A DNA stretch of 64,000 nucleotides from Shinella fusca (lineage in GTDB: Bacteria; Pseudomonadota; Alphaproteobacteria; Rhizobiales; Rhizobiaceae), in the NCBI RefSeq assembly GCF_014203155.1, contig NZ_JACHIK010000003.1, forward strand, positions 310,001 to 374,000, written 5' to 3'. The notes beneath the pieces are model-generated. The model was not told the DNA's origin. It saw nothing but the letters and a program-made list of their open reading frames with translations, and ran no database searches. Below, piece by piece: positions 1-64,000 of this stretch (position 1 is its first letter; the number at the start of each line of letters is the position of its first letter). Both the position numbers and the translations under genes were made by a program.

Positions 1-1230
1 GATGGCAAAGGCGGGGCGGCGGAAGCGGTCCTTGAGGCGCGAGGCGAGGAGGCCGACGACGCCGGGATGCCAGCCCTCGCGGGCCGTCAGGATCACCGCG
101 GCGCCCTCGCCCGTGCCGTATTCGGCCTCGGCTTCCGCCTCCGCCTCGGCCAGCATGGCGACTTCCATCGCCTGGCGCTCGCGATTGAGCTCATCGAGCT
201 GCTTTGCGATGCGCTCGGCCTCGCCCGGCTCGTCGATGGTGAGCAGCCGGCTGCCGAGCGCGGCATCGCCGATGCGCCCGCCGGCATTGATGCGCGGGCC
301 GACGAGGAAGCCGAGATGGTAGGGCGTCACGGGCCCGCCGATGCCCGCCTGCTTGAGGAGCGCCGTCAGGCCCGCATTGCCGAGATGGCGCGCGGCGACG
401 AGGCCCTTCACCACATAGGCACGGTTGAGGCCCTTCAGCGGAACGACGTCGCAGACCGTGGAGAGCGCCACCAGATCGAGCATGGAAAGAAGGTCGAAGC
501 TCGCGGCCCGCGCATCGCCCCGCGCCTTCAAGAGCCGCTGGAGGGCGACGAGGACGAGGAAGACGACGCCGGCGGCCGACAGATGCCCCTGCCCCGAAAG
601 ATCGTCCTCGCGGTTGGGATTGACCAGCGCAAGTGCCGGCGGCAGCGCCTCGCCGACCTGGTGATGGTCGATGACGACGACGTCGATGCCGCGCTCGCGC
701 GCAACGGCGAGCGATTCGTGGCTGGTCGAGCCGCAGTCGACCGTGACGATCAGTTGCGCGCCGCGGTCGATGAGCTGGCCGATGGCGTTGGGGTTCGGCC
801 CGTAGCCCTCGAAGATGCGATCGGGAATGTAGATTTCCGCCGGCACGCCGAAATGGGCAAGGAAGCGGTAGAGCAGCGCCGAGGAGGCAGCGCCGTCGAC
901 GTCATAGTCGCCGAAGATCGCGACCCGTTCGCCCCGCTCGATGGCGCGCGCCAGCCGCTCCGTCGCCGCCTCGCAGTCCATCAGGCTATAGGGCTCCGGC
1001 ATCAGGCGGCGCAGGGTCGGATCGAGGAATTCCAGCGCCGTCTCGAAGGCGACACCGCGGCCGGAAAGCACGCGGGCGATGAGGTCCGGCAGGCCGTGCG
1101 TCTGGCTCATCGCCAGCGCGCGGTTCTCCCCCGCCTGATCAAGCCGCGCCACCCAGCGCTGGCCGGTCGCCGAGCGCTCGACGCCGAGGAAGGCCCGGCT
1201 GACGGGATCTGCGTTTTCCAGCATGCTCAT
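1..1230 (-). CDS. recJ: Single-stranded-DNA-specific exonuclease RecJ (N-terminal part, cut by window edge)
   Basis: RecJ degrades single-stranded DNA 5' to 3' in recombination and mismatch or base-excision repair. The minus-strand reading frame starts at ATG 1230-1228 and stays open to base 1, giving the first 410 residues; the C-terminus lies outside the window. The DHH-phosphoesterase signature is plain: a D-Y-D-V-D-G motif beginning near residue 108 and a DHH triad at about 188-190, followed by a glycine-rich NAGGRIGDAALG motif typical of the family. The gene lies upstream of recJ's usual neighbour glpX/hom in rhizobia; here hom is about 200 bp away on the same strand. The long plus-strand frame over the same bases is antisense shadow. 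Confidence 0.95.
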   Translation of the reverse strand, partial: MSMLENADPVSRAFLGVERSATGQRWVARLDQAGENRALAMSQTHGLPDLIARVLSGRGVAFETALEFLDPTLRRLMPEPYSLMDCEAATERLARAIERGERVAIFGDYDVDGAASSALLYRFLAHFGVPAEIYIPDRIFEGYGPNPNAIGQLIDRGAQLIVTVDCGSTSHESLAVARERGIDVVVIDHHQVGEALPPALALVNPNREDDLSGQGHLSAAGVVFLVLVALQRLLKARGDARAASFDLLSMLDLVALSTVCDVVPLKGLNRAYVVKGLVAARHLGNAGLTALLKQAGIGGPVTPYHLGFLVGPRINAGGRIGDAALGSRLLTIDEPGEAERIAKQLDELNRERQAMEVAMLAEAEAEAEAEYGTGEGAAVILTAREGWHPGVVGLLASRLKDRFRRPAFAI

Positions 1231-1274
1231 GGACGCGTGTCTCTCCAGGCTGCTTGCTCCCTCGCCTCCTCTAT

Positions 1275-1350
1275 CGTCATGCTCGGGCTTGACCCGAGCA
1301 TCCACACCCGTGGGTGCCGATGGATCCTCGGGTCAAGCCCGAGGATGACG
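1275..1350. repeat. Rhizobial palindromic intergenic repeat, copy 1
   Basis: Two inverted copies of a core reading CTCGGGCTTGACCCGAG, each bounded by CGTCAT and ATCC, face each other with a short spacer. Each half is itself a palindrome. The same core recurs at 10687-10840 and 23686-23776, so this is a dispersed element. It sits in the hom-recJ gap and could form a strong hairpin in the transcript. No coding potential is seen. Confidence 0.8.
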
Positions 1351-1426
1351 TCGATGGGGGGAGCGAGGCTCGTCAGCCGACCGATCTTCAGCTTACCGAT
1401 ATCACGCCGCGCCGGAGAAGACAGGC

Positions 1427-2755
1427 TCAAGCCGCCTTCGGCCGCTCGATGCGGATGACCTGCGGTTCGCCGACGAGGTAGCCTTCGCTCTTGACGGAAG
1501 CGACGGCCTTGCGGACGGAATCCTCCATCGTCGCGTGGGTGACGAGGATGATCGTCTTGGGATCGCTCGATTCGGCGGTCGGCTGGCCGCGCTGCACGAT
1601 GGATTCGAGCGAGATGCCGTTTTCCGCCATGTGCCGTGCGATGCTGGCGAAGACGCCGGTGCGGTCCTCCACTGAGAGGCGGATGAAATAGCCGCCGTGG
1701 TGCTTCCTGATCTGCGCGCGCTCGTAGGGCGCGAGCGCCGCGGCCGGGCGGCCGAGGACGGGCACCGTCTGCGCGCCCGGGCGGCTTTTCGCGATATCGG
1801 CGATGTCGCCGAGCACGGCCGAGGCCGTGGCGTTGCCGCCGGCACCGGGGCCGACCATCAGCAGTTCGCCGAGAATGTCGGATTCGATCGCCACGGCGTT
1901 CGTCACGCCGTCGACCTGCGCGATGACGCTGTCGAGCGGCACCATCGTCGGATGCACGCGCTGTTCGACGCCGGTGTCGGTCTTCTGCGCGACGCCGAGC
2001 AGCTTGATGCGGTAGCCGAGGTCGGCGGCGGCGCGGATATCGTCGATGGAGATGTTGGTGATGCCTTCGAGATAGATGTCGTCGGCCGAAATCCTCGTGC
2101 CGAAGGCAAGCGTCGTCAGGATCGACAGCTTGTGCGCCGTATCGTTGCCCTCGATGTCGAAGGCGGGATCGGCCTCGGCATAGCCGAGCCGCTGGGCTTC
2201 CTTGAGGCACGCCTCGAAGGAAAGCCCCTCCTTCTCCATCTTGGTGAGGATGTAGTTGCAGGTGCCGTTCATGATCCCGTAGACGCGGGAGATCGTGTTG
2301 CCGGTGAGCGATTCCCGCAGCGCCTTGATGACCGGGATGCCGCCGGCGACGGCCGCCTCGTAGTTGAGGAGCGCGCCGTGCTTTTCGGCAAGGGCGGCAA
2401 GCTCGACGCCGTGGGCGGCAAGCAGCGCCTTGTTGGCCGTGACGACGTGGACGCCGCGCGACAGCGCCGCCTTGACGGCGGCAAGGGCCGGATCGCCCGC
2501 TCCGCCCATCAGCTCCACGAAGACGTCGATCTTCGCCTCGCGTGCGAGCGCGACGGGTTCGTCGAACCATTCGGCACCGGAAAGATCGACGCCGCGGTCG
2601 CGGCCCCTGGTGCGCGCGGTAACGGCGACGATGTCGATCGGCCGGCCGCACGTCGTCGTGAGCATATCCCTGCGTTCGACGAGAATCTTCGCGAGCGAGG
2701 CACCAACGGTCCCCAAGCCCGCAATGCCGATCTTCAGGGCATCAGCCATGGTCAT
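1427..2755 (-). CDS. hom: Homoserine dehydrogenase
   Basis: Reduces aspartate semialdehyde to homoserine with NAD(P)H, the branch point to threonine and methionine, in the cytosol. The 442-residue protein opens with a Rossmann fold (IGIAGLGTVGASLAKIL, from about residue 9), carries the family motifs NYEAAVAGGIPVIK and GIMNGTCNYILTKM, and ends in an ACT domain (GGYFIRLSVEDRTGVFASIA onward), the usual seat of threonine feedback. Length is normal for the ACT-bearing form. The start could be the first ATG or the one two codons in (MADALKIG). A terminator-like hairpin separates it from the upstream aminotransferase, so it probably has its own promoter. Confidence 0.95.
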   Translation of the reverse strand: MTMADALKIGIAGLGTVGASLAKILVERRDMLTTTCGRPIDIVAVTARTRGRDRGVDLSGAEWFDEPVALAREAKIDVFVELMGGAGDPALAAVKAALSRGVHVVTANKALLAAHGVELAALAEKHGALLNYEAAVAGGIPVIKALRESLTGNTISRVYGIMNGTCNYILTKMEKEGLSFEACLKEAQRLGYAEADPAFDIEGNDTAHKLSILTTLAFGTRISADDIYLEGITNISIDDIRAAADLGYRIKLLGVAQKTDTGVEQRVHPTMVPLDSVIAQVDGVTNAVAIESDILGELLMVGPGAGGNATASAVLGDIADIAKSRPGAQTVPVLGRPAAALAPYERAQIRKHHGGYFIRLSVEDRTGVFASIARHMAENGISLESIVQRGQPTAESSDPKTIILVTHATMEDSVRKAVASVKSEGYLVGEPQVIRIERPKAA

Positions 2756-2775
2756 GTCCTAACGTTTTGGAAGAA

Positions 2776-2799
2776 GCCCTCCGCAGACACGCGGAGGGC
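2776..2799 (-). terminator. Hairpin terminator after the aminotransferase
   Basis: A 9-bp perfect stem GCCCTCCGC/GCGGAGGGC with a 6-base loop lies between the aminotransferase stop (2806) and the hom start (2755). Read on the minus strand it is followed by a pyrimidine-rich TTCTTCC, weaker than a pure U-tract. Confidence 0.6.
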
Positions 2800-2805
2800 G
2801 GATTT

Positions 2806-4023
2806 TCAGCGATGGGCGTTCAGCGAGATGACGTTGTGCATCGTCTCGTCCGCCGTGGAGAGGAACTTCTTGATGTTGCGCGCGGCCTGGCGGATGCGGT
2901 GCTCGTTCTCGACCAGCGCGAGGCGGACGTAGTCGTCGCCCAGTTCGCCGAAGCCGACGCCCGGCGCCACGGCGACGTCCGCCTTCTCGACGAGCAGCTT
3001 GGAGAATTCCAGCGAGCCGAGGTGGCGGAACTTTTCCGGGATCTTCGCCCAGGCGAACATGGTGGCGGCGGGCGGGGGAACCTCGAAGCCCGCCTTGCCG
3101 AAGCTCTCGACCATGACGTCGCGGCGGCGCTTGTAGACGTTGCGTACCTCGGCGATGTCCGAGCCGTCGCCGTTGAGCGCATGGGTCGCGGCCACCTGGA
3201 TCGGCGTGAAGGCGCCGTAGTCGAGGTAGGACTTCACGCGCGTCAGCGCGGCGATCAGGCGCTCGTTGCCGACGGCAAAGCCCATGCGCCAGCCGGGCAT
3301 GGAGAAGGTCTTGGACATGGAGGTGAACTCCACCGTCACGTCCATGGCACCCGGAACCTCCAGAACGGAGGGCGGCGGCGTGTCGTCGAAGTAGATTTCC
3401 GAATAGGCAAGGTCGGAGAGCACGATGATGTCGTGCTTCTTCGCAAAGGCGATGACGTCCTTGTAGAAATCGAGCGTAGCGACCTGCGCCGTCGGGTTCG
3501 ACGGGTAGTTGAGGATCAGTGCCAGGGGCTTGGGAATCGAGTGGCGCACGGCCCTTTCCAGCGGCGGGAAGAAGCTCTCGTCCGGCTCGACGGGAATGGA
3601 GCGGATCACACCGCCGGTCATCAGGAAGCCGAAGGCGTGGATCGGATAGGTCGGGTTCGGGCAAAGGATCACGTCGCCCGGCGCGGTGATCGCCTGCGCC
3701 ATGTTGGCAAAGCCTTCCTTGGAGCCGAGGGTCGCGACGACCTGCGTTTCCGGGTTGAGCTTCACGCCGAAGCGGCGGGCGTAATAGGCGGCCTGCGCGC
3801 GGCGAAGGCCGGGAATGCCCTTGGAGGAGGAATAGCGGTGCGTGCGCGGGTCCTGCACCACTTCGCACAGCTTGTCGACGATGGCTTTCGGTGTCGGCAG
3901 GTCGGGGTTGCCCATGCCAAGGTCGATGATATCGGCGCCACCCGCTCGCGCGCTTGCCTTCAAACGGTTGACCTGTTCGAAAACATACGGCGGCAGACGC
4001 CTGACCTTGTGAAACTCTTCCAT
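2806..4023 (-). CDS. Class I/II PLP aminotransferase (AlaC / LL-diaminopimelate-aminotransferase-like)
   Basis: A fold-type I PLP aminotransferase of 405 residues. Visible are the substrate-side motif DLGMGNPDLPTP, the NYPSNPTAQ motif, and the Schiff-base lysine (about K238) in SMSKTFSMPGWRMG. Rhizobial relatives are annotated variously as alanine transaminase (AlaC), LL-diaminopimelate aminotransferase (DapC/DapL-like) or aspartate aminotransferase. Placement directly upstream of hom, an aspartate-family amino acid gene, fits a role in that pathway, but substrate is inference. Start chosen at the first ATG, giving MEEFHKVRRLPPYVF, the normal N-terminus for this subfamily. Confidence 0.88.
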   Translation of the reverse strand: MEEFHKVRRLPPYVFEQVNRLKASARAGGADIIDLGMGNPDLPTPKAIVDKLCEVVQDPRTHRYSSSKGIPGLRRAQAAYYARRFGVKLNPETQVVATLGSKEGFANMAQAITAPGDVILCPNPTYPIHAFGFLMTGGVIRSIPVEPDESFFPPLERAVRHSIPKPLALILNYPSNPTAQVATLDFYKDVIAFAKKHDIIVLSDLAYSEIYFDDTPPPSVLEVPGAMDVTVEFTSMSKTFSMPGWRMGFAVGNERLIAALTRVKSYLDYGAFTPIQVAATHALNGDGSDIAEVRNVYKRRRDVMVESFGKAGFEVPPPAATMFAWAKIPEKFRHLGSLEFSKLLVEKADVAVAPGVGFGELGDDYVRLALVENEHRIRQAARNIKKFLSTADETMHNVISLNAHR

Positions 4024-4198
4024 CTTTTACCCCGTTAGGCGCGGAGCCCCTCGGGCGGCTTTGCCAAAGGGCGCGAAACCCCGCGCGAATCAAGTGACCG
4101 ATTACGGGCGAAAGCGTTCAAAATGAAGGCGCTCCGCCCATGCCGGCGGCCTTGCGGCCACCTTTCGCTTTGCGGCCAAACGGCCGGAAAGGCAAGCG

Positions 4199-4537
4199 CT
4201 ATTTCTGGCCTTCGATCTCGGCGAGCGTCGCCTTGCCGTGCCCTTCGCGCAGCGCCTGCAATTCGGCGAGCTGGCGGCGGTATTCCGCGTCCGAGATCGC
4301 GCCGGAGCTGCGGCGCTTGGAAAGCGCCGTCAGGCGCGCGCCGTATTCGGCGGCTTCCGCATCGCTCATCTGCTGCGTCTCGGCGGTGACGATGGCGGTG
4401 ATGTCCGGATAGACCTCGGCCCGGTTGGCGCCGGCATTGATCGAGGGATCGCGCGCGGCCGGGCTGCAGGACGCCAGCACCGCCGGCAGGGCGGCAACGA
4501 GAAGGGCGGCGGCGACGCGCCTGAATTCGAACGCCAT
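4199..4537 (-). CDS. Small lipoprotein of unknown function
   Basis: A 112-residue protein starting at ATG 4537-4535 (MAFEFRR...). It has a hydrophobic signal segment followed by a lipobox, L-A-S-C, so it should be processed and lipidated at that cysteine and reach the periplasmic face of a membrane. The mature part is charged and helical, with a C-terminal helix pair (SDAEAAEYGARL and ISDAEYRRQLAELQALREG). A longer upstream in-frame extension would bury the signal peptide, so the shorter start is preferred. It is transcribed divergently from phaC with a 125-bp gap. Function unknown. Confidence 0.75.
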   Translation of the reverse strand: MAFEFRRVAAALLVAALPAVLASCSPAARDPSINAGANRAEVYPDITAIVTAETQQMSDAEAAEYGARLTALSKRRSSGAISDAEYRRQLAELQALREGHGKATLAEIEGQK

Positions 4538-4662
4538 ATGGCTGTATGCTCCTGTCGAGACGACGGGTTCCAAGTCTTGCCGGGAAAGGCTTTCAGGCCC
4601 TTGTAATCTGTTTCGGAGAGAATGTAAAAATACAAAAGTAACAATAAAATCGGGAGGGAGCG

Positions 4663-6519
4663 ATGGCCGAGGACAGCAAAGCGGGCACACGCGATGCAGC
4701 CGGAGCGAAGCCCGGTTTCCAGCCGTTCGATCCCGCCGCGATCGAGCCCTATATCGTCAAGGATCCCGAGGCGCTGACGGTGAACCTTGCGCGCACCGTC
4801 GAGCAACTCGGCAAGGCCGCCTCCGCCTGGCTTGCCCCGCGCGAGAGCGGCGAGAAGGTCGACACCGTCGCCGAGCCGATGGTCGACATGGTCAAGACGC
4901 TCTCCAAGGTCTCCGAATACTGGCTGGCGGACCCGCGCCGCACGCTGGAAGCGCAGACCATGCTGCTCGGCAGCTATTTCACCATCTGGTCGCGCACGCT
5001 GAACCGCCTCGGCGGGCAGGAAGTCGAGGACGCGCCCGATCCGCACGCCAGGGACAAGCGCTTTGCCGACGAGGACTGGGTGAAGAACCCGTTCTTCGAT
5101 TTCCTGCGGCAGGCCTATTTCGTGACCTCGGACTGGGCGGAAAAGCTCGTCTCGGACGCCGAGGGCCTCGACGAGCACACGCGTCACAAGGCCGGCTTCT
5201 ATGTGAAGCAGATCGCCAGCGCCATCTCGCCGACCAACTTCGTCACGACCAACCCGCAGCTCTACCGCGAGACGGTCGCCTCGAACGGCGCGAACCTCGT
5301 GCGCGGCATGAAGATGCTGGCGGAGGACATCGCCGCCGGCCAGGGCGACCTGAAGCTGCGCCAGACGGACACCAGCAAGTTCGCCATCGGCGAGAACATG
5401 GCGCTGACGCCCGGCAAGGTGCTGGCGCAGAGCGACGTCTGCCAGGTCATCCAGTACGACGCGACGACGGAAAAGGTGCTGAAGCGCCCTCTCCTCATCT
5501 GCCCGCCGTGGATCAACAAGTTCTATATCCTCGACCTCAACCCGGCAAAATCCTTCATCAAATGGGCGGTCGACCAGGGCCACACGGTCTTCGTCATCTC
5601 CTGGGTGAACCCGGACGAGCGCCATGCGGAAAAGGACTGGGAATCCTATGCCCGCGAGGGCATCGGCTTCGCGCTCGATACGATAAAGCAGGCGACCGGC
5701 GAGGAAGAGGTCAACGCCATCGGCTATTGCGTCGGCGGCACGCTGCTCGCCGCGACGCTCGCCCTCCACGCCCGCGAGGGCGACAGGCGCATCCGCACGG
5801 CGACGCTCTTCACCACGCAGGTCGACTTCACCTTTGCCGGCGACCTGAAGGTCTTCGCCGACGAGGACCAGATCGACCTCATCGAGCGCGGCATGAAGGC
5901 GACGGGCTACCTCGACGGCTCGAAGATGGCGACCGCCTTCAACATGCTGCGCGCCTCGGAGCTGATCTGGCCCTATTTCGTCAACAACTACCTGAAGGGT
6001 CAGGACCCGATGCCCTTCGACCTTCTCTACTGGAATTCAGATTCCACGCGAATGCCCGCCGCCAACCACTCGTTTTACCTTCGCAATTGTTATTTGAACA
6101 ACAACCTCACCAAAGGCAAGATGATGCTGGGCGGCGCGCCGGTATCGCTGAAGGACATCAAGATCCCGATCTACAACCTCGCCACCAAGGAGGACCATAT
6201 CGCGCCGGCGAAATCGGTCTTCGTCGGTTCGAAGTTCTTCGGCGGCAAGGTCACCTATGTCATGGCCGGCTCCGGCCACATCGCCGGCGTCGTCAACCCG
6301 CCGGACAAGAACAAGTACCAGTATTGGACCGGCGGGCCGGTGAAGGGCGAATTCGAGGACTGGGCGGCCAAGGCGAAGGAAACACCCGGCTCCTGGTGGC
6401 CGCACTGGCACGAATGGATCAAGGCCGAGGACAACCGCATGGTGCCGGCCCGCAAGACCGGCGGCACGATGAACTCCATCGAGGAAGCCCCGGGGTCCTA
6501 CGTGCGCGTTCGTGCGTAA
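4663..6519 (+). CDS. phaC: Class I poly(3-hydroxyalkanoate) synthase
   Basis: Polymerises (R)-3-hydroxyacyl-CoA into polyhydroxyalkanoate on carbon-storage granules. The 618-residue protein has the class I layout: an N-terminal domain and an alpha/beta-hydrolase catalytic domain. The lipase-like box G-Y-C-V-G-G places the nucleophile at about Cys356, with Asp at about 511 (ATKEDHIAP) and His at about 539 (GSGHIAG) completing the triad. A strong ribosome site (GGGAGGGAGCG) precedes the ATG. No phaA, phaB or phaR is adjacent in the window. The AT-rich leader just upstream (about 4600-4655) probably holds its promoter. Confidence 0.96.
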   Translation: MAEDSKAGTRDAAGAKPGFQPFDPAAIEPYIVKDPEALTVNLARTVEQLGKAASAWLAPRESGEKVDTVAEPMVDMVKTLSKVSEYWLADPRRTLEAQTMLLGSYFTIWSRTLNRLGGQEVEDAPDPHARDKRFADEDWVKNPFFDFLRQAYFVTSDWAEKLVSDAEGLDEHTRHKAGFYVKQIASAISPTNFVTTNPQLYRETVASNGANLVRGMKMLAEDIAAGQGDLKLRQTDTSKFAIGENMALTPGKVLAQSDVCQVIQYDATTEKVLKRPLLICPPWINKFYILDLNPAKSFIKWAVDQGHTVFVISWVNPDERHAEKDWESYAREGIGFALDTIKQATGEEEVNAIGYCVGGTLLAATLALHAREGDRRIRTATLFTTQVDFTFAGDLKVFADEDQIDLIERGMKATGYLDGSKMATAFNMLRASELIWPYFVNNYLKGQDPMPFDLLYWNSDSTRMPAANHSFYLRNCYLNNNLTKGKMMLGGAPVSLKDIKIPIYNLATKEDHIAPAKSVFVGSKFFGGKVTYVMAGSGHIAGVVNPPDKNKYQYWTGGPVKGEFEDWAAKAKETPGSWWPHWHEWIKAEDNRMVPARKTGGTMNSIEEAPGSYVRVRA

Positions 6520-6551
6520 CGGGCGGGTTGCATGATGGGTGAGCGGAAATA

Positions 6552-6712
6552 CCCCCCTCTGGCCTGCCGGCCATCTCCCCCACAAGGAGGGAGATCGGCA
6601 AGCGGCAAGACCCTCGCTCAACTCGCAACGCTAAAGAGGGGCGAAACGGCCCTCCAACCAATCTCCCCCCTTGTGGGGGAGATGGCCGGCAGGCCAGAGG
6701 GGGGTGAGCGGC
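6552..6712. repeat. RIME-like rhizobial intergenic mosaic element
   Basis: Two large inverted arms, 6552-6595 and 6661-6705, share CCCCCTCTGGCCTGCCGG and a following ATCTCCCCC block, and each arm contains its own smaller hairpin (ATCTCCCCC/GGGGGAGAT). This matches the published plan of RIME1 elements of Rhizobium: about 100-150 bp, two palindromes, intergenic. The right arm ends within 10 bases of the sfsA start codon. The short open frame across it is not a gene. Confidence 0.75.
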
Positions 6713-6713
6713 A

Positions 6714-7433
6714 ATGATCTTCGATCCGCCGCTCGTTACCGGCACGCTCGTGCAGCGCTACAAGCGTTTTCTCTTCGACGCCGTCCTCGACGACGGGTCG
6801 GCGATCACGGGCTCCTGCCCCAATACCGGCTCCATGCGCGGGCTGACGGCGCCGGGTTCGCGCATCTGGATGTCGACGAGCGACAGCCCGACACGCAAGC
6901 ACCGCCATCGCCTCGAACTGGTGGAGGCAGACGGCACCGTTGTCGGCATCAATACGGGCCTGCCGAACCGCCTTGCCGAGGAAGCGATCCGGGCCGGTCT
7001 CGTCGCCGATCTCGCCGCCTATCCGGTGCTGGAGCGCGAGAAGAAATATGGCCGCAATTCGCGCATCGACATCCTGCTCTCCGGCGATGGCCGCCCATCC
7101 GCCTATGTCGAGGTGAAGAACGTCCATTTCCGCCGTACGACCGGCCTTGCCGAATTTCCCGACACGGTGACGGCGCGCGGGGCAAAGCACCTTGAAGAGC
7201 TCGGCGACATGGCGGAGGCCGGTTTCCGCGCCGTCATGCTCTATCTCGTCCAGCGCGAGGACTGCGATCTCTTCCGCATCTGCGCCGATCTCGACCCGTT
7301 CTATGCGGCCGGCTTCCGGCGGGCGCTTTCGCGCGGCGTCGAAGCCTATGCCGTCAAATGCGCGGTGACGGCGCGGCAAATTCAGCCCGTGGCGTCGATC
7401 GCCATGGACGAACCCGGTCCGGCTGTTTTATGA
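6714..7433 (+). CDS. sfsA: SfsA family protein (sugar fermentation stimulation protein homologue)
   Basis: The 239-residue protein matches SfsA end to end: an OB-like N-terminal part ([14 protein letters not shown]), the conserved CPNTGSM motif, and a nuclease-like domain with R-x-D-I-L-L and YVEVKNVHF, resembling PD-(D/E)XK active sites. SfsA was named from effects on maltose metabolism in E. coli, but its molecular role is unsettled; nucleic-acid binding is likely. The ATG lies directly beyond a RIME-like repeat whose purine-rich end (GAGGGGGGTGAG) acts as the only plausible ribosome site. map follows 31 bp downstream, and the two are commonly paired in Rhizobiales. Confidence 0.93.
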
Positions 7434-7464
7434 ACGGTCTGCAAAGACCAGTGAAAGCTCGACC

Positions 7465-8292
7465 ATGGTAACCTATATCGACGCGACCTCCGCGCCGCTG
7501 AAGAACACCGGCGTGATCCGCCTCTACGACGCCGAGGCCTTCGAAGGCATGCGCAAGGCCTGCCAGCTCACGGCGCGCTGCCTCGACGAGCTCTACCCGC
7601 TGGTCAAGCCGGGCGTCGCCACGGACGTGATCGACCGCTTCGTCCTCGAATTCGGCATGGACAACGGCGCCCTGCCCGCGACGCTCAACTATCGCGGCTA
7701 CACGAAATCCACCTGTACCTCGATCAACCACGTCGTCTGCCACGGCATTCCCAACGACAAGCCGCTGCGCGAGGGGGATGTCGTCAATATCGACGTCACC
7801 TACATCCTCGACGGCTGGCACGGCGATTCGAGCCGCATGTATCCGGTCGGCGAGGTCAAGCGCGCCGCCGAGCGCCTGCTGGAAGTCACCCATGAATGCC
7901 TGATGCGCGGCATCGCTGCCGTCCGCCCCGGCGCGCGAACCGGCGCCATCGGCGAGGCGATCCAGACCTATGCGGAGGCCGAGCGCTGCTCGGTCGTGCG
8001 CGATTTCTGCGGCCACGGCGTCGGTCGGCTCTTCCACGATGCGCCGAACATCCTGCATTACGGCCGCGCCAACGAAGGCCCGGAAATGAAGGAAGGCATG
8101 ATCTTCACCATCGAGCCGATGATCAATCTCGGCCGCCCGCATGTGAAGGTGCTGTCCGACGGCTGGACGGCGGTGACGCGCGACCGCTCGCTCTCCGCCC
8201 AGTACGAGCATACCGTCGGCGTGACGGCAGACGGCTGCGAGATCTTCACGCTCTCGCCCGGCGGCCTCGACCGCCCGGGCCTTCCGGCATAG
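7465..8292 (+). CDS. map: Methionine aminopeptidase, type I
   Basis: Removes the N-terminal methionine from nascent proteins in the cytosol using a two-metal centre. All five metal ligands can be placed: D110 (VVNID), D121 (GDSSR), H184 (FCGHGVG), E217 (TIEPM) and E248 (QYEHT), with the substrate-binding histidine at H93 (VCHGIP). Length (275) is slightly longer than the E. coli enzyme through a short N-terminal arm. It lies between sfsA and radC, with only 7 bp to radC, so these three probably form one transcript. Confidence 0.96.
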
Positions 8293-8299
8293 GCCGCCC

Positions 8300-9112
8300 A
8301 TGACGCGCCCGCGCGCAGGAGACGAGCCGACATCTCCCGCCGATATGGCGGACGACCTCTTCGAGGAGGCCGACGAGCGCGGCCATTTCTTCGAGCGCCC
8401 CGCCCGGGCAACGCCCGCCAAGGCCCTTCCCGCAGCGGACGACAAGCACTATCACGGCCACCGCGAGCGCCTGCGCACCCGTTTCCGCGACAACGGCGAC
8501 ACGGCGCTTGCCGATTACGAGATCCTCGAGCTCCTGCTCTTCCGCCTCATTCCCCGCCGCGACACCAAGCCGATAGCCAAGGCCCTGCTCGACCGCTTCG
8601 GCACGCTCTCCGGCGTCTTCGGCGCGACGCCCGCGCTGCTGCAGGAGGTCAAGGGCATCGGCGAGGCTGTGGCGCTCGACCTGAAGCTCATCGCCGCGGT
8701 CGCCCAGCGCACGCTGAAGAGCGAGATCCGCAACAAGACGGTCCTCTCCTCCTGGTCCTCGCTCATCCAGTATTGCCACGCCGCCATGGCGCACGAACCG
8801 CGCGAGCAGTTCCGCATCCTCTTCCTCGACAAGCGCAACACGCTGATCGCCGACGAGGTGCAGGGCCGCGGCACGGTGGACCATACGCCGGTCTATCCGC
8901 GCGAGGTGGTGCGCCGGGCGCTGGAACTTTCGGCGACCGCCATTATCCTCGTCCACAATCACCCGTCCGGCGATCCCACCCCGTCGCGGGCAGACATCGA
9001 CATGACGAAGACAATCGTGGAAACCGCCCGTCCGCTTGGTATTACCGTGCATGACCACATCATCATCGGCAAGGACGGGCATGCCAGCCTCAAGGGGCTG
9101 AGACTTATGTAG
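8300..9112 (+). CDS. radC: RadC family JAB-domain protein
   Basis: A 270-residue RadC-family protein. The N-terminal half carries helix-hairpin-helix-like sequence ([19 protein letters not shown]); the C-terminal half is a JAB/MPN metalloprotease-like fold with the signature [11 protein letters not shown] at about 219-229, retaining both histidines, the serine and the aspartate of the zinc site. The name reflects an old link to DNA repair that has been disputed; the biochemical role is unproven. It is immediately downstream of map. Confidence 0.92.
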
Positions 9113-9249
9113 GATTCCAGAATCGGGTGATCGCTCTTTCATCCGATTGAAACGGTTTGCTGCCACATTCGGTTGACGAACATGATCCGGCGAAGACAAT
9201 TGCTGCGATGCAATATGATTCTTCCCGTGGAAGACTGAGGCAATCTCAT

Positions 9250-10656
9250 ATGCAGGAATACGATCTCGTCGTCGTGGGCAGCGGCCCCGCAGGCCGCCGC
9301 GGCGCCATCCAGGCCGCCAAGCTCGGACGCAAGGTTCTCGTCATCGAACAGGGAAAGCGCGTCGGCGGGGTTTCGGTGCATACCGGCACGATTCCTTCCA
9401 AGACGCTGCGCGAGACGGCGCTCAATCTTTCCGGCTGGCGCGAGCGCGGCTTTTATGGCCGCGCCTATCGCGTGAAGCAGGAAATCAGCGCCGACGACCT
9501 GCGCCGCCGCCTGCTCATCACGCTCGACCATGAGGTGGAGGTGCTGGAGCACCAGTTCGCCCGCAATCGCGTGCAGCACATGCGCGGCAAGGCCTCGTTC
9601 GTGGCGCCCGAGACGCTGGAAATCGTCAAGGACGACGGCGAGACGATCCACGTCACCGCCAAGAGCATCCTGCTTGCCGTCGGCACGAAACCCTACCGTC
9701 CCGACAGCATTCCCTTCGACGGCGTCAGCGTGCTCGACAGCGACGAGTTGCTCGACATCAGGGAACTGCCGCGCTCGATGGCGGTCATCGGCGCCGGCGT
9801 CATCGGCATCGAATATGCGACGATCTTCTCGGCACTCGATACCCAGGTGACGGTCATCGACCCAAAGCCGACGATCCTCGATTTCATCGATCGCGAGATC
9901 GTCGAGGAATTCATCCATGACCTGCGCGACCGCAACATGAAGCTGATCCTCGGCCAGAAGGCCGAGAAGGTGGAGAAGCTGGAAAACGGCAAGTGCGAGA
10001 TCACGCTGGACAACGGCCGTCACGTCACCTGCGACATGGTGCTCTATGCCGCCGGCCGCGTCGGCGCAACGGACAGCCTCAACCTTGCCGCCGCGGGGCT
10101 TACGGCCGATTCGCGCGGCCGCCTCAGCGTCAATCCGGAGACCTTCCAGACCGAGGTGCCGCATATCTACGCCGCCGGTGACGTCGTCGGCTTCCCCTCG
10201 CTCGCCTCGACCTCCATGGAACAGGGCCGCATCGCCGCACGCGTCGCCGTCGGGGCGATTGCCAAGGAGCCGCCGAAATACTTCCCCTACGGCATCTATG
10301 CCGTGCCGGAAATCTCCACCTGCGGCCTCACCGAGGAAGAGGTCAGGGAGCGCGGCATCCCCTACGAATGCGGCATGGCGCGCTTCCGCGAGACCTCGCG
10401 CGGCCACATCATGGGCCTCAATTCCGGTCTCCTGAAGATGATCTTCTCGCTGAAGACCCGGCGCCTCCTCGGCGTGCACATCGTCGGCGAAGGCGCGACC
10501 GAGCTCGTCCACATCGGCCAGGCCGTCCTCAACCTCAAGGGCACCGTCGAGTATTTCGTGGAGAACACGTTCAACTACCCGACCCTTGCCGAAGCCTACA
10601 AGATCGCCGGCCTCGACGCCTGGAACCGCATGGGCGACCTGTCGCAGGCCGGGTGA
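9250..10656 (+). CDS. sthA: Soluble pyridine nucleotide transhydrogenase (Si-specific NAD(P)+ transhydrogenase)
   Basis: An FAD flavoprotein that moves reducing equivalents between NADPH and NAD+ in the cytosol. The 468-residue frame from ATG 9250 starts with the FAD dinucleotide fold (LVVVGSGPAGRRGA), has a second NAD fold (MAVIGAGVIGIEYATIF) and the family C-terminal dimer domain. The position of the redox disulfide in related lipoamide dehydrogenases is replaced by TGTIPSKT (45-52), which lacks both cysteines and identifies SthA. Earlier in-frame ATGs exist at 9157 and 9208, but 9250 gives the standard N-terminus and has GAGG a few bases upstream. No clear partner genes are linked. Confidence 0.93.
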   Translation: MQEYDLVVVGSGPAGRRGAIQAAKLGRKVLVIEQGKRVGGVSVHTGTIPSKTLRETALNLSGWRERGFYGRAYRVKQEISADDLRRRLLITLDHEVEVLEHQFARNRVQHMRGKASFVAPETLEIVKDDGETIHVTAKSILLAVGTKPYRPDSIPFDGVSVLDSDELLDIRELPRSMAVIGAGVIGIEYATIFSALDTQVTVIDPKPTILDFIDREIVEEFIHDLRDRNMKLILGQKAEKVEKLENGKCEITLDNGRHVTCDMVLYAAGRVGATDSLNLAAAGLTADSRGRLSVNPETFQTEVPHIYAAGDVVGFPSLASTSMEQGRIAARVAVGAIAKEPPKYFPYGIYAVPEISTCGLTEEEVRERGIPYECGMARFRETSRGHIMGLNSGLLKMIFSLKTRRLLGVHIVGEGATELVHIGQAVLNLKGTVEYFVENTFNYPTLAEAYKIAGLDAWNRMGDLSQAG

Positions 10657-10686
10657 CCCCGAAGCGGGCGGCGTGCCGCGGGGCGT

Positions 10687-10840
10687 GGATCCTCGGGTCA
10701 AGCCCGAGATGACGGAGAGGAGGAGAAGCCTCCCACTCCTTGAAGGCGCGGCATGCGGAAAGCCCGCTTTTATCGTAACACCTCTCTCCCGTCACCTCTC
10801 TCCCGGCGTCATCCTCGGGCCTGACCCGAGGATCCACGCC
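10687..10840. repeat. Rhizobial palindromic intergenic repeat, copy 2 (long-spacer form)
   Basis: The left arm (10687-10714, GGATCCTCGGGTCAAGCCCG) and right arm (10807-10837) are inverted copies of the element also seen at 1275-1350 and 23686-23776. Here the arms are separated by about 90 bp of pyrimidine-rich DNA instead of 15-30 bp. It fills the convergent sthA-tig gap. The left arm lacks a few bases of the core (CCCGAGATGACGG), so this copy is slightly degenerate. Confidence 0.75.
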
Positions 10841-10863
10841 ACAACCTCTGCAACGATGCACCA

Positions 10864-10895
10864 AACAAAAAGGCCGCCCGAGGGGTGGCCTTTCC
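10864..10895 (-). terminator. Rho-independent terminator of tig
   Basis: Stem AAAGGCC/GGCCTTT with an 11-base loop; on the minus strand the stem runs into TTTTTG. It lies 23 bp past the tig stop codon (10918), as expected for an intrinsic terminator. Confidence 0.8.
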
Positions 10896-10917
10896 GTTTT
10901 GCAATCAATTGCACAAT

Positions 10918-12393
10918 TTACTCGGCGTCGCCTTCGGCGGCCTTCTTCTTGGCCGGGGCCTTCTTCTTCGGAGCGGCTTCCTCGCCTTCGGCGGCTTCGG
11001 CCTTGGCGGCAGACTTCTTCTTCGGGGCGGCCTTCTTGGTTTCCTTTTCGGAACCCTCTTCGTCGTCCGCCATCAGCTCTTCCTTGGAAACGGTCTTGTC
11101 CGTCACCTTGATCTCGCCGAGCAGGTGATCGACGACCTTCTCCTCGAAGATCGGCGCGCGCAGCGAAGCGGCGGCGCCCGGGGTCTTCTGGAAGTATTCG
11201 AGGATCTGCTTTTCCTGGCCCGGGAACTGGCGGAGCTGCTGGTAGAGCGACTGCTGCATTTCCTCGTCGGTCACCTGGACGCCGGCCTTCTCGCCGATTT
11301 CCGAGAGGACGAGGCCGAGGCGGACGCGGCGTTCGGCGAGCTTGCGGTATTCCTCGCGAGCGGCTTCTTCCGTCGTATCCTCGTCGGCGAAGGTCTTACC
11401 GGACTGGGCGAGGTCCGTGTTGATCTGGCGCCAGATGTTTTCGAATTCGGCATCGACCAGGCGTTCCGGCGTGTCGAACTTGTACATCTCGTCGAGCTGG
11501 TCGAGGATCTGGCGCTTGACCTTCTGGCGGGTGACCGAGCCGTACTGGCTTTCGATCTGGCCGCGGACGATCTCGCGCAGCTTGTCGGCCGATTCGAGGC
11601 CGAGCTTGGAAGCGAGGTCGTCGTTGATCTCGACGGCGGCGGGAGCGGCGACTTCCTTGACGTTGATGTCGAAGGTGGCTTCCTTGCCGGCAAGGTTCTC
11701 GGCCGGGTAATCGGCCGGGAAGGTGACGGTGATGACCTTCTCGTCGCCGGCCTTCAGGCCGACGAGCTGTTCCTCGAAGCCCGGGATGAAGCGGTTGGAA
11801 CCGAGAACGAGTTCCGCGTCCTCGTCCTTGCCGCCGTCGAAGGCGACGCCGTCGACCTTGCCGAGATAGTCGATGGTGACGCGGTCGCCGTCGGCGGCCT
11901 TGCCCTTCTTCGTCTCGTAGGAACGGGCGCTCTCGGCGATCTTGAGGATCTGCTCGTCAACTTCCTTCGGATCGATCTCGACGACTTCGCGCGTGACGGC
12001 GATGCCGGAATTGTCCTTGAGGTCGATGGCGGGGATCACTTCGTAGGAGAGCGTGAACTCGAAGTCGGCTTCACCGGCAAGGATCTTCTCCGCCTCGGCC
12101 TGGTCCTCGGTCATCGCGATTTCCGGCTGCGTTGCGGACTTCTCGCCGCGCTCGGAGAGAATCGCGGACGGACGGTCGCGGACGATCTCGTTGACGAGCT
12201 CGGCCATGACGGACTTGCCGTACATCTTCTTCAGATGCGCGAAGGGCACCTTGCCGGGACGGAAGCCGTTGATGCGGACACGGCCCTTCACGTCCTCAAG
12301 ACGCTCGTTCATCTGAGCTTCCATGTCCTTGGCCGGGATGACGACCTTGATTTCGCGCTTCAGCCCTTCAGCGAGCGTTTCGATAACCTGCAT
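10918..12393 (-). CDS. tig: Trigger factor (ribosome-associated chaperone, peptidyl-prolyl isomerase)
   Basis: Binds the ribosome exit tunnel and nascent chains. The 491-residue protein carries the ribosome-docking signature [18 protein letters not shown] near residue 44, a central FKBP-like PPIase domain ([21 protein letters not shown]) and a helical C-terminal substrate arm. The last 45 or so residues are an Ala/Lys/Glu-rich low-complexity tail, longer than in E. coli but common in rhizobia. The start at [10 protein letters not shown] is the family norm; an ATG two codons upstream is possible. tRNA-Leu lies 180 bp upstream on the same strand. Confidence 0.96.
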
Positions 12394-12572
12394 GTTCAAA
12401 CCTTCATTTCGAGTTGGCGGTGCTCAAACCGGCCTGCCGGTTATGGCGAGCACCCCGCCGGTCCATTTGCCGGCAGTGGCTTTACTGAATTCGGTGGCCT
12501 TTTGGCAAGCAAAATGGCGCTATGCGATATACCACACCCCGCGGAAACCTCCATTTCCGCGTTCGGTGGCTC

Positions 12573-12657
<85 letters not shown>

Positions 12658-12793
12658 GTCTCAGAAACCGCTTTGCCACGGGCGACAAGGCCGCTCCCAT
12701 GGCGCCTTCCGAGCGCGGCGTCTCTATATCATCCGTTTTCGGCGGATCAAAGGAAAAATGCGGCAAAACCGCCGTTTTCCCGGCCCTTTCCGG

Positions 12794-13384
12794 TCAATAG
12801 AGCGGCTCGTCGTAGACGGGTTTGCCGTCGAGGATCAGCCGGGCGATCTGCGCGGTGCCGTTTCGCCCGACGCGCGCCTCGACCTCGAGCTCTTCGGCAT
12901 TGCGTGCGCTCTCCAGCGCCCTGCCCTCGCCCTCCGGCACATAGTAGCGCTCGATGCCGTATTCGACGAAAAGCGTATCGGGCACGCCGCCGTCGGGCCC
13001 GGCGTAATAATCGAAGGGCAGCGAATGCACGACGACGCTGCCCTCCTCGGCCGGCAGATCGCCGAAGCTTGCCTGCGTGGCCGTCCAGAGCCCCGCCGCG
13101 TCGGGCCTGAGGCGCACGGCAAGGCGCGGGCGCGTGCCGGCGGCGGGCGGCTCTCCCGTGACGATCGCCTTCGGGATCGTCGAGACCGGATAGGACAGGG
13201 TCACGTAGTCGCCGCGCAGCAGGTCACGCGGGTCGACCGGCAGCGTCTTCAGCCGGATGGCGGCGCCGCTGCGCAGGATCGAGGCGCGGCTTTCCACCAT
13301 GTAGCCGATGACGCCGGTCTGCAGCGCGGCGACGAGGATGGCGGCAACGAGCGGCGGAAGGCGGAAGGAACGGAACGTCGTCAT
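12794..13384 (-). CDS. GDYXXLXY-domain membrane-anchored protein
   Basis: A 196-residue protein with one N-terminal membrane segment (LPPLVAAILVAALQTGVIGYMV) and a periplasmic domain holding LLRGDYVTLSY, which matches the G-D-Y-x-x-L-x-Y motif that names the family. It lies 3 bp downstream of the DUF2157 membrane protein, a partnership that is widespread in Proteobacteria. The pair probably forms one envelope complex, but no biochemical function is known. Confidence 0.85.
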   Translation of the reverse strand: MTTFRSFRLPPLVAAILVAALQTGVIGYMVESRASILRSGAAIRLKTLPVDPRDLLRGDYVTLSYPVSTIPKAIVTGEPPAAGTRPRLAVRLRPDAAGLWTATQASFGDLPAEEGSVVVHSLPFDYYAGPDGGVPDTLFVEYGIERYYVPEGEGRALESARNAEELEVEARVGRNGTAQIARLILDGKPVYDEPLY

Positions 13385-13387
13385 GGC

Positions 13388-14491
13388 TCAGGCCTCCGCG
13401 CCGGTCGCGTTTCGGGAAAAGCGACGCTCCAGCGCGATCACCGCCCAGGCGATCATCGCGACGACGAGCCCCGCCACGAGGAAGAAGCCGGAGGTGCCGA
13501 TGATCGAGCCGATCGTCTCGGAGGCGAGATAGAGCGTCTCGACGGCGAAGGTGGCATAGCCGAGATAGCGCACCGCGCCGTTGTCCCTGCCCGAAAGCGC
13601 GATGCCGGCAATGGCCGAGACGAGCGTGACGACGCCGAGGAACAGCCGGTCCGCCATGCCGCCGAATTCATCGTGCAGGGCGAGAAGCCCGAGCAGCAGG
13701 ACGAGATAGGAATAGAAGGCGGGCGCCTCGCCGGCGCTGCGGGCGATTGCGGAAAGCGGGGATTGCGGCACGGCGACGGCAAGATAGACGATGCCGCCGA
13801 GCGCCGTGAGGGCCATCGCCATTTCCCGCGTCTCGTGCTCGCCGTAGAGGAAGGCGAGCCAGGCGACGAGCAGCAGGTAGGCCAGATGCCGGACGCGATC
13901 CGCGCCGGTATAGCGCACGAGCAGGATGACGATGACCGCCATCAGCGGCATCAGCCAGAAGAGGATCGTGGTGTCGGCGTCGAAGGACTGCATCCAGTCC
14001 ACGCCCGAGACGGCGAAGGCAAGGAAGCCCGCGATGGCCGTCACCGCACCCGAGCGGAAGAGCGCGGCGGCAACGACCGCGCCGGCGAACCAGACGAGCA
14101 TCGCCTGGAAGGTATCGCCGGAGAGATGGTACATCTGCCCGACGAGCGCGATGGCGCCGCCGAAGGCGAGCGTGCCGACCACGAGGACGGCCGCCGCCAG
14201 CCGCTCCGCCCCGCGCAGGATGAGGGCGCCGCCGGCAAGATAGGCGCCCCAGATCAGCCCGACGATGCCGACGAGCCGGGCAAGCCGCGGAATGGCCTCC
14301 CAGTTCGCGGCGATGAGCAGGAGGAGCGCGGCGGACAGCAGCAGCGCGGCGATCATCATCAGCGCGCGTCCGAGGCTGAAGGCGCTTTCGCGGGAATCGT
14401 ATTCCTGGAGCAGACGGCCGGCCGTCGGCGCGTCGATCAGGCCAGCGGCCGTCCAGCGTTTGAGGTCGCGTTCCAGCCTGCCTCTGTACAT
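13388..14491 (-). CDS. DUF2157 multi-pass membrane protein
   Basis: A 367-residue inner-membrane protein. The N-terminal 40 residues form a soluble helical region (LERDLKRWTAAGLIDAPTAGRLLQEY) typical of DUF2157, followed by roughly ten hydrophobic segments starting with ALMMIAALLLSAALLLLIAA. It is co-transcribed with the GDYXXLXY protein downstream (3-bp gap). Function unknown; the constant pairing suggests a shared envelope role. Confidence 0.85.
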   Translation of the reverse strand: MYRGRLERDLKRWTAAGLIDAPTAGRLLQEYDSRESAFSLGRALMMIAALLLSAALLLLIAANWEAIPRLARLVGIVGLIWGAYLAGGALILRGAERLAAAVLVVGTLAFGGAIALVGQMYHLSGDTFQAMLVWFAGAVVAAALFRSGAVTAIAGFLAFAVSGVDWMQSFDADTTILFWLMPLMAVIVILLVRYTGADRVRHLAYLLLVAWLAFLYGEHETREMAMALTALGGIVYLAVAVPQSPLSAIARSAGEAPAFYSYLVLLLGLLALHDEFGGMADRLFLGVVTLVSAIAGIALSGRDNGAVRYLGYATFAVETLYLASETIGSIIGTSGFFLVAGLVVAMIAWAVIALERRFSRNATGAEA

Positions 14492-14611
14492 GCGTTTGCG
14501 CTCCTTCCGGCTGCCTCTCCTGCGGGAACGATATAGGCTCGCCGGAAATTCGCAATCGATCCCGGAAAACGGCGGCGGCTGCCACGGGCAGGATTAACGA
14601 AGGATAAAGAA

Positions 14612-14776
14612 ATGCCTGATAGATTTCAGGAACAGGGTCATCCGGTTTCGGACATGCAGCGGGCGCATATCATCCATGCCCATATTGCAGTGCACAAAAT
14701 CGACGACCGCAGCTATAGTGCTTTCATCGGATCGGAAATGATCCGGCCCCGGAAATCGAGGCGCCGCGTAACGTAA
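14612..14776 (+). CDS. Possible small protein, 54 residues, unknown
   Basis: ATG 14612 is preceded by GAAGGA at proper spacing and opens a 54-codon frame ending at TAA 14776. The product is basic at the C-terminus (RPRKSRRRVT), histidine-rich in the middle (HIIHAHIAVH), with no signal peptide or known domain. It is not antisense to a known gene and lies just before the sRNA pair. It may be a real gene or merely an open leader; confidence is limited by length. Confidence 0.4.
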   Translation: MPDRFQEQGHPVSDMQRAHIIHAHIAVHKIDDRSYSAFIGSEMIRPRKSRRRVT

Positions 14777-14838
14777 GGCGACAGAGGAACGGGAGGGCGG
14801 ACTGGTCGAACGCCCGGCATGATGCCGAAAGACCCGAT

Positions 14839-14989
14839 GCCCCGGAAACGGGGCTCGACAGAAATTCGGAGCGGCGCACTCCTCCTCCCAGCGCTTCTCC
14901 GATCCGATTGGCAACCCTCCTCCTCCCAGTTGCCAATCATCCTTAATGACGCCCGCCGGACCTCCTCCCCCGGCGGGCGTTATTGTTTG
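14839..14989 (+). ncRNA. Anti-Shine-Dalgarno sRNA, alpha-r14/suhB-like, copy A
   Basis: Three consecutive hairpins each present a CCTCCTCCC-type loop: 14866-14902 (stem TCGGAG-x-GCGC/GCGC-x-CTCCGA), 14906-14938 (stem GATTGGCAAC/GTTGCCAATC, fully paired) and 14951-14978 (stem GCCCGCCGG/CCGGCGGGC), the last followed by GTTATTGTTT as an intrinsic terminator. The loops are complementary to the 16S-binding Shine-Dalgarno sequence. This architecture is that of the alphaproteobacterial alpha-r14 (suhB motif, NfeR1) sRNAs. Copy A has an additional GAAA-capped hairpin (14839-14854) just upstream and no clear -10 box at the spacing seen in copy B. The exact 5' end is inferred. Confidence 0.75.
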
Positions 14990-15126
14990 CGCCGGGCGCA
15001 TGGCGATGCGCCGCAATCGGCGGTTTCATCCTTAAAATCACCGTCCCCAGCTCAGGATTTGCGCATTCCCCGGAGCGCGTCTTTCACTCCATGCGCATCG
15101 CGCATGGGTGCCATTCCGAGTGGGCG

Positions 15127-15155
15127 CTTCAAGCGCGGGCGGGGCCGGCCTATAT
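15127..15155 (+). promoter_or_regulatory. Sigma-70-type promoter of sRNA copy B
   Basis: CTTCAA (15127-15132), a 17-bp spacer and CTATAT (15150-15155) fit the rhizobial housekeeping consensus CTTGAC-N17-CTATAT with two mismatches in the -35 box. The expected start, 6-7 bases downstream, falls just before the first sRNA hairpin. Confidence 0.65.
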
Positions 15156-15161
15156 GAAAGC

Positions 15162-15288
15162 CATCGGTCGGGCGACGATCTCCTCCTCCCAACGTCCCCG
15201 ACAGGATTGGCGGCCCCTCCTCCTCCCAGGCTGCCGATCGACATCAGCAAAGCCCGCCGGACCTCCTCCCCCGGCGGGCTTTGTTTTT
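15162..15288 (+). ncRNA. Anti-Shine-Dalgarno sRNA, alpha-r14/suhB-like, copy B
   Basis: About 127 nt with the same three-hairpin plan as copy A: hairpin 1 at 15167-15202 (GTCGGG-x-ACG/CGT-x-CCCGAC), hairpin 2 at about 15207-15237 (TTGGC-x-GGCC/GGC-x-GCCGA) and a terminator hairpin at 15252-15279 whose 28 bases are identical to copy A, followed by TTTGTTTTT. Each loop exposes CCTCCTCCC. A good promoter lies upstream. Members of this family in Sinorhizobium act through Hfq or loop pairing to ribosome-binding sites of transport mRNAs; targets here are unknown. Confidence 0.8.
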
Positions 15289-15519
15289 GCGCCGCACCTA
15301 AAGCCTTCGTGCATAGCGCGTTTACCTTTGTGGCCGCGCGCACGGTTTTTCGCCAGAATTTCGCCGAAATTTTTACTTGACATGCGTAAATCGCATAGGT
15401 GCCGTGCCATTCCAGCGCTGTTCTTTTTCGCGGCGCAAACCTATATTCGGCTCATCAGATTGGGGCGGCGCCAAGGACGAGCGGCCGCCCGGAACGAAGC
15501 CCAAGAAAGGGGTATAGAC

Positions 15520-15663
15520 ATGAACCTGGCACGCTCTTTCAACAACTGGCGCAAGTACCGTCAGACCGTCAGCGAACTCGGCCGCATGACCGACCGTGAG
15601 CTGCGCGACCTCGGCATCGGCCGCAGCGACATCCCGTTCATCGCCCGCAAGGCTGCACAGTAA
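15520..15663 (+). CDS. DUF1127 micro-protein, copy 1
   Basis: A 47-residue arginine-rich protein (MNLARSFNNWRKYRQTVSEL then GRMTDRELRDLGIGRSDI) that is a textbook DUF1127 domain. Small DUF1127 proteins of Agrobacterium and relatives influence phosphate and carbon metabolism and act in RNA turnover, but most are uncharacterised. A -10-like CTATAT at 15441-15446 may start its mRNA. AAAGGGG gives a good ribosome site. A second DUF1127 gene lies 333 bp downstream on the same strand. Confidence 0.9.
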   Translation: MNLARSFNNWRKYRQTVSELGRMTDRELRDLGIGRSDIPFIARKAAQ

Positions 15664-15693
15664 GCCGAACGGTCCCCCGGGATTCTTTTCAAA

Positions 15694-15726
15694 CGCCCTC
15701 CGGTGCAAACCGGAGGGCGTTTTCGT
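15694..15726 (+). terminator. Intrinsic terminator after DUF1127 copy 1
   Basis: A 10-bp perfect stem CGCCCTCCGG/CCGGAGGGCG followed by TTTTCGTTT. Beyond it, 15727-15990 contains no convincing gene; it holds the leader and promoter region of the second DUF1127 gene. Confidence 0.85.
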
Positions 15727-15996
15727 TTGCGGTCTTTTTGCGCCGCACAATGTCGCAGGCGAGCATTTGCGACACCTCATCCTTCAGGCTGACTTTCAGG
15801 TATCTGGCTGAAATAAAGGCATTTTCTCCGATATCGCCTTTCCGAACGGCACCTGCCGCTTTCCTGCGCGGCTTATTGCACAAATGCATAGCAGGTGCAT
15901 TTTCTTTGCACTGCACATTGACAGAGGCTGCGCGTATATAGGCGTCACGAGCCGGTGGGACAGACCCTCCGGCCAACACCTTCGAGGAGCAGAATC

Positions 15997-16140
15997 ATGA
16001 ACCCGATCCGCATCGCAAAGAACTGGATTTCCTACCGCCGCACCCTGAACGAACTCGGCAACCTGTCGAACCACACGCTCTCGGACATCGGCCTGACCCG
16101 CTACGACATCCGAGACATCGCTTCCCGTTCCTTCCGCTAA
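15997..16140 (+). CDS. DUF1127 micro-protein, copy 2
   Basis: Another 47-residue DUF1127 protein (MNPIRIAKNWISYRRTLNEL then GNLSNHTLSDIGLTRYDI). It has the same length as copy 1 and aligns without gaps, so the pair is probably an old tandem duplication. GAGGAG precedes the ATG at good spacing. The ATG-proximal leader contains an AT-rich GTATATAG that may be the -10 region. Confidence 0.9.
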   Translation: MNPIRIAKNWISYRRTLNELGNLSNHTLSDIGLTRYDIRDIASRSFR

Positions 16141-16194
16141 GACATAGCCGGTTTCCGCCGCTGCGGCCGGAAACGGCCTGCGCGAGGAACGATC

Positions 16195-16220
16195 AAACGG
16201 CACCACACGGTGCCGTTTTT
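16195..16220 (+). terminator. Intrinsic terminator after DUF1127 copy 2
   Basis: Stem AAACGGCACC/GGTGCCGTTT with a 4-base loop and a following TTT. It closes the transcript before trmFO. Confidence 0.85.
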
Positions 16221-16296
16221 GATTCCGGGGGCATGAGGCCCCCTTTCCATTGCTTTTCCTTGGAATTGCGCCGTTGCCCATGGTAACGAACCGCCC

Positions 16297-17706
16297 ATGA
16301 CCAAGACCTCTTCCCTTCCCCCCATCCATGTCATCGGCGGCGGCCTTGCCGGCTCGGAAGCCGCCTGGCAGATCGCCGAAAGCGGCATCCCCGTCATCCT
16401 GCACGAAATGCGCGGCGTGCGCGGCACGGATGCGCACAAGACGGACGGCCTTGCCGAGCTCGTCTGCTCCAATTCCTTCCGCTCGGACGATGCGACCAGC
16501 AACGCCGTCGGCGTTCTGCATGCCGAAATGCGGCTTGCCGGCTCGCTGATCATGCGGTCGGCCGATGCCAACCAGGTGCCGGCCGGCGGCGCGCTTGCCG
16601 TCGACCGCGAGGGGTTTTCCGCCGCCGTCACGGCCGCGCTCGAGGGCCATCCGCTGATCACCATTACCCGCGAGGAAGTGACCGGCCTGCCGCCGGAGGA
16701 CTGGGACCAGGCGATCATCGCCACCGGCCCGCTCACCGCCCCTTCGCTCGCCGAGGCGATCCAGGCGCGCACCGGCGCCGATTCGCTCGCCTTCTTCGAC
16801 GCCATCGCGCCCATCGTGCACACGGCGAGCATCGACATGGATATCTGCTGGTTCCAGTCGCGCTACGACAAGGTCGGCCCCGGCGGCACGGGCAAGGACT
16901 ATATCAACTGCCCGATGGACGAAGCGCAGTACAACGCCTTCATCGACGCGCTGGTCGCCGGCGACACGACCGGCTTCAAGGAATGGGAAGGCACGCCCTA
17001 TTTCGACGGCTGCCTGCCCATCGAGGTGATGGCCGAGCGCGGCCGCGAGACACTGCGCCACGGCCCCATGAAGCCGATGGGCCTCACCAATGCGCACAAT
17101 CCGTCCGTGAAGCCCTATGCCGTCGTGCAGCTGCGCCAGGACAATGCGCTCGGCACGCTCTACAACATGGTCGGTTTCCAGACGAAGCTGAAATACGGCG
17201 CGCAGGCGGAGATCTTCCGGCTCATTCCGGGCCTCGAGAACGCGGAATTCGCCCGCCTCGGCGGCCTCCACCGCAACACCTACATCAACTCGCCGACGCT
17301 GCTCGACGGATCGCTGGCGCTGAAGGGCCGGCCGGGCCTCAGGTTCGCCGGGCAGATCACCGGCTGCGAGGGCTATGTGGAAAGCGCCAGCATCGGCCTT
17401 CTCGCCGGCCGGTTCGCCGCCACCGAGCGCCGCGGCGAGACGCCGTCCCTGCCGCCCGAGACGACGGCCTTCGGCGCGCTTCTCGGCCATATCACCGGCG
17501 GGCACATCGTCTCCGACGACGAGCCGGGCAAGCGCTCCTTCCAGCCGATGAACGTCAATTTCGGCCTCTTCCCGCCGCTGGAGCCCGGCACGATCACGAA
17601 GCCGGAAGGCATGAAGCGCTTCCGCGGCAAGGACAAGGCACTCGCCAAGAAGCAGGCGACCGCCGCCCGCGCACTGGAAGATTGCGCCCGCTGGCTCGGG
17701 CTCTGA
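16297..17706 (+). CDS. trmFO: Methylenetetrahydrofolate--tRNA-(uracil-5-)-methyltransferase
   Basis: Folate- and FAD-dependent enzyme that makes 5-methyluridine at position 54 in tRNA T-loops. The 469-residue protein begins with the FAD-binding [19 protein letters not shown] and has the family motifs [28 protein letters not shown] and [11 protein letters not shown]. Length is normal. Alphaproteobacteria typically use TrmFO in place of the SAM-dependent TrmA. It is convergent with the next gene, 3 bp apart. Confidence 0.96.
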
Positions 17707-17709
17707 GCC

Positions 17710-18162
17710 TCAGGTCGGCTGGCCGAGAGCCTTGCCGCCGAGGCCAGCCACGGTCGGCATGAAGCTGCCGAGCAGCCAGAGCGAGACTTCGGCGGCCTGC
17801 CGCTCGTCGCGGAACTCGAAGGTGCCCCCCTCGAAGGAGGCATCGGGGAACTGGACGGAAAGGCGCCGCGGGCCGGCGCTTCCGACCCGTACCGCGCCCG
17901 GCTCGATCAGGTGGCAGGTATAGTGATGGCCGTGCGCATTCATGCAGCCGGCCTTGCCGTCGTGCAGGCGCAGGAAGACCGTGCGCCCGTCCGCCGTGGA
18001 GATGATCTCGCGGATCGCTTCGCCGGGAAACGCCCGGCCGAATTCCAGGATGGCAAGGCCCGCGTCCTCGCCCATCCTTTCCGGCTCGTCGTCGCGGCGG
18101 AACCGCTGACGGAAGATGAGACCCGCCAGGAACAGGCAGACGATGGTGATGGTCCAGAGCAT
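17710..18162 (-). CDS. Conserved hypothetical membrane-anchored protein
   Basis: A 150-residue protein starting at ATG 18162 with GGAGG just upstream. One N-terminal membrane helix (MLWTITIVCLFLAGLIF) precedes a soluble domain of beta-rich character (AILEFGRAFPGEAIREII, VFLRLHDGKAGCMNAHGHHY, RRLSVQFPDASFEGGTFEF). No known domain is recognised. It is downstream of and parallel to the phytoene-synthase-like gene with a 113-bp gap. Confidence 0.7.
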   Translation of the reverse strand: MLWTITIVCLFLAGLIFRQRFRRDDEPERMGEDAGLAILEFGRAFPGEAIREIISTADGRTVFLRLHDGKAGCMNAHGHHYTCHLIEPGAVRVGSAGPRRLSVQFPDASFEGGTFEFRDERQAAEVSLWLLGSFMPTVAGLGGKALGQPT

Positions 18163-18275
18163 CGGCTCGACTCCTCCAGCAGAAACGTCCTGCCGCTGTA
18201 GCGGACAAGGCTTGCGCCAGTTTTGCGTCCTGTCCGTGAGGACGCGCGAAGGCGCCCGACGGTTCCCTTGCCCTT

Positions 18276-19175
18276 TCAGAAAGGCCCGCGGCGCAGCGCC
18301 CGCCACATCCACCATTGCCGCCGCCACTGTGCGGGCTGGAGCGGACGGTCGAGCGCGGCCGCCCCGGCCCGCTCCGCAGCGTCGAGGATCGGCCGCACGA
18401 GCGCCACCGTGAGGAAGGCCGCGCGATTCTCCGGTGCGATGCCGCCCGCGGCCCGCGCCTTCGCCAGATGCTCGCGGCCGAGGCCGACGAAGGCTTCGAC
18501 GGCGCGGGCGGCCGCCTGGCCGTCGCTGCCGTCGATGAGCGCTTCGGGCGAAAGGCCGGTGGCGGCCAGAAGATCGCCCGGCAAATAGACCTGCCCGCGC
18601 TGGCGGTGGATCGGCAGCATCAGGAGGCTGCCGGCAACCGTCTGCGCCACGCCGGCATGGCCGGCGGCCACGGCCGACTGCGGCGCCTTCTGCGGGTCCA
18701 GCACGAGGCTTGCAAGCTGGATGAGGGCCGAGGCCGTCTCCCCGGCATAGCCTTCCAGCGCCGGGCGGCTTTCCATCGGATCGTTGTAGAGATCGAAGAT
18801 GCGCGCCTCGATCATGTCCGTCAGCACGGCGACCGGCAGGCGATGCTCGGCGATGCAGGCAAGCAGCCCCGCGGCGAGCGGATTGGCCGCCGCGTCGCCG
18901 TCCGGCTTGCCCTCCAGGAGATCGCGCCACCATTGCAGGCGGATCTCGCCGGGCAGCGCCTCGCGCACCACGTCGCGCACGCGGGCGATCTCGGCATAAA
19001 AGGCGTAGAGCGCGGCGAGCGCGCCGCGTTTTTCCTCCGGCGCCAGCAGGCAGGCGAGATAGCGGTCGCGGTCCGTGTCGCGGAGTGCGGCAAGGCAATG
19101 CGCGTAATTGGCTTCTTTCTTGTCAGTCACGTCGGAAAACCGTCTTCGGGAATGGCTTGCAGCCGGATGCGTCAC
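18276..19175 (-). CDS. Phytoene/squalene synthase family protein (NDUFAF6-like)
   Basis: A 299-residue protein of the all-helical isoprenoid synthase fold. The first motif region reads LYAFYAEIARVRDVV, where the canonical aspartate-rich DxxxD is degenerate (E-I-A-R-V-R-D), and IRLQWWRDLL follows. This matches the alphaproteobacterial homologues of NDUFAF6, a mitochondrial complex I assembly factor, more than true carotenoid enzymes, and there are no crt or hpn genes nearby. The start could be the first ATG (used here) or a GTG at 19130. It overlaps the Mth938-family gene by 4 bp, itself overlapping secDF. Confidence 0.8.
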   Translation of the reverse strand: MTHPAASHSRRRFSDVTDKKEANYAHCLAALRDTDRDRYLACLLAPEEKRGALAALYAFYAEIARVRDVVREALPGEIRLQWWRDLLEGKPDGDAAANPLAAGLLACIAEHRLPVAVLTDMIEARIFDLYNDPMESRPALEGYAGETASALIQLASLVLDPQKAPQSAVAAGHAGVAQTVAGSLLMLPIHRQRGQVYLPGDLLAATGLSPEALIDGSDGQAAARAVEAFVGLGREHLAKARAAGGIAPENRAAFLTVALVRPILDAAERAGAAALDRPLQPAQWRRQWWMWRALRRGPF

Positions 19176-19558
19176 ACGGCGATGAGCGCGGCGGCGACCG
19201 CGCGGTTTTCGGCCAGCATGACATTGAACGTGCGCACGGCCGCACCCGTGCTCATCGGGTCGGAAATGATCCGCCGCTCCTTCAGCGCCGCCTTCACCTC
19301 CGGCGGAAGGGGACGGATCTCCTTGCCGGTGCCGACGAGCAGCACCTCGATATCGCCCGCCTCATCCAGAACGCGACTGAGGTCGTCGAGGGTCAGCGAA
19401 CCGTCTTCCTGCTTCTCCCAGCCGTAGATGCCGGAGGGCAGGCACAGGATGGAGCCGCGGTGCGACATGTCGGCAAAGCGGAAGCCGCCATTGCCGTATG
19501 CGTCGATCGGCGCGCGGCCCGGAAAATGCGCCTGGCGGATTTCGATGCCTTTAGCCAT
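19172..19558 (-). CDS. Mth938-domain protein (NDUFAF3 homologue)
   Basis: A 128-residue protein starting at ATG 19558, eight bases inside the 3' end of secDF. It has the Mth938/DUF498 fold signature (IDAYGNGGFRFADMSHRGSI, EVLLVGTGKEIRPLPPEVKA). Mitochondrial NDUFAF3, a complex I assembly factor, is the eukaryotic member of the family. Overlaps with both neighbours imply translational coupling in a yajC-secDF-Mth938-synthase-like operon. Confidence 0.85.
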   Translation of the reverse strand: MAKGIEIRQAHFPGRAPIDAYGNGGFRFADMSHRGSILCLPSGIYGWEKQEDGSLTLDDLSRVLDEAGDIEVLLVGTGKEIRPLPPEVKAALKERRIISDPMSTGAAVRTFNVMLAENRAVAAALIAV

Positions 19559-22055
19559 GGGATTCCAGCTCCGTGGCCGGCCCCTTGCCGCCCTTGCCGG
19601 GGCGATAGCGCTCCGGGCGCAGGCGGAACAGGATGAGGACCGGCCCGGCAATGTAGATAGAGGAGATGGTGCCGATGGCCACCCCGAAGAGCAGCGTCAG
19701 CGCGAAGGTGCGGATCGCCTCGCCGCCGAAGACGGCGAGCGCGGCAAGCGCGATGAGGGTGGTCGCCGAGGTGAGCACGGTGCGCGAGAGCGTGCGGTTG
19801 ATCGCATCGTCGATCAGTACCGGCAGCGGCATCATCCGGAAATGCCGGAGATTCTCGCGAATGCGGTCGTAGACCACCATCGTGTCGTTCAGCGAATAGC
19901 CGGCGACCGCCAGCAGCGCCGCCACGGCGCTGATGTTGAACTCGATCTTCGCCAGCGCAAGGAAGCCGAGCGTGAAGAAGACGTCGTGCGCCAGCGAGAT
20001 GATCGCGCCGATGGCGAAATGCCATTCGAAGCGGATCCAGATATAGGCGACGAGGGCAAGGAGCCCCGCCACGAAGCCGAGCGTCGCCGTGTCGATCAGT
20101 TCGCCCGAGATCGCCGGCCCCACCACGTCCACCCGGCGGAAGTCGTAGTCGTCCTCCAGCTCGCCGCGCGCGACGAGCACGGAGGTCTGCTCGGCGTTCT
20201 CGCCCTCGCCCTGCGCCGTCAGCCGCACGACGGCGCGGCGCGGGTCGCTGGAATAGTCGACCCGCTGGACGTCGATGCCGGCGCCGGCAAGGCGGGCGGC
20301 GATGTCGAAGAGATCGGCCTCACCGGATTTCGCCTGGACCTCGGCCGCCGCGCCGCCGGTGAAATCGATGCCGACGCGCAGCTTGCCGGCGACGAGCAGG
20401 CCGGCGACGACCAGCGACAGTACCGCCGTCAGCAGGAAGATGCCGTTGCGCACCGCCATGAAGCGCAGGTTGAGCCTGTCGAACATCCCCGTGCGGACGC
20501 CCTTCGGCAGATGCGTCGCGCCGCTGCGGCCGAGCCAGAGGCGCACGAGGCGCTGCGTCACGCCGAACGTGGTGAAGAGCGTCGCAAGCAGGCCGATGCC
20601 GACCGCAAGCGCGAAGGCGCGCACCGGCGCAGCCGACAGCAGGAAGAGCACGGCGACGGCGATCAGCATGGTCGCGGAGGCGTCGAGCACCGTCGCGCGG
20701 GCACGGCCGAAGCCGGTGTCGACGGCCTCGGCGAGCGGCTGGCCGTTCTTCGTCTCCTCGCGGATGCGCTCGAAGATCAGCACGCTGGCGTCGACCGCGA
20801 TGCCCACCGTCAGCACGATACCGGCGATCATGGAGAGCGAGATCGGCACGCCGAAGAGCGCGAGCGCGGCGAGCGTCAGCAGCACGTTGAAGAAGAGCGA
20901 GGCGGAGGCGGCAAGGCCGAGCACGCCGTAGAAGAAGGTCATGAAGACGACGACCGCAGCGACGGCGACCGCCGGCGCAAGGGCGGCGGCGCCAACCGAG
21001 GTGGCGCCGAGAACGGGCTCTATCGAGCGCTCCTCCAGGATCGTCAGCGGCGCCGGCAGGGGGCCGCTTGCGATGACGCGCGCGAGGTTGGCCGCGCCCT
21101 CGGCGTCGAAATCGCCGGAAAGCCGGCCGACGCCGTCGGTGATCGCGCCCTTGATCTGCGATGTCGAGATGACCTGTCCGTCGAGCAGGATCGCGATGGT
21201 GCGGCCGCTGTTTTCCTGCGTGAAGGCGGCAAGCTTGGCGGCCGCTTCCGGGCGCAAGCGGAATTCGACGAAGGGCTCGCCGTTCGCCGCAGGCTCGGCG
21301 GAGGCGACGTCGGCTGCGGTAAAGAGATCGTCCTGCCGGACGAGATAGCCGACCGGCGGCTCGCCGACCGAATAGAGCACTTCGGAACCCGCCGGCGCCC
21401 CGTTCTCGATTGCCCTGTCGACCGGCATGCTCTCGTCGACGAGGCGGGCGGAAAGCCGGCCGACCTCGGCCAGCATGTCCTTGACGCGCTGCGGATCGGT
21501 GACGCCCGGCATGGAAACGACGATGCGGCCGCGCTCGCCGCGCGTGACGGCGACGGAGGGAATGCCGAGGCTTTCGACCCGGCGGCGCACCGCGTCCACC
21601 GCCTCCAGGGAGGCAGCGCCGGCAGCCCCCTCGACGGCGGCGTCCGGCAGGACGAGATGGAACTGGCCGGCCCCCGGCGTTTCGAGCGTGCCGAGGCCGA
21701 GGCCTTCGATTGCCTTGCGGGCGGCATCGGCGCGGTCTCCGGCCGTGACGGTCACGTCGACCGTGCTGCCGGCCCCGTTGAGATCGCCATAGGGAATGCG
21801 GGCAGCGCGCAGCTTGCTGCCGATCGTCTCCACCGCTGCGCGCAGCCGGTCGGCGGCCATTTCGCTGCGGGAGACTTCGAGGACGAGGCGGGAGCCGCCG
21901 GTGAGATCGAGGCCCGGCATGAGGCGGTGCGCCGTCATCCAGCCCGGCAGGCCGGCGGCGGTGCGCGCCGGCAGGAGGCTCGGCAGGACGACGAAAAGGC
22001 TCGCCACAAGGAGAAGCCAGAGAAGAAAGGTCTTCCAGCGGGCGGATTGCTGCAT
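19551..22055 (-). CDS. secDF: Fused protein translocase subunit SecDF
   Basis: An 834-residue fusion of SecD and SecF, RND-like inner-membrane proteins that use the proton gradient to pull substrates through SecYEG. The SecD half shows an N-terminal membrane helix, GLDLTGGSRLVLEV, the P1 head and the six-helix block with GVPISLSMIAGIVLTVGIAVDAS in pieces; the SecF half begins near FDRLNLRFMAVRNGIF and has GIDFTGGAAAEV and IAALLAVAGYSLNDTMVVYDR-like motifs. Fused forms occur in several lineages; many bacteria keep them separate. It lies 92 bp downstream of yajC. Confidence 0.96.
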   Translation of the reverse strand: MQQSARWKTFLLWLLLVASLFVVLPSLLPARTAAGLPGWMTAHRLMPGLDLTGGSRLVLEVSRSEMAADRLRAAVETIGSKLRAARIPYGDLNGAGSTVDVTVTAGDRADAARKAIEGLGLGTLETPGAGQFHLVLPDAAVEGAAGAASLEAVDAVRRRVESLGIPSVAVTRGERGRIVVSMPGVTDPQRVKDMLAEVGRLSARLVDESMPVDRAIENGAPAGSEVLYSVGEPPVGYLVRQDDLFTAADVASAEPAANGEPFVEFRLRPEAAAKLAAFTQENSGRTIAILLDGQVISTSQIKGAITDGVGRLSGDFDAEGAANLARVIASGPLPAPLTILEERSIEPVLGATSVGAAALAPAVAVAAVVVFMTFFYGVLGLAASASLFFNVLLTLAALALFGVPISLSMIAGIVLTVGIAVDASVLIFERIREETKNGQPLAEAVDTGFGRARATVLDASATMLIAVAVLFLLSAAPVRAFALAVGIGLLATLFTTFGVTQRLVRLWLGRSGATHLPKGVRTGMFDRLNLRFMAVRNGIFLLTAVLSLVVAGLLVAGKLRVGIDFTGGAAAEVQAKSGEADLFDIAARLAGAGIDVQRVDYSSDPRRAVVRLTAQGEGENAEQTSVLVARGELEDDYDFRRVDVVGPAISGELIDTATLGFVAGLLALVAYIWIRFEWHFAIGAIISLAHDVFFTLGFLALAKIEFNISAVAALLAVAGYSLNDTMVVYDRIRENLRHFRMMPLPVLIDDAINRTLSRTVLTSATTLIALAALAVFGGEAIRTFALTLLFGVAIGTISSIYIAGPVLILFRLRPERYRPGKGGKGPATELESHG

Positions 22056-22147
22056 CGCGATCTCGACTAATCCGGCGCCGGCGCCGGCTGAAAACCAGTC
22101 GGGCCGCCGGCCGGGGCAATTCTAACCCGGCCGCGCGGCAAGCCAAG

Positions 22148-22486
22148 CTATTCCTTGACGGGTTCGCCCTTGACGCGGACTTCGCTGACGCCGCCGCGCG
22201 TGACGCGCACGCGGGTGCCTTCGGCGATCTCGACTTCAAGCTCGTTGTCGTCGACGACCTTGGTGACCTTGCCGACGATGCCGCCGCCCACGACGACCTG
22301 GTCGCCGCGGCGGATGTTCTTCAGAAGCTCTTCGCGGCGCTTCATCGAGGCGCGCTGCGGGCGGATGATGAGGAAATACATCACCACGAAGATCAGCAGG
22401 AACGGCAGGATCGACATGAGAATGTCCGTGCCGCCCGCTGCCCCGCCGGGTGCCGCCGTCTGGGCGAAAGCCTCGGTAATGAACAT
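22148..22486 (-). CDS. yajC: Preprotein translocase subunit YajC
   Basis: A 112-residue single-pass membrane protein that associates with SecDF. The membrane helix (SILPFLLIFVVMYFLIIRPQ) is followed by the family-defining RPQ motif and a small beta-rich domain (IRRGDQVVVGGGIVGKVTKV). AAGGAG precedes the ATG. It is the first gene of the secDF operon and is divergent from the ATPase gene at 22655; the 168-bp gap must hold both promoters. Confidence 0.95.
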   Translation of the reverse strand: MFITEAFAQTAAPGGAAGGTDILMSILPFLLIFVVMYFLIIRPQRASMKRREELLKNIRRGDQVVVGGGIVGKVTKVVDDNELEVEIAEGTRVRVTRGGVSEVRVKGEPVKE

Positions 22487-22654
22487 CAGCTACTCCTTGA
22501 AATCTTGAATTTTCACGGCCCGAGCGGCCATTTCGGTTGCCGGAATATAGGCAAGCCGGGTCCTAATGCAACAGACGAGGGCGCGAAGCTCTCGTTTTCC
22601 AAGCACTTTCCCTCTTTTCGCGACCAGCCGACGCATGCTACCGGCGGGTAACGC

Positions 22655-23539
22655 ATGAGGAGAGAGACATTGCAGGAAGATCACGTCAAGCTGTTGCTGG
22701 CCGAAATCGGCCGCATCAACGCCGCGCTCGAGCGCCTCGCCGGCCCGGCGCCCGCCGTCAACGACTGGAACGCCTCGGACGTCTTCGTCTGGGCGCCGGC
22801 CCGCCTTCACGCCCAGCCGGTCAAGCGTCCGAACCGCATCGACATCGACCTCATCCGCGGCGTCGACCATGTGCGCGACATCCTCGTCGACAACACGGTG
22901 CGCTTCGCCCGCGGCCTGCCGGCCAACAACGTGCTCCTGTGGGGCGCGCGCGGCATGGGCAAGTCCTCGCTGGTCAAATCCGTCCATGCGCTCGCCGCGA
23001 AGGAGACGGAGAGCGGGCTAAAGCTGATCGAGGTGCACCGCGAGGACATCGCGACCCTGCCGGCGCTTCTCGACGTGCTGAAGGAAACGCCCTTCCCGGT
23101 CATCATCTTCTGCGACGACCTCTCCTTCGACCATGACGACACCTCCTACAAATCGCTGAAGGCGGCGCTCGACGGCGGCGTGGAAGGCCGGCCGGACAAC
23201 GTGCTGCTCTATGCCACCTCCAATCGCCGGCATCTCCTGCCGCGCACCATGATCGAGAACGAGCAGTCGACAGCCATCAACCCGTCGGAAGCCGTGGAAG
23301 AGAAGGTATCGCTTTCCGACCGCTTCGGCCTCTGGCTCGGCTTCTACAAGTGCAGCCAGGCCGAGTACCTGGAGATGATCGACGGCTATGCCGGCCATTT
23401 CGATCTCGATCTCCCGAAGGAGCAGCTTCACGCCGAGGCTCTCGAATGGTCGACCACCCGCGGCTCCCGCTCCGGCCGCGTCGCCTGGCAATACGTGCAG
23501 GACCTCGCCGGCCGGCTCGGCAAGCCACTGGCGAAATGA
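22655..23539 (+). CDS. DUF815-family AAA+ ATPase
   Basis: A 294-residue P-loop ATPase with Walker A in LLWGARGMGKSSLVKSV and Walker B-like VIIFCDDLSFD, followed by sensor residues in LLYATSNRRHLLP. This is the DUF815 family, commonly next to secDF/yajC in Rhizobiales. Function is unknown, though the fold suggests a remodelling ATPase. The first ATG is used; a TTG five codons later has a better purine-rich leader. Confidence 0.85.
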   Translation: MRRETLQEDHVKLLLAEIGRINAALERLAGPAPAVNDWNASDVFVWAPARLHAQPVKRPNRIDIDLIRGVDHVRDILVDNTVRFARGLPANNVLLWGARGMGKSSLVKSVHALAAKETESGLKLIEVHREDIATLPALLDVLKETPFPVIIFCDDLSFDHDDTSYKSLKAALDGGVEGRPDNVLLYATSNRRHLLPRTMIENEQSTAINPSEAVEEKVSLSDRFGLWLGFYKCSQAEYLEMIDGYAGHFDLDLPKEQLHAEALEWSTTRGSRSGRVAWQYVQDLAGRLGKPLAK

Positions 23540-23580
23540 GAATACCGGTTTGATCGTATCGTAGGGGATCGGCGAGCCTG

Positions 23581-23684
23581 CCTTCCCCTTTCCATTTCCC
23601 TCCCTCTTCTCCTTCCCCTTCTCCTTTCCATTTCCCGCCCTCTTCTCCTTCCCGTCCCTTCTCCTACCCCTACCCCCTTCTCCG
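23581..23684. repeat. Polypyrimidine tract with a 36-bp tandem repeat
   Basis: Over 100 bases are almost purely C and T on the plus strand. Within it a unit beginning CCTTTCCATTTCCC occurs twice with a 36-bp period (from 23587 and 23623), differing by one or two bases. It lies between the DUF815 gene and the palindromic repeat. No coding function is seen. Confidence 0.7.
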
Positions 23685-23685
23685 T

Positions 23686-23776
23686 CGTCATCCTCGGGCT
23701 TGACCCGAGGATCCATGCCACAAACCCAACGCGTGCCATGGGGCGTGGATGCTCGGGTCAAGCCCGAGCATGACGG
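23686..23776. repeat. Rhizobial palindromic intergenic repeat, copy 3
   Basis: Inverted arms CGTCATCCTCGGGCTTGACC and GCTCGGGTCAAGCCCGAGCA, separated by about 30 bp, match the elements at 1275-1350 and 10687-10840. It lies in the convergent gap between the DUF815 gene and the nlpD-like gene. Confidence 0.8.
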
Positions 23777-23780
23777 CAGA

Positions 23781-23816
23781 GGGAGAGGGAGAGGGAGAGG
23801 GAGAGGGAGAGGGAGA
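23781..23816. repeat. Hexanucleotide microsatellite (GGGAGA) x 6
   Basis: Six perfect GGGAGA copies in tandem follow directly after the palindromic repeat. Purine-rich on the plus strand, it mirrors the pyrimidine-rich tract on the other side of the palindrome. Copy number probably varies between isolates. It lies outside genes. Confidence 0.85.
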
Positions 23817-23827
23817 GAAAATGACGA

Positions 23828-23850
23828 AAGGCCCGGCATTGCCGGGCCTT
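23828..23850 (-). terminator. Intrinsic terminator of the NlpD-like gene
   Basis: Stem AAGGCCCGGCA/TGCCGGGCCTT with minimal loop. On the minus strand it continues into TTTCGTCATTTT. It lies 30 bp past the stop codon at 23880. Confidence 0.75.
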
Positions 23851-23879
23851 GTCTGTTCTGCAGCGGGCGGCGAGCCGGC

Positions 23880-25436
23880 CTATTCGAGATAGGTCATCGG
23901 GTTGACCGGGGTGGCGTTCTTGCGCACCTCGAAGTGGAGTTTCGGGCGGGTGGCGTTGCCGCTCATGCCCGAGACGGCGACGGTCTGGCCGCGCTGGATC
24001 TTCTGGCCGCGCTGCACGTTCAATTCGCCCGCATGGCCGTAGACCGTGACGGTGCCGTCGTCGTGGCGCACGAGCACGGCATTGCCGAGTTCCTTCAGGC
24101 TGCTGCCGGCATAGATGACCACGCCGTTCTCCGCCGCCTTGATGGGCGTGCCTTCCGGAACCGAGATATCGATGCCGTCGTTGCGGTTGCCGTCGACATT
24201 GGCGCCATAGGCGGCGATGACGGCGCCGCGCACCGGCCAGCGATACTTGCCGATGCCGGTCGATTCGGGAGCGTCCTCCGTCACGTCGGATTTCGCGGCC
24301 GCTTCCGTCACGGACACGGTCTTGACCGGGGCCTTGTAGGCTTCCGGCTTCTTCTCCGCCGTCTCGACCTTCTTGGCGACCGGCAGCGAGGCGGTCACGG
24401 TCTTGTCGGTCACGGCTTCCGCGCCGGCCGGGATCACCAGCGTCTGGCCGATGCGGATGGACGCCGTATCGAGACCGTTCGCCTTCTTCAGCGCCTCTAC
24501 CGAAACGCCGTTTGTGCGCGCGATCTTGGCGAGCGAATCGCCCGGCTGAACCTGGTAGCCGCCCTTGCCCTTGCCTTCGCCGGCATCGGCGAGGTTGGAG
24601 CTCGTCTGCCCGCCTTCGGCCTTCACCTTCTCGCGGGTCGACGTGCCGGGCAGGATGGCGACGTTCTGCTCGCCCTTGCGCTCGGGCGCCGGCAGCTTGC
24701 CGTCGACCTTCAGCGTGTGGTCCGTCGAGGCCTTGGCGGCGCTCGCGGTGGTGCTGAAGGTGGGGATGACGATCTTCTGGCCGGGCTCGGCATCGGACGA
24801 GCGCTTTAGCCCGTTGGCGGCGAGGATTTCCTTCTCCGGCACGCCGTAGCGCTTGGAGAGCGTCTTCACGCTCTCGCCCTGGCGCAGCATGACGACCGGT
24901 GCGTTCTGCGTCGACCAGCCCGCCTTGCTGCGGACGGTGGCGGTGGTGAGCGAATCGGTATCGGCCGGAACGGTCTTCGCTTTGCGCGGAAGCTCCTGCT
25001 CGAGCGCGGCGGTGCGCTCGGCCGAACGGCTTGCGCCGGCGGTCGGGTCGGCAAGCTCGCCGCGCTGGACGCTCATCGGCGTCGTTGCGAAGCGCGTGCC
25101 GGAACCGGCGGTGGTCGAGGTGTCGATCGGGTCGTAGGATACCGAGCCCTGATCGGGGAACGGCTGGTTCATCGCCTGCTCGCGCGAGCCCATCATCTGG
25201 CCGGTGGCGGCGTATTGCCCGCCGTTGCCGACGGTGCTGCGCGGAACCGGCTCCCGCCCGAAGAGCGTGCGGCGCGGAACCGAACTGGTCGTGATGTTAT
25301 CCTGATCGGAGCTGGAGAAGAGGCCGCCGAATCGGGAGACATCCGAGCTGCACCCCGTCGCGACGCTTGCCAGCAGGGCGGCCGCTACAAGGCGGGTCGC
25401 GGTCCTACCAAAACTCGGCGAAACACTCTTACGCAT
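23880..25436 (-). CDS. NlpD-like lipoprotein: two LysM domains and a degenerate LytM/M23 domain
   Basis: A 518-residue envelope protein. The N-terminus is a signal peptide ending in a lipobox (VATGC), so it is a lipoprotein. Two LysM peptidoglycan-binding repeats follow (VMLRQGESVKTLSKRYGV and YQVQPGDSLAKIARTNGV). The C-terminal LytM/M23 domain retains YGHAGELN and LHFEVR, but the first zinc ligand motif reads NDGID at about 419-423: asparagine stands where active peptidases have histidine. That is the pattern of E. coli NlpD (NKGID), an amidase activator with no hydrolase activity. A role in daughter-cell separation is therefore likely. surE, pcm and nlpD are linked in many Proteobacteria. 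Confidence 0.9.
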   Translation of the reverse strand: MRKSVSPSFGRTATRLVAAALLASVATGCSSDVSRFGGLFSSSDQDNITTSSVPRRTLFGREPVPRSTVGNGGQYAATGQMMGSREQAMNQPFPDQGSVSYDPIDTSTTAGSGTRFATTPMSVQRGELADPTAGASRSAERTAALEQELPRKAKTVPADTDSLTTATVRSKAGWSTQNAPVVMLRQGESVKTLSKRYGVPEKEILAANGLKRSSDAEPGQKIVIPTFSTTASAAKASTDHTLKVDGKLPAPERKGEQNVAILPGTSTREKVKAEGGQTSSNLADAGEGKGKGGYQVQPGDSLAKIARTNGVSVEALKKANGLDTASIRIGQTLVIPAGAEAVTDKTVTASLPVAKKVETAEKKPEAYKAPVKTVSVTEAAAKSDVTEDAPESTGIGKYRWPVRGAVIAAYGANVDGNRNDGIDISVPEGTPIKAAENGVVIYAGSSLKELGNAVLVRHDDGTVTVYGHAGELNVQRGQKIQRGQTVAVSGMSGNATRPKLHFEVRKNATPVNPMTYLE

Positions 25437-25588
25437 GAGACTCTACCCAATCGGTACGCTACTTGATGAGGACCGATTAAAGCGCGTTAGAGTTACTGCC
25501 CGGTTAAAACCGGACATTCGCCGTGGTTTTTTGATGAATTGATAACCATGGTGCGCCCGCACCGTGGCGAAAATCGGGGTGTCGCGGC

Positions 25589-26245
25589 TCAGAAGCTCGC
25601 CGTGTACATGCTGTCGGCGCGCGAGATGCGGCCGCTGACGCGGGCGGCATTTTCGAAGTCGCCCTGGCTCGGCCGGAAGATCGCCGAGATGGGCGTTGCG
25701 CGCCGCACCGTGGCCGCCGCACCGTCGGCGGCATTCTCCAGCGAGGCGTCGGGCGCCGTCATGTCGAGGGCGCTTTCGTTGTAGGCGATGGCGCGCAGGG
25801 CCGAGACCGCACGCTCGCGCGTGCCGGCATAGCGGGCGCTGCGCTGGTCCTGCGCCGGCATGCTGTCGTAATATTCGACATAGGCGCGCAGATAGGCTTT
25901 CCGGTCGCCCTCGTCGAGGAAATGGCCGTAGGCGGCGTATTCGCGCTTTTCGAGGTCGTCCGTGTCAAGATTGTTCCGCTCGGCTTCCGTCAGCGCCGGC
26001 TGACCGCTCGCCGTCTCTTCCCTGGCGACGCTGAGGACCAGAAGCGCATCGACCGACAGGCCGACATGGGCGGACGGATCGTAGCTGCCGCCGGCAAGCT
26101 GCGCGCCGGAAACGGCTTCGGTGCTCTCCTCGGCAGCCTTCCCCGCAGCCTTCGTCGCCAGGTAGGCGAGGCTGTCGCTGGTGGAACTGCTGGGGATGCG
26201 GTTCGAGACGTACATTTCCTTCTCCGTCGGAACGGCCGCATCCAT
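25589..26245 (-). CDS. Hypothetical protein, possible cell-cycle-regulated
   Basis: A 218-residue protein with no recognised domain. No signal peptide or membrane helix is seen; the sequence is acidic and helical (ALTEAERNNLDTDDLEKREY, FLDEGDRKAYLRAYVEYYDS). The longest start is given; the ATG at 26215 (MYVSNRIPSS) has GGAGAAGGA right upstream and may be the true one, giving 208 residues. A perfect CtrA-type box lies about 110 bp upstream of that start. It sits between pcm and the NlpD-like gene on the same strand. Confidence 0.65.
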   Translation of the reverse strand: MDAAVPTEKEMYVSNRIPSSSTSDSLAYLATKAAGKAAEESTEAVSGAQLAGGSYDPSAHVGLSVDALLVLSVAREETASGQPALTEAERNNLDTDDLEKREYAAYGHFLDEGDRKAYLRAYVEYYDSMPAQDQRSARYAGTRERAVSALRAIAYNESALDMTAPDASLENAADGAAATVRRATPISAIFRPSQGDFENAARVSGRISRADSMYTASF

Positions 26246-26324
26246 TGGAAATGCGGCGTCCTCAGTGGAAATTCCTGCTTCGCTACCGGCCTACGCCCCG
26301 AAACTTGCGCGAAGCTTACGCTGG

Positions 26325-26340
26325 TTAACAAATGGTTAAC
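26325..26340. promoter_or_regulatory. Putative CtrA-binding site
   Basis: The sequence TTAA-CAAATGG-TTAAC is an exact match to the CtrA consensus TTAA-N7-TTAAC, and because it is nearly palindromic it matches on both strands. It lies upstream of the 25589-26245 gene and downstream of nothing else that would use it. CtrA is the master cell-cycle regulator of alphaproteobacteria. Binding is inferred from the motif only. Confidence 0.55.
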
Positions 26341-26476
26341 GCGCTGTATTTGCATTGCTAATTCACGCGCCGCGTGCAGCGGGGCGCCTGGAGGCGCAGC
26401 ATTTTCCGGACAAAACGCAAGAAAGACTCAGCCCGCGGATGCCCGCTTCGGCGCAAAGCAACCGGAAGAGGAAGGA

Positions 26477-27133
26477 TCAGAGCGCCTGCGCGACCTGCGG
26501 GACGATGGGAAGGTAAGGCACCGCGAACAGGTCCTCGCGGTCGAAGCGGCTGCCGGTCTTCGTGAGCTTCAGCATGCGGCATTCCGTTTCGCCGACCATG
26601 ACGGGAGCAATCAGCATACCGCCGGAAACGAGCTGTTCGGCGAAGAAGCGCGGCAGGGCGGGAAAGGCGGCGGTGACGAGGATGCGGTCGAAGGTCCCCT
26701 CGCCCGGCATGCCGTTGCTGCCATCGGCCTGCCGCACGATAACATTGCGGATGCCGGCCTTCTCGATCGACTGCTGCGCGTTGGAAACGAGCGTGCGGTA
26801 GCGGTCGACGGTCAAAACGCGCTCCGTCATGCGCCCCATCACGGCGGCGGTGAAGCCGCTGCCGGTGCCGACCTCCAGCACGCGCTGGCCGGTCTTGAGG
26901 TTCAGCATGTTGAGGAGCCGCACGGCAAGGTCGATGCCTTCGATGAAGGAGCCGCAATCGAGCGGCAGCAGGCGGCTGGAATAGGCGTCGCCCGCGAACT
27001 GCGGCGGCACGAAGAGCGTGCGCGGCGTCTGCTCCACGGCGGTGAGGAGGTCGAGATTGTTGATGCCTTCGCCGCGAAGGCGCAACGCCAGCGCGGCAAA
27101 GCCTTCCTTCTCGATCACCCGACCCGTGCTCAA
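26477..27133 (-). CDS. pcm: Protein-L-isoaspartate O-methyltransferase
   Basis: SAM-dependent methyltransferase that starts repair of isoaspartyl residues in damaged proteins. About 218 residues with the family motif [15 protein letters not shown] (SAM-binding) and [15 protein letters not shown]. The start is taken as TTG 27133, which overlaps the surE stop (TTGA, four bases) and follows a GAGGG ribosome site; a GTG at 27118 is the alternative. No ATG exists at the right place. surE-pcm is a conserved pair linked to stationary-phase survival. Confidence 0.88.
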
Positions 27134-27900
27134 TCGCTGCCCTCGCCGGCAAGGGCGCGCTGCACGCGGTCGAGCACCGTATAGTCGGTGAGGTCGAGCT
27201 TCAGCGGCGTCACGGAGATCTTGTGGTTCTTCAGCGCATGGATATCCGTGCCGGCGCGGAAGTCGCCCTTCCGCTCGCCGAAGCGCAGCCAGTAATAGGG
27301 GAAGCCGCGGCCGTCGGTGCGCTCGTCGACCGTCAGGCCGAAATCGAGCTTGCCCTGCGCGGTCACCTCGACGCCCTTGAGGTCGGAAGGCGCGCAGTTG
27401 GGGAAATTGAGGTTGAAGAAGGTCCAGTCCGGCAGCTCGACATCCATCAACTGGCGGATGAGCTTCGGCGCGAAGGCCTCGGCCACCTCCCACGGCACGA
27501 CGCGGCCGCCGGCATGGTTGTAGGCCTGGCTCAGCGCCATGGACTTGATGCCCTGCAGCGTGCCCTCGATGGCGCCGGCAATAGTTCCCGAATAGGTGAC
27601 GTCGTCGGCCATGTTGGCACCGGCATTGACGCCGGAGAGGACGAGATCGGGCTTTTCGTCGAGCACTTCGCGCACGCCCATGATCACGCAGTCGGTCGGC
27701 GTGCCGCGCAGCGCATAGCGCTTGTCGTCGATCTTCCTGAGGCGCAGCGGCTCGGAAAGCGTCAGCGAATGGGCAAGGCCGCTCTGGTCCGTTTCCGGCG
27801 CCACGACCCAGACGTCGTCCGTCAGTTCGCGGGCGATGCGCTCGAGGGCCGCAAGGCCCTCGGCGTGGATGCCGTCGTCATTGGTGAGCAGGATGCGCAT
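27130..27900 (-). CDS. surE: 5'/3'-nucleotidase SurE
   Basis: A metal-dependent phosphatase acting on nucleoside monophosphates, important in stress and stationary phase. The 256-residue protein starts [15 protein letters not shown], with the catalytic Asp pair D8-D9, and has [10 protein letters not shown] and [19 protein letters not shown], all diagnostic. It lies 13 bp downstream of serS and overlaps pcm. Confidence 0.96.
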
Positions 27901-27913
27901 ACCGTCGTCCTCC

Positions 27914-29197
27914 TCAGGCCGCTTTCTCGATCTTCTTCAGGCCGCCCATATAGGGCAGCAGCGCGTCCGGCACGGTGATCGAGCCGTCCTCGTTGAGGTA
28001 GTTCTCCATGACGGCGATCAGCGCGCGGCCGACGGCGGTGCCCGAGCCGTTCAGCGTGTGCACGAAGCGCGTCGCCTTGTCGTCCTTGCCGCGGTAGCGC
28101 GCGTTCATGCGGCGCCCCTGGAAATCGCCGCAGACCGAGCAGGAGGAGATCTCGCGATAAGTGTCCTGCCCCGGCAGCCAGACCTCGATATCATAAGTCT
28201 TGCGCGCGCCAAAACCCATGTCGCCGGTGCACAGCGTCATGACGCGGTAATGCAGGCCGAGGCGCTTCAGCACCTCTTCCGCGCAGGCCGTCATGCGCTC
28301 CAGCTCGTCGATGGAGCTGTCGGCATCGGTGATCGAGACGAGCTCGCATTTGAGGAACTGGTGCTGGCGCAGCATGCCGCGCGTGTCGCGACCGGCCGAG
28401 CCCGCTTCCGAGCGGAAGCACGGCGTCAGCGCGGTAAAGCGCAGCGGCAGCTTCTCCTGGTCGAGGATTTCCTCGCGCACGAGGTTGGTGAGCGAGACTT
28501 CCGCCGTCGGGATCAGCCAGCGGCCGTCCGTGGTGCGGAAGAGGTCTTCGGCGAATTTCGGCAATTGCCCGGTGCCGAACATGGCGTCGTCGCGCACGAG
28601 AAGCGGCGCATGGACTTCCGTATAGCCGTGGCTTTCCGTGTGCGTATCGATCATGAACTGGCCGATGGCGCGCTCAAGACGGGCAAGCTGGCCCTTGAGC
28701 ACGGTGAAGCGCGAGCCGGCGATCTTGGCGGCGGCCTCGAAATCCATCCAGCCGAGCGCTTCGCCGATCTCGTAGTGCTCCAGCGCCTTGTGGTTCCAGC
28801 CGGGCTTCGTACCCCAGGCGTGCTTGACCACGTTGCCCGTCTCGTCGCTGCCGACCGGCACGTCGTCGAGCGGGATGTTCGGGATGCGCGAAAGGGCGTC
28901 GTTGAGCTCGGCCGTGACCTGGCGCTCCTCCTCCTCGGCGGCGGGGAGCTGGTCCTTGATGGCGGAGACTTCCGCCTTCAGTTTCTCGGCAAGCTCGGCG
29001 TTCCTGGCGGCCATCGCCGCGCCGATCTCCTTGGAGGCGGCGTTGCGGCGCGACTGCATGTCCTGCGCCGTCTGGATGACGGCGCGACGCTTCTCGTCGA
29101 GGTCGATCAGCGTTCTTGCAAGGGGGCTTGCGCCGCGTTTTGCCAGTGCGGCGTCAAGGGCGTCGGCGTTTTCGCGGATCCATTTGATATCAAGCAT
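27914..29197 (-). CDS. serS: Seryl-tRNA synthetase
   Basis: Charges tRNA-Ser in the cytosol. The 427-residue class II synthetase begins [20 protein letters not shown], has the N-terminal coiled-coil arm (about 30-100, with [21 protein letters not shown]) and class II motif 2 ([18 protein letters not shown]) and motif 3 ([17 protein letters not shown]). An in-frame ATG 11 codons upstream would add unsupported residues. It is between tatC and surE on the same strand, part of a long conserved alphaproteobacterial cluster. Confidence 0.96.
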
Positions 29198-29260
29198 CGT
29201 CGTTCCAGGCGTTCCGTGGATGGAGCCCATCCCGCCCGGCAGCGACCCGCCGGCAAGGCC

Positions 29261-30091
29261 TCAATCGGCCTCGCCCTGCGTTGCAACCACCTCGTTTTCC
29301 ACGTCCTGCGCGTCCGAGGGGTTCGCCCGCTGCCGTTCGATGAGTCGGGCCGTATAGATGGAAATCTCGTAGAGAAGGATGGCCGGCAGTGCAAGACCGA
29401 TCTGGGAAACCGGATCGGGCGGCGTCAGAACGGCGGCCACCACGAAGGAGATGACGATCGCGTATTTGCGTTTTTTGGCCAGCGCCTTGGCATCGATGAA
29501 GCCGGCCCGCACGAGAAGCGAGGAGATGACCGGAAGCTGGAAGACGAGGCCGAAGGCGAAGATCAGCGACATGATGAGGCTGAGATATTCGGAGACCTTC
29601 GGCAGGAGCTGGATGGAGACCTGCCCCTCGCCGCCGCCCTGCTCCATGGCCAGGAAGAACCACATGACCATGGGCGTGAAGAAGAAATAGACGAGCGCCG
29701 CGCCGATCAGGAACAGGATGGGCGAGGCGATGAGGAACGGCAGGAAGGCCGCGCGCTCGTTCTTGTAAAGGCCGGGCGCGACGAACTTGTAGATCTGCTG
29801 GGCGATGACCGGAAAGGCGATGACCAGCGCGCCGAACATGGCGACCTTGATCTGCGTGAAGAAGAATTCCTGCGGCGCCGTGTAGATGAGCTCGACATTG
29901 CGGTGCGAAAGCCCCGCCCACTCGACGGCCCACTTGAACGGCAGGACGAGCAGGTTGAAGAGCTGCTTGGCGAAATAGAAGCAGACGAGGAAGGCGACGA
30001 AGAACGCGCCCACCGCCCACAGGAGCCGCTGGCGCAGCTCGATCAGGTGCTCGATGAGCGGCTGGGGCTTGTCTTCGATATCGCCGCTCAT
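29261..30091 (-). CDS. tatC: Sec-independent protein translocase TatC
   Basis: The largest Tat component, which binds twin-arginine signal peptides. The 276-residue protein has six membrane segments and the family landmarks: an N-terminal HLIELRQRLLWAV, FFTQIKVAMFGALVIAFPVI and FGLVFQLPVI. A charged C-terminal tail (RLIERQRANPSDAQDV) faces the cytoplasm. The start ATG overlaps the tatB stop by four bases. Confidence 0.96.
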   Translation of the reverse strand: MSGDIEDKPQPLIEHLIELRQRLLWAVGAFFVAFLVCFYFAKQLFNLLVLPFKWAVEWAGLSHRNVELIYTAPQEFFFTQIKVAMFGALVIAFPVIAQQIYKFVAPGLYKNERAAFLPFLIASPILFLIGAALVYFFFTPMVMWFFLAMEQGGGEGQVSIQLLPKVSEYLSLIMSLIFAFGLVFQLPVISSLLVRAGFIDAKALAKKRKYAIVISFVVAAVLTPPDPVSQIGLALPAILLYEISIYTARLIERQRANPSDAQDVENEVVATQGEAD

Positions 30092-30693
30092 GCGTCGCCT
30101 TTCCTGGTCTTCGTCGTCGCGGCCTTGGTGGAGGCGGCCTTCCTGGCGGCCGGCTTGGCAGCGGCCTTCTTGCCCGTCTCCGCCTTCGTTGCCGCCGCCT
30201 TCGTCGCCTTGCCGGCCTTGGCGGCCGTTTCAGCGGGCTTCTTCGCCGCGGCCTTGCGGGTCGGGCCCTTCTTCAGCGGTGCGGCGGCGACCGGCTCGGT
30301 GGAGGCCGGCACCTGCGCTTCGGACGGAACGGCGGCGGGCGCCGCAGAAACGCTTTCCGGGGACGCGGATGCGGGCGTCGTCGTGGTCGAGCCCGGCTTG
30401 CGCTCCAGGTCGGCCTTGATCTCGTTGCCCATCTGGCGCAGCGGATTGACCGCGTCGCGGATCGAGTTCAGCGGATTGAGCTTCTGGGCCTCGCCGAGCG
30501 TCTTGCGCACGTCTTCGAGATCGGCCTCGCGCAGCGCCTCGTCGAACTGCTGGCGGAAATCGCTCGCCATGCCGCGCATCTTGGACACCATGCGGCCGAA
30601 GGTACGCAGCATCTGCGGCAGGTCCTTCGGACCCACCACGATGATCAATACGATGGCGATGACGAGTATTTCGGTCCAGCCGACATCAAGCAT
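30088..30693 (-). CDS. tatB: Sec-independent protein translocase TatB
   Basis: A single-pass Tat component with the membrane helix ILVIAIVLIIVVGPKDLP and the amphipathic helix MLRTFGRMVSKMRGMASDFR. At 201 residues it carries a long C-terminal tail rich in Ala, Lys, Thr and Pro, ending KAATTKTRKGDA, which is typical of rhizobial TatB but absent from E. coli. It follows tatA by 87 bp. Confidence 0.95.
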   Translation of the reverse strand: MLDVGWTEILVIAIVLIIVVGPKDLPQMLRTFGRMVSKMRGMASDFRQQFDEALREADLEDVRKTLGEAQKLNPLNSIRDAVNPLRQMGNEIKADLERKPGSTTTTPASASPESVSAAPAAVPSEAQVPASTEPVAAAPLKKGPTRKAAAKKPAETAAKAGKATKAAATKAETGKKAAAKPAARKAASTKAATTKTRKGDA

Positions 30694-30780
30694 TGGGTAT
30701 CGTCCTCATAGACCGTGAAGCGCCGCCGACGACGGCGCGTCCTTGCGCGTCACGGATGACGCGCGGCGCCGTGCTGCCGG

Positions 30781-30975
30781 TCACTTGACCTCGTCGGCCT
30801 TGTGGTCGACGGTCTTGGCCTGCTCGGCGGCAGCGTCCTCGTCGGACATGCCCTTCTTGAAATTCTTGATGCCCTTGGCGACATCGCCCATCAGTTCCGG
30901 AATCTTGCCGCGGCCGAACAGCAGCAGCACCACCACCAGAACGATCAGCCAATGCCAGATGCTGAAAGAACCCAT
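30781..30975 (-). CDS. tatA: Sec-independent protein translocase TatA
   Basis: The pore-forming Tat subunit. From ATG 30975 the product is 64 residues: the short membrane helix ([20 protein letters not shown]), the [20 protein letters not shown] hinge and amphipathic helix, and a charged tail. The longer in-frame start at 31032 would add 19 non-conserved residues and is rejected. It heads the tatABC-serS-surE-pcm run. Confidence 0.95.
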
Positions 30976-31111
30976 TGTCTTGACTCCCTTTCGGACTAAC
31001 CCCGATGTAAGACGTTCAGCCGTCTTTTTCAAACACTAGTATGCCGCGCTGGTTAGCCGAAAGCGTGACGTAGCGCAATCAGAAGGATGATTGTCGCGGC
31101 CGCCTCCGGCC

Positions 31112-31825
31112 CTATTCCTCGTCATGGCCGCCCGGCGCAAGAAGGCCGAGCTCCTCCAGGTCCATCTGCGTGATGGGATCCTCGTCCTCGGCAAGCTCGT
31201 CCTCGCCGAGCGGCAGCGGCACCTGGAAATTGGCCGGAATCCGGCCCGAAAGCAGGCCCGCGCCCTTCAATTCGTCCAATCCGGGCAGGTCGCGCAGCTC
31301 TTCCAGGCCGAAATGGTCGAGAAAATCGCGCGTGGTGCCGAACGTGACGGGCCGGCCCGGCGAACGCCGGCGGCCGCGAAACCGCACCCAGCCCGCCTCC
31401 ATCAGCACGTCGAGCGTGCCCTTGGAGGTCTGCACGCCGCGGATATCCTCGATCTCGGCGCGGGTCACGGGTTGGTGATAGGCGATGATCGACAGCACCT
31501 CGAGCGCGGCACGCGACAATTTGCGCACCTCGGTCTCGTCCGTGCGGATGACGAAGGACATGTCCGGCGCCGTGCGGAAAGCCCAGGAATCATCCACCTG
31601 CACGAGGTTGACCCCGCGACCGGCATAAAACCCCTTGAGCGCGCGCATGACGTGCTGCACGTCCACCCCGCGCGGCAGACGCTCGGCGATATAGGCTTCT
31701 GAGACCGGGCCGGCGGAGGCGAAGACCAGCGCCTCGGCGATGCGTCCCGCCTCGTGCAGCCGGCGCGGATCGACGACGGTGCCCTCCTCCGCCAGGACCT
31801 CGGCCCGCTCCTCCTCTTCAGTCAC
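31112..31825 (-). CDS. scpB: Segregation and condensation protein ScpB
   Basis: Kleisin-associated subunit of the bacterial SMC condensin complex. The 237-residue protein has the winged-helix pair of ScpB (ALEVLSIIAYHQPVTRAEIE, SKGTLDVLMEAGWVRFRGRR, PVTFGTTRDFLDHFGLEEL). The start is GTG 31825, overlapping the end of scpA by eight bases; no ATG is well placed. A negatively charged C-terminal tail follows. Confidence 0.93.
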   Translation of the reverse strand: MTEEEERAEVLAEEGTVVDPRRLHEAGRIAEALVFASAGPVSEAYIAERLPRGVDVQHVMRALKGFYAGRGVNLVQVDDSWAFRTAPDMSFVIRTDETEVRKLSRAALEVLSIIAYHQPVTRAEIEDIRGVQTSKGTLDVLMEAGWVRFRGRRRSPGRPVTFGTTRDFLDHFGLEELRDLPGLDELKGAGLLSGRIPANFQVPLPLGEDELAEDEDPITQMDLEELGLLAPGGHDEE

Positions 31826-32687
31826 GCGGAGCGCTCCCTTCCTCGCCGCCCTCGCCGGCCTTCGGGCCGCGGCGCAGGTAGATCGGCTGGAAAACGCCGT
31901 CCTGCCGCAGCTCCAGCCGCCCTTCGCGGACGAGTTCGAGCGTCGCCGCGAAGGCGCTGGCAATCGCCGTGGTGCGCTCCGTCGGGTCGCTGAGATAGCG
32001 CAGCATGAAATGGTCGAGCGCCGTCCAGTCGTCCTCCACGGTGCCGACGAGCAATTGCAGGAGTTCGCGCGCATCGGCGAGCGACCAGACATTGCGCTTC
32101 TCGATGGTGACCTGGGTGATGGCGTGGCGCTGGCGCAGGGAAGCGTAGGCGCTGAGAAGATCGTACAGCGAGGCCTCGAAGGCCGAGCGGCGCTCGGTGA
32201 CGATGTGTTCCGGCATGCCGCGGGCGAAGACGTCGCGGCCGAGGCGGTTGCGGTTGATGAGGCGCGTCGCGGCATCGCGCATCGCCTCCAGCCGCTTGAG
32301 GCGGAAGGCGAGGCTCGCGGCCATCTCCTCGCCGGACGGGCCGTCGTCCTTCGCCTGCTTCGGGATGAGCAGGCGCGATTTCAGGTAGGCGAGCCAGGCC
32401 GCCATGACGAGGTAGTCGGCGGCAAGCTCGATGCGGATCTTTCGCGCACGGTCGATGAAGGCGAGATATTGCTCGGCAAGCGCCAGCACGGAGATGCGGG
32501 TGAGGTCCACCTTCTGCGTGCGGGCGAGATGGAGGAGAAGGTCGAGCGGGCCTTCGAAGCCGGCAAGGTCGACGACGAGGCTCTCCTCGGAAAGGCCCCG
32601 CCCCTCGGCGCCCTCCTGCCACAGGTCCTCCATCGGCGCATCCGCGCCGCGGGCCTTCTTCTGTGGCTTGCCTTCCGTCGCCTGCAC
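31818..32687 (-). CDS. scpA: Segregation and condensation protein ScpA
   Basis: The kleisin of the SMC complex. The 289-residue protein shows the diagnostic FEGPLDLLLHLARTQKVDLT then RISVLALAEQYLAFI, and a C-terminal winged-helix region. The first 30 or so residues are a variable charged leader. It overlaps scpB and lies 21 bp downstream of nagZ. Confidence 0.93.
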   Translation of the reverse strand: MQATEGKPQKKARGADAPMEDLWQEGAEGRGLSEESLVVDLAGFEGPLDLLLHLARTQKVDLTRISVLALAEQYLAFIDRARKIRIELAADYLVMAAWLAYLKSRLLIPKQAKDDGPSGEEMAASLAFRLKRLEAMRDAATRLINRNRLGRDVFARGMPEHIVTERRSAFEASLYDLLSAYASLRQRHAITQVTIEKRNVWSLADARELLQLLVGTVEDDWTALDHFMLRYLSDPTERTTAIASAFAATLELVREGRLELRQDGVFQPIYLRRGPKAGEGGEEGSAPRD

Positions 32688-32708
32688 GTTTCTCCCTCTG
32701 CCTGCCCG

Positions 32709-33728
32709 TCAGGCCACCGCGATCATCGCGTTGAACTCCTCGCGCAGCGCATGCTCGTCCGCCCCGTCCGGCGCGCGGAAGCCCGCGCGCACCGCATTGG
32801 CGCGCCTGAGGCTCTCGCCGGCAAGCGGCGGAACGTTTTCCGTCACCGCGATCATTTCGTCCATGATGCCATGGCAATGCAACACCATGTCGAGCCCCGC
32901 GGCAACGATTCCCCGGGTTCTTTCGGCAATATCGCCCTTGAGGGCGTTCATCGACACGTCGTCGGACATCAGGAGGCCGTCAAAGCCCATATGGCCGCGG
33001 ATGATCTCGCGCACCACCGTCGGCGAGGTGGTCGCCGGATTGTCGGGGTCGATGGCGGTGTAGACGATATGGGCGGACATCGCCATCAGTTCGTCCTTCA
33101 TGCGCCGGAAGGGCACGAAGTCGCAGGCCTCCAGCTCTTCCCGGCCGGCATGGACGACCGGCAGGTCATGGTGGGAATCGACCATGGTGCGGCCGTGGCC
33201 GGGCATGTGCTTCATGACGGGCAGCAGGCCGCCGGCCTTCAGCCCCTCCGCCGCAGCCTTGCCCATCGCCGAGACGATTTCCGGCTCCTGACCGTAAGCG
33301 CGGTTGCCGATGACGTCGTGCACGCCCGGCACGGCGACGTCGAGCACCGGCAGGCAATCGACGTTGATGCCGAGGCGGAGGAGATCGAAGGCGTGCAGGC
33401 GCGACATCAGCCAGGCGGCGCGCAGGCCCTTCTCCTCATCCGCACGATAGATGGCGCCGAGCGCGGCGGCATTCGGATATTGCTGGACATAGGGCGGCTT
33501 GATGCGCTGGACGCGGCCGCCCTCCTGGTCGATCAGCACCGGGATGTCGGCGCCGCCGCCGATGCACTCGCGCATCTCGGCGGTGAGGTCGGCGACCTGC
33601 GCCGGCTCGCCGATATTGCGGCCGAAGAGGATGAAGCCCCATGGCCGCTCGCTGCGGAAGAAGGCTTTTTCGTCGGCGGTGAGGCTCAGGCCCTTGCAGC
33701 CCGAAATGAAGGATTTCGATTCGCTCAT
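32709..33728 (-). CDS. nagZ: Beta-N-acetylhexosaminidase NagZ
   Basis: A glycoside hydrolase family 3 enzyme that removes GlcNAc from anhydromuropeptides in the cytosol during cell-wall recycling. The 339-residue protein shows ILFGRNIGEPAQV, the KHMPGHGRTMVDSHHDLP loop with the catalytic His/Asp pair, and LLMSDDVSMNALKG with the nucleophile Asp. NagZ activity feeds beta-lactamase induction in other bacteria. It is downstream of the SPOR protein gene and upstream of scpA. Confidence 0.95.
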   Translation of the reverse strand: MSESKSFISGCKGLSLTADEKAFFRSERPWGFILFGRNIGEPAQVADLTAEMRECIGGGADIPVLIDQEGGRVQRIKPPYVQQYPNAAALGAIYRADEEKGLRAAWLMSRLHAFDLLRLGINVDCLPVLDVAVPGVHDVIGNRAYGQEPEIVSAMGKAAAEGLKAGGLLPVMKHMPGHGRTMVDSHHDLPVVHAGREELEACDFVPFRRMKDELMAMSAHIVYTAIDPDNPATTSPTVVREIIRGHMGFDGLLMSDDVSMNALKGDIAERTRGIVAAGLDMVLHCHGIMDEMIAVTENVPPLAGESLRRANAVRAGFRAPDGADEHALREEFNAMIAVA

Positions 33729-33827
33729 GTCCGCAATCTTAGAGGTTCGGAGGAAAAAGATGAACGCTATGCCCGGAATCGAAGAGGCGCGGACCGGCCG
33801 CGCCTCTTTCCTGTTCCAGCCCGGTTC

Positions 33828-36800
33828 TCAGCGGGTGACGAGGCAGCTTCCGCCCGCGCCCCTGTAGCGCTCGCAAAGGGCGATGGCCTCTTCGCGCGAG
33901 CCCGCGGGAATGCGGACGCGGAAGTAGGTGCCCTTGTTGGCGATCTCCGCCTTCTGGATATCGACGCCATGGCCGCCCAGCACGGAGGAGAACTTCCTGG
34001 AAAGCGCGGCATAGGACTTCTGCGCTTCGGCTTCCGAGGGAAGCGAGGCGATCTGCATCACGTAGCCGCCCGGCGCGACGGCCGCGACCTGCGTCTGCCC
34101 GGCCTGCGTTTCCGTGGCCTTCTGGCGGCCCGTTTCCGTCACGGTGCCGACGACGTTGACCGGCTGATCGATCGGCCGGGTTTCCGGAACCGGCGCGCTG
34201 TCGTCCGTCCTGGTCGTGCCGTTGGCGCCGATGGTCGTCGTCTTGACGGTGCGCACGGGCGCGGTGTCTTCCACCTTGGCTTCGGCAGCCTCGGCGAGCG
34301 CCGAGCGCGGACGGGCCTCCGCCGATGCCTGCTCGGTGCGCAGCGACGCATCGGCATCGACCGTCGTGGCGGCTTCGCCCGAGGCCTGGCCGGTCGTCGC
34401 GGTGGCCTTGGCGTCGAGGCTGGCGGTTTCCGTTTCCGGCTCGGTGACGGTATCCTCGCGGGCGACGAGCGTGCCGTCCGGCTTGACGATCATCGTCTTG
34501 ACCTTGCGCGGTGAGATGAGCGGCTTGTTGCCGGCCTCGGCATTTGCCGTCTCCGGCTCGTCGACGCCGGGAAGCAGGCGGCTGTCGTCGTCGGCAAGCC
34601 CGGTATCGGCGCTATCGTCGGGCAGCGCTTCCGGCGTCAGCGTGCGCTGCACGACGTCGACCGGCTCTTCCCGCGTGGTGACGAGCTGTTCCTGCTGGGG
34701 CCGCGTGACCTTGTCGCCGGCGACGCGGTCATAGACGGCCTTGTCCTGGTTGGGGACGGTCTTGCCGCCCTTTTCCTCGGGCACGACCTTGACCGGGTCC
34801 TTGTCGGCGAGGATGACGCGCGGTTCGCCTGAACCCTCCGCACCGCCCGTCAGCGCGGACCAGGCATAGACCGCACCGCCGCCGACGAGAAGGAGGCCGG
34901 CGACCGAGGCTGCGATCAGCATGCCGCGGCGCGGGCGTGCCTGCGCGTCGTCATAGCCGTCGCCGCCATAAAGGCCGTTCGCCTGGCCCGGATCGACCGG
35001 AATGGCCATGCGCTCCGGCTGGTTCAGCGAGCGGCGGAAATCCTCTTCCAGCGCGCGCTCGAAATCGTCGACGTCGTTGATCTGCGTGACCGGCTGGCTG
35101 GCGGCGGCAACGCCTGCCGAAGGGTCCTCGCCATGCACCGGCTTGGCGGCGGGCTCGTTGAAGAGCTGCGCCATTTCGGCGTCGATGTCGAAATCGTAGT
35201 CCTGCTGGTAGACCGGCGGCTTTTCCTTCTCGACGACGGGAAGCTGCGGCACGTCCAGTTCGGTGACGGGGGTCACGCCCTCGTCGGTCTCGGCGATCAG
35301 CGAGGGATCGAAGGGCAGCGCGCCGTCGGCATCGACGCCAGCCGGCTGCGGGGCCCTATAGGCCGCGACCGGCACGGCGACGGCCGGCTCCCGGCGGACG
35401 GGCGTCTCGACCTGGACCGGCTGGACGGGCCTTGCGATCTCGGGCGTTGCGATCTCGGCCTTCACCGGCGCGGGCTTTGCCTCTTCCTTCACCGGCTCGT
35501 CGTCCAGCGAGAAATCGGAAAGGTCGAGCTCGATGTCGGAAAGGTCGAATTCCATCGTGTCGAAATCGAGATCCGGCTCGCGAACGGCGGGCGTCGGAAG
35601 CACGAAGGGCTCGCTGCGCGTCTCGGCGACGGGCGGCTCCACCGCGCGAACCGTCTCCTCGACGGGCGCGACGACCGTCGCCGGCGCCGGCTCGCGGTGG
35701 ACGACGGGCGTCGCACGGCCGAACAGGGCCGGGATATTGGCCGGCGTATGACGCGGGGTCACCGCGGCAGCGGCCGTAACGGTCTCGGAGAACGGCGAAC
35801 GGCTTTCCGGCACGGGATAGCGCTCGACCTCGGCAAGCAGATCGTCGTGATCGTAGCTGCCGCCCTTCTCGACCGACTGGACCTGATAGTCCGGCGTGGC
35901 CTCGAAGATGGGATCGAGGGCTTCGGCCTGCCATTGCGTCTCGGCCTCGGCGACCGCATGGGCGCGCTCCTCGCGCGTCTCGAACGGCATTTCCGAAACG
36001 AATTTCGGCTCCTCGCCGGCATAGGCCGGCTCCACCGCGAAGGCGGCGGCATCCGGCTCAGGGGTCTCCGACCAGCTGCCGAATTCGGGCTCGGCACGGA
36101 CGTCCGCGACGACGGGAAGCGGCTCGGCGAAGGTCGCCTCCGCGGCGGCCTCCTCGGCAAAGCCGTCGCCGATGGACAGTTCCAGCTCGCGCTCCAGGTC
36201 GAGGCTCATGTCCTCCTCGTAGAGCGGCTCTTCCGTCACCGGCTGGAGACCGAGGAAGGCCGGCTGCGGCGCATTCTCCTCGACGTGCTCCTCGGCGCGG
36301 AAATCGGCCGCCGGCTCCTGGCGCGGCGTCTCCTCGAAGCGCGGCTCGAAACGGTCGGCGAACTGCAGGCCGGCATGGGCGACCGGCTCGGCATCGACCG
36401 CCGGCACCTCATGGACGGAGGCCTCCAGCTCGTCCGCAAGGAACAGCGACGGATCCTCCGCTTCCACCGGCTCGGAAAGCTCGGTGAAGGACGGTTCTGC
36501 GAAAGCCGGCTCGGGGTGCTGGTAGGCGCTTGCGGGGATATCGCGCGTCGGCGTCTCGTCGATGAAGGCGGCCCGGTCTTCGGCGGCCGGCAGCGGCTCC
36601 TCGAAAACGGGCTCGACATGACGCGGCATGGCCTCGGCGACGACCGGCTCGGCAACGACGCGCGCCGGCGCATCGTACTGCTCGAAGGCGCGCATCAGCT
36701 CGTCTTCGAGGGCGAGAACGGGATTTTCCTGGCGGGACGGCGCCGGGCGTGCGGCAGAAAAGGCCGCATCCGCGCCCTGAACGGGGCGCGGGTCGAAGTT

Positions 36801-36890
36801 GACGAGACGGGCAAGCTCGCTCAACGGATCATCGTCTGCCAAGAGGTCCGTGTCAGCGGTTCCGCTTCGCGCGAAGTTCTTGTCTGCCAT
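33828..36890 (-). CDS. Large SPOR-domain membrane protein
   Basis: A 1020-residue bitopic protein starting MADKNFARSG. Residues 1 to about 650 are cytoplasmic, acidic, proline- and glutamate-rich and probably disordered, with many EEP/AEP repeats. One membrane helix follows at about 658-680 (LIAASVAGLLLVGGGAVYAW), then a Thr/Val-rich periplasmic linker and a C-terminal SPOR domain (YVMQIASLPSEAEAQKSYAA through VRIPAGSREEAIALCERYRG). SPOR domains bind denuded glycans at septa, so a cell-division role is likely. It lies between argS and nagZ. Confidence 0.88.
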   Translation of the reverse strand: MADKNFARSGTADTDLLADDDPLSELARLVNFDPRPVQGADAAFSAARPAPSRQENPVLALEDELMRAFEQYDAPARVVAEPVVAEAMPRHVEPVFEEPLPAAEDRAAFIDETPTRDIPASAYQHPEPAFAEPSFTELSEPVEAEDPSLFLADELEASVHEVPAVDAEPVAHAGLQFADRFEPRFEETPRQEPAADFRAEEHVEENAPQPAFLGLQPVTEEPLYEEDMSLDLERELELSIGDGFAEEAAAEATFAEPLPVVADVRAEPEFGSWSETPEPDAAAFAVEPAYAGEEPKFVSEMPFETREERAHAVAEAETQWQAEALDPIFEATPDYQVQSVEKGGSYDHDDLLAEVERYPVPESRSPFSETVTAAAAVTPRHTPANIPALFGRATPVVHREPAPATVVAPVEETVRAVEPPVAETRSEPFVLPTPAVREPDLDFDTMEFDLSDIELDLSDFSLDDEPVKEEAKPAPVKAEIATPEIARPVQPVQVETPVRREPAVAVPVAAYRAPQPAGVDADGALPFDPSLIAETDEGVTPVTELDVPQLPVVEKEKPPVYQQDYDFDIDAEMAQLFNEPAAKPVHGEDPSAGVAAASQPVTQINDVDDFERALEEDFRRSLNQPERMAIPVDPGQANGLYGGDGYDDAQARPRRGMLIAASVAGLLLVGGGAVYAWSALTGGAEGSGEPRVILADKDPVKVVPEEKGGKTVPNQDKAVYDRVAGDKVTRPQQEQLVTTREEPVDVVQRTLTPEALPDDSADTGLADDDSRLLPGVDEPETANAEAGNKPLISPRKVKTMIVKPDGTLVAREDTVTEPETETASLDAKATATTGQASGEAATTVDADASLRTEQASAEARPRSALAEAAEAKVEDTAPVRTVKTTTIGANGTTRTDDSAPVPETRPIDQPVNVVGTVTETGRQKATETQAGQTQVAAVAPGGYVMQIASLPSEAEAQKSYAALSRKFSSVLGGHGVDIQKAEIANKGTYFRVRIPAGSREEAIALCERYRGAGGSCLVTR

Positions 36891-36953
36891 ACTGCTTCCC
36901 ACTCACAAGCTACAAAAACGCGTCTGCCAGCTTATTGTGGGCAAATGGTGACG

Positions 36954-38723
36954 TCAGCGCATTTCGTCCGGTGCTGCCGTGCCTGTAATGGACAGGCCCG
37001 ACTTGAGAACAGATGCGACCGCGTGCACCAGCCCAAGTCTGGCGATGCTCAATTCTCTATTTTTATCGTTAACAAACCGTAATTCCGGCTGTTCCTTACC
37101 TTTGTTCCAGTGCGCGTGGAAGGCGCTGGCAAGATCATAGAGGTAAAACGCGATACGATGAGGCTCATGCGCCAGTGCAGCGCCTTCGACGACACGGGGA
37201 TATTCTGCCAGTTTCGCAAGAAGGTGCAACTCGCTCGGATCGGCGATATTGCCGGCAATCGCGCCCGCAAGGTCGAGCGAGGCGATGTCGAGGCCCGGGA
37301 AGGCCTCGCCCGCCTGGCGGAACACCGACATGCAGCGCGCGTGGGCATACTGCACGTAGAAGACCGGGTTGTCCTTGGACTGCTCCGTCACCTTGGCGAA
37401 GTCGAAGTCGAGCGGCTCGCTGTTCTTGCGGTAGAGCATCATGAAGCGCACCGGGTCGCGGCCGACTTCCTCGACCACGTCGCGCAGCGTGACGAAGTCG
37501 CCGGAGCGCTTCGACATCTTGACCGGCTCGCCGTCGCGGTAGAGCTTGACGAGCTGGCAGAGCAGCACCGTCAGCTTGGCCTTGCCTTCCGAAACCGCGC
37601 GCGCAACGGCCTCCAGGCGCTTGACGTAGCCGCCGTGGTCGGCGCCGAGCACGTAGATCATCTCGTCGAAGCCGCGGTCGAACTTGTCCTTGAAGTAGGC
37701 GACGTCGGCGGCGAAATAGGTGTAGGAGCCGTCCGACTTGATCAGCGGGCGGTCGATGTCGTCGCCCACTTCCGTCGAGCGGAACAGCGTCTGCTCGCGG
37801 TCTTCCCAGTCTTCCGGGAGCTGTCCCTTCGGCGGCGGCAGCACGCCCTTGTAGACATGGCCCTTGAAGGTCAGGTCGTTGATGGCGGTGCGGATCGGCG
37901 CGCCGTTGCCGGCATGCAGCGAGCGTTCGGAATAGAACACCTCATGCGTGACGTTGAGCGCGGCCAGATCTTCGCGGATCATCGCCATCATCATCTCGAT
38001 GGCCTTTTCCTTGACGATCGGCATCCACTGATGCTCGGGCATGGCGCGCAGCGTCGTGCCGTGCTCGGCCGCCAGCGCCTCGCCGACGGGAACGAGGTAG
38101 TCGCCCGGATAGAGGCCGGCCGGGATATCGCCGATGGTCTCGCCCAGCGCCTCGCGGTAGCGCAGGAAGGCGGAACGGGCGAGCACGTCGATCTGCGCGC
38201 CCGCATCGTTGATGTAGTATTCCTTGACGACGTCATAGCCGGCGAAGGCGAGCAGGTTGGCGAGCGCATCGCCCACCACCGCGCCGCGGCAATGGCCGAC
38301 ATGCATCGGCCCGGTCGGGTTGGCCGAGACATATTCGACGTTCACCTTGCGGCCGGCGCCGAGCGTGCCGCGGCCGTAATCCGTGCCGGCCTCGACAATC
38401 GCCGCCAGCAGCTTCTGCCAATAGGCGACGGAGAGGCGCACGTTGATGAAGCCCGGGCCGGCGACGCCGACCTCGGCCACTTCCGGGTCCTTCTTCAGTT
38501 CGGCGACGATCAGGTCGGCGAGCGCGCGCGGGTTGAGGCCGAGCGGCTTGGCGAGAACCATCGCCGCGTTGGTCGCGACGTCGCCGTGGCTCGCATCGCG
38601 CGGCGGCTCGACGCTGACGCGGGCGAAATCCACCTCGGATCGCTTCTCACGGACGATTTCAAGTCCTTCGAGTACGTTTTTGATTCTGTTGTCGAAGTCT
38701 GTAAAAAGGTTCATCTCATCCAT
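36954..38723 (-). CDS. argS: Arginyl-tRNA synthetase
   Basis: Charges tRNA-Arg. The 589-residue class I synthetase has the HIGH motif as [19 protein letters not shown] and the KMSKS counterpart [16 protein letters not shown], plus an N-terminal additional domain (residues 1 to about 110) and the anticodon-binding DALR region at the end. The start may be ATG 38723 (MDEMNLF) or ATG 38714 (MNLFTDF), which is the more usual N-terminus. It lies 56 bp downstream of dgt. Confidence 0.96.
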
Positions 38724-38779
38724 CCGCGCGCAGTAGCCATCGGGGCCGTTCCTGCGAAGAAGTTCAGGTGGGCGGCTGA

Positions 38780-39997
38780 CTATCGCAATTCCGGGGTATG
38801 GTCAAACAGCCGGCGGTGCGTGTCGATCGCGTAATTGTCGGTCATTCCGGCCAGATAGTCGGCGACATGGCGGGCGCGGGCCGATTCCGGCATGGTGGAA
38901 ATGCGGTCCACCCAGTAGTGGCCGCGCATGAGCTGCGGATCGTCCATATAGGCGTGGTAGAGATCCGTCAGGATCGAGGCGGCGTTGGCGCGCACGCGCA
39001 TGACCTCCGGATGCCGATAGATACGCGAGAAGAGCATCTTCTTGATCTGCCGGTCCGTCACGGCCATTTCCTCGGAGAAGGTGGCGAGGCACCGGCGCGC
39101 CTTGCGCACGTCGTCGGCGCTTTCCGGCCGCTCCTCGCGGATCGCCTGCTGGGCATAGCCGATCACGTCCTCCACCATGGCGGTGATCTGCCGGCGCATG
39201 ATCTCGTGCGTGAAGCGCGGCTCTTCGAGGCCCGGATAGCGGTCGTGCACCTGCCGCATCAGCCCGGCGAGGAAGGGAACCTCCTCCAGCATCGCGAAAT
39301 CGAGATAGCCCGAGCGCAGGCCGTCGTCGATGTCATGGGTGTTGTAGGCGATATCGTCGGCAATCGCCGCCACCTGCGCCTCCAGGCTCGCGAAGCTCGA
39401 CAGCTCCAGGTCGTGCACGGCGCAATAGTCGAGGATCGGCCGCGGCACCTCGCCGTGCGTGCCCTCGCCCGTCGGGCCGATCAGCGGACCGTTGTGCTTG
39501 ACGAGGCCTTCGAGGCTCTCCCAGGTGAGGTTCAGCCCGTCGAACTCGGCATAGCGCCGCTCCAGCTTGGTGACGATGCGCAGCGACTGGGCATTGTGGT
39601 CGAAGCCGCCGAAGGGCTCCAGCACCTCGTGCAGCGCATCCTCGCCGGTATGGCCGAAGGGCGTATGGCCGAAATCGTGCACCAGCGCCACGCCCTCGGC
39701 GAGGTCCTCGTCGAGCTTCAGGGCGCGGGCGAGCGCGCGGGCGATCTGCGCCACCTCGATCGTGTGGGTGAGGCGGGTGCGGTAATGGTCGCCGTCGGCG
39801 GCGATGAAGACCTGCGTCTTGTGTTTCAGGCGCCGGAAGGCGGTCGTGTGGACGATGCGGTCGCGGTCGCGCTGGAAATCCGAGCGCGTCGGGCTCTCCG
39901 GCTCCGGGAAGAGCCGCCCGCGGGTCGCCCAGGGATCGGAAGCGTAGATGGCGCGCTGCCCGGCGCCGAAACCCAGCGCATGTCTGTCGAATGTCAT
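38780..39997 (-). CDS. dgt: Deoxyguanosinetriphosphate triphosphohydrolase-like protein
   Basis: A 405-residue HD-domain triphosphohydrolase of the dGTPase family. Metal-binding motifs are visible: R-x-T-H-T-I-E-V at the first histidine, [15 protein letters not shown] for the HD pair, and [20 protein letters not shown] for the last aspartate. The N-terminal [20 protein letters not shown] is typical of type 2 dGTPase-like enzymes. It is divergent from erpA with a 221-bp intergenic gap. Confidence 0.94.
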
Positions 39998-40218
39998 TCG
40001 TCACCTGCATTCACGCCGCCCGTATTGACGCGGCCGCGATGCCTTCATACCTATAGTGTGCATAGCGGCAAGGCCGGCCGCAAGGCGCACCTGAAAAACA
40101 AGCCTTCTCAAGGGCTTGATATAAACGGCGCGCAGGAGCCGGCTCGATGGAACACCGTTTTCCGGCCGCATGCGGCAAAGCGATTCTCTCCGGATCTTGA
40201 CCCCGGCAGGAGGCAGAC

Positions 40219-40551
40219 ATGACCGACAAGTCCGTAACCATCTCCGACGCCGCCGCACGGCGCATCGCGTCGATCCTCGGCGCAGCGCCCGAAAAGCAGG
40301 CGCTGCGCGTCTCCGTCGAGGGCGGGGGCTGCTCCGGCTTTTCCTACAAGTTCGACCTCGTCGAGGACCAGCAGGACGACGACCTGGTGCTCGAGAAGGA
40401 CAAGGCCCGCGTGCTGATCGACCAGCTTTCCCTCGTCTACATGGACGGATCGGAAATCGATTTCGTCGACAACCTGCTCGGCCAGTCCTTCCAGATCAAC
40501 AACCCGAATGCGGTGGCAAGCTGCGGCTGCGGCACCAGCTTCTCGATCTGA
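40219..40551 (+). CDS. erpA: Iron-sulfur cluster insertion protein ErpA
   Basis: An A-type carrier that passes Fe-S clusters to target enzymes. The 110-residue protein has the three invariant cysteines at C38 (GGGCSGFSY), C102 and C104 (SCGCGTSFSI). A strong GGAGG ribosome site precedes the ATG. A CTATAG-like -10 element lies in the leader near 40052. xthA follows 27 bp downstream. Confidence 0.94.
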   Translation: MTDKSVTISDAAARRIASILGAAPEKQALRVSVEGGGCSGFSYKFDLVEDQQDDDLVLEKDKARVLIDQLSLVYMDGSEIDFVDNLLGQSFQINNPNAVASCGCGTSFSI

Positions 40552-40578
40552 CCATCCTCAACCGAAAACGGAACCCGC

Positions 40579-41379
40579 ATGCCGATCAAGATTGCCACCT
40601 GGAACATCAACGGCGTGCGGGCGCGCATCGACAATCTTCTCGCCTGGCTGAAGGAGTCCAACCCGGACATCGTGGCCCTGCAGGAAATCAAGACGGTCGA
40701 CGAGGGCTTTCCGCGCGGCGAGATCGAGGCGCTCGGCTACCATGTCGAAACGCATGGCCAGAAGGGTTTCAACGGCGTCGCGCTCCTCTCCAGGATCCGA
40801 CCCGACGAGGTGAACCGCGGCCTGCCGGGCGGCGACGGCGACGAGCAGGCCCGTTTCATCGAAGGCGTCTACTCCGTGGAAGGCGGCGCGATCCGTGTTT
40901 GCTCGCTCTACCTGCCCAACGGCAACCCGGCGGACGATCCCGTCAAGTACCCCTACAAGCTCGCCTGGATGGAGCGGCTTTCCGCCTTCGCCGAAAGCCG
41001 CCTCGCGCTCGAGGAGCCGCTGATCCTTGCCGGCGACTACAACGTCATCCCCGAGCCGCACGACTGCTGGGACCCGAAGGTCTGGGCACGGGACGCCCTC
41101 TTCCTGCCGGCGACACGGCAGGCTTTCCGCCGGCTCGAAAACCTCGGCCTCACCGATGCGGTGCGCGCGACGACGGACACGGTGCCGCTCTATACGTTCT
41201 GGGATTACCAGGGGGGCTGCTGGCCGAAGAACTTCGGCATCCGCATCGACCATCTGCTGCTGTCGGCGGAAGCGGCCGACCGCCTCCTCTCGACGGCGGT
41301 GGAAAAGCACGTCCGCGCGTGGGAGAAGCCATCGGACCACGTGCCTGTAACGGCGGTGCTGGATTACGCGGCACGGTAG
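40579..41379 (+). CDS. xthA: Exodeoxyribonuclease III
   Basis: AP endonuclease and 3'-5' exonuclease of base-excision repair. The 266-residue protein shows KIATWNINGVRAR, the metal-binding glutamate in LQEIKT (E36), LAGDYNVIPEPHD, and the C-terminal SDHVPV histidine motif, all typical of the ExoIII branch of the EEP nuclease family. It probably shares a transcript with erpA. Confidence 0.95.
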   Translation: MPIKIATWNINGVRARIDNLLAWLKESNPDIVALQEIKTVDEGFPRGEIEALGYHVETHGQKGFNGVALLSRIRPDEVNRGLPGGDGDEQARFIEGVYSVEGGAIRVCSLYLPNGNPADDPVKYPYKLAWMERLSAFAESRLALEEPLILAGDYNVIPEPHDCWDPKVWARDALFLPATRQAFRRLENLGLTDAVRATTDTVPLYTFWDYQGGCWPKNFGIRIDHLLLSAEAADRLLSTAVEKHVRAWEKPSDHVPVTAVLDYAAR

Positions 41380-41390
41380 CAGGGATTGCC

Positions 41391-41512
41391 CCTCACCTGT
41401 CTGCCGGCATCCTCTCCCCGTAAACGGGGCGAGGAACGATGGGCGCGCCGTCTTCCTCCTTCTCCCGGTTTACGGAGAGAAGGTCCTGGGGATGGGGGGC
41501 GGTTCTTCAACG
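41391..41512. repeat. Rhizobial hairpin repeat between xthA and exoR
   Basis: Two consecutive hairpins: CCTC-x-CCCCG/CGGGG-x-GAGG (41410-41436) and a CTTCTC/GAGAAG pair around GGTTTACGG (about 41458-41485). The flanks CTCACCTGTCTGCCGGCATC and a G-rich end resemble dispersed repeats common in Rhizobium genomes. It lies in the convergent xthA-exoR gap and may serve as a bidirectional terminator. Confidence 0.55.
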
Positions 41513-41531
41513 CGGCATCAGGCTGCCGGCA

Positions 41532-42335
41532 TCACTCGCCCGAATTGAAGCGGATGTTGTGCGCGAGCTCGACGCCCTTGCGGCGGTCTTCCTCGCTTGC
41601 GACGGAGAAGGCCTCCTCCTGCGTCGACTGCAGCCAGCCGCAGTCCTTCGGCTGACAATGCTCGAGCGCGGCGGTCATGAAGGCGAGGCCACGGGCCGTA
41701 TCGCCTTCCTGGAAGAGGATATTGCCGAAGAGGCCCATGGCGCCGGCATGGCCGTTGTTGCGGGCGCGGTTCAGCCACTTCTTGGCTTGGTGGACGGAGA
41801 CCGAGCCGCCCTCGCCCGTCAGCATCATGCGGCCGAGCTGGAATTGCGCCTCGGGAATGCCGAAGGCGGAGGCCGCCTGGAAATAGAGCTGGCGGGCCTG
41901 CGTGAGGTCGATCTTGACGGGGCTGTTGGGAATACCGCGGCGGTAGTAGCTGGCAAGCGCGATCAGCGCATTGGCGAAATAGCCGGTATCTTCCGAGCCC
42001 GGCTCGACGCCGGCCTGGGCGATCTCGCTGTACATCTTGAAGGCTTCGAGATCGTTTTCCGGCACGCCGTCGCCGTCGGCATACATGTTGGCAAGGGCCC
42101 AGCGCGAGCCGGTATGGCCCTTTTCCGCGGCGTAGCGATAGGCCTCGACGGCATCGCTCTTGCGCCCTTCCTTGTAGGAGAAGAAGCCGAACTTGAAGAG
42201 GTCGAAGGGCCCGCTCTCCTTGCTGACGCCTGCCTGGGGATCGAATGCGAGGGCCTCGGACGCCGCCCCGCAGGACAGGGAAAGGCATAGGCCCATTACC
42301 AGTACTTTCATCGGCAACAACTCGGACTTGGGCAT
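41532..42335 (-). CDS. exoR: Exopolysaccharide regulator ExoR (Sel1-repeat periplasmic protein)
   Basis: ExoR is the periplasmic brake on the ExoS(ChvG)-ChvI two-component system; it controls succinoglycan, flagella and host entry in rhizobia. The 267-residue protein from ATG 42335 has a signal peptide (KVLVMGLCLSLSCGAASEALA), the ExoR-type mature start FDPQAGVSKESGPFDLFKFG, and several Sel1-like repeats (AEKGHTGSRWALANMYADGD, FGIPEAQFQLGRMMLTGEGG, NGHAGAMGLFGNILFQEGDT). Length matches the Sinorhizobium protein (268). A second start at 42311 (MKVLVMG) is possible. A longer upstream in-frame extension is rejected because it buries the signal peptide. Confidence 0.94.
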   Translation of the reverse strand: MPKSELLPMKVLVMGLCLSLSCGAASEALAFDPQAGVSKESGPFDLFKFGFFSYKEGRKSDAVEAYRYAAEKGHTGSRWALANMYADGDGVPENDLEAFKMYSEIAQAGVEPGSEDTGYFANALIALASYYRRGIPNSPVKIDLTQARQLYFQAASAFGIPEAQFQLGRMMLTGEGGSVSVHQAKKWLNRARNNGHAGAMGLFGNILFQEGDTARGLAFMTAALEHCQPKDCGWLQSTQEEAFSVASEEDRRKGVELAHNIRFNSGE

Positions 42336-42551
42336 CAGTTCTTCAGTTCCGCGCCTGGCTTTCGTCGCTGCACCGAACCGGAAACGCACGGGTCTCGTGC
42401 GGGCTTCCGGCAGTTCCGGCGGCAATGACATCGGCTGGCTCATCGTTTCCCTGGCGCGGTTCCACGCGTCTACATGTCCTCATCGCTGCGCTCCGTTTGT
42501 GGCGGGAAATGGACATTTGGACGCTTCCCGGCTGGTGTAGCAAACTCTGGA

Positions 42552-42583
42552 AAAAAATGTGTTGCGATTCCGTCACATTTTTT
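42552..42583. promoter_or_regulatory. Perfect AT-rich inverted repeat upstream of exoR
   Basis: AAAAAATGTG at 42552-42561 is inverted perfectly at 42574-42583 (CACATTTTTT) around a 12-base centre. Just beyond is a second palindrome, CTCCCGCAGCGGGAG (42599-42613). Both lie about 215-280 bp upstream of exoR in otherwise empty DNA. The first could be an operator or a bidirectional terminator-like hairpin. Nothing else is recognised between 42336 and 42640. Confidence 0.5.
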
Positions 42584-42643
42584 CAGACATCGCTGTGACT
42601 CCCGCAGCGGGAGCCGAATACAGCAAGAAAACGTTAACCAAAC

Positions 42644-42675
42644 AAAAGGGCCCGACGATGACGCCGGGCCCTTTT
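42644..42675 (-). terminator. Intrinsic terminator of the FadL-like gene
   Basis: An 11-bp perfect stem AAAAGGGCCCG/CGGGCCCTTTT with a 10-base loop. On the minus strand the stem ends in TTTT followed by GTTTGG. It lies 22 bp past the stop codon. Confidence 0.8.
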
Positions 42676-42696
42676 AATTAACCAGATTGTCAATGA

Positions 42697-43875
42697 TCAG
42701 AATTTGACGAGGTAGGAAACGTTGGCGCCATAGGCGAAGTCATTTCCGACTGTGGCATTGTAGTCGGCAAAGTCACCACTTGCGTCGTATTTCTGCGAAC
42801 CGGAGGTCAAGTAGCTGACAGCACCACCCAAGCGCAACTCGCCCGGCCCAGTCTTAATTGCCGTGCCAACACCAACGGTCCAACTGTCCGTCATAATATC
42901 CGCCCCCGTGCCGACACCCCGATCCCAGGTCAGACTCACAGCGCCAGAAACATCATCGGTGAAACTGTGGCCAATGCCGCCCGTAATGGTCCATCCATCA
43001 CGGAAGCGGAAATTCTTTTTCAGGTCGCCGATATTAGTTATGTTATAATTAAGTGACGGCAGAACACTCCAATCCGTCCATTTTACCGAACCAAACGCCA
43101 ACCAGCCGGGCGCGATACCCGTCTGCAGGCTGAATTCAAGTGACTGCGGCAAGCTTCCAGCACCTGAGGCGTCAAACGGAGTACCTGCCGGCATAAGTCC
43201 ACCGGTCAAGACAGTCGAACCGTCTTGCGAAAGCGTAAAGCTACCATCACCTTTGTGGTCAACCTGTGAGCGATACATAAGCTCTGCACGCAGGGCGATT
43301 TCAGGAATTTCGTATGCGGCACCCAGACGGTAACCTAGCTCGCTTTCATCCTCAAGCTGCAACGTGCCCAGCCGCGTCTTCTCGGTGTACTCGAAGCTCT
43401 GTAGAAATAAGCCTCCGATGAAATATGCGCGCCCCTTCTCAAGAGCGAAGTTGACCGCGCAGGTCAGGCCGTACTCATTCGTCTTGAATTCAGCTTCCGT
43501 CGTGTAGTTGCCAATCATCGACGTTGCGGCGTCTGCCGCTTGCGCGTCTGCCCCATATCTCGATGATGCGCCGAATGGCTGGGTATAAGTACCTGCGCAC
43601 GAAAAACTATCCGAAAAGCGGACCTTCCCAGCCAAGCTAGGAACAAAGAAGTTGTCCGTATAATCGCCGTCCGACGTTGCGCTCCCTTCGATCGTGTCGT
43701 AGCCGCGCTGGGGAGCAACAAACGTCGTTTTGGCGCGGAAGGCAGTGGTTCCGTCTTCATAAAGGATGTCCGTGTCCGCCTCGCCGCGGCTGAAACCGCC
43801 GGCCTGTGCCGCGCCGGCAAGGGCCGCCAGAGCCGCCGCCGCCAGAAGTCCGTTCTTGAAGAGCGTATTGATCAT
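42697..43875 (-). CDS. FadL/OmpP1-family outer membrane transport protein
   Basis: A 392-residue outer-membrane protein starting MINTLFKNGLLAAAALAALA, with a signal peptide cleaved near AQAG. The mature start GGFSRGEADTDILYEDGTTA, the region with alternating beta strands, and the C-terminal aromatic residue (SYLVKF) indicate a 14-strand FadL-type barrel for hydrophobic compounds. In-frame codons upstream of this start lack a ribosome site, whereas GGGGAATAGG directly precedes it. Base composition is distinctly more AT-rich than in neighbouring genes (for example TTATGTTATAATTAAG inside), suggesting lateral origin. Confidence 0.85.
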   Translation of the reverse strand: MINTLFKNGLLAAAALAALAGAAQAGGFSRGEADTDILYEDGTTAFRAKTTFVAPQRGYDTIEGSATSDGDYTDNFFVPSLAGKVRFSDSFSCAGTYTQPFGASSRYGADAQAADAATSMIGNYTTEAEFKTNEYGLTCAVNFALEKGRAYFIGGLFLQSFEYTEKTRLGTLQLEDESELGYRLGAAYEIPEIALRAELMYRSQVDHKGDGSFTLSQDGSTVLTGGLMPAGTPFDASGAGSLPQSLEFSLQTGIAPGWLAFGSVKWTDWSVLPSLNYNITNIGDLKKNFRFRDGWTITGGIGHSFTDDVSGAVSLTWDRGVGTGADIMTDSWTVGVGTAIKTGPGELRLGGAVSYLTSGSQKYDASGDFADYNATVGNDFAYGANVSYLVKF

Positions 43876-43987
43876 TCCTATTCCCCCGAAGTCCTGAGGC
43901 GGCCTCTCCACCGCCCGATCCGACATGACTATCGGAGAGGAGAGTCGGCTTGGCAAACCCCACTTTTCGCGGATGATTTTCAACTAC

Positions 43988-44020
43988 GCTTCAAAAAATT
44001 ACGTAAGTTTTTAGTGAAGC
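43988..44020. promoter_or_regulatory. Nested palindrome upstream of the FadL-like gene
   Basis: TTACGTAA (43999-44006) lies inside A5/T5 arms and outer GCTTCA/TGAAGC arms, forming a 33-bp near-palindrome about 113-145 bp before the start. It may be an operator for a dimeric regulator. The rest of 43876-44159 shows no gene. Confidence 0.45.
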
Positions 44021-44159
44021 CCCTCATCAATCGAAGCGCCTGAAATGGAATTCTCTCCGCCGCGAATTCTACCCGATACAGAGGAATTTTATTTCAGCGC
44101 CGGGAGGCCATGTCACATTTCAGACACAGCAGCGATTTTGCAATCGCCGCCCCGAATAG

Positions 44160-44192
44160 AAAGCCGCGCCGGGGTTGCCGGCGCGGCTTTTA
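44160..44192 (-). terminator. Intrinsic terminator of valS
   Basis: A 13-bp perfect stem AAAGCCGCGCCGG/CCGGCGCGGCTTT with a 5-base loop, 28 bp past the valS stop. The stem is nearly the same as the hairpin after popZ at 47228-47253. Confidence 0.8.
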
Positions 44193-44220
44193 AGGTTCCC
44201 GAAGGGGCCTTGGGCCTGAA

Positions 44221-47148
44221 TCAACCCGCTTCGCTGACGCGGGCGAGTGCCACGGCAAGGCTGGCCAGTTGCTGCTCCAGTTCGGCGAAACGCTCGCGCT
44301 CGGCTTCGACGACCTCCGGCTTGGCGTTGGCGACGAACTTCTCGTTCGACAGCTTGCCCTGAATGCGGGCGGCCTCGGCCTTGGCCTTTTCGATCGCCTT
44401 TTCGAGGCGGGCCTTCTCGGCCGAAAGGTCGATCAGGCTGCCGAGCGGCAGGCAGGCGGTCGCCTCGCCGACGACGATCTGCGCGGCGCCCTTGGGTGCC
44501 GACGCTTCCAGGTGGATTTCCGAGACGCGGGCAAGGCGGCGGATGGCCTGGTCGTGCGTGGCAAGACGCGCGCGCGTCAACGGGCTTGCATCCACCATGA
44601 CGAGCGGGGCCGTCGCGCCCGGCGGCACGTTCATTTCCGCGCGGACCGAGCGGATGCCGGAAACGAGATCGACCAGCCAGTTGATCTCGTCGGCGGCCGC
44701 GTCGTCCGCATAGGCCGGCGAGGGCCATTCGGCATGGCAGACGAGGCTGTCGCGGCTCTTGCCCTCGCCGGCCGTGTGCGCCCAGAGCTCTTCCGTCATG
44801 AAGGGCATGAACGGATGCAGGAGCTTGTAGGTCTCCTCCAGCACATAGGCGGCGCAGGCCTGGGACTCGGCCTTGGCGGCCTCGTCCTCGCCGCCGAAGA
44901 CCGGCTTCAGCAGCTCCAGATACCAGTCGCAGAACTGGTTCCAGATGAAGCGGTAGAGCGTGCCGGCCGCATCGTTGAAGCGATAGGTCTCGATCGCCTC
45001 GGTGACGTCGCGAGCCGTGCGGGCAAGCTCCGTGAGGATCCAGCGGTTGATCGTCAGCGAGGCGGTTTCCGGCACGAATTTCGGATCGCTCTTCACGCCG
45101 TTCATCTCGGCAAAGCGCGTGGCGTTCCACAGCTTGGTGCCGAAGTTGCGGTAGCCGGCGATGCGGGCCGGATCGAGCTTCACGTCGCGCCCCTGCGCGG
45201 CCATGATGGCCAGCGTGAAGCGCAGCGCGTCCGCGCCGTATTCGTCGATCAGCTCGAGCGGGTCGATGACGTTGCCCTTCGACTTCGACATCTTCTGCCC
45301 GTTCTTGTCGCGCACCAGCGCGTGGACATAGACGGTCTCGAAGGGCTCGACCGGATTGCCGTCCTCGTCCTTCATGAAGTGCAGGCCCATCATCATCATG
45401 CGGGCGACCCAGAAAAAGATGATGTCGAAGCCGGTGACGAGAACGTTCGTCGGATAGTAGCGCGCAAGCTCCGGCGTCTCTTCCGGCCAGCCGAGTGTCG
45501 AGAACGGCCAGAGCGCGGAGGAAAACCAGGTGTCGAGCACGTCTTCGTCGCGCGTCAGGATCTCGCCCGGCGCGAAATTCTCCAGCTTCTCCTCGACCCA
45601 GGCCTTCCACGGGCCTTCATGGGCGATGTAGTGCTGGATGGCGGCGTGCAGCGCCTCTTCCTCGGTCTTTTCCACGAAGACCTGCCCGTCCGGCCCGTAC
45701 CAGGCCGGAATCTGGTGGCCCCACCAGAGCTGGCGCGAGATGCACCACGGCTCGATGTTCTCCATCCATTCGAAATAGGTCTTTTCCCAGTTCTTCGGAA
45801 CGAAGTTGGTGCGCCCCTCGCGGACCGAGCGGATCGCCGGCTCGGCCAGCGTCTTGGCGTCGGCGAACCACTGGTCGGTCAGCATCGGCTCGATGACGAC
45901 GCCGGAGCGGTCGCCGAAGGGCTGCATGACCTTCTTGCTCTCGACATAGGGAATGGCGTTGCCCTCGTCATCCTTGACGGTGACCGCAAGGCCCTCGGCG
46001 TTGATCGCCTCGACGATGCGCTTGCGGGCCTCATAGCGGTCGAGGCCGCGATATTCGTCGGGAACGAGGTTGATGTCGTCGACCTCGGCCTCGCTCGGCA
46101 CCTCGCCGGATTTGGCGATCTCCAGCGCCTGCGCCGCATAGACGGCGTAGGGCTCGCCGTCGGCGCGCATGGCGGCCTGCGTGTCCATCAGCCGGTAGAG
46201 CGGGATGTTGTTGCGGCGGGCAACCTGATAGTCGTTGAAGTCGTGCGCGCCGGTGATCTTGACCGCGCCCGAGCCGAAATCCTTCTCCGGATATTCATCC
46301 GTGATGATCGGGATGAGGCGGCGATGCTCCTTCGGGCCGACCGGGATCTCGCAGAGCTTGCCGACGATCGGCGCATAGCGCTCGTCGGTCGGATGGACGG
46401 CGACCGCGCCGTCGCCCAGCATCGTCTCGGGACGGGTGGTGGCGATCGAGATGTAGTCGCGCTCTTCCTGGAAGACGACGTTGCCGTCGGCGTCCTTCTC
46501 GACATAGGTATAGGTGGCCCCGTCGGCGAGCGGGTACTTGAAGTGCCACATATGGCCGTCGACTTCGCGGTTCTCGACCTCGAGGTCGGAAATCGCCGTC
46601 TCGAATTTCGGGTCCCAGTTGACGAGCCGCTTGCCGCGATAGATCAGGCCTTCCTTGTAGAGCGAGACGAAGACCTCGAGGACAGCCTCGGACAGGCCCT
46701 CGTCCATGGTGAAGCGCTCGCGCGACCAGTCGCAGGAAGCACCGAGGCGCTTCAACTGGTTGAAGATGAGGCCGCCCGATTCCGCCTTCCATTCCCAGAC
46801 CTTCTCGACGAAGGCCTCGCGGCCCATCTCGCGCCGGCCGGGCTGCTTTTCGGCGGCGAGCTTGCGCTCGACGACCATCTGCGTGGCGATGCCGGCATGG
46901 TCCATGCCGGGCTGCCACAGCACGTCCTTGCCGCGCATGCGCTCGAAGCGGACCATGATGTCCTGCAGCGTGTTGTTGAGCGCATGGCCCATGTGCAGCG
47001 AGCCCGTCACGTTCGGCGGCGGGATGACGATGGTGAAGGTCTCGGCGCCGGGCTTTGCGCCCTCGCCCGCGCGGAACGCGTCTGCGTCTTCCCACGTCTT
47101 GGCGATGCGCGGCTCGACCGCTGCGGAATCATAGTTCTTTTCAAGCAT
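44221..47148 (-). CDS. valS: Valyl-tRNA synthetase
   Basis: Charges tRNA-Val and edits misactivated threonine. The 975-residue class Ia synthetase carries HIGH as PPPNVTGSLHMGHALNNTLQ, the editing domain (ATTRPETMLGDGAVAVHP), KMSKS as NGQKMSKSKGNVIDP, and a C-terminal coiled coil (SAEKARLEKAIEKAKAEAAR) that marks ValS. Length is normal. It lies downstream of popZ, separated by a terminator hairpin. Confidence 0.97.
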   Translation of the reverse strand: MLEKNYDSAAVEPRIAKTWEDADAFRAGEGAKPGAETFTIVIPPPNVTGSLHMGHALNNTLQDIMVRFERMRGKDVLWQPGMDHAGIATQMVVERKLAAEKQPGRREMGREAFVEKVWEWKAESGGLIFNQLKRLGASCDWSRERFTMDEGLSEAVLEVFVSLYKEGLIYRGKRLVNWDPKFETAISDLEVENREVDGHMWHFKYPLADGATYTYVEKDADGNVVFQEERDYISIATTRPETMLGDGAVAVHPTDERYAPIVGKLCEIPVGPKEHRRLIPIITDEYPEKDFGSGAVKITGAHDFNDYQVARRNNIPLYRLMDTQAAMRADGEPYAVYAAQALEIAKSGEVPSEAEVDDINLVPDEYRGLDRYEARKRIVEAINAEGLAVTVKDDEGNAIPYVESKKVMQPFGDRSGVVIEPMLTDQWFADAKTLAEPAIRSVREGRTNFVPKNWEKTYFEWMENIEPWCISRQLWWGHQIPAWYGPDGQVFVEKTEEEALHAAIQHYIAHEGPWKAWVEEKLENFAPGEILTRDEDVLDTWFSSALWPFSTLGWPEETPELARYYPTNVLVTGFDIIFFWVARMMMMGLHFMKDEDGNPVEPFETVYVHALVRDKNGQKMSKSKGNVIDPLELIDEYGADALRFTLAIMAAQGRDVKLDPARIAGYRNFGTKLWNATRFAEMNGVKSDPKFVPETASLTINRWILTELARTARDVTEAIETYRFNDAAGTLYRFIWNQFCDWYLELLKPVFGGEDEAAKAESQACAAYVLEETYKLLHPFMPFMTEELWAHTAGEGKSRDSLVCHAEWPSPAYADDAAADEINWLVDLVSGIRSVRAEMNVPPGATAPLVMVDASPLTRARLATHDQAIRRLARVSEIHLEASAPKGAAQIVVGEATACLPLGSLIDLSAEKARLEKAIEKAKAEAARIQGKLSNEKFVANAKPEVVEAERERFAELEQQLASLAVALARVSEAG

Positions 47149-47223
47149 TTTCGTGCGTGGCCTGCTGTTTGTCGGTTGGGTTTTGTAAACCGGATGGCCG
47201 GCATGGAGTCAACAATAACAGAA

Positions 47224-47253
47224 GAAAAGCCGCGCCGGGGGTCCGGCGCGGCT
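47224..47253 (-). terminator. Intrinsic terminator of popZ
   Basis: Stem AGCCGCGCCGG/CCGGCGCGGCT with a 4-base loop, followed on the minus strand by TTTTCTTC. It lies 36 bp past the popZ stop codon. Confidence 0.75.
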
Positions 47254-47288
47254 CAAACCATCTTTTCGTTAAAGAATGGCGGCGTCGG

Positions 47289-48014
47289 TCAGCGGCGCGG
47301 GCCGCGCGCCACCCGTTCGATTTCCTCGCGCACCAGGCGCTCAACCAGCGTCGGCAGGTTGTCGTCGAGCCATTCCTGCAGCATCGGGCGCAGCATGTCC
47401 TCGGCGATCTCGTCGAAGGAACGGCGCGGGCCGGCATCAATTGCCTCGGCCAGCGCGCCGAAGGACTGCGCCACCCGCTCGCCGACGGCGGGGGAGACGA
47501 GTGCGGCAAGATCGCGCGCGGGGCCCGTCTCGGGCTCCGCTTCGCGCACCGGCTCGACGGCAGGCGCTGCCGCCTCGATCTTCTCTTCCGCCGGCTCGGC
47601 CGCCACGCGGTTCGCCGTCGCCGTCATGCGGGCGGTCACCAGCGGGCTGTCCTCGCGCATGGCGGGCTGGACGGGTTCCGGCAGGTCGCGGTTCGCCGCG
47701 ACATGGCGCTCGGAGGCGGCGCGCACGCGCGCGGCGACATCGGCCAGCGAGGTCGCGGGCTGGCCGCCCGGGGCCGGCTCGGCGCGGGCGAGCGGCTCGA
47801 GGGCGGAGGAACGGTATTCCTCGGCCTGGAACTGTTCCGCCATGACGGGATGGTCGAGAAGGTTGGCAGGGCTCTCGGTGGTGATGTCGAAGCCCCCTTC
47901 GTCATCGGCATCGGCGGCCAGGTCCGGCTGGGCTTCGTTGTTCTCGATGATCTTGCGGATCGACGCCAGGATCTCATCCATGGACGGTTCACGCGCGACA
48001 TTTGGCTGAGCCAT
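47289..48014 (-). CDS. popZ: Polar organizing protein PopZ (DUF2497)
   Basis: PopZ forms a polymeric hub at the cell pole that anchors ParB-parS and client proteins in alphaproteobacteria, including the growing pole of Agrobacterium. The 241-residue protein has the conserved N-terminal client-binding helix (SMDEILASIRKIIENNE), a long acidic Pro-rich linker, and the C-terminal oligomerisation helices (SFDEIAEDMLRPMLQEWLDD, LPTLVERLVREEIERVARG). The start at MAQPNVARE follows the family pattern; upstream in-frame codons are non-conserved. Confidence 0.93.
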   Translation of the reverse strand: MAQPNVAREPSMDEILASIRKIIENNEAQPDLAADADDEGGFDITTESPANLLDHPVMAEQFQAEEYRSSALEPLARAEPAPGGQPATSLADVAARVRAASERHVAANRDLPEPVQPAMREDSPLVTARMTATANRVAAEPAEEKIEAAAPAVEPVREAEPETGPARDLAALVSPAVGERVAQSFGALAEAIDAGPRRSFDEIAEDMLRPMLQEWLDDNLPTLVERLVREEIERVARGPRR

Positions 48015-48184
48015 TTCTATCCCCGTTCTCTGCGGCGCCCGCAGCGTGCCGAGACGGCAGGCCGGACATCCCGAAAACCCTAGGCGACTTCGGCGGCGAA
48101 CTAAATCGCCGCGAATCATGTGTTAACAGTGATGCACAGATTTGTTTGCCCTGCCAAGGCGGGCGTTCGGCCGCCGCCATGCGA

Positions 48185-48214
48185 AAGGCCCGCCGCGTTT
48201 GCGCAGCGGGCCTT
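48185..48214 (-). terminator. Intrinsic terminator of the second PCMT-family gene
   Basis: A 9-bp perfect stem AAGGCCCGC/GCGGGCCTT with a 12-base loop; on the minus strand TTTCGC follows. It is 27 bp past the stop at 48241. Confidence 0.65.
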
Positions 48215-48240
48215 CTAAAACGCGAACCGCGGGAACGGTC

Positions 48241-48894
48241 TCAGAAAACGAATTCCTTCGCCTTGCGGAAGCCCGGCAGCGGCTTGACGGCGGTGTTGAA
48301 GACGTAGCGCTCGGAAACGTAGCCGCCGTCCTTGAGGTAGAGGCGGGCCTGCGAGGCATTGCCGTAGCCTTCCACGACGACCAGCCGGCCACCGTCGCGA
48401 AGCTGCGCGAAAAGCGCTTCCGGCACGAATTCAACCGCGCCGCCGACGAAGATCACGTCATAGGGCGCCTCGTCGGCATAGCCGGCTTCGAGATCGCCGG
48501 TCACGACGGCGACGTTGTCGTAGCCGAGGCGGGCGAGCGTTTCCGTCGCGGTTGCGGCGAGCGTCGCGTCGCTTTCCAGCGCCACGACCGAACCGGCAAG
48601 GCGCGAGAGGATCGCGGCGGCATAGCCCGCGCCGCAGCCGACTTCCAGCACCACGTCGCTGCCCCCGATCTCGGCGAGCTGGACGAGCTTTGCGAGCGGC
48701 GACGGCTCCATGAGATAGCGGCCCGGCGCGACCTGGATGTCGTTGTCGATATAGGCGAGCGGCTTTACGGCCGCCGGCACGAATTCCTCGCGCGGAACGG
48801 TCAGGAAGGCGTCGAGCACCTCGTGCGACGTCACGTCCGTCGTACGGATCTGGTTGTCCACCATCTTCGTGCGCGCTGCTTTATAGTCAATCAT
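48241..48894 (-). CDS. Protein-L-isoaspartate O-methyltransferase family protein (second paralogue)
   Basis: A 217-residue SAM-dependent methyltransferase with VLEVGCGAGYAAAIL as motif I and VVALESDATLAATATE as motif II. It begins DYKAARTKMVDNQIRTTDVT, characteristic of the rhizobial branch found near tolC, distinct from the Pcm next to surE. Its substrate may not be isoaspartate; assignment is by fold only. Confidence 0.88.
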   Translation of the reverse strand: MIDYKAARTKMVDNQIRTTDVTSHEVLDAFLTVPREEFVPAAVKPLAYIDNDIQVAPGRYLMEPSPLAKLVQLAEIGGSDVVLEVGCGAGYAAAILSRLAGSVVALESDATLAATATETLARLGYDNVAVVTGDLEAGYADEAPYDVIFVGGAVEFVPEALFAQLRDGGRLVVVEGYGNASQARLYLKDGGYVSERYVFNTAVKPLPGFRKAKEFVF

Positions 48895-49047
48895 CTCTAG
48901 CCCTTGGGTAAGACGGGAAGGCCCGGCGCAAACCCGGCCTTCGCCGGACTGCGCCGTCCTCCTCTTAGTGCGGTTTTACGCCGGGTGTCCAGTGGCGGCG
49001 GGCGATTGCGCGCAAAAACCGCCGCCGGAAGCGGCGCAGCATTATCA

Positions 49048-49062
49048 TGAATAAATTACTCA
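49048..49062. promoter_or_regulatory. Putative iron-responsive operator (RirA-type IRO box)
   Basis: TGA-ATAAATTAC-TCA matches the rhizobial IRO consensus TGA-N9-TCA recognised by RirA, inside an AT-rich island about 100 bp before exbB. Energy-transducing TonB/ExbBD genes are iron-repressed in many rhizobia. The motif is short, so chance occurrence is possible. Confidence 0.5.
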
Positions 49063-49164
49063 ACATATTATTGCCTGCCCTGCCCGAAATGTCGTATTGA
49101 ACGGTCAGGTTTCAGGGCCGCCCGGCGGGCTGCCGATTATAAAGACATGCAAGAGGACTATGCC

Positions 49165-50127
49165 GTGCCGAAACGGTCTCGACTGCTACTCCCGCTTCTC
49201 CTCCTCACGCTTGCGGCCGCCGGTGCTGCGCCGGCCCAGACGCTGGAGACCCCCTCGGTCCAGACGCAGGCCACCCAGCCGGACGCCGGCGCCGCCACGG
49301 CACAGGCGCCGGCCGACGAGACCGTTGCGGAAGAAACGACGGATCTCGACGCACTGGACGACAGTACGCCCGAAGAGCGCCAGGCCGGCCTGCCGCACGA
49401 TCTTTCCCCCTGGGGCATGTTCATGGCGGCCGACATCGTCGTCAAGGGCGTGATGATCGGCCTCGCCTTCGCCTCCGTCGTCACCTGGACGGTGCTGCTC
49501 GTCAAGCTCGCCGAGCTCGGCGCGGCGCAGCGCTCGGCCGCCGGCGCCGTGCGCCGGCTCGTCGCCGCCCGCGGCCTCGAGGACGGCGAGGAAGCGCTCG
49601 GCCGCAACCGCGGCGTGACGGGCCGCATGGTGCGCGCGGCCCGCGAGGAGATGGACGTCTCCGAACCCGTGCTCGACCACGTTTCCGACGGCGGCGTGAA
49701 GGAGCGCATCGCCTCCCGCCTCACCCGCATGGAAGCCCATGCCGGCCGCCGCATGGCCAAGGGCACCGGGCTTCTGGCGACGATCGGCTCGACGGCGCCC
49801 TTCGTCGGCCTCTTCGGCACCGTCTGGGGCATCATGAACTCGTTCATCGGCATCTCGAAGGCGCAGACCACCAACCTTGCCGTCGTCGCGCCGGGCATCG
49901 CCGAAGCGCTGCTCGCCACCGCCATCGGCCTCGTCGCGGCCATCCCGGCCGTGGTGATCTACAATTTCCTCGCCCGCGCCATCACCGGCTACCGCCACAC
50001 GCTTGCCGACGCCTCGGCGGCCATCGAGCGGCTGGCGAGCCGCGACCTCGACATGCGCCGCGCGGTCCGCCGCCCGGCCCAGCGCGGCGCAGAACGCCCC
50101 GCCGGCTCCGTCGTGAAGATCGGATAA
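49165..50127 (+). CDS. exbB: TonB-system energiser ExbB
   Basis: Proton-channel subunit of the ExbB-ExbD-TonB motor that drives siderophore and haem uptake across the outer membrane. The protein (320 residues from GTG 49165) has a signal-peptide-like N-terminus (PKRSRLLLPLLLLTLAAAGA), a Thr/Ala/Glu-rich periplasmic extension, then three membrane helices of the MotA/TolQ/ExbB fold, including LLATIGSTAPFVGLFGTVWG and IAEALLATAIGLVAAIPAVV. AGAGGA lies 8 bases before the GTG; an ATG six codons upstream is the alternative start but has no ribosome site. Confidence 0.92.
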   Translation: MPKRSRLLLPLLLLTLAAAGAAPAQTLETPSVQTQATQPDAGAATAQAPADETVAEETTDLDALDDSTPEERQAGLPHDLSPWGMFMAADIVVKGVMIGLAFASVVTWTVLLVKLAELGAAQRSAAGAVRRLVAARGLEDGEEALGRNRGVTGRMVRAAREEMDVSEPVLDHVSDGGVKERIASRLTRMEAHAGRRMAKGTGLLATIGSTAPFVGLFGTVWGIMNSFIGISKAQTTNLAVVAPGIAEALLATAIGLVAAIPAVVIYNFLARAITGYRHTLADASAAIERLASRDLDMRRAVRRPAQRGAERPAGSVVKIG

Positions 50128-50131
50128 GGCC

Positions 50132-50563
50132 ATGGCAAGCAGGATCAGGGAAGGCGGCGGCGACGACCTGGAGGAGAACAGCGAGATCAACGTGACGCCG
50201 TTCATCGACGTCATCCTCGTGCTACTCATCATCTTCATGGTGGCCGCGCCGCTCGCCACCGTCGACATCAATGTCGACCTGCCTTCCTCCGTCGCCCAGC
50301 CGACCAAGCGCGAGGACAAGCCGGTCTTCATGACGCTGAAGAAGGACCTGACGGTCTCGATCGGCAACGGCACGATCGCGCGGGACGCTTTCGGCCCGGA
50401 ACTCGATGCCGTCACGGAAGGCAACAAGGACACGCGCATCCTGCTGCGCGCCGACAAGGCCGTCGACTACGGGTCGGTCATGGACGTCATGAACCTGCTG
50501 CGCTCGGCCGGCTACGCCAAGATCGCCCTCGTCGGCCTCGAAGGCGCCCCCGCCGCGCAATAA
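50132..50563 (+). CDS. exbD: TonB-system accessory protein ExbD
   Basis: A 143-residue single-pass partner of ExbB. It shows the family motif NVTPFIDVILVLLIIFMVAA with the essential membrane aspartate, and a periplasmic domain. It follows exbB by 4 bp. A perfect 20-bp GC palindrome (50570-50589) past the stop may end transcription. No tonB gene follows in the window because a prophage begins about 90 bp downstream. Confidence 0.94.
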   Translation: MASRIREGGGDDLEENSEINVTPFIDVILVLLIIFMVAAPLATVDINVDLPSSVAQPTKREDKPVFMTLKKDLTVSIGNGTIARDAFGPELDAVTEGNKDTRILLRADKAVDYGSVMDVMNLLRSAGYAKIALVGLEGAPAAQ

Positions 50564-50651
50564 GCACAAGGCGCGCCCGCGGGCGCGCCGCCTGCCGCAG
50601 CGTCAAGCACCCGAGAAGAGCGCTGCAACTTTATGATATGCAAGGAAAAGG

Positions 50652-50695
50652 TGGAGGCCTCGCCGAGAATCGAACTCGGGTGCAAGGATTTGCAG
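50652..50695 (-). other. attL: 3' fragment of a tRNA-Cys(GCA) gene
   Basis: Read on the minus strand: anticodon loop CTGCAAA (GCA anticodon), stem TCCTT, variable GCAC, T-arm CCGAG-TTCGATT-CTCGG, acceptor strand CGAGGCC, discriminator T and CCA. The geometry is exact for tRNA-Cys, whose discriminator is U. Upstream of the anticodon loop the bases no longer pair and no GGCCTCG acceptor strand exists, so the 5' half is missing. This is the left attachment site; an intact tRNA-Cys should stand at the right junction. Confidence 0.8.
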
Positions 50696-50755
50696 GCTTT
50701 GACCGGCCGTTGTTTCCACAAAAGAAAATGGCTCTGTGTCGCGTTCATGTTGCAG

Positions 50756-51928
50756 TCAGTCGAGCAAACTGTTCGCGGCTTGTGCTAGTTCTGTCCCGTC
50801 ATCCGACCGTGGGAAGAGGTGACCGTAGGTGTCCATGGTCATCACGATTGAGGCGTGCCCCATGCGCTCCTGAACCATTTTCACCGGCAGACCGAGTCCG
50901 CCGTCTTCCTTCCGGTTGATCAGCCAAGACGCGAAGAAATGCCGTAGGGCGTGGAGACCTGTATATTTCGCGGAGACGTTTTCACCGGCGCCGACGGTAA
51001 CGCCGGCCCGGATCATCGCCGGCTTCAGCCCCTTATTGACGATGTTGGTATGGGAGCGAGGTTCGCCATCGGGATTGGCAAACACGAGATCGACACCATG
51101 AGCCTGTTTCAGCTTATGTTCCTTCAGGGCGCTGATGACGACTGGCGGAACGGGGATAGTTCGAACGCCAGCCTCTGATTTTGTCGGCCCGATCTCCCTG
51201 AACTGGTCGGCGCGCTGGTGGATGCTGATCTCGCCCTTCTTGAAATCCACGTCCTGCCACCGCAGCCCGCGCAGCTCGGACGATCTCATGCCGGTGAATA
51301 CGGTTGTGAGGAGCATCGGCTTCCAATGACCGTCCAGGACGCTGACGAGCGCCTTGATCTCCTCACGGGTGGGAATATCCACCCCTACCTCCAGTTTGCC
51401 CTTTTGGCGCTTCTCCTGCCGCCTGTCGCGGCCCTTCCGGCTTCCCCTGATATCTCGGACTGGATTGCGGGTCGCAAGGCCACGCTCGCCAGCGTCGGAT
51501 AGGATCGAGCCGAGGGAGGTCAGCACCTTTTTCACCATTGCCGGTGATCGCCCTTCCTTCCGCATCCGGTCCTCGAAATCGCGGACGGCCGGCACGTTGA
51601 GCTTTGATAGAAGCATCTGACCAATCATCGGCACGATATGGTGCTCTAGGTGGCTCTTGCGCTGATTTATCGTCGATCGTTCAAGGCCCGCGCTTTCGCC
51701 CGAGACAATCCATAGCTTTCCGGCTTTTTCCACGGTGACGCTGGCCGAGTCGGCGACGTGCGTTCCCTCGCGAACCTCGACCGAAGCCGTTGCGGCGAAG
51801 GCATCCGCCTCTTTCTTTAGCCGGAACGTCTTGAGGCGGCGCTGACCGGCCGTGTCGAAGTAATCGACCACCCAGGCGGATTTTGCCTCTCCTTTCGGAG
51901 TCTTCCATTCCCGCTTACGGACGGACAT
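50756..51928 (-). CDS. int: Phage tyrosine-recombinase integrase
   Basis: A 390-residue site-specific recombinase with all catalytic residues visible: R215 (TGMRSSELRGL), K250, H326 and R329 (HALRHFF), H358 (MGHAS) and the nucleophile Y368 (MDTYGHLF). The N-terminal arm-binding and SAM-like core-binding domains precede (residues 1 to about 175). It lies right beside attL with its 3' end outward, the usual arrangement. Its ATG shares a base with the stop of the upstream RHH gene (TGATG), so the two are translationally coupled. Confidence 0.95.
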   Translation of the reverse strand: MSVRKREWKTPKGEAKSAWVVDYFDTAGQRRLKTFRLKKEADAFAATASVEVREGTHVADSASVTVEKAGKLWIVSGESAGLERSTINQRKSHLEHHIVPMIGQMLLSKLNVPAVRDFEDRMRKEGRSPAMVKKVLTSLGSILSDAGERGLATRNPVRDIRGSRKGRDRRQEKRQKGKLEVGVDIPTREEIKALVSVLDGHWKPMLLTTVFTGMRSSELRGLRWQDVDFKKGEISIHQRADQFREIGPTKSEAGVRTIPVPPVVISALKEHKLKQAHGVDLVFANPDGEPRSHTNIVNKGLKPAMIRAGVTVGAGENVSAKYTGLHALRHFFASWLINRKEDGGLGLPVKMVQERMGHASIVMTMDTYGHLFPRSDDGTELAQAANSLLD

Positions 51929-52530
51929 CAGAAGGGAATTCCGTCATCATCATCACCATACGGATTTTTGATCGGGCGCTCCGCAAATTTCTCTGTTGTT
52001 CCGTTCCGCTCAAGCGATTCGACTTCTTCGAGATCAAGGTCGTCCACAGCGCTTTTCGCGGCTTCATAAGCCTCCCAGTCCTCACGTTCTTTATAATCCT
52101 TCCACAGAGCGAGAAGGCGTTTTCGTGCATCCTCTTCGAGGCCGGTAACCCTACCGGATGCTATTCCATCCAGGGTTTCCTCTACGGCAGCGGTAAAATT
52201 GTTGATGTGCTCGTCCGAGGCCCCAGTTTTAATAATTCCGAGGAGATCAGCCAAGTATTCGAGCCGTTCCGAAGCAGGCCATTGAACGGGAAACTCACGA
52301 TTTAGAAGCCGCAATATTTCTTCGTTCGCTGTCCGGTCATTGCGCTCCGCGTACATCTTAATGCGTTCGCGAAGCGCGGTCGGGAGGATCAGCGGCTCCC
52401 TGAAAGATTCTTCCAGCCGCTGCACGATTTCCGCAGTCATGCTGCGCGCGTTGCGCTCAGCCTGCTGTTCAATCTGGCGCTTCAAATCCTCGGGGATACG
52501 CAGCCGAAAATGTAAATCGTCTCTTGCCAT
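51928..52530 (-). CDS. Arc-family regulator with two ribbon-helix-helix domains
   Basis: A 200-residue protein. Residues about 6-43 form an Arc-type ribbon-helix-helix (LHFRLRIPEDLKRQIEQQ then AERNARSMTAEIVQRLEES) and residues about 48-81 form a second (ILPTALRERIKMYAERNDRT then ANEEILRLLNREF). The rest is an acidic helical tail. The two domains in one chain could make an intramolecular pseudo-dimer. The start codon itself overlaps the first of six 9-bp direct repeats in the control region, so autoregulation is likely. No CI- or Cro-like protein is seen nearby, which makes this the leading candidate for the lysogeny switch. Confidence 0.8.
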   Translation of the reverse strand: MARDDLHFRLRIPEDLKRQIEQQAERNARSMTAEIVQRLEESFREPLILPTALRERIKMYAERNDRTANEEILRLLNREFPVQWPASERLEYLADLLGIIKTGASDEHINNFTAAVEETLDGIASGRVTGLEEDARKRLLALWKDYKEREDWEAYEAAKSAVDDLDLEEVESLERNGTTEKFAERPIKNPYGDDDDGIPF

Positions 52531-52610
52531 GCCTCACCAATGCCACACGAAGGTATTGACAGCAATGCCGCACGTATGCCACACACTCTCATGCCGCACC
52601 AATGACACAC
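52529..52610. promoter_or_regulatory. Control region with three pairs of 9-bp direct repeats
   Basis: The motif ATGCCNCAC (one copy ATGACACAC) occurs six times in the same orientation, starting at 52529, 52540, 52565, 52576, 52591 and 52602. Within each pair the starts are exactly 11 bp apart, one helical turn; pairs start 36 and 26 bp apart. The region lies between the start codons of the leftward RHH-int operon and the rightward early operon. This is the expected look of a cooperative operator for tandem RHH units. A TTGACA at 52556-52561 may be a -35 element. Confidence 0.75.
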
Positions 52611-52632
52611 GGCTATTAACAGAGGATTACCA

Positions 52633-52821
52633 ATGGATACGGCATCGGAGAAAATCGATCTTGTCTGGGGCGCTGAAGAAATCGCGAAGGTTATCGGTCG
52701 ATCCGCCCGGGTCACCTTCCATCTGCTCAGCACCGGCAAGCTTCCCGCCAAGAAGGTGGGAAGCCGATGGGTCGTTGAGCGCAGTAAGCTCGTCGCGTTC
52801 TTCACGGAGGACGCGGCATGA
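52633..52821 (+). CDS. Excisionase-like helix-turn-helix protein
   Basis: A 62-residue protein with a MerR/excisionase-type winged helix: WGAEEIAKVIGRSARVTFHL, then LPAKKVGSRWVVERSKLVAF. Its size and place, first in the rightward operon opposite the integrase operon, fit a recombination directionality factor or an early regulator. Its stop overlaps the next start by four bases. Confidence 0.75.
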   Translation: MDTASEKIDLVWGAEEIAKVIGRSARVTFHLLSTGKLPAKKVGSRWVVERSKLVAFFTEDAA

Positions 52822-53225
52822 TCATCGTGCCCGCAAAAGAAAATGGCCCGGCAAGCGTTGGCGCGCTTCCGGACCTTGGTTCCATCATCCCCACGAAGGA
52901 TATGAAAATGAACGAGGTAACGAATACCACGGCCGGGCCGGTTGCACCAGACCCGCTCCTCCAAACCATAAGGCTCTATCAGCGTGGGCTTTTGGACTTC
53001 AACGCGCTTGCCGTGGGCGATGTCGACTGGAGCAAGATCGCAGACGAAACCTACGGTCCTCATCTGCAAACACTCTCGGAGTGGGACACGCCGGCGGCCA
53101 CGTTTGAGGGCGCCGTCGAGGCCCTTCGGATATCACTCACTGAAGAGGATGGTGTGTACGGTTGCGATGCTGCTGATCGTATGGTCAGGGCCGCATACGC
53201 ATTCCTGAAGGAGGCTGCAATATGA
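52818..53225 (+). CDS. Phage protein of unknown function
   Basis: A 135-residue protein coupled by an ATGA overlap to both neighbours. No domain is recognised. The C-terminal part (ATFEGAVEALRISLTEEDGV, ADRMVRAAYAFLKEA) is helical. Internal ATGs at about 52903-52910 offer shorter forms starting MKMNEVTNTTAG. It is part of the early operon. Confidence 0.6.
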   Translation: MIIVPAKENGPASVGALPDLGSIIPTKDMKMNEVTNTTAGPVAPDPLLQTIRLYQRGLLDFNALAVGDVDWSKIADETYGPHLQTLSEWDTPAATFEGAVEALRISLTEEDGVYGCDAADRMVRAAYAFLKEAAI

Positions 53226-53425
53226 GCACCGCTTCCAAGCTTGGCGATATCATCGATTTGCTCGCCACCGTCAGATACCTGAACGAGGCAGTCTTCATGG
53301 CCGCCTCCCACCCTGGCCTTACCAAGGATGCCACTAACGCGATCCAAGCGGTGGTCGGCGAGATGGACAGCAAATTGCTGGCCGCCGAAGAACGCGTCGA
53401 AGAAGTCATGGAGGCGCTGAAATGA
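53222..53425 (+). CDS. Small phage protein, helical, unknown
   Basis: A 67-residue acidic helical protein (GDIIDLLATVRYLNEAVFMA, MDSKLLAAEERVEEVMEALK) with four-base overlaps on both sides. No known domain. Confidence 0.6.
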   Translation: MSTASKLGDIIDLLATVRYLNEAVFMAASHPGLTKDATNAIQAVVGEMDSKLLAAEERVEEVMEALK

Positions 53426-53712
53426 TCACCGTCACCAAGGAACTCATTGAAAACACCTACGACGCCGTGACGATCATGCGGCTATTCAGCCAGCGCCTTT
53501 CCGAGGGCGAGGTCCACGATAACGAAGCCAGCGAAATGTCATGGCTGCTTGGCAGCGCGAAGAGGCGGCTGGAGCCCGTCCTCTACCTGCTGGAAAAGAT
53601 CGAGCACGAGCAGGAGCAGCGGACACCGGCCGAACTCGAGATCATCGACGAGTTCAACGACCTGCAGAAACGCTGGGATGCCCTCAAGGCGAAGCTGGAG
53701 GGCAAGGCATGA
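53422..53712 (+). CDS. Small phage protein, coiled-coil, unknown
   Basis: A 96-residue protein predicted to be entirely helical, with a C-terminal coiled coil (EIIDEFNDLQKRWDALKAKL). It overlaps its neighbours by four bases. No known domain. Confidence 0.6.
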   Translation: MITVTKELIENTYDAVTIMRLFSQRLSEGEVHDNEASEMSWLLGSAKRRLEPVLYLLEKIEHEQEQRTPAELEIIDEFNDLQKRWDALKAKLEGKA

Positions 53713-53996
53713 ACGAGCCCTACATCCTCGGCCCCGATCCAGAAGGCGACTTCGCTAACCGGACGCGGGTTTCGGACGCCGCCGCTGAAATCGTCGAAGG
53801 CCTTCGCAGCTTTCTTGAGCGAGGCAGCGAGACGCTACACGACCTGCTTAAGAACTGCGCCAGCTATGAGCGCGGCTTGACCGGCGGAGAAACCGTCCTC
53901 GCGATCCAGATGGCTCTCTCGATCTATCAAATCGAGATGATCCATGAGCTGGCGGGCATGCACTATGAGCCCGACGACGGTGAGGATGACGAATGA
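53709..53996 (+). CDS. Small phage protein, unknown
   Basis: A 95-residue acidic protein from ATG 53709, which overlaps the stop of the previous gene. It has helical content (DAAAEIVEGLRSFLERGSET) and an acidic tail (PDDGEDDE). No known domain. Confidence 0.6.
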   Translation: MNEPYILGPDPEGDFANRTRVSDAAAEIVEGLRSFLERGSETLHDLLKNCASYERGLTGGETVLAIQMALSIYQIEMIHELAGMHYEPDDGEDDE

Positions 53997-54190
53997 GCAT
54001 CACCACCCCTCCCGAACATCAACACTCCGCCGCGGTCGAGCAGGCCGCCCACTGGCTCGCGGATCTTCGCGAGCCTCCCCACCCCATCGTGCCGGCGCTG
54101 AAAGAGCGGTTCGGTCTCTCAGCCGTCGAGGCTTGCGAGGCGATCGCCTGGGCCGAGCGTATGCGCGTTTACCGAAAGGCACATGGATGA
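53993..54190 (+). CDS. Small phage protein, possible helix-turn-helix, unknown
   Basis: A 65-residue protein. Its second half, PALKERFGLSAVEACEAIAW then AERMRVYRKAH, resembles a helix-turn-helix but is too short to assign. It overlaps both neighbours by four bases. Confidence 0.55.
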   Translation: MSITTPPEHQHSAAVEQAAHWLADLREPPHPIVPALKERFGLSAVEACEAIAWAERMRVYRKAHG

Positions 54191-54831
54191 CGCACCTACC
54201 CTGGATGCCAGTTTATGTCGGCGATGAACTGGCTGAGACTTCCCATCTCAATGCGGAAGAGTATGGCGCCTATGCGCTGCTCAAGATGCATCTGTGGCAG
54301 CATGGCCGGCTTCCGTGCGATGACGAGCGTCTGGCTCGCATAGCGAAATGCGCTGCCGAGCGGTGGGATTTCGTCAAGGAAGCAATCTGGACGCTCTTCG
54401 CCGATGACTGGCGGCATCCCCGCCTTGAAGCTCTTCGCGCGCAGTCGGAAGCGACCCACAAGAAGCGTTCGGAAGCTGGCCGACGGGGTGGGCGCCCGCG
54501 GGTTTCAGAAAAGCCGGGCTTTAGCCGGGATAAAGCCGGGCCTAAGCATCCACAACCACAACCACAACCACAATCAGATTCATATTCAGATCCAGAAGCA
54601 CAGGCACAACCACATGGCTCTGCTGCTGAGGAAGATAAAAGGGATACGAATACGCGCGAGAGCATGTTCGAAGCCTATCCGGTGCCGTCGTCGCCCGCAG
54701 AAGGCAGGGCATTCCTCACGCGGCTTGGCGTTTCCCGCGCGCATATGGACGCCGCCCTAAAGATGCTGCTCGGCGGTAATCTCTCCCCCTACGAGATAGA
54801 AGGTATGATCGAAAAGCGAGGTGCGGCATGA
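54187..54831 (+). CDS. DUF1376 (YdaU-like) phage replication-type protein
   Basis: A 214-residue protein. The first 100 residues are a DUF1376 domain (MPVYVGDELAETSHLNAEEY, YALLKMHLWQHGRLPCDDER), common in lambdoid replication modules next to DnaC-like loaders, and end in the typical KKRSEAGRRGGRP. A low-complexity linker follows (PQPQPQPQSDSYSDP), encoded by CCACAA hexamer repeats, then a C-terminal helical domain. No DnaC/DnaB helicase follows, so the replication module looks minimal. Confidence 0.8.
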   Translation: MTHLPWMPVYVGDELAETSHLNAEEYGAYALLKMHLWQHGRLPCDDERLARIAKCAAERWDFVKEAIWTLFADDWRHPRLEALRAQSEATHKKRSEAGRRGGRPRVSEKPGFSRDKAGPKHPQPQPQPQSDSYSDPEAQAQPHGSAAEEDKRDTNTRESMFEAYPVPSSPAEGRAFLTRLGVSRAHMDAALKMLLGGNLSPYEIEGMIEKRGAA

Positions 54832-54983
54832 AACAGCTTGATCTTCTCGAATGGGCAGAGCGTCGTCCCACTGCCCAAATCATCGACATCATGCCGGTCA
54901 TCATCAGCAAGATCGCGGCAGAGCCTTGGCCGCCGAAGCCGAAAGACGGCGAGTTGGTGAACCTTCGGAGAAGCGTAGCATGA
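54828..54983 (+). CDS. Very small phage protein, 51 residues
   Basis: ATG 54828 overlaps the DUF1376 stop by four bases and the frame runs to TGA 54983, which in turn overlaps the next start. The product (MKQLDLLEWAERRPTAQIID ...) has no known domain, but the overlaps on both sides support translation. Confidence 0.55.
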   Translation: MKQLDLLEWAERRPTAQIIDIMPVIISKIAAEPWPPKPKDGELVNLRRSVA

Positions 54984-55219
54984 TCACCCCCGCGCCGACC
55001 ACAATGGACCTGCATACAGGCGCCACCGCCACGACGGAAAGGTATGGGCGCGACGGCCACACCCTTGTCCGGTCCGCTGCACATATGGAGGCCCTTGGCT
55101 GGGCTTTCACCCATACCCCCACCCAGGAGGCCTACAGGCGGTCGACGGGAGAGGATGCGGCGCCGGTACTTGAGCGGTATCGGCAATGGGTGAAGGAAAA
55201 CGTTATAGGGTCGGCTTAA
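54980..55219 (+). CDS. Small phage protein, unknown
   Basis: A 79-residue protein starting MITPAPTTMDLHTGATATTE, last of the overlapping early series. Its 3' end overlaps, tail to tail, the oppositely oriented membrane protein gene by 17 bp. No known domain. Confidence 0.55.
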   Translation: MITPAPTTMDLHTGATATTERYGRDGHTLVRSAAHMEALGWAFTHTPTQEAYRRSTGEDAAPVLERYRQWVKENVIGSA

Positions 55220-55751
55220 CGGCCGACGAGCCATCGCCTCGTGAGGCTACACCCGGGATGGCATATTCAAGCTGCAGATCGAGGCGCCCGAGCCTAACAA
55301 TCTCGTCTCTAGCGCTGACGACCAGTTGCCACTCACCATCAATTTTATCGACGAAGGAAGCATGGTCTCCATCGTCATTGCGGGAAAGAGACTGCGCGAG
55401 CGTCTTAATACGTTCGGCGACGGTTGGAGGTAGCAGCAACATTGCGGTACTGTGGGCCTCCTCAAGCTTTTTTCGCGCACCCCAATATGCGCTCCGCAGT
55501 TCTTCCTGCGTTGTGCCGCGCGGTCCCCGATCCGTTATCTCCTGATCCTCCCACTCGCCCAGAACATTCAGGAGAGTTCCCAGCGCAGTGGTCAGATCGG
55601 AATAGGCCCCAAGCCTTCGCTCCCAATGTTTTTCATCTTTGTAGCGGCGCAGCGCCCACTTAACCGCCCGCCAAGTGATGAACAACGCGCCTGCAAACTG
55701 GAGAAGAAGCTTCAACGCTTCGAAAATTATGTTCGACCAGGTCAATTCCAT
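55203..55751 (-). CDS. Prophage membrane protein of unknown function (cargo)
   Basis: A 182-residue protein with one N-terminal membrane helix (LLLQFAGALFITWRAVKWAL) and a helical cytoplasmic domain (RRLGAYSDLTTALGTLLNVL, EELRSAYWGARKKLEEAHST). It is transcribed against the phage operon and away from the putAbiC gene, 134 bp apart. Lower GC than the phage genes around it suggests separate acquisition. Similar one-helix proteins occur as effectors or exclusion proteins, but no family is recognised. Confidence 0.65.
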   Translation of the reverse strand: MELTWSNIIFEALKLLLQFAGALFITWRAVKWALRRYKDEKHWERRLGAYSDLTTALGTLLNVLGEWEDQEITDRGPRGTTQEELRSAYWGARKKLEEAHSTAMLLLPPTVAERIKTLAQSLSRNDDGDHASFVDKIDGEWQLVVSARDEIVRLGRLDLQLEYAIPGVASRGDGSSAVKPTL

Positions 55752-55885
55752 GGCTCAAGTCCCCGCCGCTCCATTCGCCCTTTCAGGGGGTACACCCAGT
55801 TGCCGCTGGCGGCCTTCCCGAACAGATATTGAGCACATTGTGAGCCCGGCAGGCAATTCGAAATATCGCCTTTAGGTTGATTCCA

Positions 55886-56725
55886 ATGTATACCCCGAAG
55901 AAACTTGATGGGGTGAAAATGCGCGTACCTGTAAACTTGGCACTGATTGTCATAGGCGCCTGGCTCCTCTGGACAATGCTCCACTTGGCACTCGCTCGAT
56001 GGGGTTTCGAGGTGGACATGGCGGTGCTCGGGCAGTGGGGCGACTCGTTTGGCGCCCTTAATGCTGCTTTCTCCGCGGCTGCAGTGATCGGCGTCATTGC
56101 GACACTGCGATTGCAGTCAACCGAGATAGCCACACAGCAAAGAGAGATTGAGCGGCAGAATGAACGCCTTGTGCGAGCCGACAGAAACGGGCGGCTGCAG
56201 CAGTTCGAAGCCACGTTCTTCCAGCTTTTCGCTCTCTTCCGAGAACTCAGGGATAAAGTGAAATTCGGGGTGAACGACGATGGCGATCCTCTTTACGGGC
56301 GAGAGGCTTTCGAGGTCGCGTTCAACGAGATGAAATCGTTTCTCGCCAAACATGCGCTCTACTCGAATGAGCCTGAACCAGAGATGGGGGAAGTCATCGA
56401 GCGCTTCTATCGTGATGACATTCACAGGAGATCGGAAGGATCGCTTGGTCCTTATTTTCGGGTCTTGTACACTGTGCTCCGTCGTGTCTCAGAGAACGAT
56501 GATCTCTCAGATGACGAGAAAGCACGGTACGGCAACTTGGTCCGCAGCCAAATGAGTAGTGCTGAAATTTCGTTGACCGCTGCCAATGCCTTAACAAAAG
56601 ATTCAGGAAATTTTCGCGTGTTCGTCGAGGAGTTTCGACTTCTTAAGTACCTCCCTAAAGGAACCCTGTATCGCATTTGGCTCGAGGGGATCTATCCCGC
56701 CAAAACGTTCGAAGCGAGGGATTAG
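55886..56725 (+). CDS. putAbiC-family putative phage abortive-infection protein
   Basis: A 279-residue protein with two N-terminal membrane helices (about 17-37 and 57-75) around the hallmark LGQWGDSFGALNAAFSAAAV. A coiled coil then leads into LQQFEATFFQLFALFRELRD, the conserved core of the putAbiC family. It also has YGREAFEVAFNEM and a C-terminal helical domain. Members are proposed to abort phage infection. Starts at 55886 or 55919 are possible. The gene is AT-richer than its neighbours and carried as a cargo between the early genes and the recombinase. Confidence 0.8.
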   Translation: MYTPKKLDGVKMRVPVNLALIVIGAWLLWTMLHLALARWGFEVDMAVLGQWGDSFGALNAAFSAAAVIGVIATLRLQSTEIATQQREIERQNERLVRADRNGRLQQFEATFFQLFALFRELRDKVKFGVNDDGDPLYGREAFEVAFNEMKSFLAKHALYSNEPEPEMGEVIERFYRDDIHRRSEGSLGPYFRVLYTVLRRVSENDDLSDDEKARYGNLVRSQMSSAEISLTAANALTKDSGNFRVFVEEFRLLKYLPKGTLYRIWLEGIYPAKTFEARD

Positions 56726-56864
56726 GTGTTGGGCGACGAAAACGATTGGGCGGTAATCAATTTTGTCCACGAAGCCGTCTTTTCAATGACTTGACTGTCA
56801 CAATCAACGTTGACATTTGACACGGCCATGAGAATATCCAGTGGCAACCGCTGGAGAGCAGGCC

Positions 56865-57545
56865 ATGGCCGACAAGCTGCGATATGTCATCTACACCCGC
56901 GTCTCGACCGAGGATCAGGGCAAGTCAGGGCTCGGCCTTGAGGCACAGGAGCGAGACATCGCCATCTTCCTCGAGAAGTTCTCCGCGGTCCCGTTCGAGA
57001 TCATGGGCCGGTACCAGGACGTTCAGAGCGGTGGAGACGACAGCCGGCCCGAACTCGACAAGGCGCTGGCCATCGTCCGAAAGAGCGGTGCCGAGCTCCT
57101 GGTCGCAAAGCTCGATCGCCTCAGCCGAAAGGTCTCGTTCATCGCCACGCTCATGGACGACAAGCGGGTACGGCTCCGGGTGGCCTCAATGCCCTTTGCC
57201 GATAAGTTTCAACTGCATATCTATGCCGCCCTCGCCGAGCAGGAGCGTACGTTCATCAGCGAGCGGACAAAGGCGGCGCTGAGGATGGCCAAGGAGCGAG
57301 GTGTTAAGCTCGGAGGCATGAGGGACGCCACCGGTGCCCGAAACGCCGCTGTACAGGCCCGTGCGAGCCGAGAGGCCTCAAAGCTGATGAAGATTATCGG
57401 TCCGCTGCACGATGCCGGGACGTCCCTGCAGAAGATCGCCGCAACTCTCGACGAGCAGGGTATCGGAACGTCCCGGGGCGGCCGATGGACGGCAAAGCAG
57501 GTCTCTCGCGTGCTAGACCGGGCGAAATCCTCACTCGATGCATGA
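56865..57545 (+). CDS. Serine recombinase (resolvase/invertase family)
   Basis: A 226-residue recombinase starting MADKLRYVIYTRVSTEDQGK, with catalytic serine at S14, the conserved LLVAKLDRLSRK arginine motif, the long E helix (HIYAALAEQERTFISERTKA) and a C-terminal helix-turn-helix (TSLQKIAATLDEQGIGTSRG). It is the size of a small resolvase or invertase, not a large serine integrase. It is a second site-specific recombinase in the same prophage, adjacent to the packaging genes. An ATG eight codons upstream is possible. Confidence 0.88.
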   Translation: MADKLRYVIYTRVSTEDQGKSGLGLEAQERDIAIFLEKFSAVPFEIMGRYQDVQSGGDDSRPELDKALAIVRKSGAELLVAKLDRLSRKVSFIATLMDDKRVRLRVASMPFADKFQLHIYAALAEQERTFISERTKAALRMAKERGVKLGGMRDATGARNAAVQARASREASKLMKIIGPLHDAGTSLQKIAATLDEQGIGTSRGGRWTAKQVSRVLDRAKSSLDA

Positions 57546-57573
57546 ACAACGAAGCACAAGCATCTGACATATA

Positions 57574-57603
57574 TTGAAAAACATCCCTGATACGGTGTAT
57601 TTA
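57574..57603 (+). promoter_or_regulatory. Candidate promoter before the terminase genes
   Basis: TTGAAA (57574-57579), an 18-bp spacer and TATTTA (57598-57603) form a plausible sigma-70 promoter for the late operon. An ACGGT/ACCGT inverted repeat brackets the -10 region and could be an operator. Confidence 0.45.
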
Positions 57604-57671
57604 TAGACCGTGTCGTTTCGGTCGTATTTCGTTTCCCGGCGGCAACCCTTCCAGTCGGAGATGAAAAGCAA

Positions 57672-58028
57672 ATGGGCGACATAGGGCCGTACTCGAATCC
57701 AGATGCCATCGCGAAGCTCGACAGACGCACCAAGGAAGCACGCCTGTTGCGAAAGGTGCGTGACGATCTTCACGATCACCTCGGCGGCAACCTCACCGTG
57801 ACACAGAAAGCCATGGTGGAGCGCGCGGCGATGTTGACCCTGCACATCTCCCTGATGGACGCGAAGGCGCTGGAAGGAGACGGCCTGACGGAGCGTGACA
57901 GCCGGCAGTATCTGGCCTGGAACAACGCTCTGATGAAGGTGCTGAAGGCCATGGGCACCGAAAAGCCCAAGGCCAAGCCATCGGCCCCGAGCCTGAGGGA
58001 CTTCATCGGCGGCGGAGTGGCCGCTTGA
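57672..58028 (+). CDS. Putative terminase small subunit
   Basis: A 118-residue protein immediately before the large terminase, sharing a base with its start (TGATG). The helical middle (GGNLTVTQKAMVERAAMLTL) and size suit a DNA-recognising small terminase; assignment is by position, not by a clear domain. Confidence 0.6.
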   Translation: MGDIGPYSNPDAIAKLDRRTKEARLLRKVRDDLHDHLGGNLTVTQKAMVERAAMLTLHISLMDAKALEGDGLTERDSRQYLAWNNALMKVLKAMGTEKPKAKPSAPSLRDFIGGGVAA

Positions 58029-59428
58029 TGAACATCCTGCAGGCCTGCAAGGAACCGCAGCTCTTCGGTCCTTGGTTCAAGAACCGTGAGAACTACGAGG
58101 CATGGTTCGCCTTTCTGGCCGCACTCTTCGGCCTGCCCATGACCGACGAGCAGCTGGCAATCTATCGAAGGCACACAGGCAGGCAGGAGCCGCCCACAGA
58201 GGCCTCCAGCGAGGCGTGGCTCATCATCGGCCGTCGAGGCGGGAAATCCTTCGTATCCTCCCTGGTGGCCGTTTATCTGGCCTGCTTCTTCGACTATGAG
58301 CAGTATCTGGCGCCGGGCGAGCGCGGCACGGTTATGATCGTGGCTGCTGACAAGAAGCAGGCCCGGGTGATCCTCCGCTATATCGGCGCGATGTTGACGA
58401 AGATCCCTATGCTGCAGGCGATGATGCTCAAGCCGGAGGTGACGGCGAACGGCATCGACCTCAGCAACTCGGTCTCGATCGAGGTCGGCACGGCATCGTT
58501 CCGATCGACCCGTGGTTACACCTACGTCGCCTTGCTGGCCGACGAGATTGCTTTCTGGCGAACCGACGATGCCGCCGAGCCGGACTTTGAGGTCCTGGAC
58601 GCCATCCGTCCGGGCATGGCCACCATTCCGAACGCCATGATGCTCTGCATGTCCTCGCCATACGCCAAGAAGGGCGCGCTCTATGACGCGTTCCGGCGTT
58701 ACTGGGGCAAGGATGGCGAGCCTTTGGTATGGAAGGCTGCCACGCGAGAGATGAACCCCACCGTGGCGCAGTCGGTTGTCGACCGGGCGATAGCGCGAGA
58801 TCCTGCGAAAGCGTCGGCAGAGTACGGCGCCGACTTCCGAAACGACATTGAGAGCTTCGTATCGCGCGAGGCAGTTGAGGCGTGTGTTTCACTGAATGTC
58901 AGGGAGCGCGCGCCGGTCGCCGGCCAGAAGTATTTTGCGTTCGTGGATCCGTCGGGCGGATCGGCAGACAGCATGACCCTCGCCATCGCTCATGCGGAGA
59001 GGAGTTCCGCCATGCTGGATGTCATTCGAGAGGTCAAACCTCCGTTCAGCCCCGAGGCCACGGTGAAGGACTTCGCAGACCTGTTGAAGCAGTATCGGGT
59101 ATCGAGCCTCCTGGGCGACCGATATGCCGGTGAATGGCCCGTGGAGCAGTTTCACAAGCACGGCATCCGCTATGAGCAGGCCGCAAAGCCGAAATCCGAC
59201 CTCTACAAGGATCTCCTTCCCCTCATCAACTCGAGCGAAGTCGATCTGCTCGATCATCCTACCCTCACCAACCAGCTATGCGGACTGGAGAGGCGGACAG
59301 CACGTGGAGGACGTGATTCCATCGACCATGCGCCCGGTGCGCACGATGACGTTGCGAACGCCGTCGCCGGCGTGCTGACACAGGCTCGCACCCGCCGATC
59401 GACCTATACCTTGGAGCACATCAGATGA
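58028..59428 (+). CDS. Terminase large subunit
   Basis: The DNA-packaging motor and nuclease, 466 residues. The ATPase has Walker A-like GRRGGKS (about 68-74) and Walker B VALLADEIAFW with the acidic pair at about 172-173. The RNase H-like nuclease has D306 (FVDPSGG), D363 (GDRYAGEW) and D439-D440 (HDDVANA). All key residues are intact, so packaging could work. The next gene starts inside its stop codon. Confidence 0.92.
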   Translation: MNILQACKEPQLFGPWFKNRENYEAWFAFLAALFGLPMTDEQLAIYRRHTGRQEPPTEASSEAWLIIGRRGGKSFVSSLVAVYLACFFDYEQYLAPGERGTVMIVAADKKQARVILRYIGAMLTKIPMLQAMMLKPEVTANGIDLSNSVSIEVGTASFRSTRGYTYVALLADEIAFWRTDDAAEPDFEVLDAIRPGMATIPNAMMLCMSSPYAKKGALYDAFRRYWGKDGEPLVWKAATREMNPTVAQSVVDRAIARDPAKASAEYGADFRNDIESFVSREAVEACVSLNVRERAPVAGQKYFAFVDPSGGSADSMTLAIAHAERSSAMLDVIREVKPPFSPEATVKDFADLLKQYRVSSLLGDRYAGEWPVEQFHKHGIRYEQAAKPKSDLYKDLLPLINSSEVDLLDHPTLTNQLCGLERRTARGGRDSIDHAPGAHDDVANAVAGVLTQARTRRSTYTLEHIR

Positions 59429-59805
59429 AGCAGATGGCCGAGGTGGCGTCCAACGCCCCGCTTCTCCTCGTAGACGACCTCGCGCGCGGCCGGGACGAGC
59501 ATGGTCGTCCGGTGCCGGTGCCGATGCTGCCCTCGGAGGTGATCCGCATCGAGACGGCCATGTACCTAGCGGGGGTTTCGGACAAGACGATAAGGGATTG
59601 GGCGCACCGAGACGGGATCGGCCGGCAGGCCGGGAAGCATTCGCCCCTGCAGGTTTCGGCCCCGGCGTTGCTGATGAAGATCGACGGTCAGGCGGCAACG
59701 CTTGAGCGCTTCCGGGCAGGCGAGCGGGAGCATCCTGCCGTGGCCTTCTACCTCAAGAGGTCCATTGCCGTGCTCGGCGCGCTTGCCCGTGGAGAGGGGC
59801 GGTGA
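59425..59805 (+). CDS. Phage protein with a helix-turn-helix-like segment
   Basis: A 126-residue protein. The segment MYLAGVSDKTIRDWAHRDGI resembles a helix-turn-helix recognition unit of the MerR or terminase-small type. It overlaps the terminase stop by four bases. A portal gene would normally occupy this place, but the protein is far too small. Confidence 0.6.
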   Translation: MKQMAEVASNAPLLLVDDLARGRDEHGRPVPVPMLPSEVIRIETAMYLAGVSDKTIRDWAHRDGIGRQAGKHSPLQVSAPALLMKIDGQAATLERFRAGEREHPAVAFYLKRSIAVLGALARGEGR

Positions 59806-59846
59806 ACGCGCTTTTGCGACGGCACGCTCTCGGATAAGGTTGCTGG

Positions 59847-60362
59847 ATGGATTGTGGCACCTTCATCACTGAAAAGCTGGCCGGCGGGTTGTGGCATGCG
59901 ACCAAGCCCGAGTATTTCAAGCGAATTGTCGCCGATGGTTTCATACAGGTGGAGCCGGACCTACCTGACAGCGAGCGGTGGGGCGCGAGCCAGGGGCCGG
60001 ACCTGTATCCGTATGTTCGGCATATAGGCGGGTTCAGCCTATTTGACTTCCCGGCCCACTTCGACGTCGATGCCTACCGGCGGCGGTGCCCGATTTCTTC
60101 CATTGACGAATTGATACCGTTTCGCCGCGTGATCGGCGGCGCTGTCTGGATACAGATCGACCGTGAAGCTACACGAAGGTCCGTCATAGGTGGTGTGGAG
60201 ACATGGAAGCGCCTGGAGGCGGAAGGCGCGTACCGGCATAGGCTGATGCCGTACATCGAGGCCGCGCACATCGGCGACATGCCATTGTCTTCTGCAGTCG
60301 CAGCTTACTTGGTCGGCGCTGGCGATGAGGATTGGCGGCAGGTGTACCCGAACATGCTGTAA
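59847..60362 (+). CDS. Phage protein with possible ADP-ribosyltransferase-like N-terminus
   Basis: A 171-residue protein. LWHATKPEYFKRIVADGFI near the N-terminus recalls the H-x-T/aromatic NAD-binding entry of KptA/DarT-like ADP-ribosyltransferases, and HIGGFSLFDFPAHF and AVWIQIDRE could be later strands. The match is weak and unconfirmed; the protein could equally be structural. Its position inside the late operon is odd for either. Confidence 0.5.
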   Translation: MDCGTFITEKLAGGLWHATKPEYFKRIVADGFIQVEPDLPDSERWGASQGPDLYPYVRHIGGFSLFDFPAHFDVDAYRRRCPISSIDELIPFRRVIGGAVWIQIDREATRRSVIGGVETWKRLEAEGAYRHRLMPYIEAAHIGDMPLSSAVAAYLVGAGDEDWRQVYPNML

Positions 60363-60453
60363 AACCGGCACATAGTTCCACATACTTCCAAATTCCTCCA
60401 GTACCGGGGCGCGCTGCGCTGTGGTCTGATCGGTCTCAACAAAGGAGACCGAC

Positions 60454-61116
60454 ATGGCAAAGGAAGCCGGGAAAGTCATTTCCCTTCGTGAAGAGATCGG
60501 GCAGGCGCGTAGCCTCGATGACCGGATCGCCGACGCATTCGACAGTGAGATGACTGCGGCTGCCCTCGCCGAGCTTCTGCGAGAGGTAGAGGAGACCAGC
60601 GAGGCAGCGAAGGCAGAAAGCAAGGCCGCCGGTACGCTTGCACTCGATCCCCGCCTCCGTCCCGCTGACGTCGCCGATGCTCGACAGACGATGCAGGACG
60701 CCGATTTCCGAAGCACTCGCCTCGACGTAGCTGCGGAGCAACTGACGACGCTGCACGAGGCCGCCCAGCGTCGTGAGGCTGCAGCGGCTCGAGCCGCTGA
60801 ATATGTCGCCGCCAAGGCTGAGCGCGATCAGCTCGTAAAGGATCTTGCTGCCTACGAAACCCACGCGGCGGCGATTGTTGATCTACTTGAACGTGTTTCT
60901 CGCAACCAATCTCGCCTGAAGAAGGCGAACGCCGCGCGCGATGCTGAAGAATGGATATTCAGCGCCGAGATGATTGCCAGAGGCGCGGAACGAGAGTTCG
61001 GCATCACCATCGACACCCGGCTCCCCGATCTTTGCAGGGCAGTGAAGCTACCGCGGTTCAAGAAGGATCCGGATAGCATTCACGGCTACGTGTGGCCGCC
61101 GAAGTCCGCTTTGTGA
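60454..61116 (+). CDS. Coiled-coil phage protein, unknown
   Basis: A 220-residue protein, mostly alanine-rich helices (AALAELLREVEETSEAAKAE, AAARAAEYVAAKAERDQLVK). AAAGGAG precedes the ATG. The composition suits a scaffold or head-assembly protein, but no family is recognised. Confidence 0.6.
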   Translation: MAKEAGKVISLREEIGQARSLDDRIADAFDSEMTAAALAELLREVEETSEAAKAESKAAGTLALDPRLRPADVADARQTMQDADFRSTRLDVAAEQLTTLHEAAQRREAAAARAAEYVAAKAERDQLVKDLAAYETHAAAIVDLLERVSRNQSRLKKANAARDAEEWIFSAEMIARGAEREFGITIDTRLPDLCRAVKLPRFKKDPDSIHGYVWPPKSAL

Positions 61117-61130
61117 TCAGGAGGATCAAC

Positions 61131-61796
61131 ATGTTTTTCAATCGCGATAAGTCCACCGAGCCGCGTACCGGGTTGACCGATGCGAAGAAGGCCCAGATCA
61201 ACGCCGTGGTGAAGTCCTGGGGCCAAGTGAAGGTCGCGGGACGCACTCCGACCTATGACGGCACCGAGCCGCCCGTCCAACTCCTCTCCAAGGAAGAGCT
61301 GGATTACTTCCTCCAGGCCATGGAGCAGGAGGCGGCCCGCATCGATGCCGAAGCGACCGAGCTGAGCAAGCGCCGGCTGGCCGAAATCGCCGAGAAGGAT
61401 GCACAGATTGCTTCCCTCAATCGGGAGATCGAGGCAACGCGCGAGCGTGTCAATGCACAGGGGCTTGAAGTCCAGCGCCGTGCAGATGCTCGCGCCAAGC
61501 TCCTCGCGGTGGTTCGGAAGATCGAGCCGAACCTTGATGCGTCCAAGATCACCAAGGACGCCGATATCCGCCGCGAGGTAGTGCGCCGCAGGTTCGGTGA
61601 CGCCGCAGTCGATGGCCGGTCGGAGGCTTATGTCGACGAGCGCTTTGAATCGCTGGAGGCCCGCGTCAACGTCGATCCATTCGCCGCTGTGATGAAGGAT
61701 CATGGCCGCACGCCAGCTCCCGGCACTCGGGAGGCAGCGGATAAGGCGTGGCAAAACATGGTCGATGACCTCACCAGCTATCACAGGAAACACTGA
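61131..61796 (+). CDS. Coiled-coil phage protein, unknown (possible scaffold)
   Basis: A 221-residue protein from ATG 61131, chosen for the strong AGGAGG a few bases upstream; an earlier in-frame ATG at 61092 lies inside the previous gene. A long central coiled coil (LAEIAEKDAQIASLNREIEA) is the main feature. Confidence 0.6.
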   Translation: MFFNRDKSTEPRTGLTDAKKAQINAVVKSWGQVKVAGRTPTYDGTEPPVQLLSKEELDYFLQAMEQEAARIDAEATELSKRRLAEIAEKDAQIASLNREIEATRERVNAQGLEVQRRADARAKLLAVVRKIEPNLDASKITKDADIRREVVRRRFGDAAVDGRSEAYVDERFESLEARVNVDPFAAVMKDHGRTPAPGTREAADKAWQNMVDDLTSYHRKH

Positions 61797-61889
61797 TCCG
61801 GATCGGCCCCGGCCGGGCGGCGGCGAGGAATGGGCTCTTCTCCTCCCTCGGGTTCCTCGTCGCCGCTTCACTCACGAAAGGACGCCAGC

Positions 61890-62696
61890 ATGCGCTTGCA
61901 GGACAAACTTACAATCGACGGCACCCGCCGCACCCGCGACGGATACATGACTGTGAATGCCCGTGTCGCTCGCGCCGACAATGTGCAGGTCTACGCCGGG
62001 TGGGAAGTCGGCAAGCCGGAGATGCAAACGGTGCGCGTGTTCCGGCCGGCCGACGAGGTGTTCAGCACCGATACCATGCAGAGCTTCGCGCATCGCCCTG
62101 TCACCCTCGATCATCCTGACGAAGCGGTCAGCGCTTCCAACTGGCGCGACGTCGCCAAGGGCTGGAGCGACGGCGAGGTGGCGCGGGACGGCGAGTTCAT
62201 CCGCGTCTCGATGCTCCTGGCCGACGCAACTGCGATTGAGGCGGTGGAGAAAGGCCAGCGGGAGCTTTCCATGGGGTACGATTGCACCTTGGACTGGACC
62301 GCCGGCAAGTCGCCCTCCGGCGAGGCTTACGACGCCGTGCAGCGCGGCATCCGCTCCAATCATATCGCCATCGTCAAGCAGGCTCGCGGGGGTGCTGACC
62401 TTCGGATCGGCGATAGCGGCCATAAGAATCTTGCTACGGTGGAAGATGCCGAGCGCCGCGCCATGCGGGATAGCGTCAAGGGAATGCCGCTCACCGATGC
62501 CATGGCACTGCCGCTCTATGACGACATTCGGGGCGTGATCGTGTCGGGGATGCCGGCTGAGCGGTATTACGCGATCCTTGACGGTGCGAACGTGGGCGAA
62601 CATCGGCGAAGCGCCGAGGAGATCGCCTGCGATCAGGCCTACACAAAGATGGTCGCCGATCTGAACAAAGCCTATCGCGGTGGAGGAACTGAATGA
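61890..62696 (+). CDS. DUF2213 phage protein (prohead-protease-like)
   Basis: A 268-residue protein whose whole length matches DUF2213: LTIDGTRRTRDGYMTVNARV, SFAHRPVTLDHPDEAVSASN, MLLADATAIEAVEKGQRELS and SNHIAIVKQARGGADLRI. DUF2213 proteins normally sit between portal and capsid genes and are thought to be head-maturation proteases. Neither partner is present on either side here. Confidence 0.85.
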   Translation: MRLQDKLTIDGTRRTRDGYMTVNARVARADNVQVYAGWEVGKPEMQTVRVFRPADEVFSTDTMQSFAHRPVTLDHPDEAVSASNWRDVAKGWSDGEVARDGEFIRVSMLLADATAIEAVEKGQRELSMGYDCTLDWTAGKSPSGEAYDAVQRGIRSNHIAIVKQARGGADLRIGDSGHKNLATVEDAERRAMRDSVKGMPLTDAMALPLYDDIRGVIVSGMPAERYYAILDGANVGEHRRSAEEIACDQAYTKMVADLNKAYRGGGTE

Positions 62697-63025
62697 GGCT
62701 CTTTCCCGCAATCGATAGCGAGCCGGCACCAGCCTACACCGACCCGGCCGACCTCGCGTTCTTCGAGGCCCACCCGGAGCGCAGCTATCGAGCGCGGGCA
62801 CCTTTCGCGCGGGAGATATTCCAAGCCCTCAGCCGGGGTCATTGTCTCGATCTGGAGCCCGGCCAATCCCTTGCGGTGATCGTCACCCGCGTGAGCAATA
62901 CCTTCATCACTACGCTGGCCAAGGTCCGTCTCGATCAGCCCGGCGTCTACCCCGACAACGACGACGACATTCGCGGTGGTTTCAGGGGGCCGCGTCCCGT
63001 CGCACCAGCCGGCATCCCGGCATAA
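62693..63025 (+). CDS. Phage protein of unknown function
   Basis: A 110-residue protein overlapping the DUF2213 stop by four bases. It begins MRLFPAIDSEPAPAYTDPAD and ends in a proline- and glycine-rich tail. No domain is recognised. Confidence 0.6.
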   Translation: MRLFPAIDSEPAPAYTDPADLAFFEAHPERSYRARAPFAREIFQALSRGHCLDLEPGQSLAVIVTRVSNTFITTLAKVRLDQPGVYPDNDDDIRGGFRGPRPVAPAGIPA

Positions 63026-63042
63026 GGAAGGAGGAGGCCGAT

Positions 63043-64000
63043 ATGGGTACGGCGATAGATGAACTGTATGCGGTGCTCGGCTGGAAGCTGGAGGGCGAGC
63101 AGAACCTGACGCGGTTCCAGAAGGGGCTTGATAACGCTACGAAAAGCATTTCAGTCCTTGGGGTCGCAGCCGGCACTTTCATCGGCAACCTAGCGACCCA
63201 GGCATTCTCAAAGCTCGGCAGCGCCATCGGATCTCTACCGGGTGATGTCATTGGCATCTCCGCGAAGTTCGAGACGTTCCAGGCCACTCTTGAAACGGTG
63301 GAGGGCAGTTCCGACAAGGCCCGGGCCGCTCTCGACTGGATCAGCGACTTCGCCAAGCGGACACCCTACGAGGTCGAAGAACTGACTGCAGCGTTCGTGA
63401 AGCTCCGGGCCTACGGCCTCGATCCGACGAACGGTCTCATGGAAGACCTTGGCAATGCATCATCGGCTATGGGGAAGACGCTCAATGAGGCTGTGGAGAT
63501 GATCGCTGATGCTGGCACCAACTCGTTCGAGCGCATGAAGGAGTTCGGCATCACGGCGAGCCAGGCCGGGGACAAAGTCACCTTCTCTTGGGATGAAAAC
63601 GGCAAGACCGTGACGAAGACTGTCAAGAAAACGAGCGAAGAAATCCGAAAATTCGTACAGGAAACTTTGGGGAAACGCTTCTCCGGCGCGATGCTCAGGC
63701 AGTCGAAAACATGGGAAGGCATGATGAGCAATCTCGCCGACACATGGACGGATTTTCAAAGGAGGATTGGCGACGGCGGTTTCTTCGAGACGGTTAAAAA
63801 CAAGCTGGCCGGCGTGCTCGACTACCTCGGAAGACTCGACGCGGACGGGACGCTTGACCGTTGGTCGAAAAGCCTTTCCTCGGCCTTCACCTGGGCCGCT
63901 GACACCATAGGCCGGCTCGCCGTCACGTTGGGCCGCGACCTCGGCTCCATCGGCGAACTGCTCAACAAGTACAAGGGCGCATGGGAGTGGTTGAAATGGG
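63043..64000 (+). CDS. Phage tail tape measure protein (N-terminal part, cut by window edge)
   Basis: The frame from ATG 63043, with GGAGGAGG upstream, is open to the edge (319 codons). The N-terminus (ELYAVLGWKLEGEQNLTRFQ) and the region FETFQATLETVEGSSDKARA then LDWISDFAKRTPYEVEELTA are diagnostic for tape measure proteins of long-tailed phages, which set tail length and help DNA entry. Confidence 0.88.
   Translation, partial: MGTAIDELYAVLGWKLEGEQNLTRFQKGLDNATKSISVLGVAAGTFIGNLATQAFSKLGSAIGSLPGDVIGISAKFETFQATLETVEGSSDKARAALDWISDFAKRTPYEVEELTAAFVKLRAYGLDPTNGLMEDLGNASSAMGKTLNEAVEMIADAGTNSFERMKEFGITASQAGDKVTFSWDENGKTVTKTVKKTSEEIRKFVQETLGKRFSGAMLRQSKTWEGMMSNLADTWTDFQRRIGDGGFFETVKNKLAGVLDYLGRLDADGTLDRWSKSLSSAFTWAADTIGRLAVTLGRDLGSIGELLNKYKGAWEWLKW

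Follow-up and report, generated by a model that had tools for sequence, protein, structure and literature searches.

Six repeats as half-sites of a predicted ribbon-helix-helix operator within a proposed two-way prophage switch of Shinella fusca

The stretch of DNA analysed here, 64,000 nucleotides from Shinella fusca (the window), contains a prophage element in which a regulator of the Mnt/Arc type (51928-52530, minus strand, 200 aa) lies back to back with a small partner gene (52633-52821, plus strand). The regulator, presumed repressor of both directions, reaches 60.3 bits against Pfam Arc (PF03869, cut-off 20.4), placing it in the Arc/Mnt group of ribbon-helix-helix (RHH) proteins, and Mnt itself (1mnt_A) aligns with residues 2-59 (E 6.7e-6). 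In RHH proteins a ribbon of two strands contacts the DNA; the presumed DNA-reading domain here is a first RHH head (52393-52527, minus strand, residues 2-46) with the strand LHFRLRI. Behind the regulator, sharing the border at 51928, follows a tyrosine integrase gene (50756-51928, minus strand; Pfam Phage_integrase E 5e-21), presumably in one operon with it. The partner, first gene of the rightward operon, encodes a 62-aa winged-helix protein (HTH_17-like) of excisionase/Cox-like appearance, matching Pfam HTH_17 with E 2.3e-5 and 25 bits, below the cut-off of 27, and PHROG excisionase families with E 0.003-0.004. Its top fold matches, all to winged helices, included Pukovnik Xis, a phage P2 DNA-binding protein that we take to be P2 Cox, RdfS, and also BldC and gpNu1, with a best E of 0.037 and no match significant by E-value; the assignment to the winged-helix class, and hence not to RHH, was made by profile. 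Small genes without assigned function follow rightward, and farther on a terminase and a head protease.

The element is flanked on the left by a 45-nt attachment repeat (50651-50695), 91% identical to a right copy (68699-68743, equal to L171:4699-4743) that overlaps a tRNA-Cys gene at the gene's 3' end, just past the window, and because the repeat recurs over tRNA-Cys the element is probably about 18.1 kb long. In IMG/VR the same prophage is recorded with 56,566 bases, beginning with the regulator and extending far past the right repeat. The 18-kb element was searched for another repressor by open reading frame listing and partial family scans. Farther into the prophage, 55877-56725 matches Pfam putAbiC (E 4e-19) and is a putative phage abortive-infection gene, and 56841-57545 encodes a serine recombinase of the resolvase/invertase type (E 1.7e-26), a second recombinase beside the tyrosine integrase. 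The adjacent frames 61131-61796 and 61830-62696 both match phrog_530, a head maturation protease family, but in reversed order: the first matches its C-terminal part, the second its N-terminal part.

The divergent control region holds the repeats. The earlier note had counted six copies in one orientation; all six indeed share the plus strand, five being exact copies of ATGCCNCAC (starting at 52529, 52540, 52565, 52576 and 52591) and the sixth (52602-52610) reading ATGACACAC, one mismatch away. As also noted there, they form three pairs with exactly 11 bp within each, the pair starts being 36 and 26 bp apart. Block A (52529-52548, plus strand) consists of A1 (52529-52537, ATGCCTCAC) and A2 (52540-52548, ATGCCACAC), spanning the stretch immediately upstream of the regulator start, where A1 meets the start codon (CAT, 52528-52530) as previously described, in an overlap of two bases. 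Block B (52565-52584, plus strand) consists of B1 (52565-52573, ATGCCGCAC) and B2 (52576-52584, ATGCCACAC), and block C (52591-52610, plus strand), likewise a direct pair in the window, of C1 (52591-52599, ATGCCGCAC) and C2 (52602-52610, ATGACACAC).

Outside this cluster, a single exact ATGCCNCAC match occurs in the 64-kb window, at 54821 on the minus strand. Allowing one mismatch yields 56 matches across the window, and no other place in it gathers at least three of these within 75 bp on one strand. Among 200 versions of the 64 kb simulated with a first-order Markov model, none exceeded a cluster of three (reached in 5), versus six observed. The total of six exact matches in the window is less extreme, being attained in 2 of 100 shuffles, and it is the clustering that stands out. 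Across the 4.85-Mb genome a degenerate pair pattern matched exactly three times, each at the operator locus, and a reversed control pattern yielded 0 matches. The repeat cluster is thus beyond chance and unique in the genome.

Between blocks A and B lies TTGACA (52556-52561, plus strand), the probable -35 element of a rightward promoter, and block B extends between and over the presumed -35 and -10. The hexamer 17 nt downstream, CCACAC (52579-52584), falls inside half-site B2 and is poor as a -10. In the relatives introduced below, TTGAC recurs at the equivalent place in 51 of 63. The presumed -10 has two of six consensus matches in all 12 loci of the window's strand class, whereas 31 loci belonging to other strand classes average 2.8. 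Since the -10 is poor throughout the strand class, rightward transcription may start weakly or depend on an additional factor. A consensus promoter scan returned no promoter, and the leftward promoter was likewise not located.

We then turned to relatives of the locus. A first search, by the sites, gave 76 viral stretches, and a Mnt-type RHH gene was present in 24; a second search was conducted by protein alone to avoid the circularity of the first. Of the 76 loci from the protein search, 8 duplicated others in both the regulator and the first 90 nt and 5 were non-members (L162, L163, L164, L166 and L167, from gammaproteobacteria and an acidobacterium); the 63 left form a set that stays close to the window's strand class because the query profile derived from proteins found partly via the sites. 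Among the members from named genomes 29 of 30 are alphaproteobacterial by record name and one is just 'Proteobacteria', with Rhizobium, Mesorhizobium, Shinella, Devosia, Aureimonas, Gluconobacter and other genera represented. A 3138-base locus from a genome of the window's genus is 100% identical to a Shinella sumterensis contig. Scanning for ATGMCNCAC with one mismatch on either strand detected at least two half-sites upstream of the regulator in 60 of the 63 relatives and at least four in 40; at 594 other reading-frame starts of the same loci, the corresponding numbers were 2 and 0. Conservation was seen at each place (A1 in 49, A2 in 43, B1 in 46, B2 in 36 and C1 in 34 of the 63), and 29 relatives carry all four A/B half-sites in register. 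Loss of the repeats with retention of the regulator, the finding that had been named as speaking against an operator, is rare, as only three of the 63 (L112, L122 and L124) have no half-site before the regulator gene. By comparison of relatives, sites and protein are thus associated, supporting the proposal of the earlier note that the repeats are a predicted operator of the RHH regulator in the divergent control region.

The first gene on the rightward side varies between the 63 relatives, being another RHH gene in 34, a winged-helix gene in 11 and neither in 18. An integrase gene stands directly behind the regulator at nine of the ten testable loci with a winged-helix partner, one of 33 with an RHH partner and none of 18 with neither; in a larger gene-pair set, which includes those nine, it does so at 50 of 52 testable loci, 9 of the 61 having too short a stretch of DNA past the regulator for the test. 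Of these contexts, the window shows that of winged-helix partner and integrase. As a separate observation, seven loci (L118, L120, L119, L121, L123, L127 and L161) combine an RHH regulator and A/B-type sites with neither an RHH nor a winged-helix partner, and their right side shows a different frame of about 130 aa, conserved by eye. Four others (L142, L145, L146 and L155, strand PHFRLRI) have two palindromes of the ATGACGCAC-G-GTGCGTCAT type before the RHH gene and no direct pairs; a nearby frame has a LysR-like start by eye, and the subgroup is possibly chromosomal, not phage.

A search with the winged-helix protein gave 68 loci, to which 9 genome loci were added. Profiles recognised both genes in 61 of these, and 58 remained once loci with the same RHH domain were merged. 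Most of the 58 agree in gene order and in where TTGAC lies. Their operator words, in contrast, are diverse (ATGGCTA/TAGCCAT, TAGCAC/GTGCTA, TATCC/GGATA, GGTGC/GCACC and TGTAGCTA are examples) and stand mostly in inverted pairs by eye; the regulators display 29 distinct strands and roughly ten operator-word groups, again by eye. Operator similarity was expressed as shared repeated 6-mers, in intergenic text that, for classes with an extended N-terminus, takes in part of the regulator gene, and compared with the strand (residues 6-12) in permutation tests, which correct for shared ancestry only in part. Controlled for RHH helices and partner, strand and operator are correlated with a partial r of 0.555 (0 of 2000 permutations, n=58), compared with r 0.050 for the RHH helices (111 of 2000) and r -0.031 for the winged-helix partner (1666 of 2000). 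The strand correlation persists in 37 diverged representatives (r 0.652, 0 of 2000), with the last 110 nt only (r 0.496, 0 of 1000), and without the window's class, both in full (r 0.464) and with 110 nt (r 0.453; each 0 of 1000). For the winged-helix partner r stayed between -0.09 and 0.02 in five tests. The helices gave r 0.063, 0.075 and 0.090 in the 110-nt run and the two runs without the window's class (17, 13 and 4 of 1000 permutations), a small residual effect that may reflect shared ancestry.

Pairs of loci give the same picture: words are shared in 26 of 41 pairs with like strands and unlike helices, and in 2 of 496 with unlike strands (<0.6) and like partners (>=0.6). The partner of L242 is 75% identical to that of the window, and the operator word there is quite different. 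A finer link concerns regulator Arg3. It was counted in 39 of the 63 loci, those with His or Tyr at position 7, an LRI strand and two or more words that start with ATGMC. A final C is present in 112 of 122 half-sites with Arg3 (34 loci) and in 3 of 20 without it (5 loci, which may be one lineage). Taken together, the comparison suggests that operator words track the RHH strand and not the winged-helix partner, and the co-variation of site and protein that the earlier note had proposed to look for is found, alongside the half-sites in 60 of 63 relatives. In a 1989 paper, Knight and Sauer reportedly attributed the DNA-binding specificity of both Arc and Mnt to a short N-terminal region.

These comparisons also bear on the possibility that the repeats are instead sites of the excisionase-like winged-helix protein (52633-52821). 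Direct orientation and a spacing of 10-11 bp are typical of recombination directionality factors, according to PMC7498355. Apl of phage 186, for instance, binds directly repeated sites spaced by one turn, both at att and in the region that separates pR from pL, and the predicted fold of the partner fits the group of directionality factors. Moreover, direct C blocks lean to the loci with a winged-helix partner (7 direct and 3 inverted, that is 7/10, against 7 direct and 16 inverted, 7/23 scorable, with an RHH partner; Fisher p 0.057). However, the winged-helix gene is replaced by an RHH gene in 34 of the 63 relatives, 29 of which keep a direct A or B pair and 19 all four half-sites, and, as the correlations above indicate, the sites do not change with the identity of the winged-helix partner. 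Most other strand classes have inverted sites, by eye, and outside the operator the 4.85-Mb genome lacks exact copies of the pair, also around the attachment repeats. We therefore consider an assignment of the repeats to the winged-helix protein unlikely, and quite probably the six repeats are half-sites of a single predicted operator that serves the RHH regulator (51928-52530), within a proposed two-way switch.

How does this module relate to established phage switches? P22 immI (mnt - O - arc - ant) likewise consists of a Mnt-family RHH regulator, 1mnt starting with ARDDPHF, and a divergent gene, and TTGACA starts at a similar distance from the first base of the regulator's CAT, 25 nt in P22 immI and 28 nt in the window, with operators at and beyond it. 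On the other hand, the P22 immI record contains one Arc and one Mnt operator, whereas the window has three blocks with one half-site word in direct pairs; the P22 partner is Arc with Ant as the next gene, whereas that of the window is a winged helix; and an integrase follows the Mnt-type regulator in the window, unlike in P22 immI. By Pfam, no antirepressor domain was found in the proteins 52818-53225, 53222-53425 and 53422-53712, a subset of the rightward operon frames, and a 295-aa frame of the element is DUF1376 and no antirepressor. The window module is thus not a member of P22 immI, having neither a divergent RHH partner nor an antirepressor among the proteins scanned.

A pure immI-type module, chiefly controlling an antirepressor and not lysogeny itself, would nevertheless fit the protein family, the divergent layout and the TTGACA position, which are all much like P22 immI. 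It would also fit the RHH-partner relatives, whose right side often holds antirepressor domains (KilAC 19, Rha 12, AntA 4, Bro-N 4 and KilA-N 4 in 64 frames, with multiple matches per frame possible). Two annotated phages, Paracoccus phage Pyei1 and Acetobacter phage phiAX1, show the same arrangement, with KilAC/Rha or KilA-N genes coming after a divergent pair of Arc-type genes. But the partner in the window is not RHH, the proteins scanned to its right are free of antirepressor domains, and the loci with a winged-helix partner gave one KilAC and one Rha match in 20 frames, making such a role of the window module quite unlikely compared with a repressor operator in a switch with integrase and excisionase-like factor.

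In P2 (int - C - Pc/Pe - cox) and in 186 (Apl), covered in part by PMC7498355, repressor and integrase are co-directional and a small winged-helix excisionase gene comes first on the other side, as the excisionase-like gene does in the window. However, the P2 C repressor is a helix-turn-helix protein and that of the window RHH, which sets the module apart from P2, and the half-sites of the window repressor lie on both sides of TTGACA, unlike in P2. By analogy, the module resembles P2 in part through its gene order and P22 immI in part through its repressor, as a member of neither. The previous description of the switch as distinct from CI/Cro is thus fair, with the qualification that its parts are precedented, the protein family and layout in P22 Mnt/Arc and the gene order in P2-type phages. 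Nothing like the module was recognised among the open-access papers searched.

The regulator itself has a composite architecture. Pfam Arc matches it in two stretches, in agreement with the two Arc-type domains claimed earlier; the second, however, is without the conserved strand residues. This RHH 2 (52288-52392, minus strand, residues 47-81) keeps its helices and begins what appears to be an older repressor body reaching to the C-terminus, and the conserved strand Phe and Arg are absent from it in the window and in L136 and L179 (3 of 3, by sequence), the regulators of which have the same fused form. In an AlphaFold2 monomer model (mean pLDDT 87), the helices of head 1 span 14-26 and 31-44, with residues 1-10 of low confidence, and those of RHH 2, after a gap of six residues, span 51-63 and 68-79; as neither unit shows a paired strand in the monomer, the model cannot decide on RHH 2. 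Residues 45-200 align over almost their entire extent with whole regulators that carry a single RHH and belong to other strand classes, among them L196 (E 9e-32; 5-149 of 156 against 19-162 of 165), L206 (5e-30) and L193 (2e-26). Based on this homology of head and body, the simplest account is that the regulator looks like a new RHH head placed before a complete repressor of another specificity class, RHH 2 most likely being the disarmed original head behind a newer one that sets the present specificity.

An alternative suggested in the earlier note is that the two RHH domains of one chain each seat one half-site, giving rise to the 11-bp pairing. The two Arc stretches per chain and the spacing of the pairs agree with such a fit, and the first PDB match by both sequence and fold is permuted single-chain Arc (1u9p), with two RHH units per chain (sequence E 6e-6, with the matches falling on head 1 only; fold E 0.11, rmsd 10.9 over 74 columns). 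Yet regulators of 73, 77 and 79 aa (L110, L100 and L115), with no room for a second RHH, are found with all four A/B half-sites, indicating that the second unit is not needed for pairing. The same holds in a larger set, where 12 regulators with the window's strand, from 94 to 270 aa, have like operators and the complete fused form occurs in only three. With, in addition, the strand residues lost from RHH 2 and its helices beginning six residues from the last helix of head 1, the proposed fit of chain to paired sites is not borne out, and we regard it as very unlikely. A centromere-like partition site (parS/parC type) for an RHH partition protein appears highly improbable: RHH partition proteins (ParR/parC, omega) do use direct-repeat arrays upstream of their own gene, and the best PHROG family of the regulator is labelled 'partition protein ATPase', but that label is also attached to Mnt in the P22 record and thus uninformative, no ParA or ParM gene was seen among the neighbours scanned, and the element sits at tRNA-Cys behind an integrase. 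As an aside, phrog_795, phrog_2685 and Mnt in NC_002371.2 are all Mnt-type repressors labelled 'partition protein ATPase', apparently a mis-annotation that has spread.

Two further RHH systems are instructive for how the predicted operator of the regulator may be read. The omega repressor of pSM19035 binds contiguous 7-bp heptads in both orientations in plasmid partition and copy control. Both orientations of one word are thus common to omega and the window family, although the latter has 9-bp words at 11 bp and belongs to prophages. AmrZ of Pseudomonas aeruginosa, with several binding modes, has a similar RHH head (3qoq, E 5e-11 with profile A1), but it is a host regulator, and the available part of PMC3325190 gives no description of direct-pair arrays. 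Within the 63 relatives, a direct A or B pair and an inverted C site of the same word occur together in 25, hence the dimer apparently accepts both orientations. Head 1, through its strand LHFRLRI, would read ATGCCNCAC, and from the example of Arc and Mnt we infer that two dimers probably sit side by side on each 11-bp pair. Given the position of block B over the presumed rightward promoter, its occupation should silence the early operon together with the excisionase-like gene. Block A coincides with the start of the regulator, and binding there should make the regulator restrain its own expression and that of the integrase gene that follows. The outcome would be a two-way switch, presumably serving lysogeny, with integrase and repressor on one side and the excisionase-like factor and early genes on the other.

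For annotation, such loci would represent a recognisable switch of repressor-integrase and excisionase-like factor that is not CI/Cro. The wider series of strand and operator classes is in our opinion a more interesting result than the single module. To our knowledge, few natural pairs of RHH protein and operator are known well, and because strand and operator words co-change in otherwise constant surroundings, the reading rules of RHH proteins become testable with natural pairs. We lean, with some reservation, towards the view that immunity specificity in this family resides in an exchangeable cassette of RHH head and operator, with conserved integrase and excisionase-like partners, and that it changes either by strand changes or by grafting of a whole new head before a complete repressor, the old head being disarmed. 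The window would then be a captured head-graft, and the 58 regulators a natural recognition-code series comprising many superinfection-immunity groups. In this manner, the exchange or addition of a head of roughly 46 residues might move a temperate phage into another immunity group.
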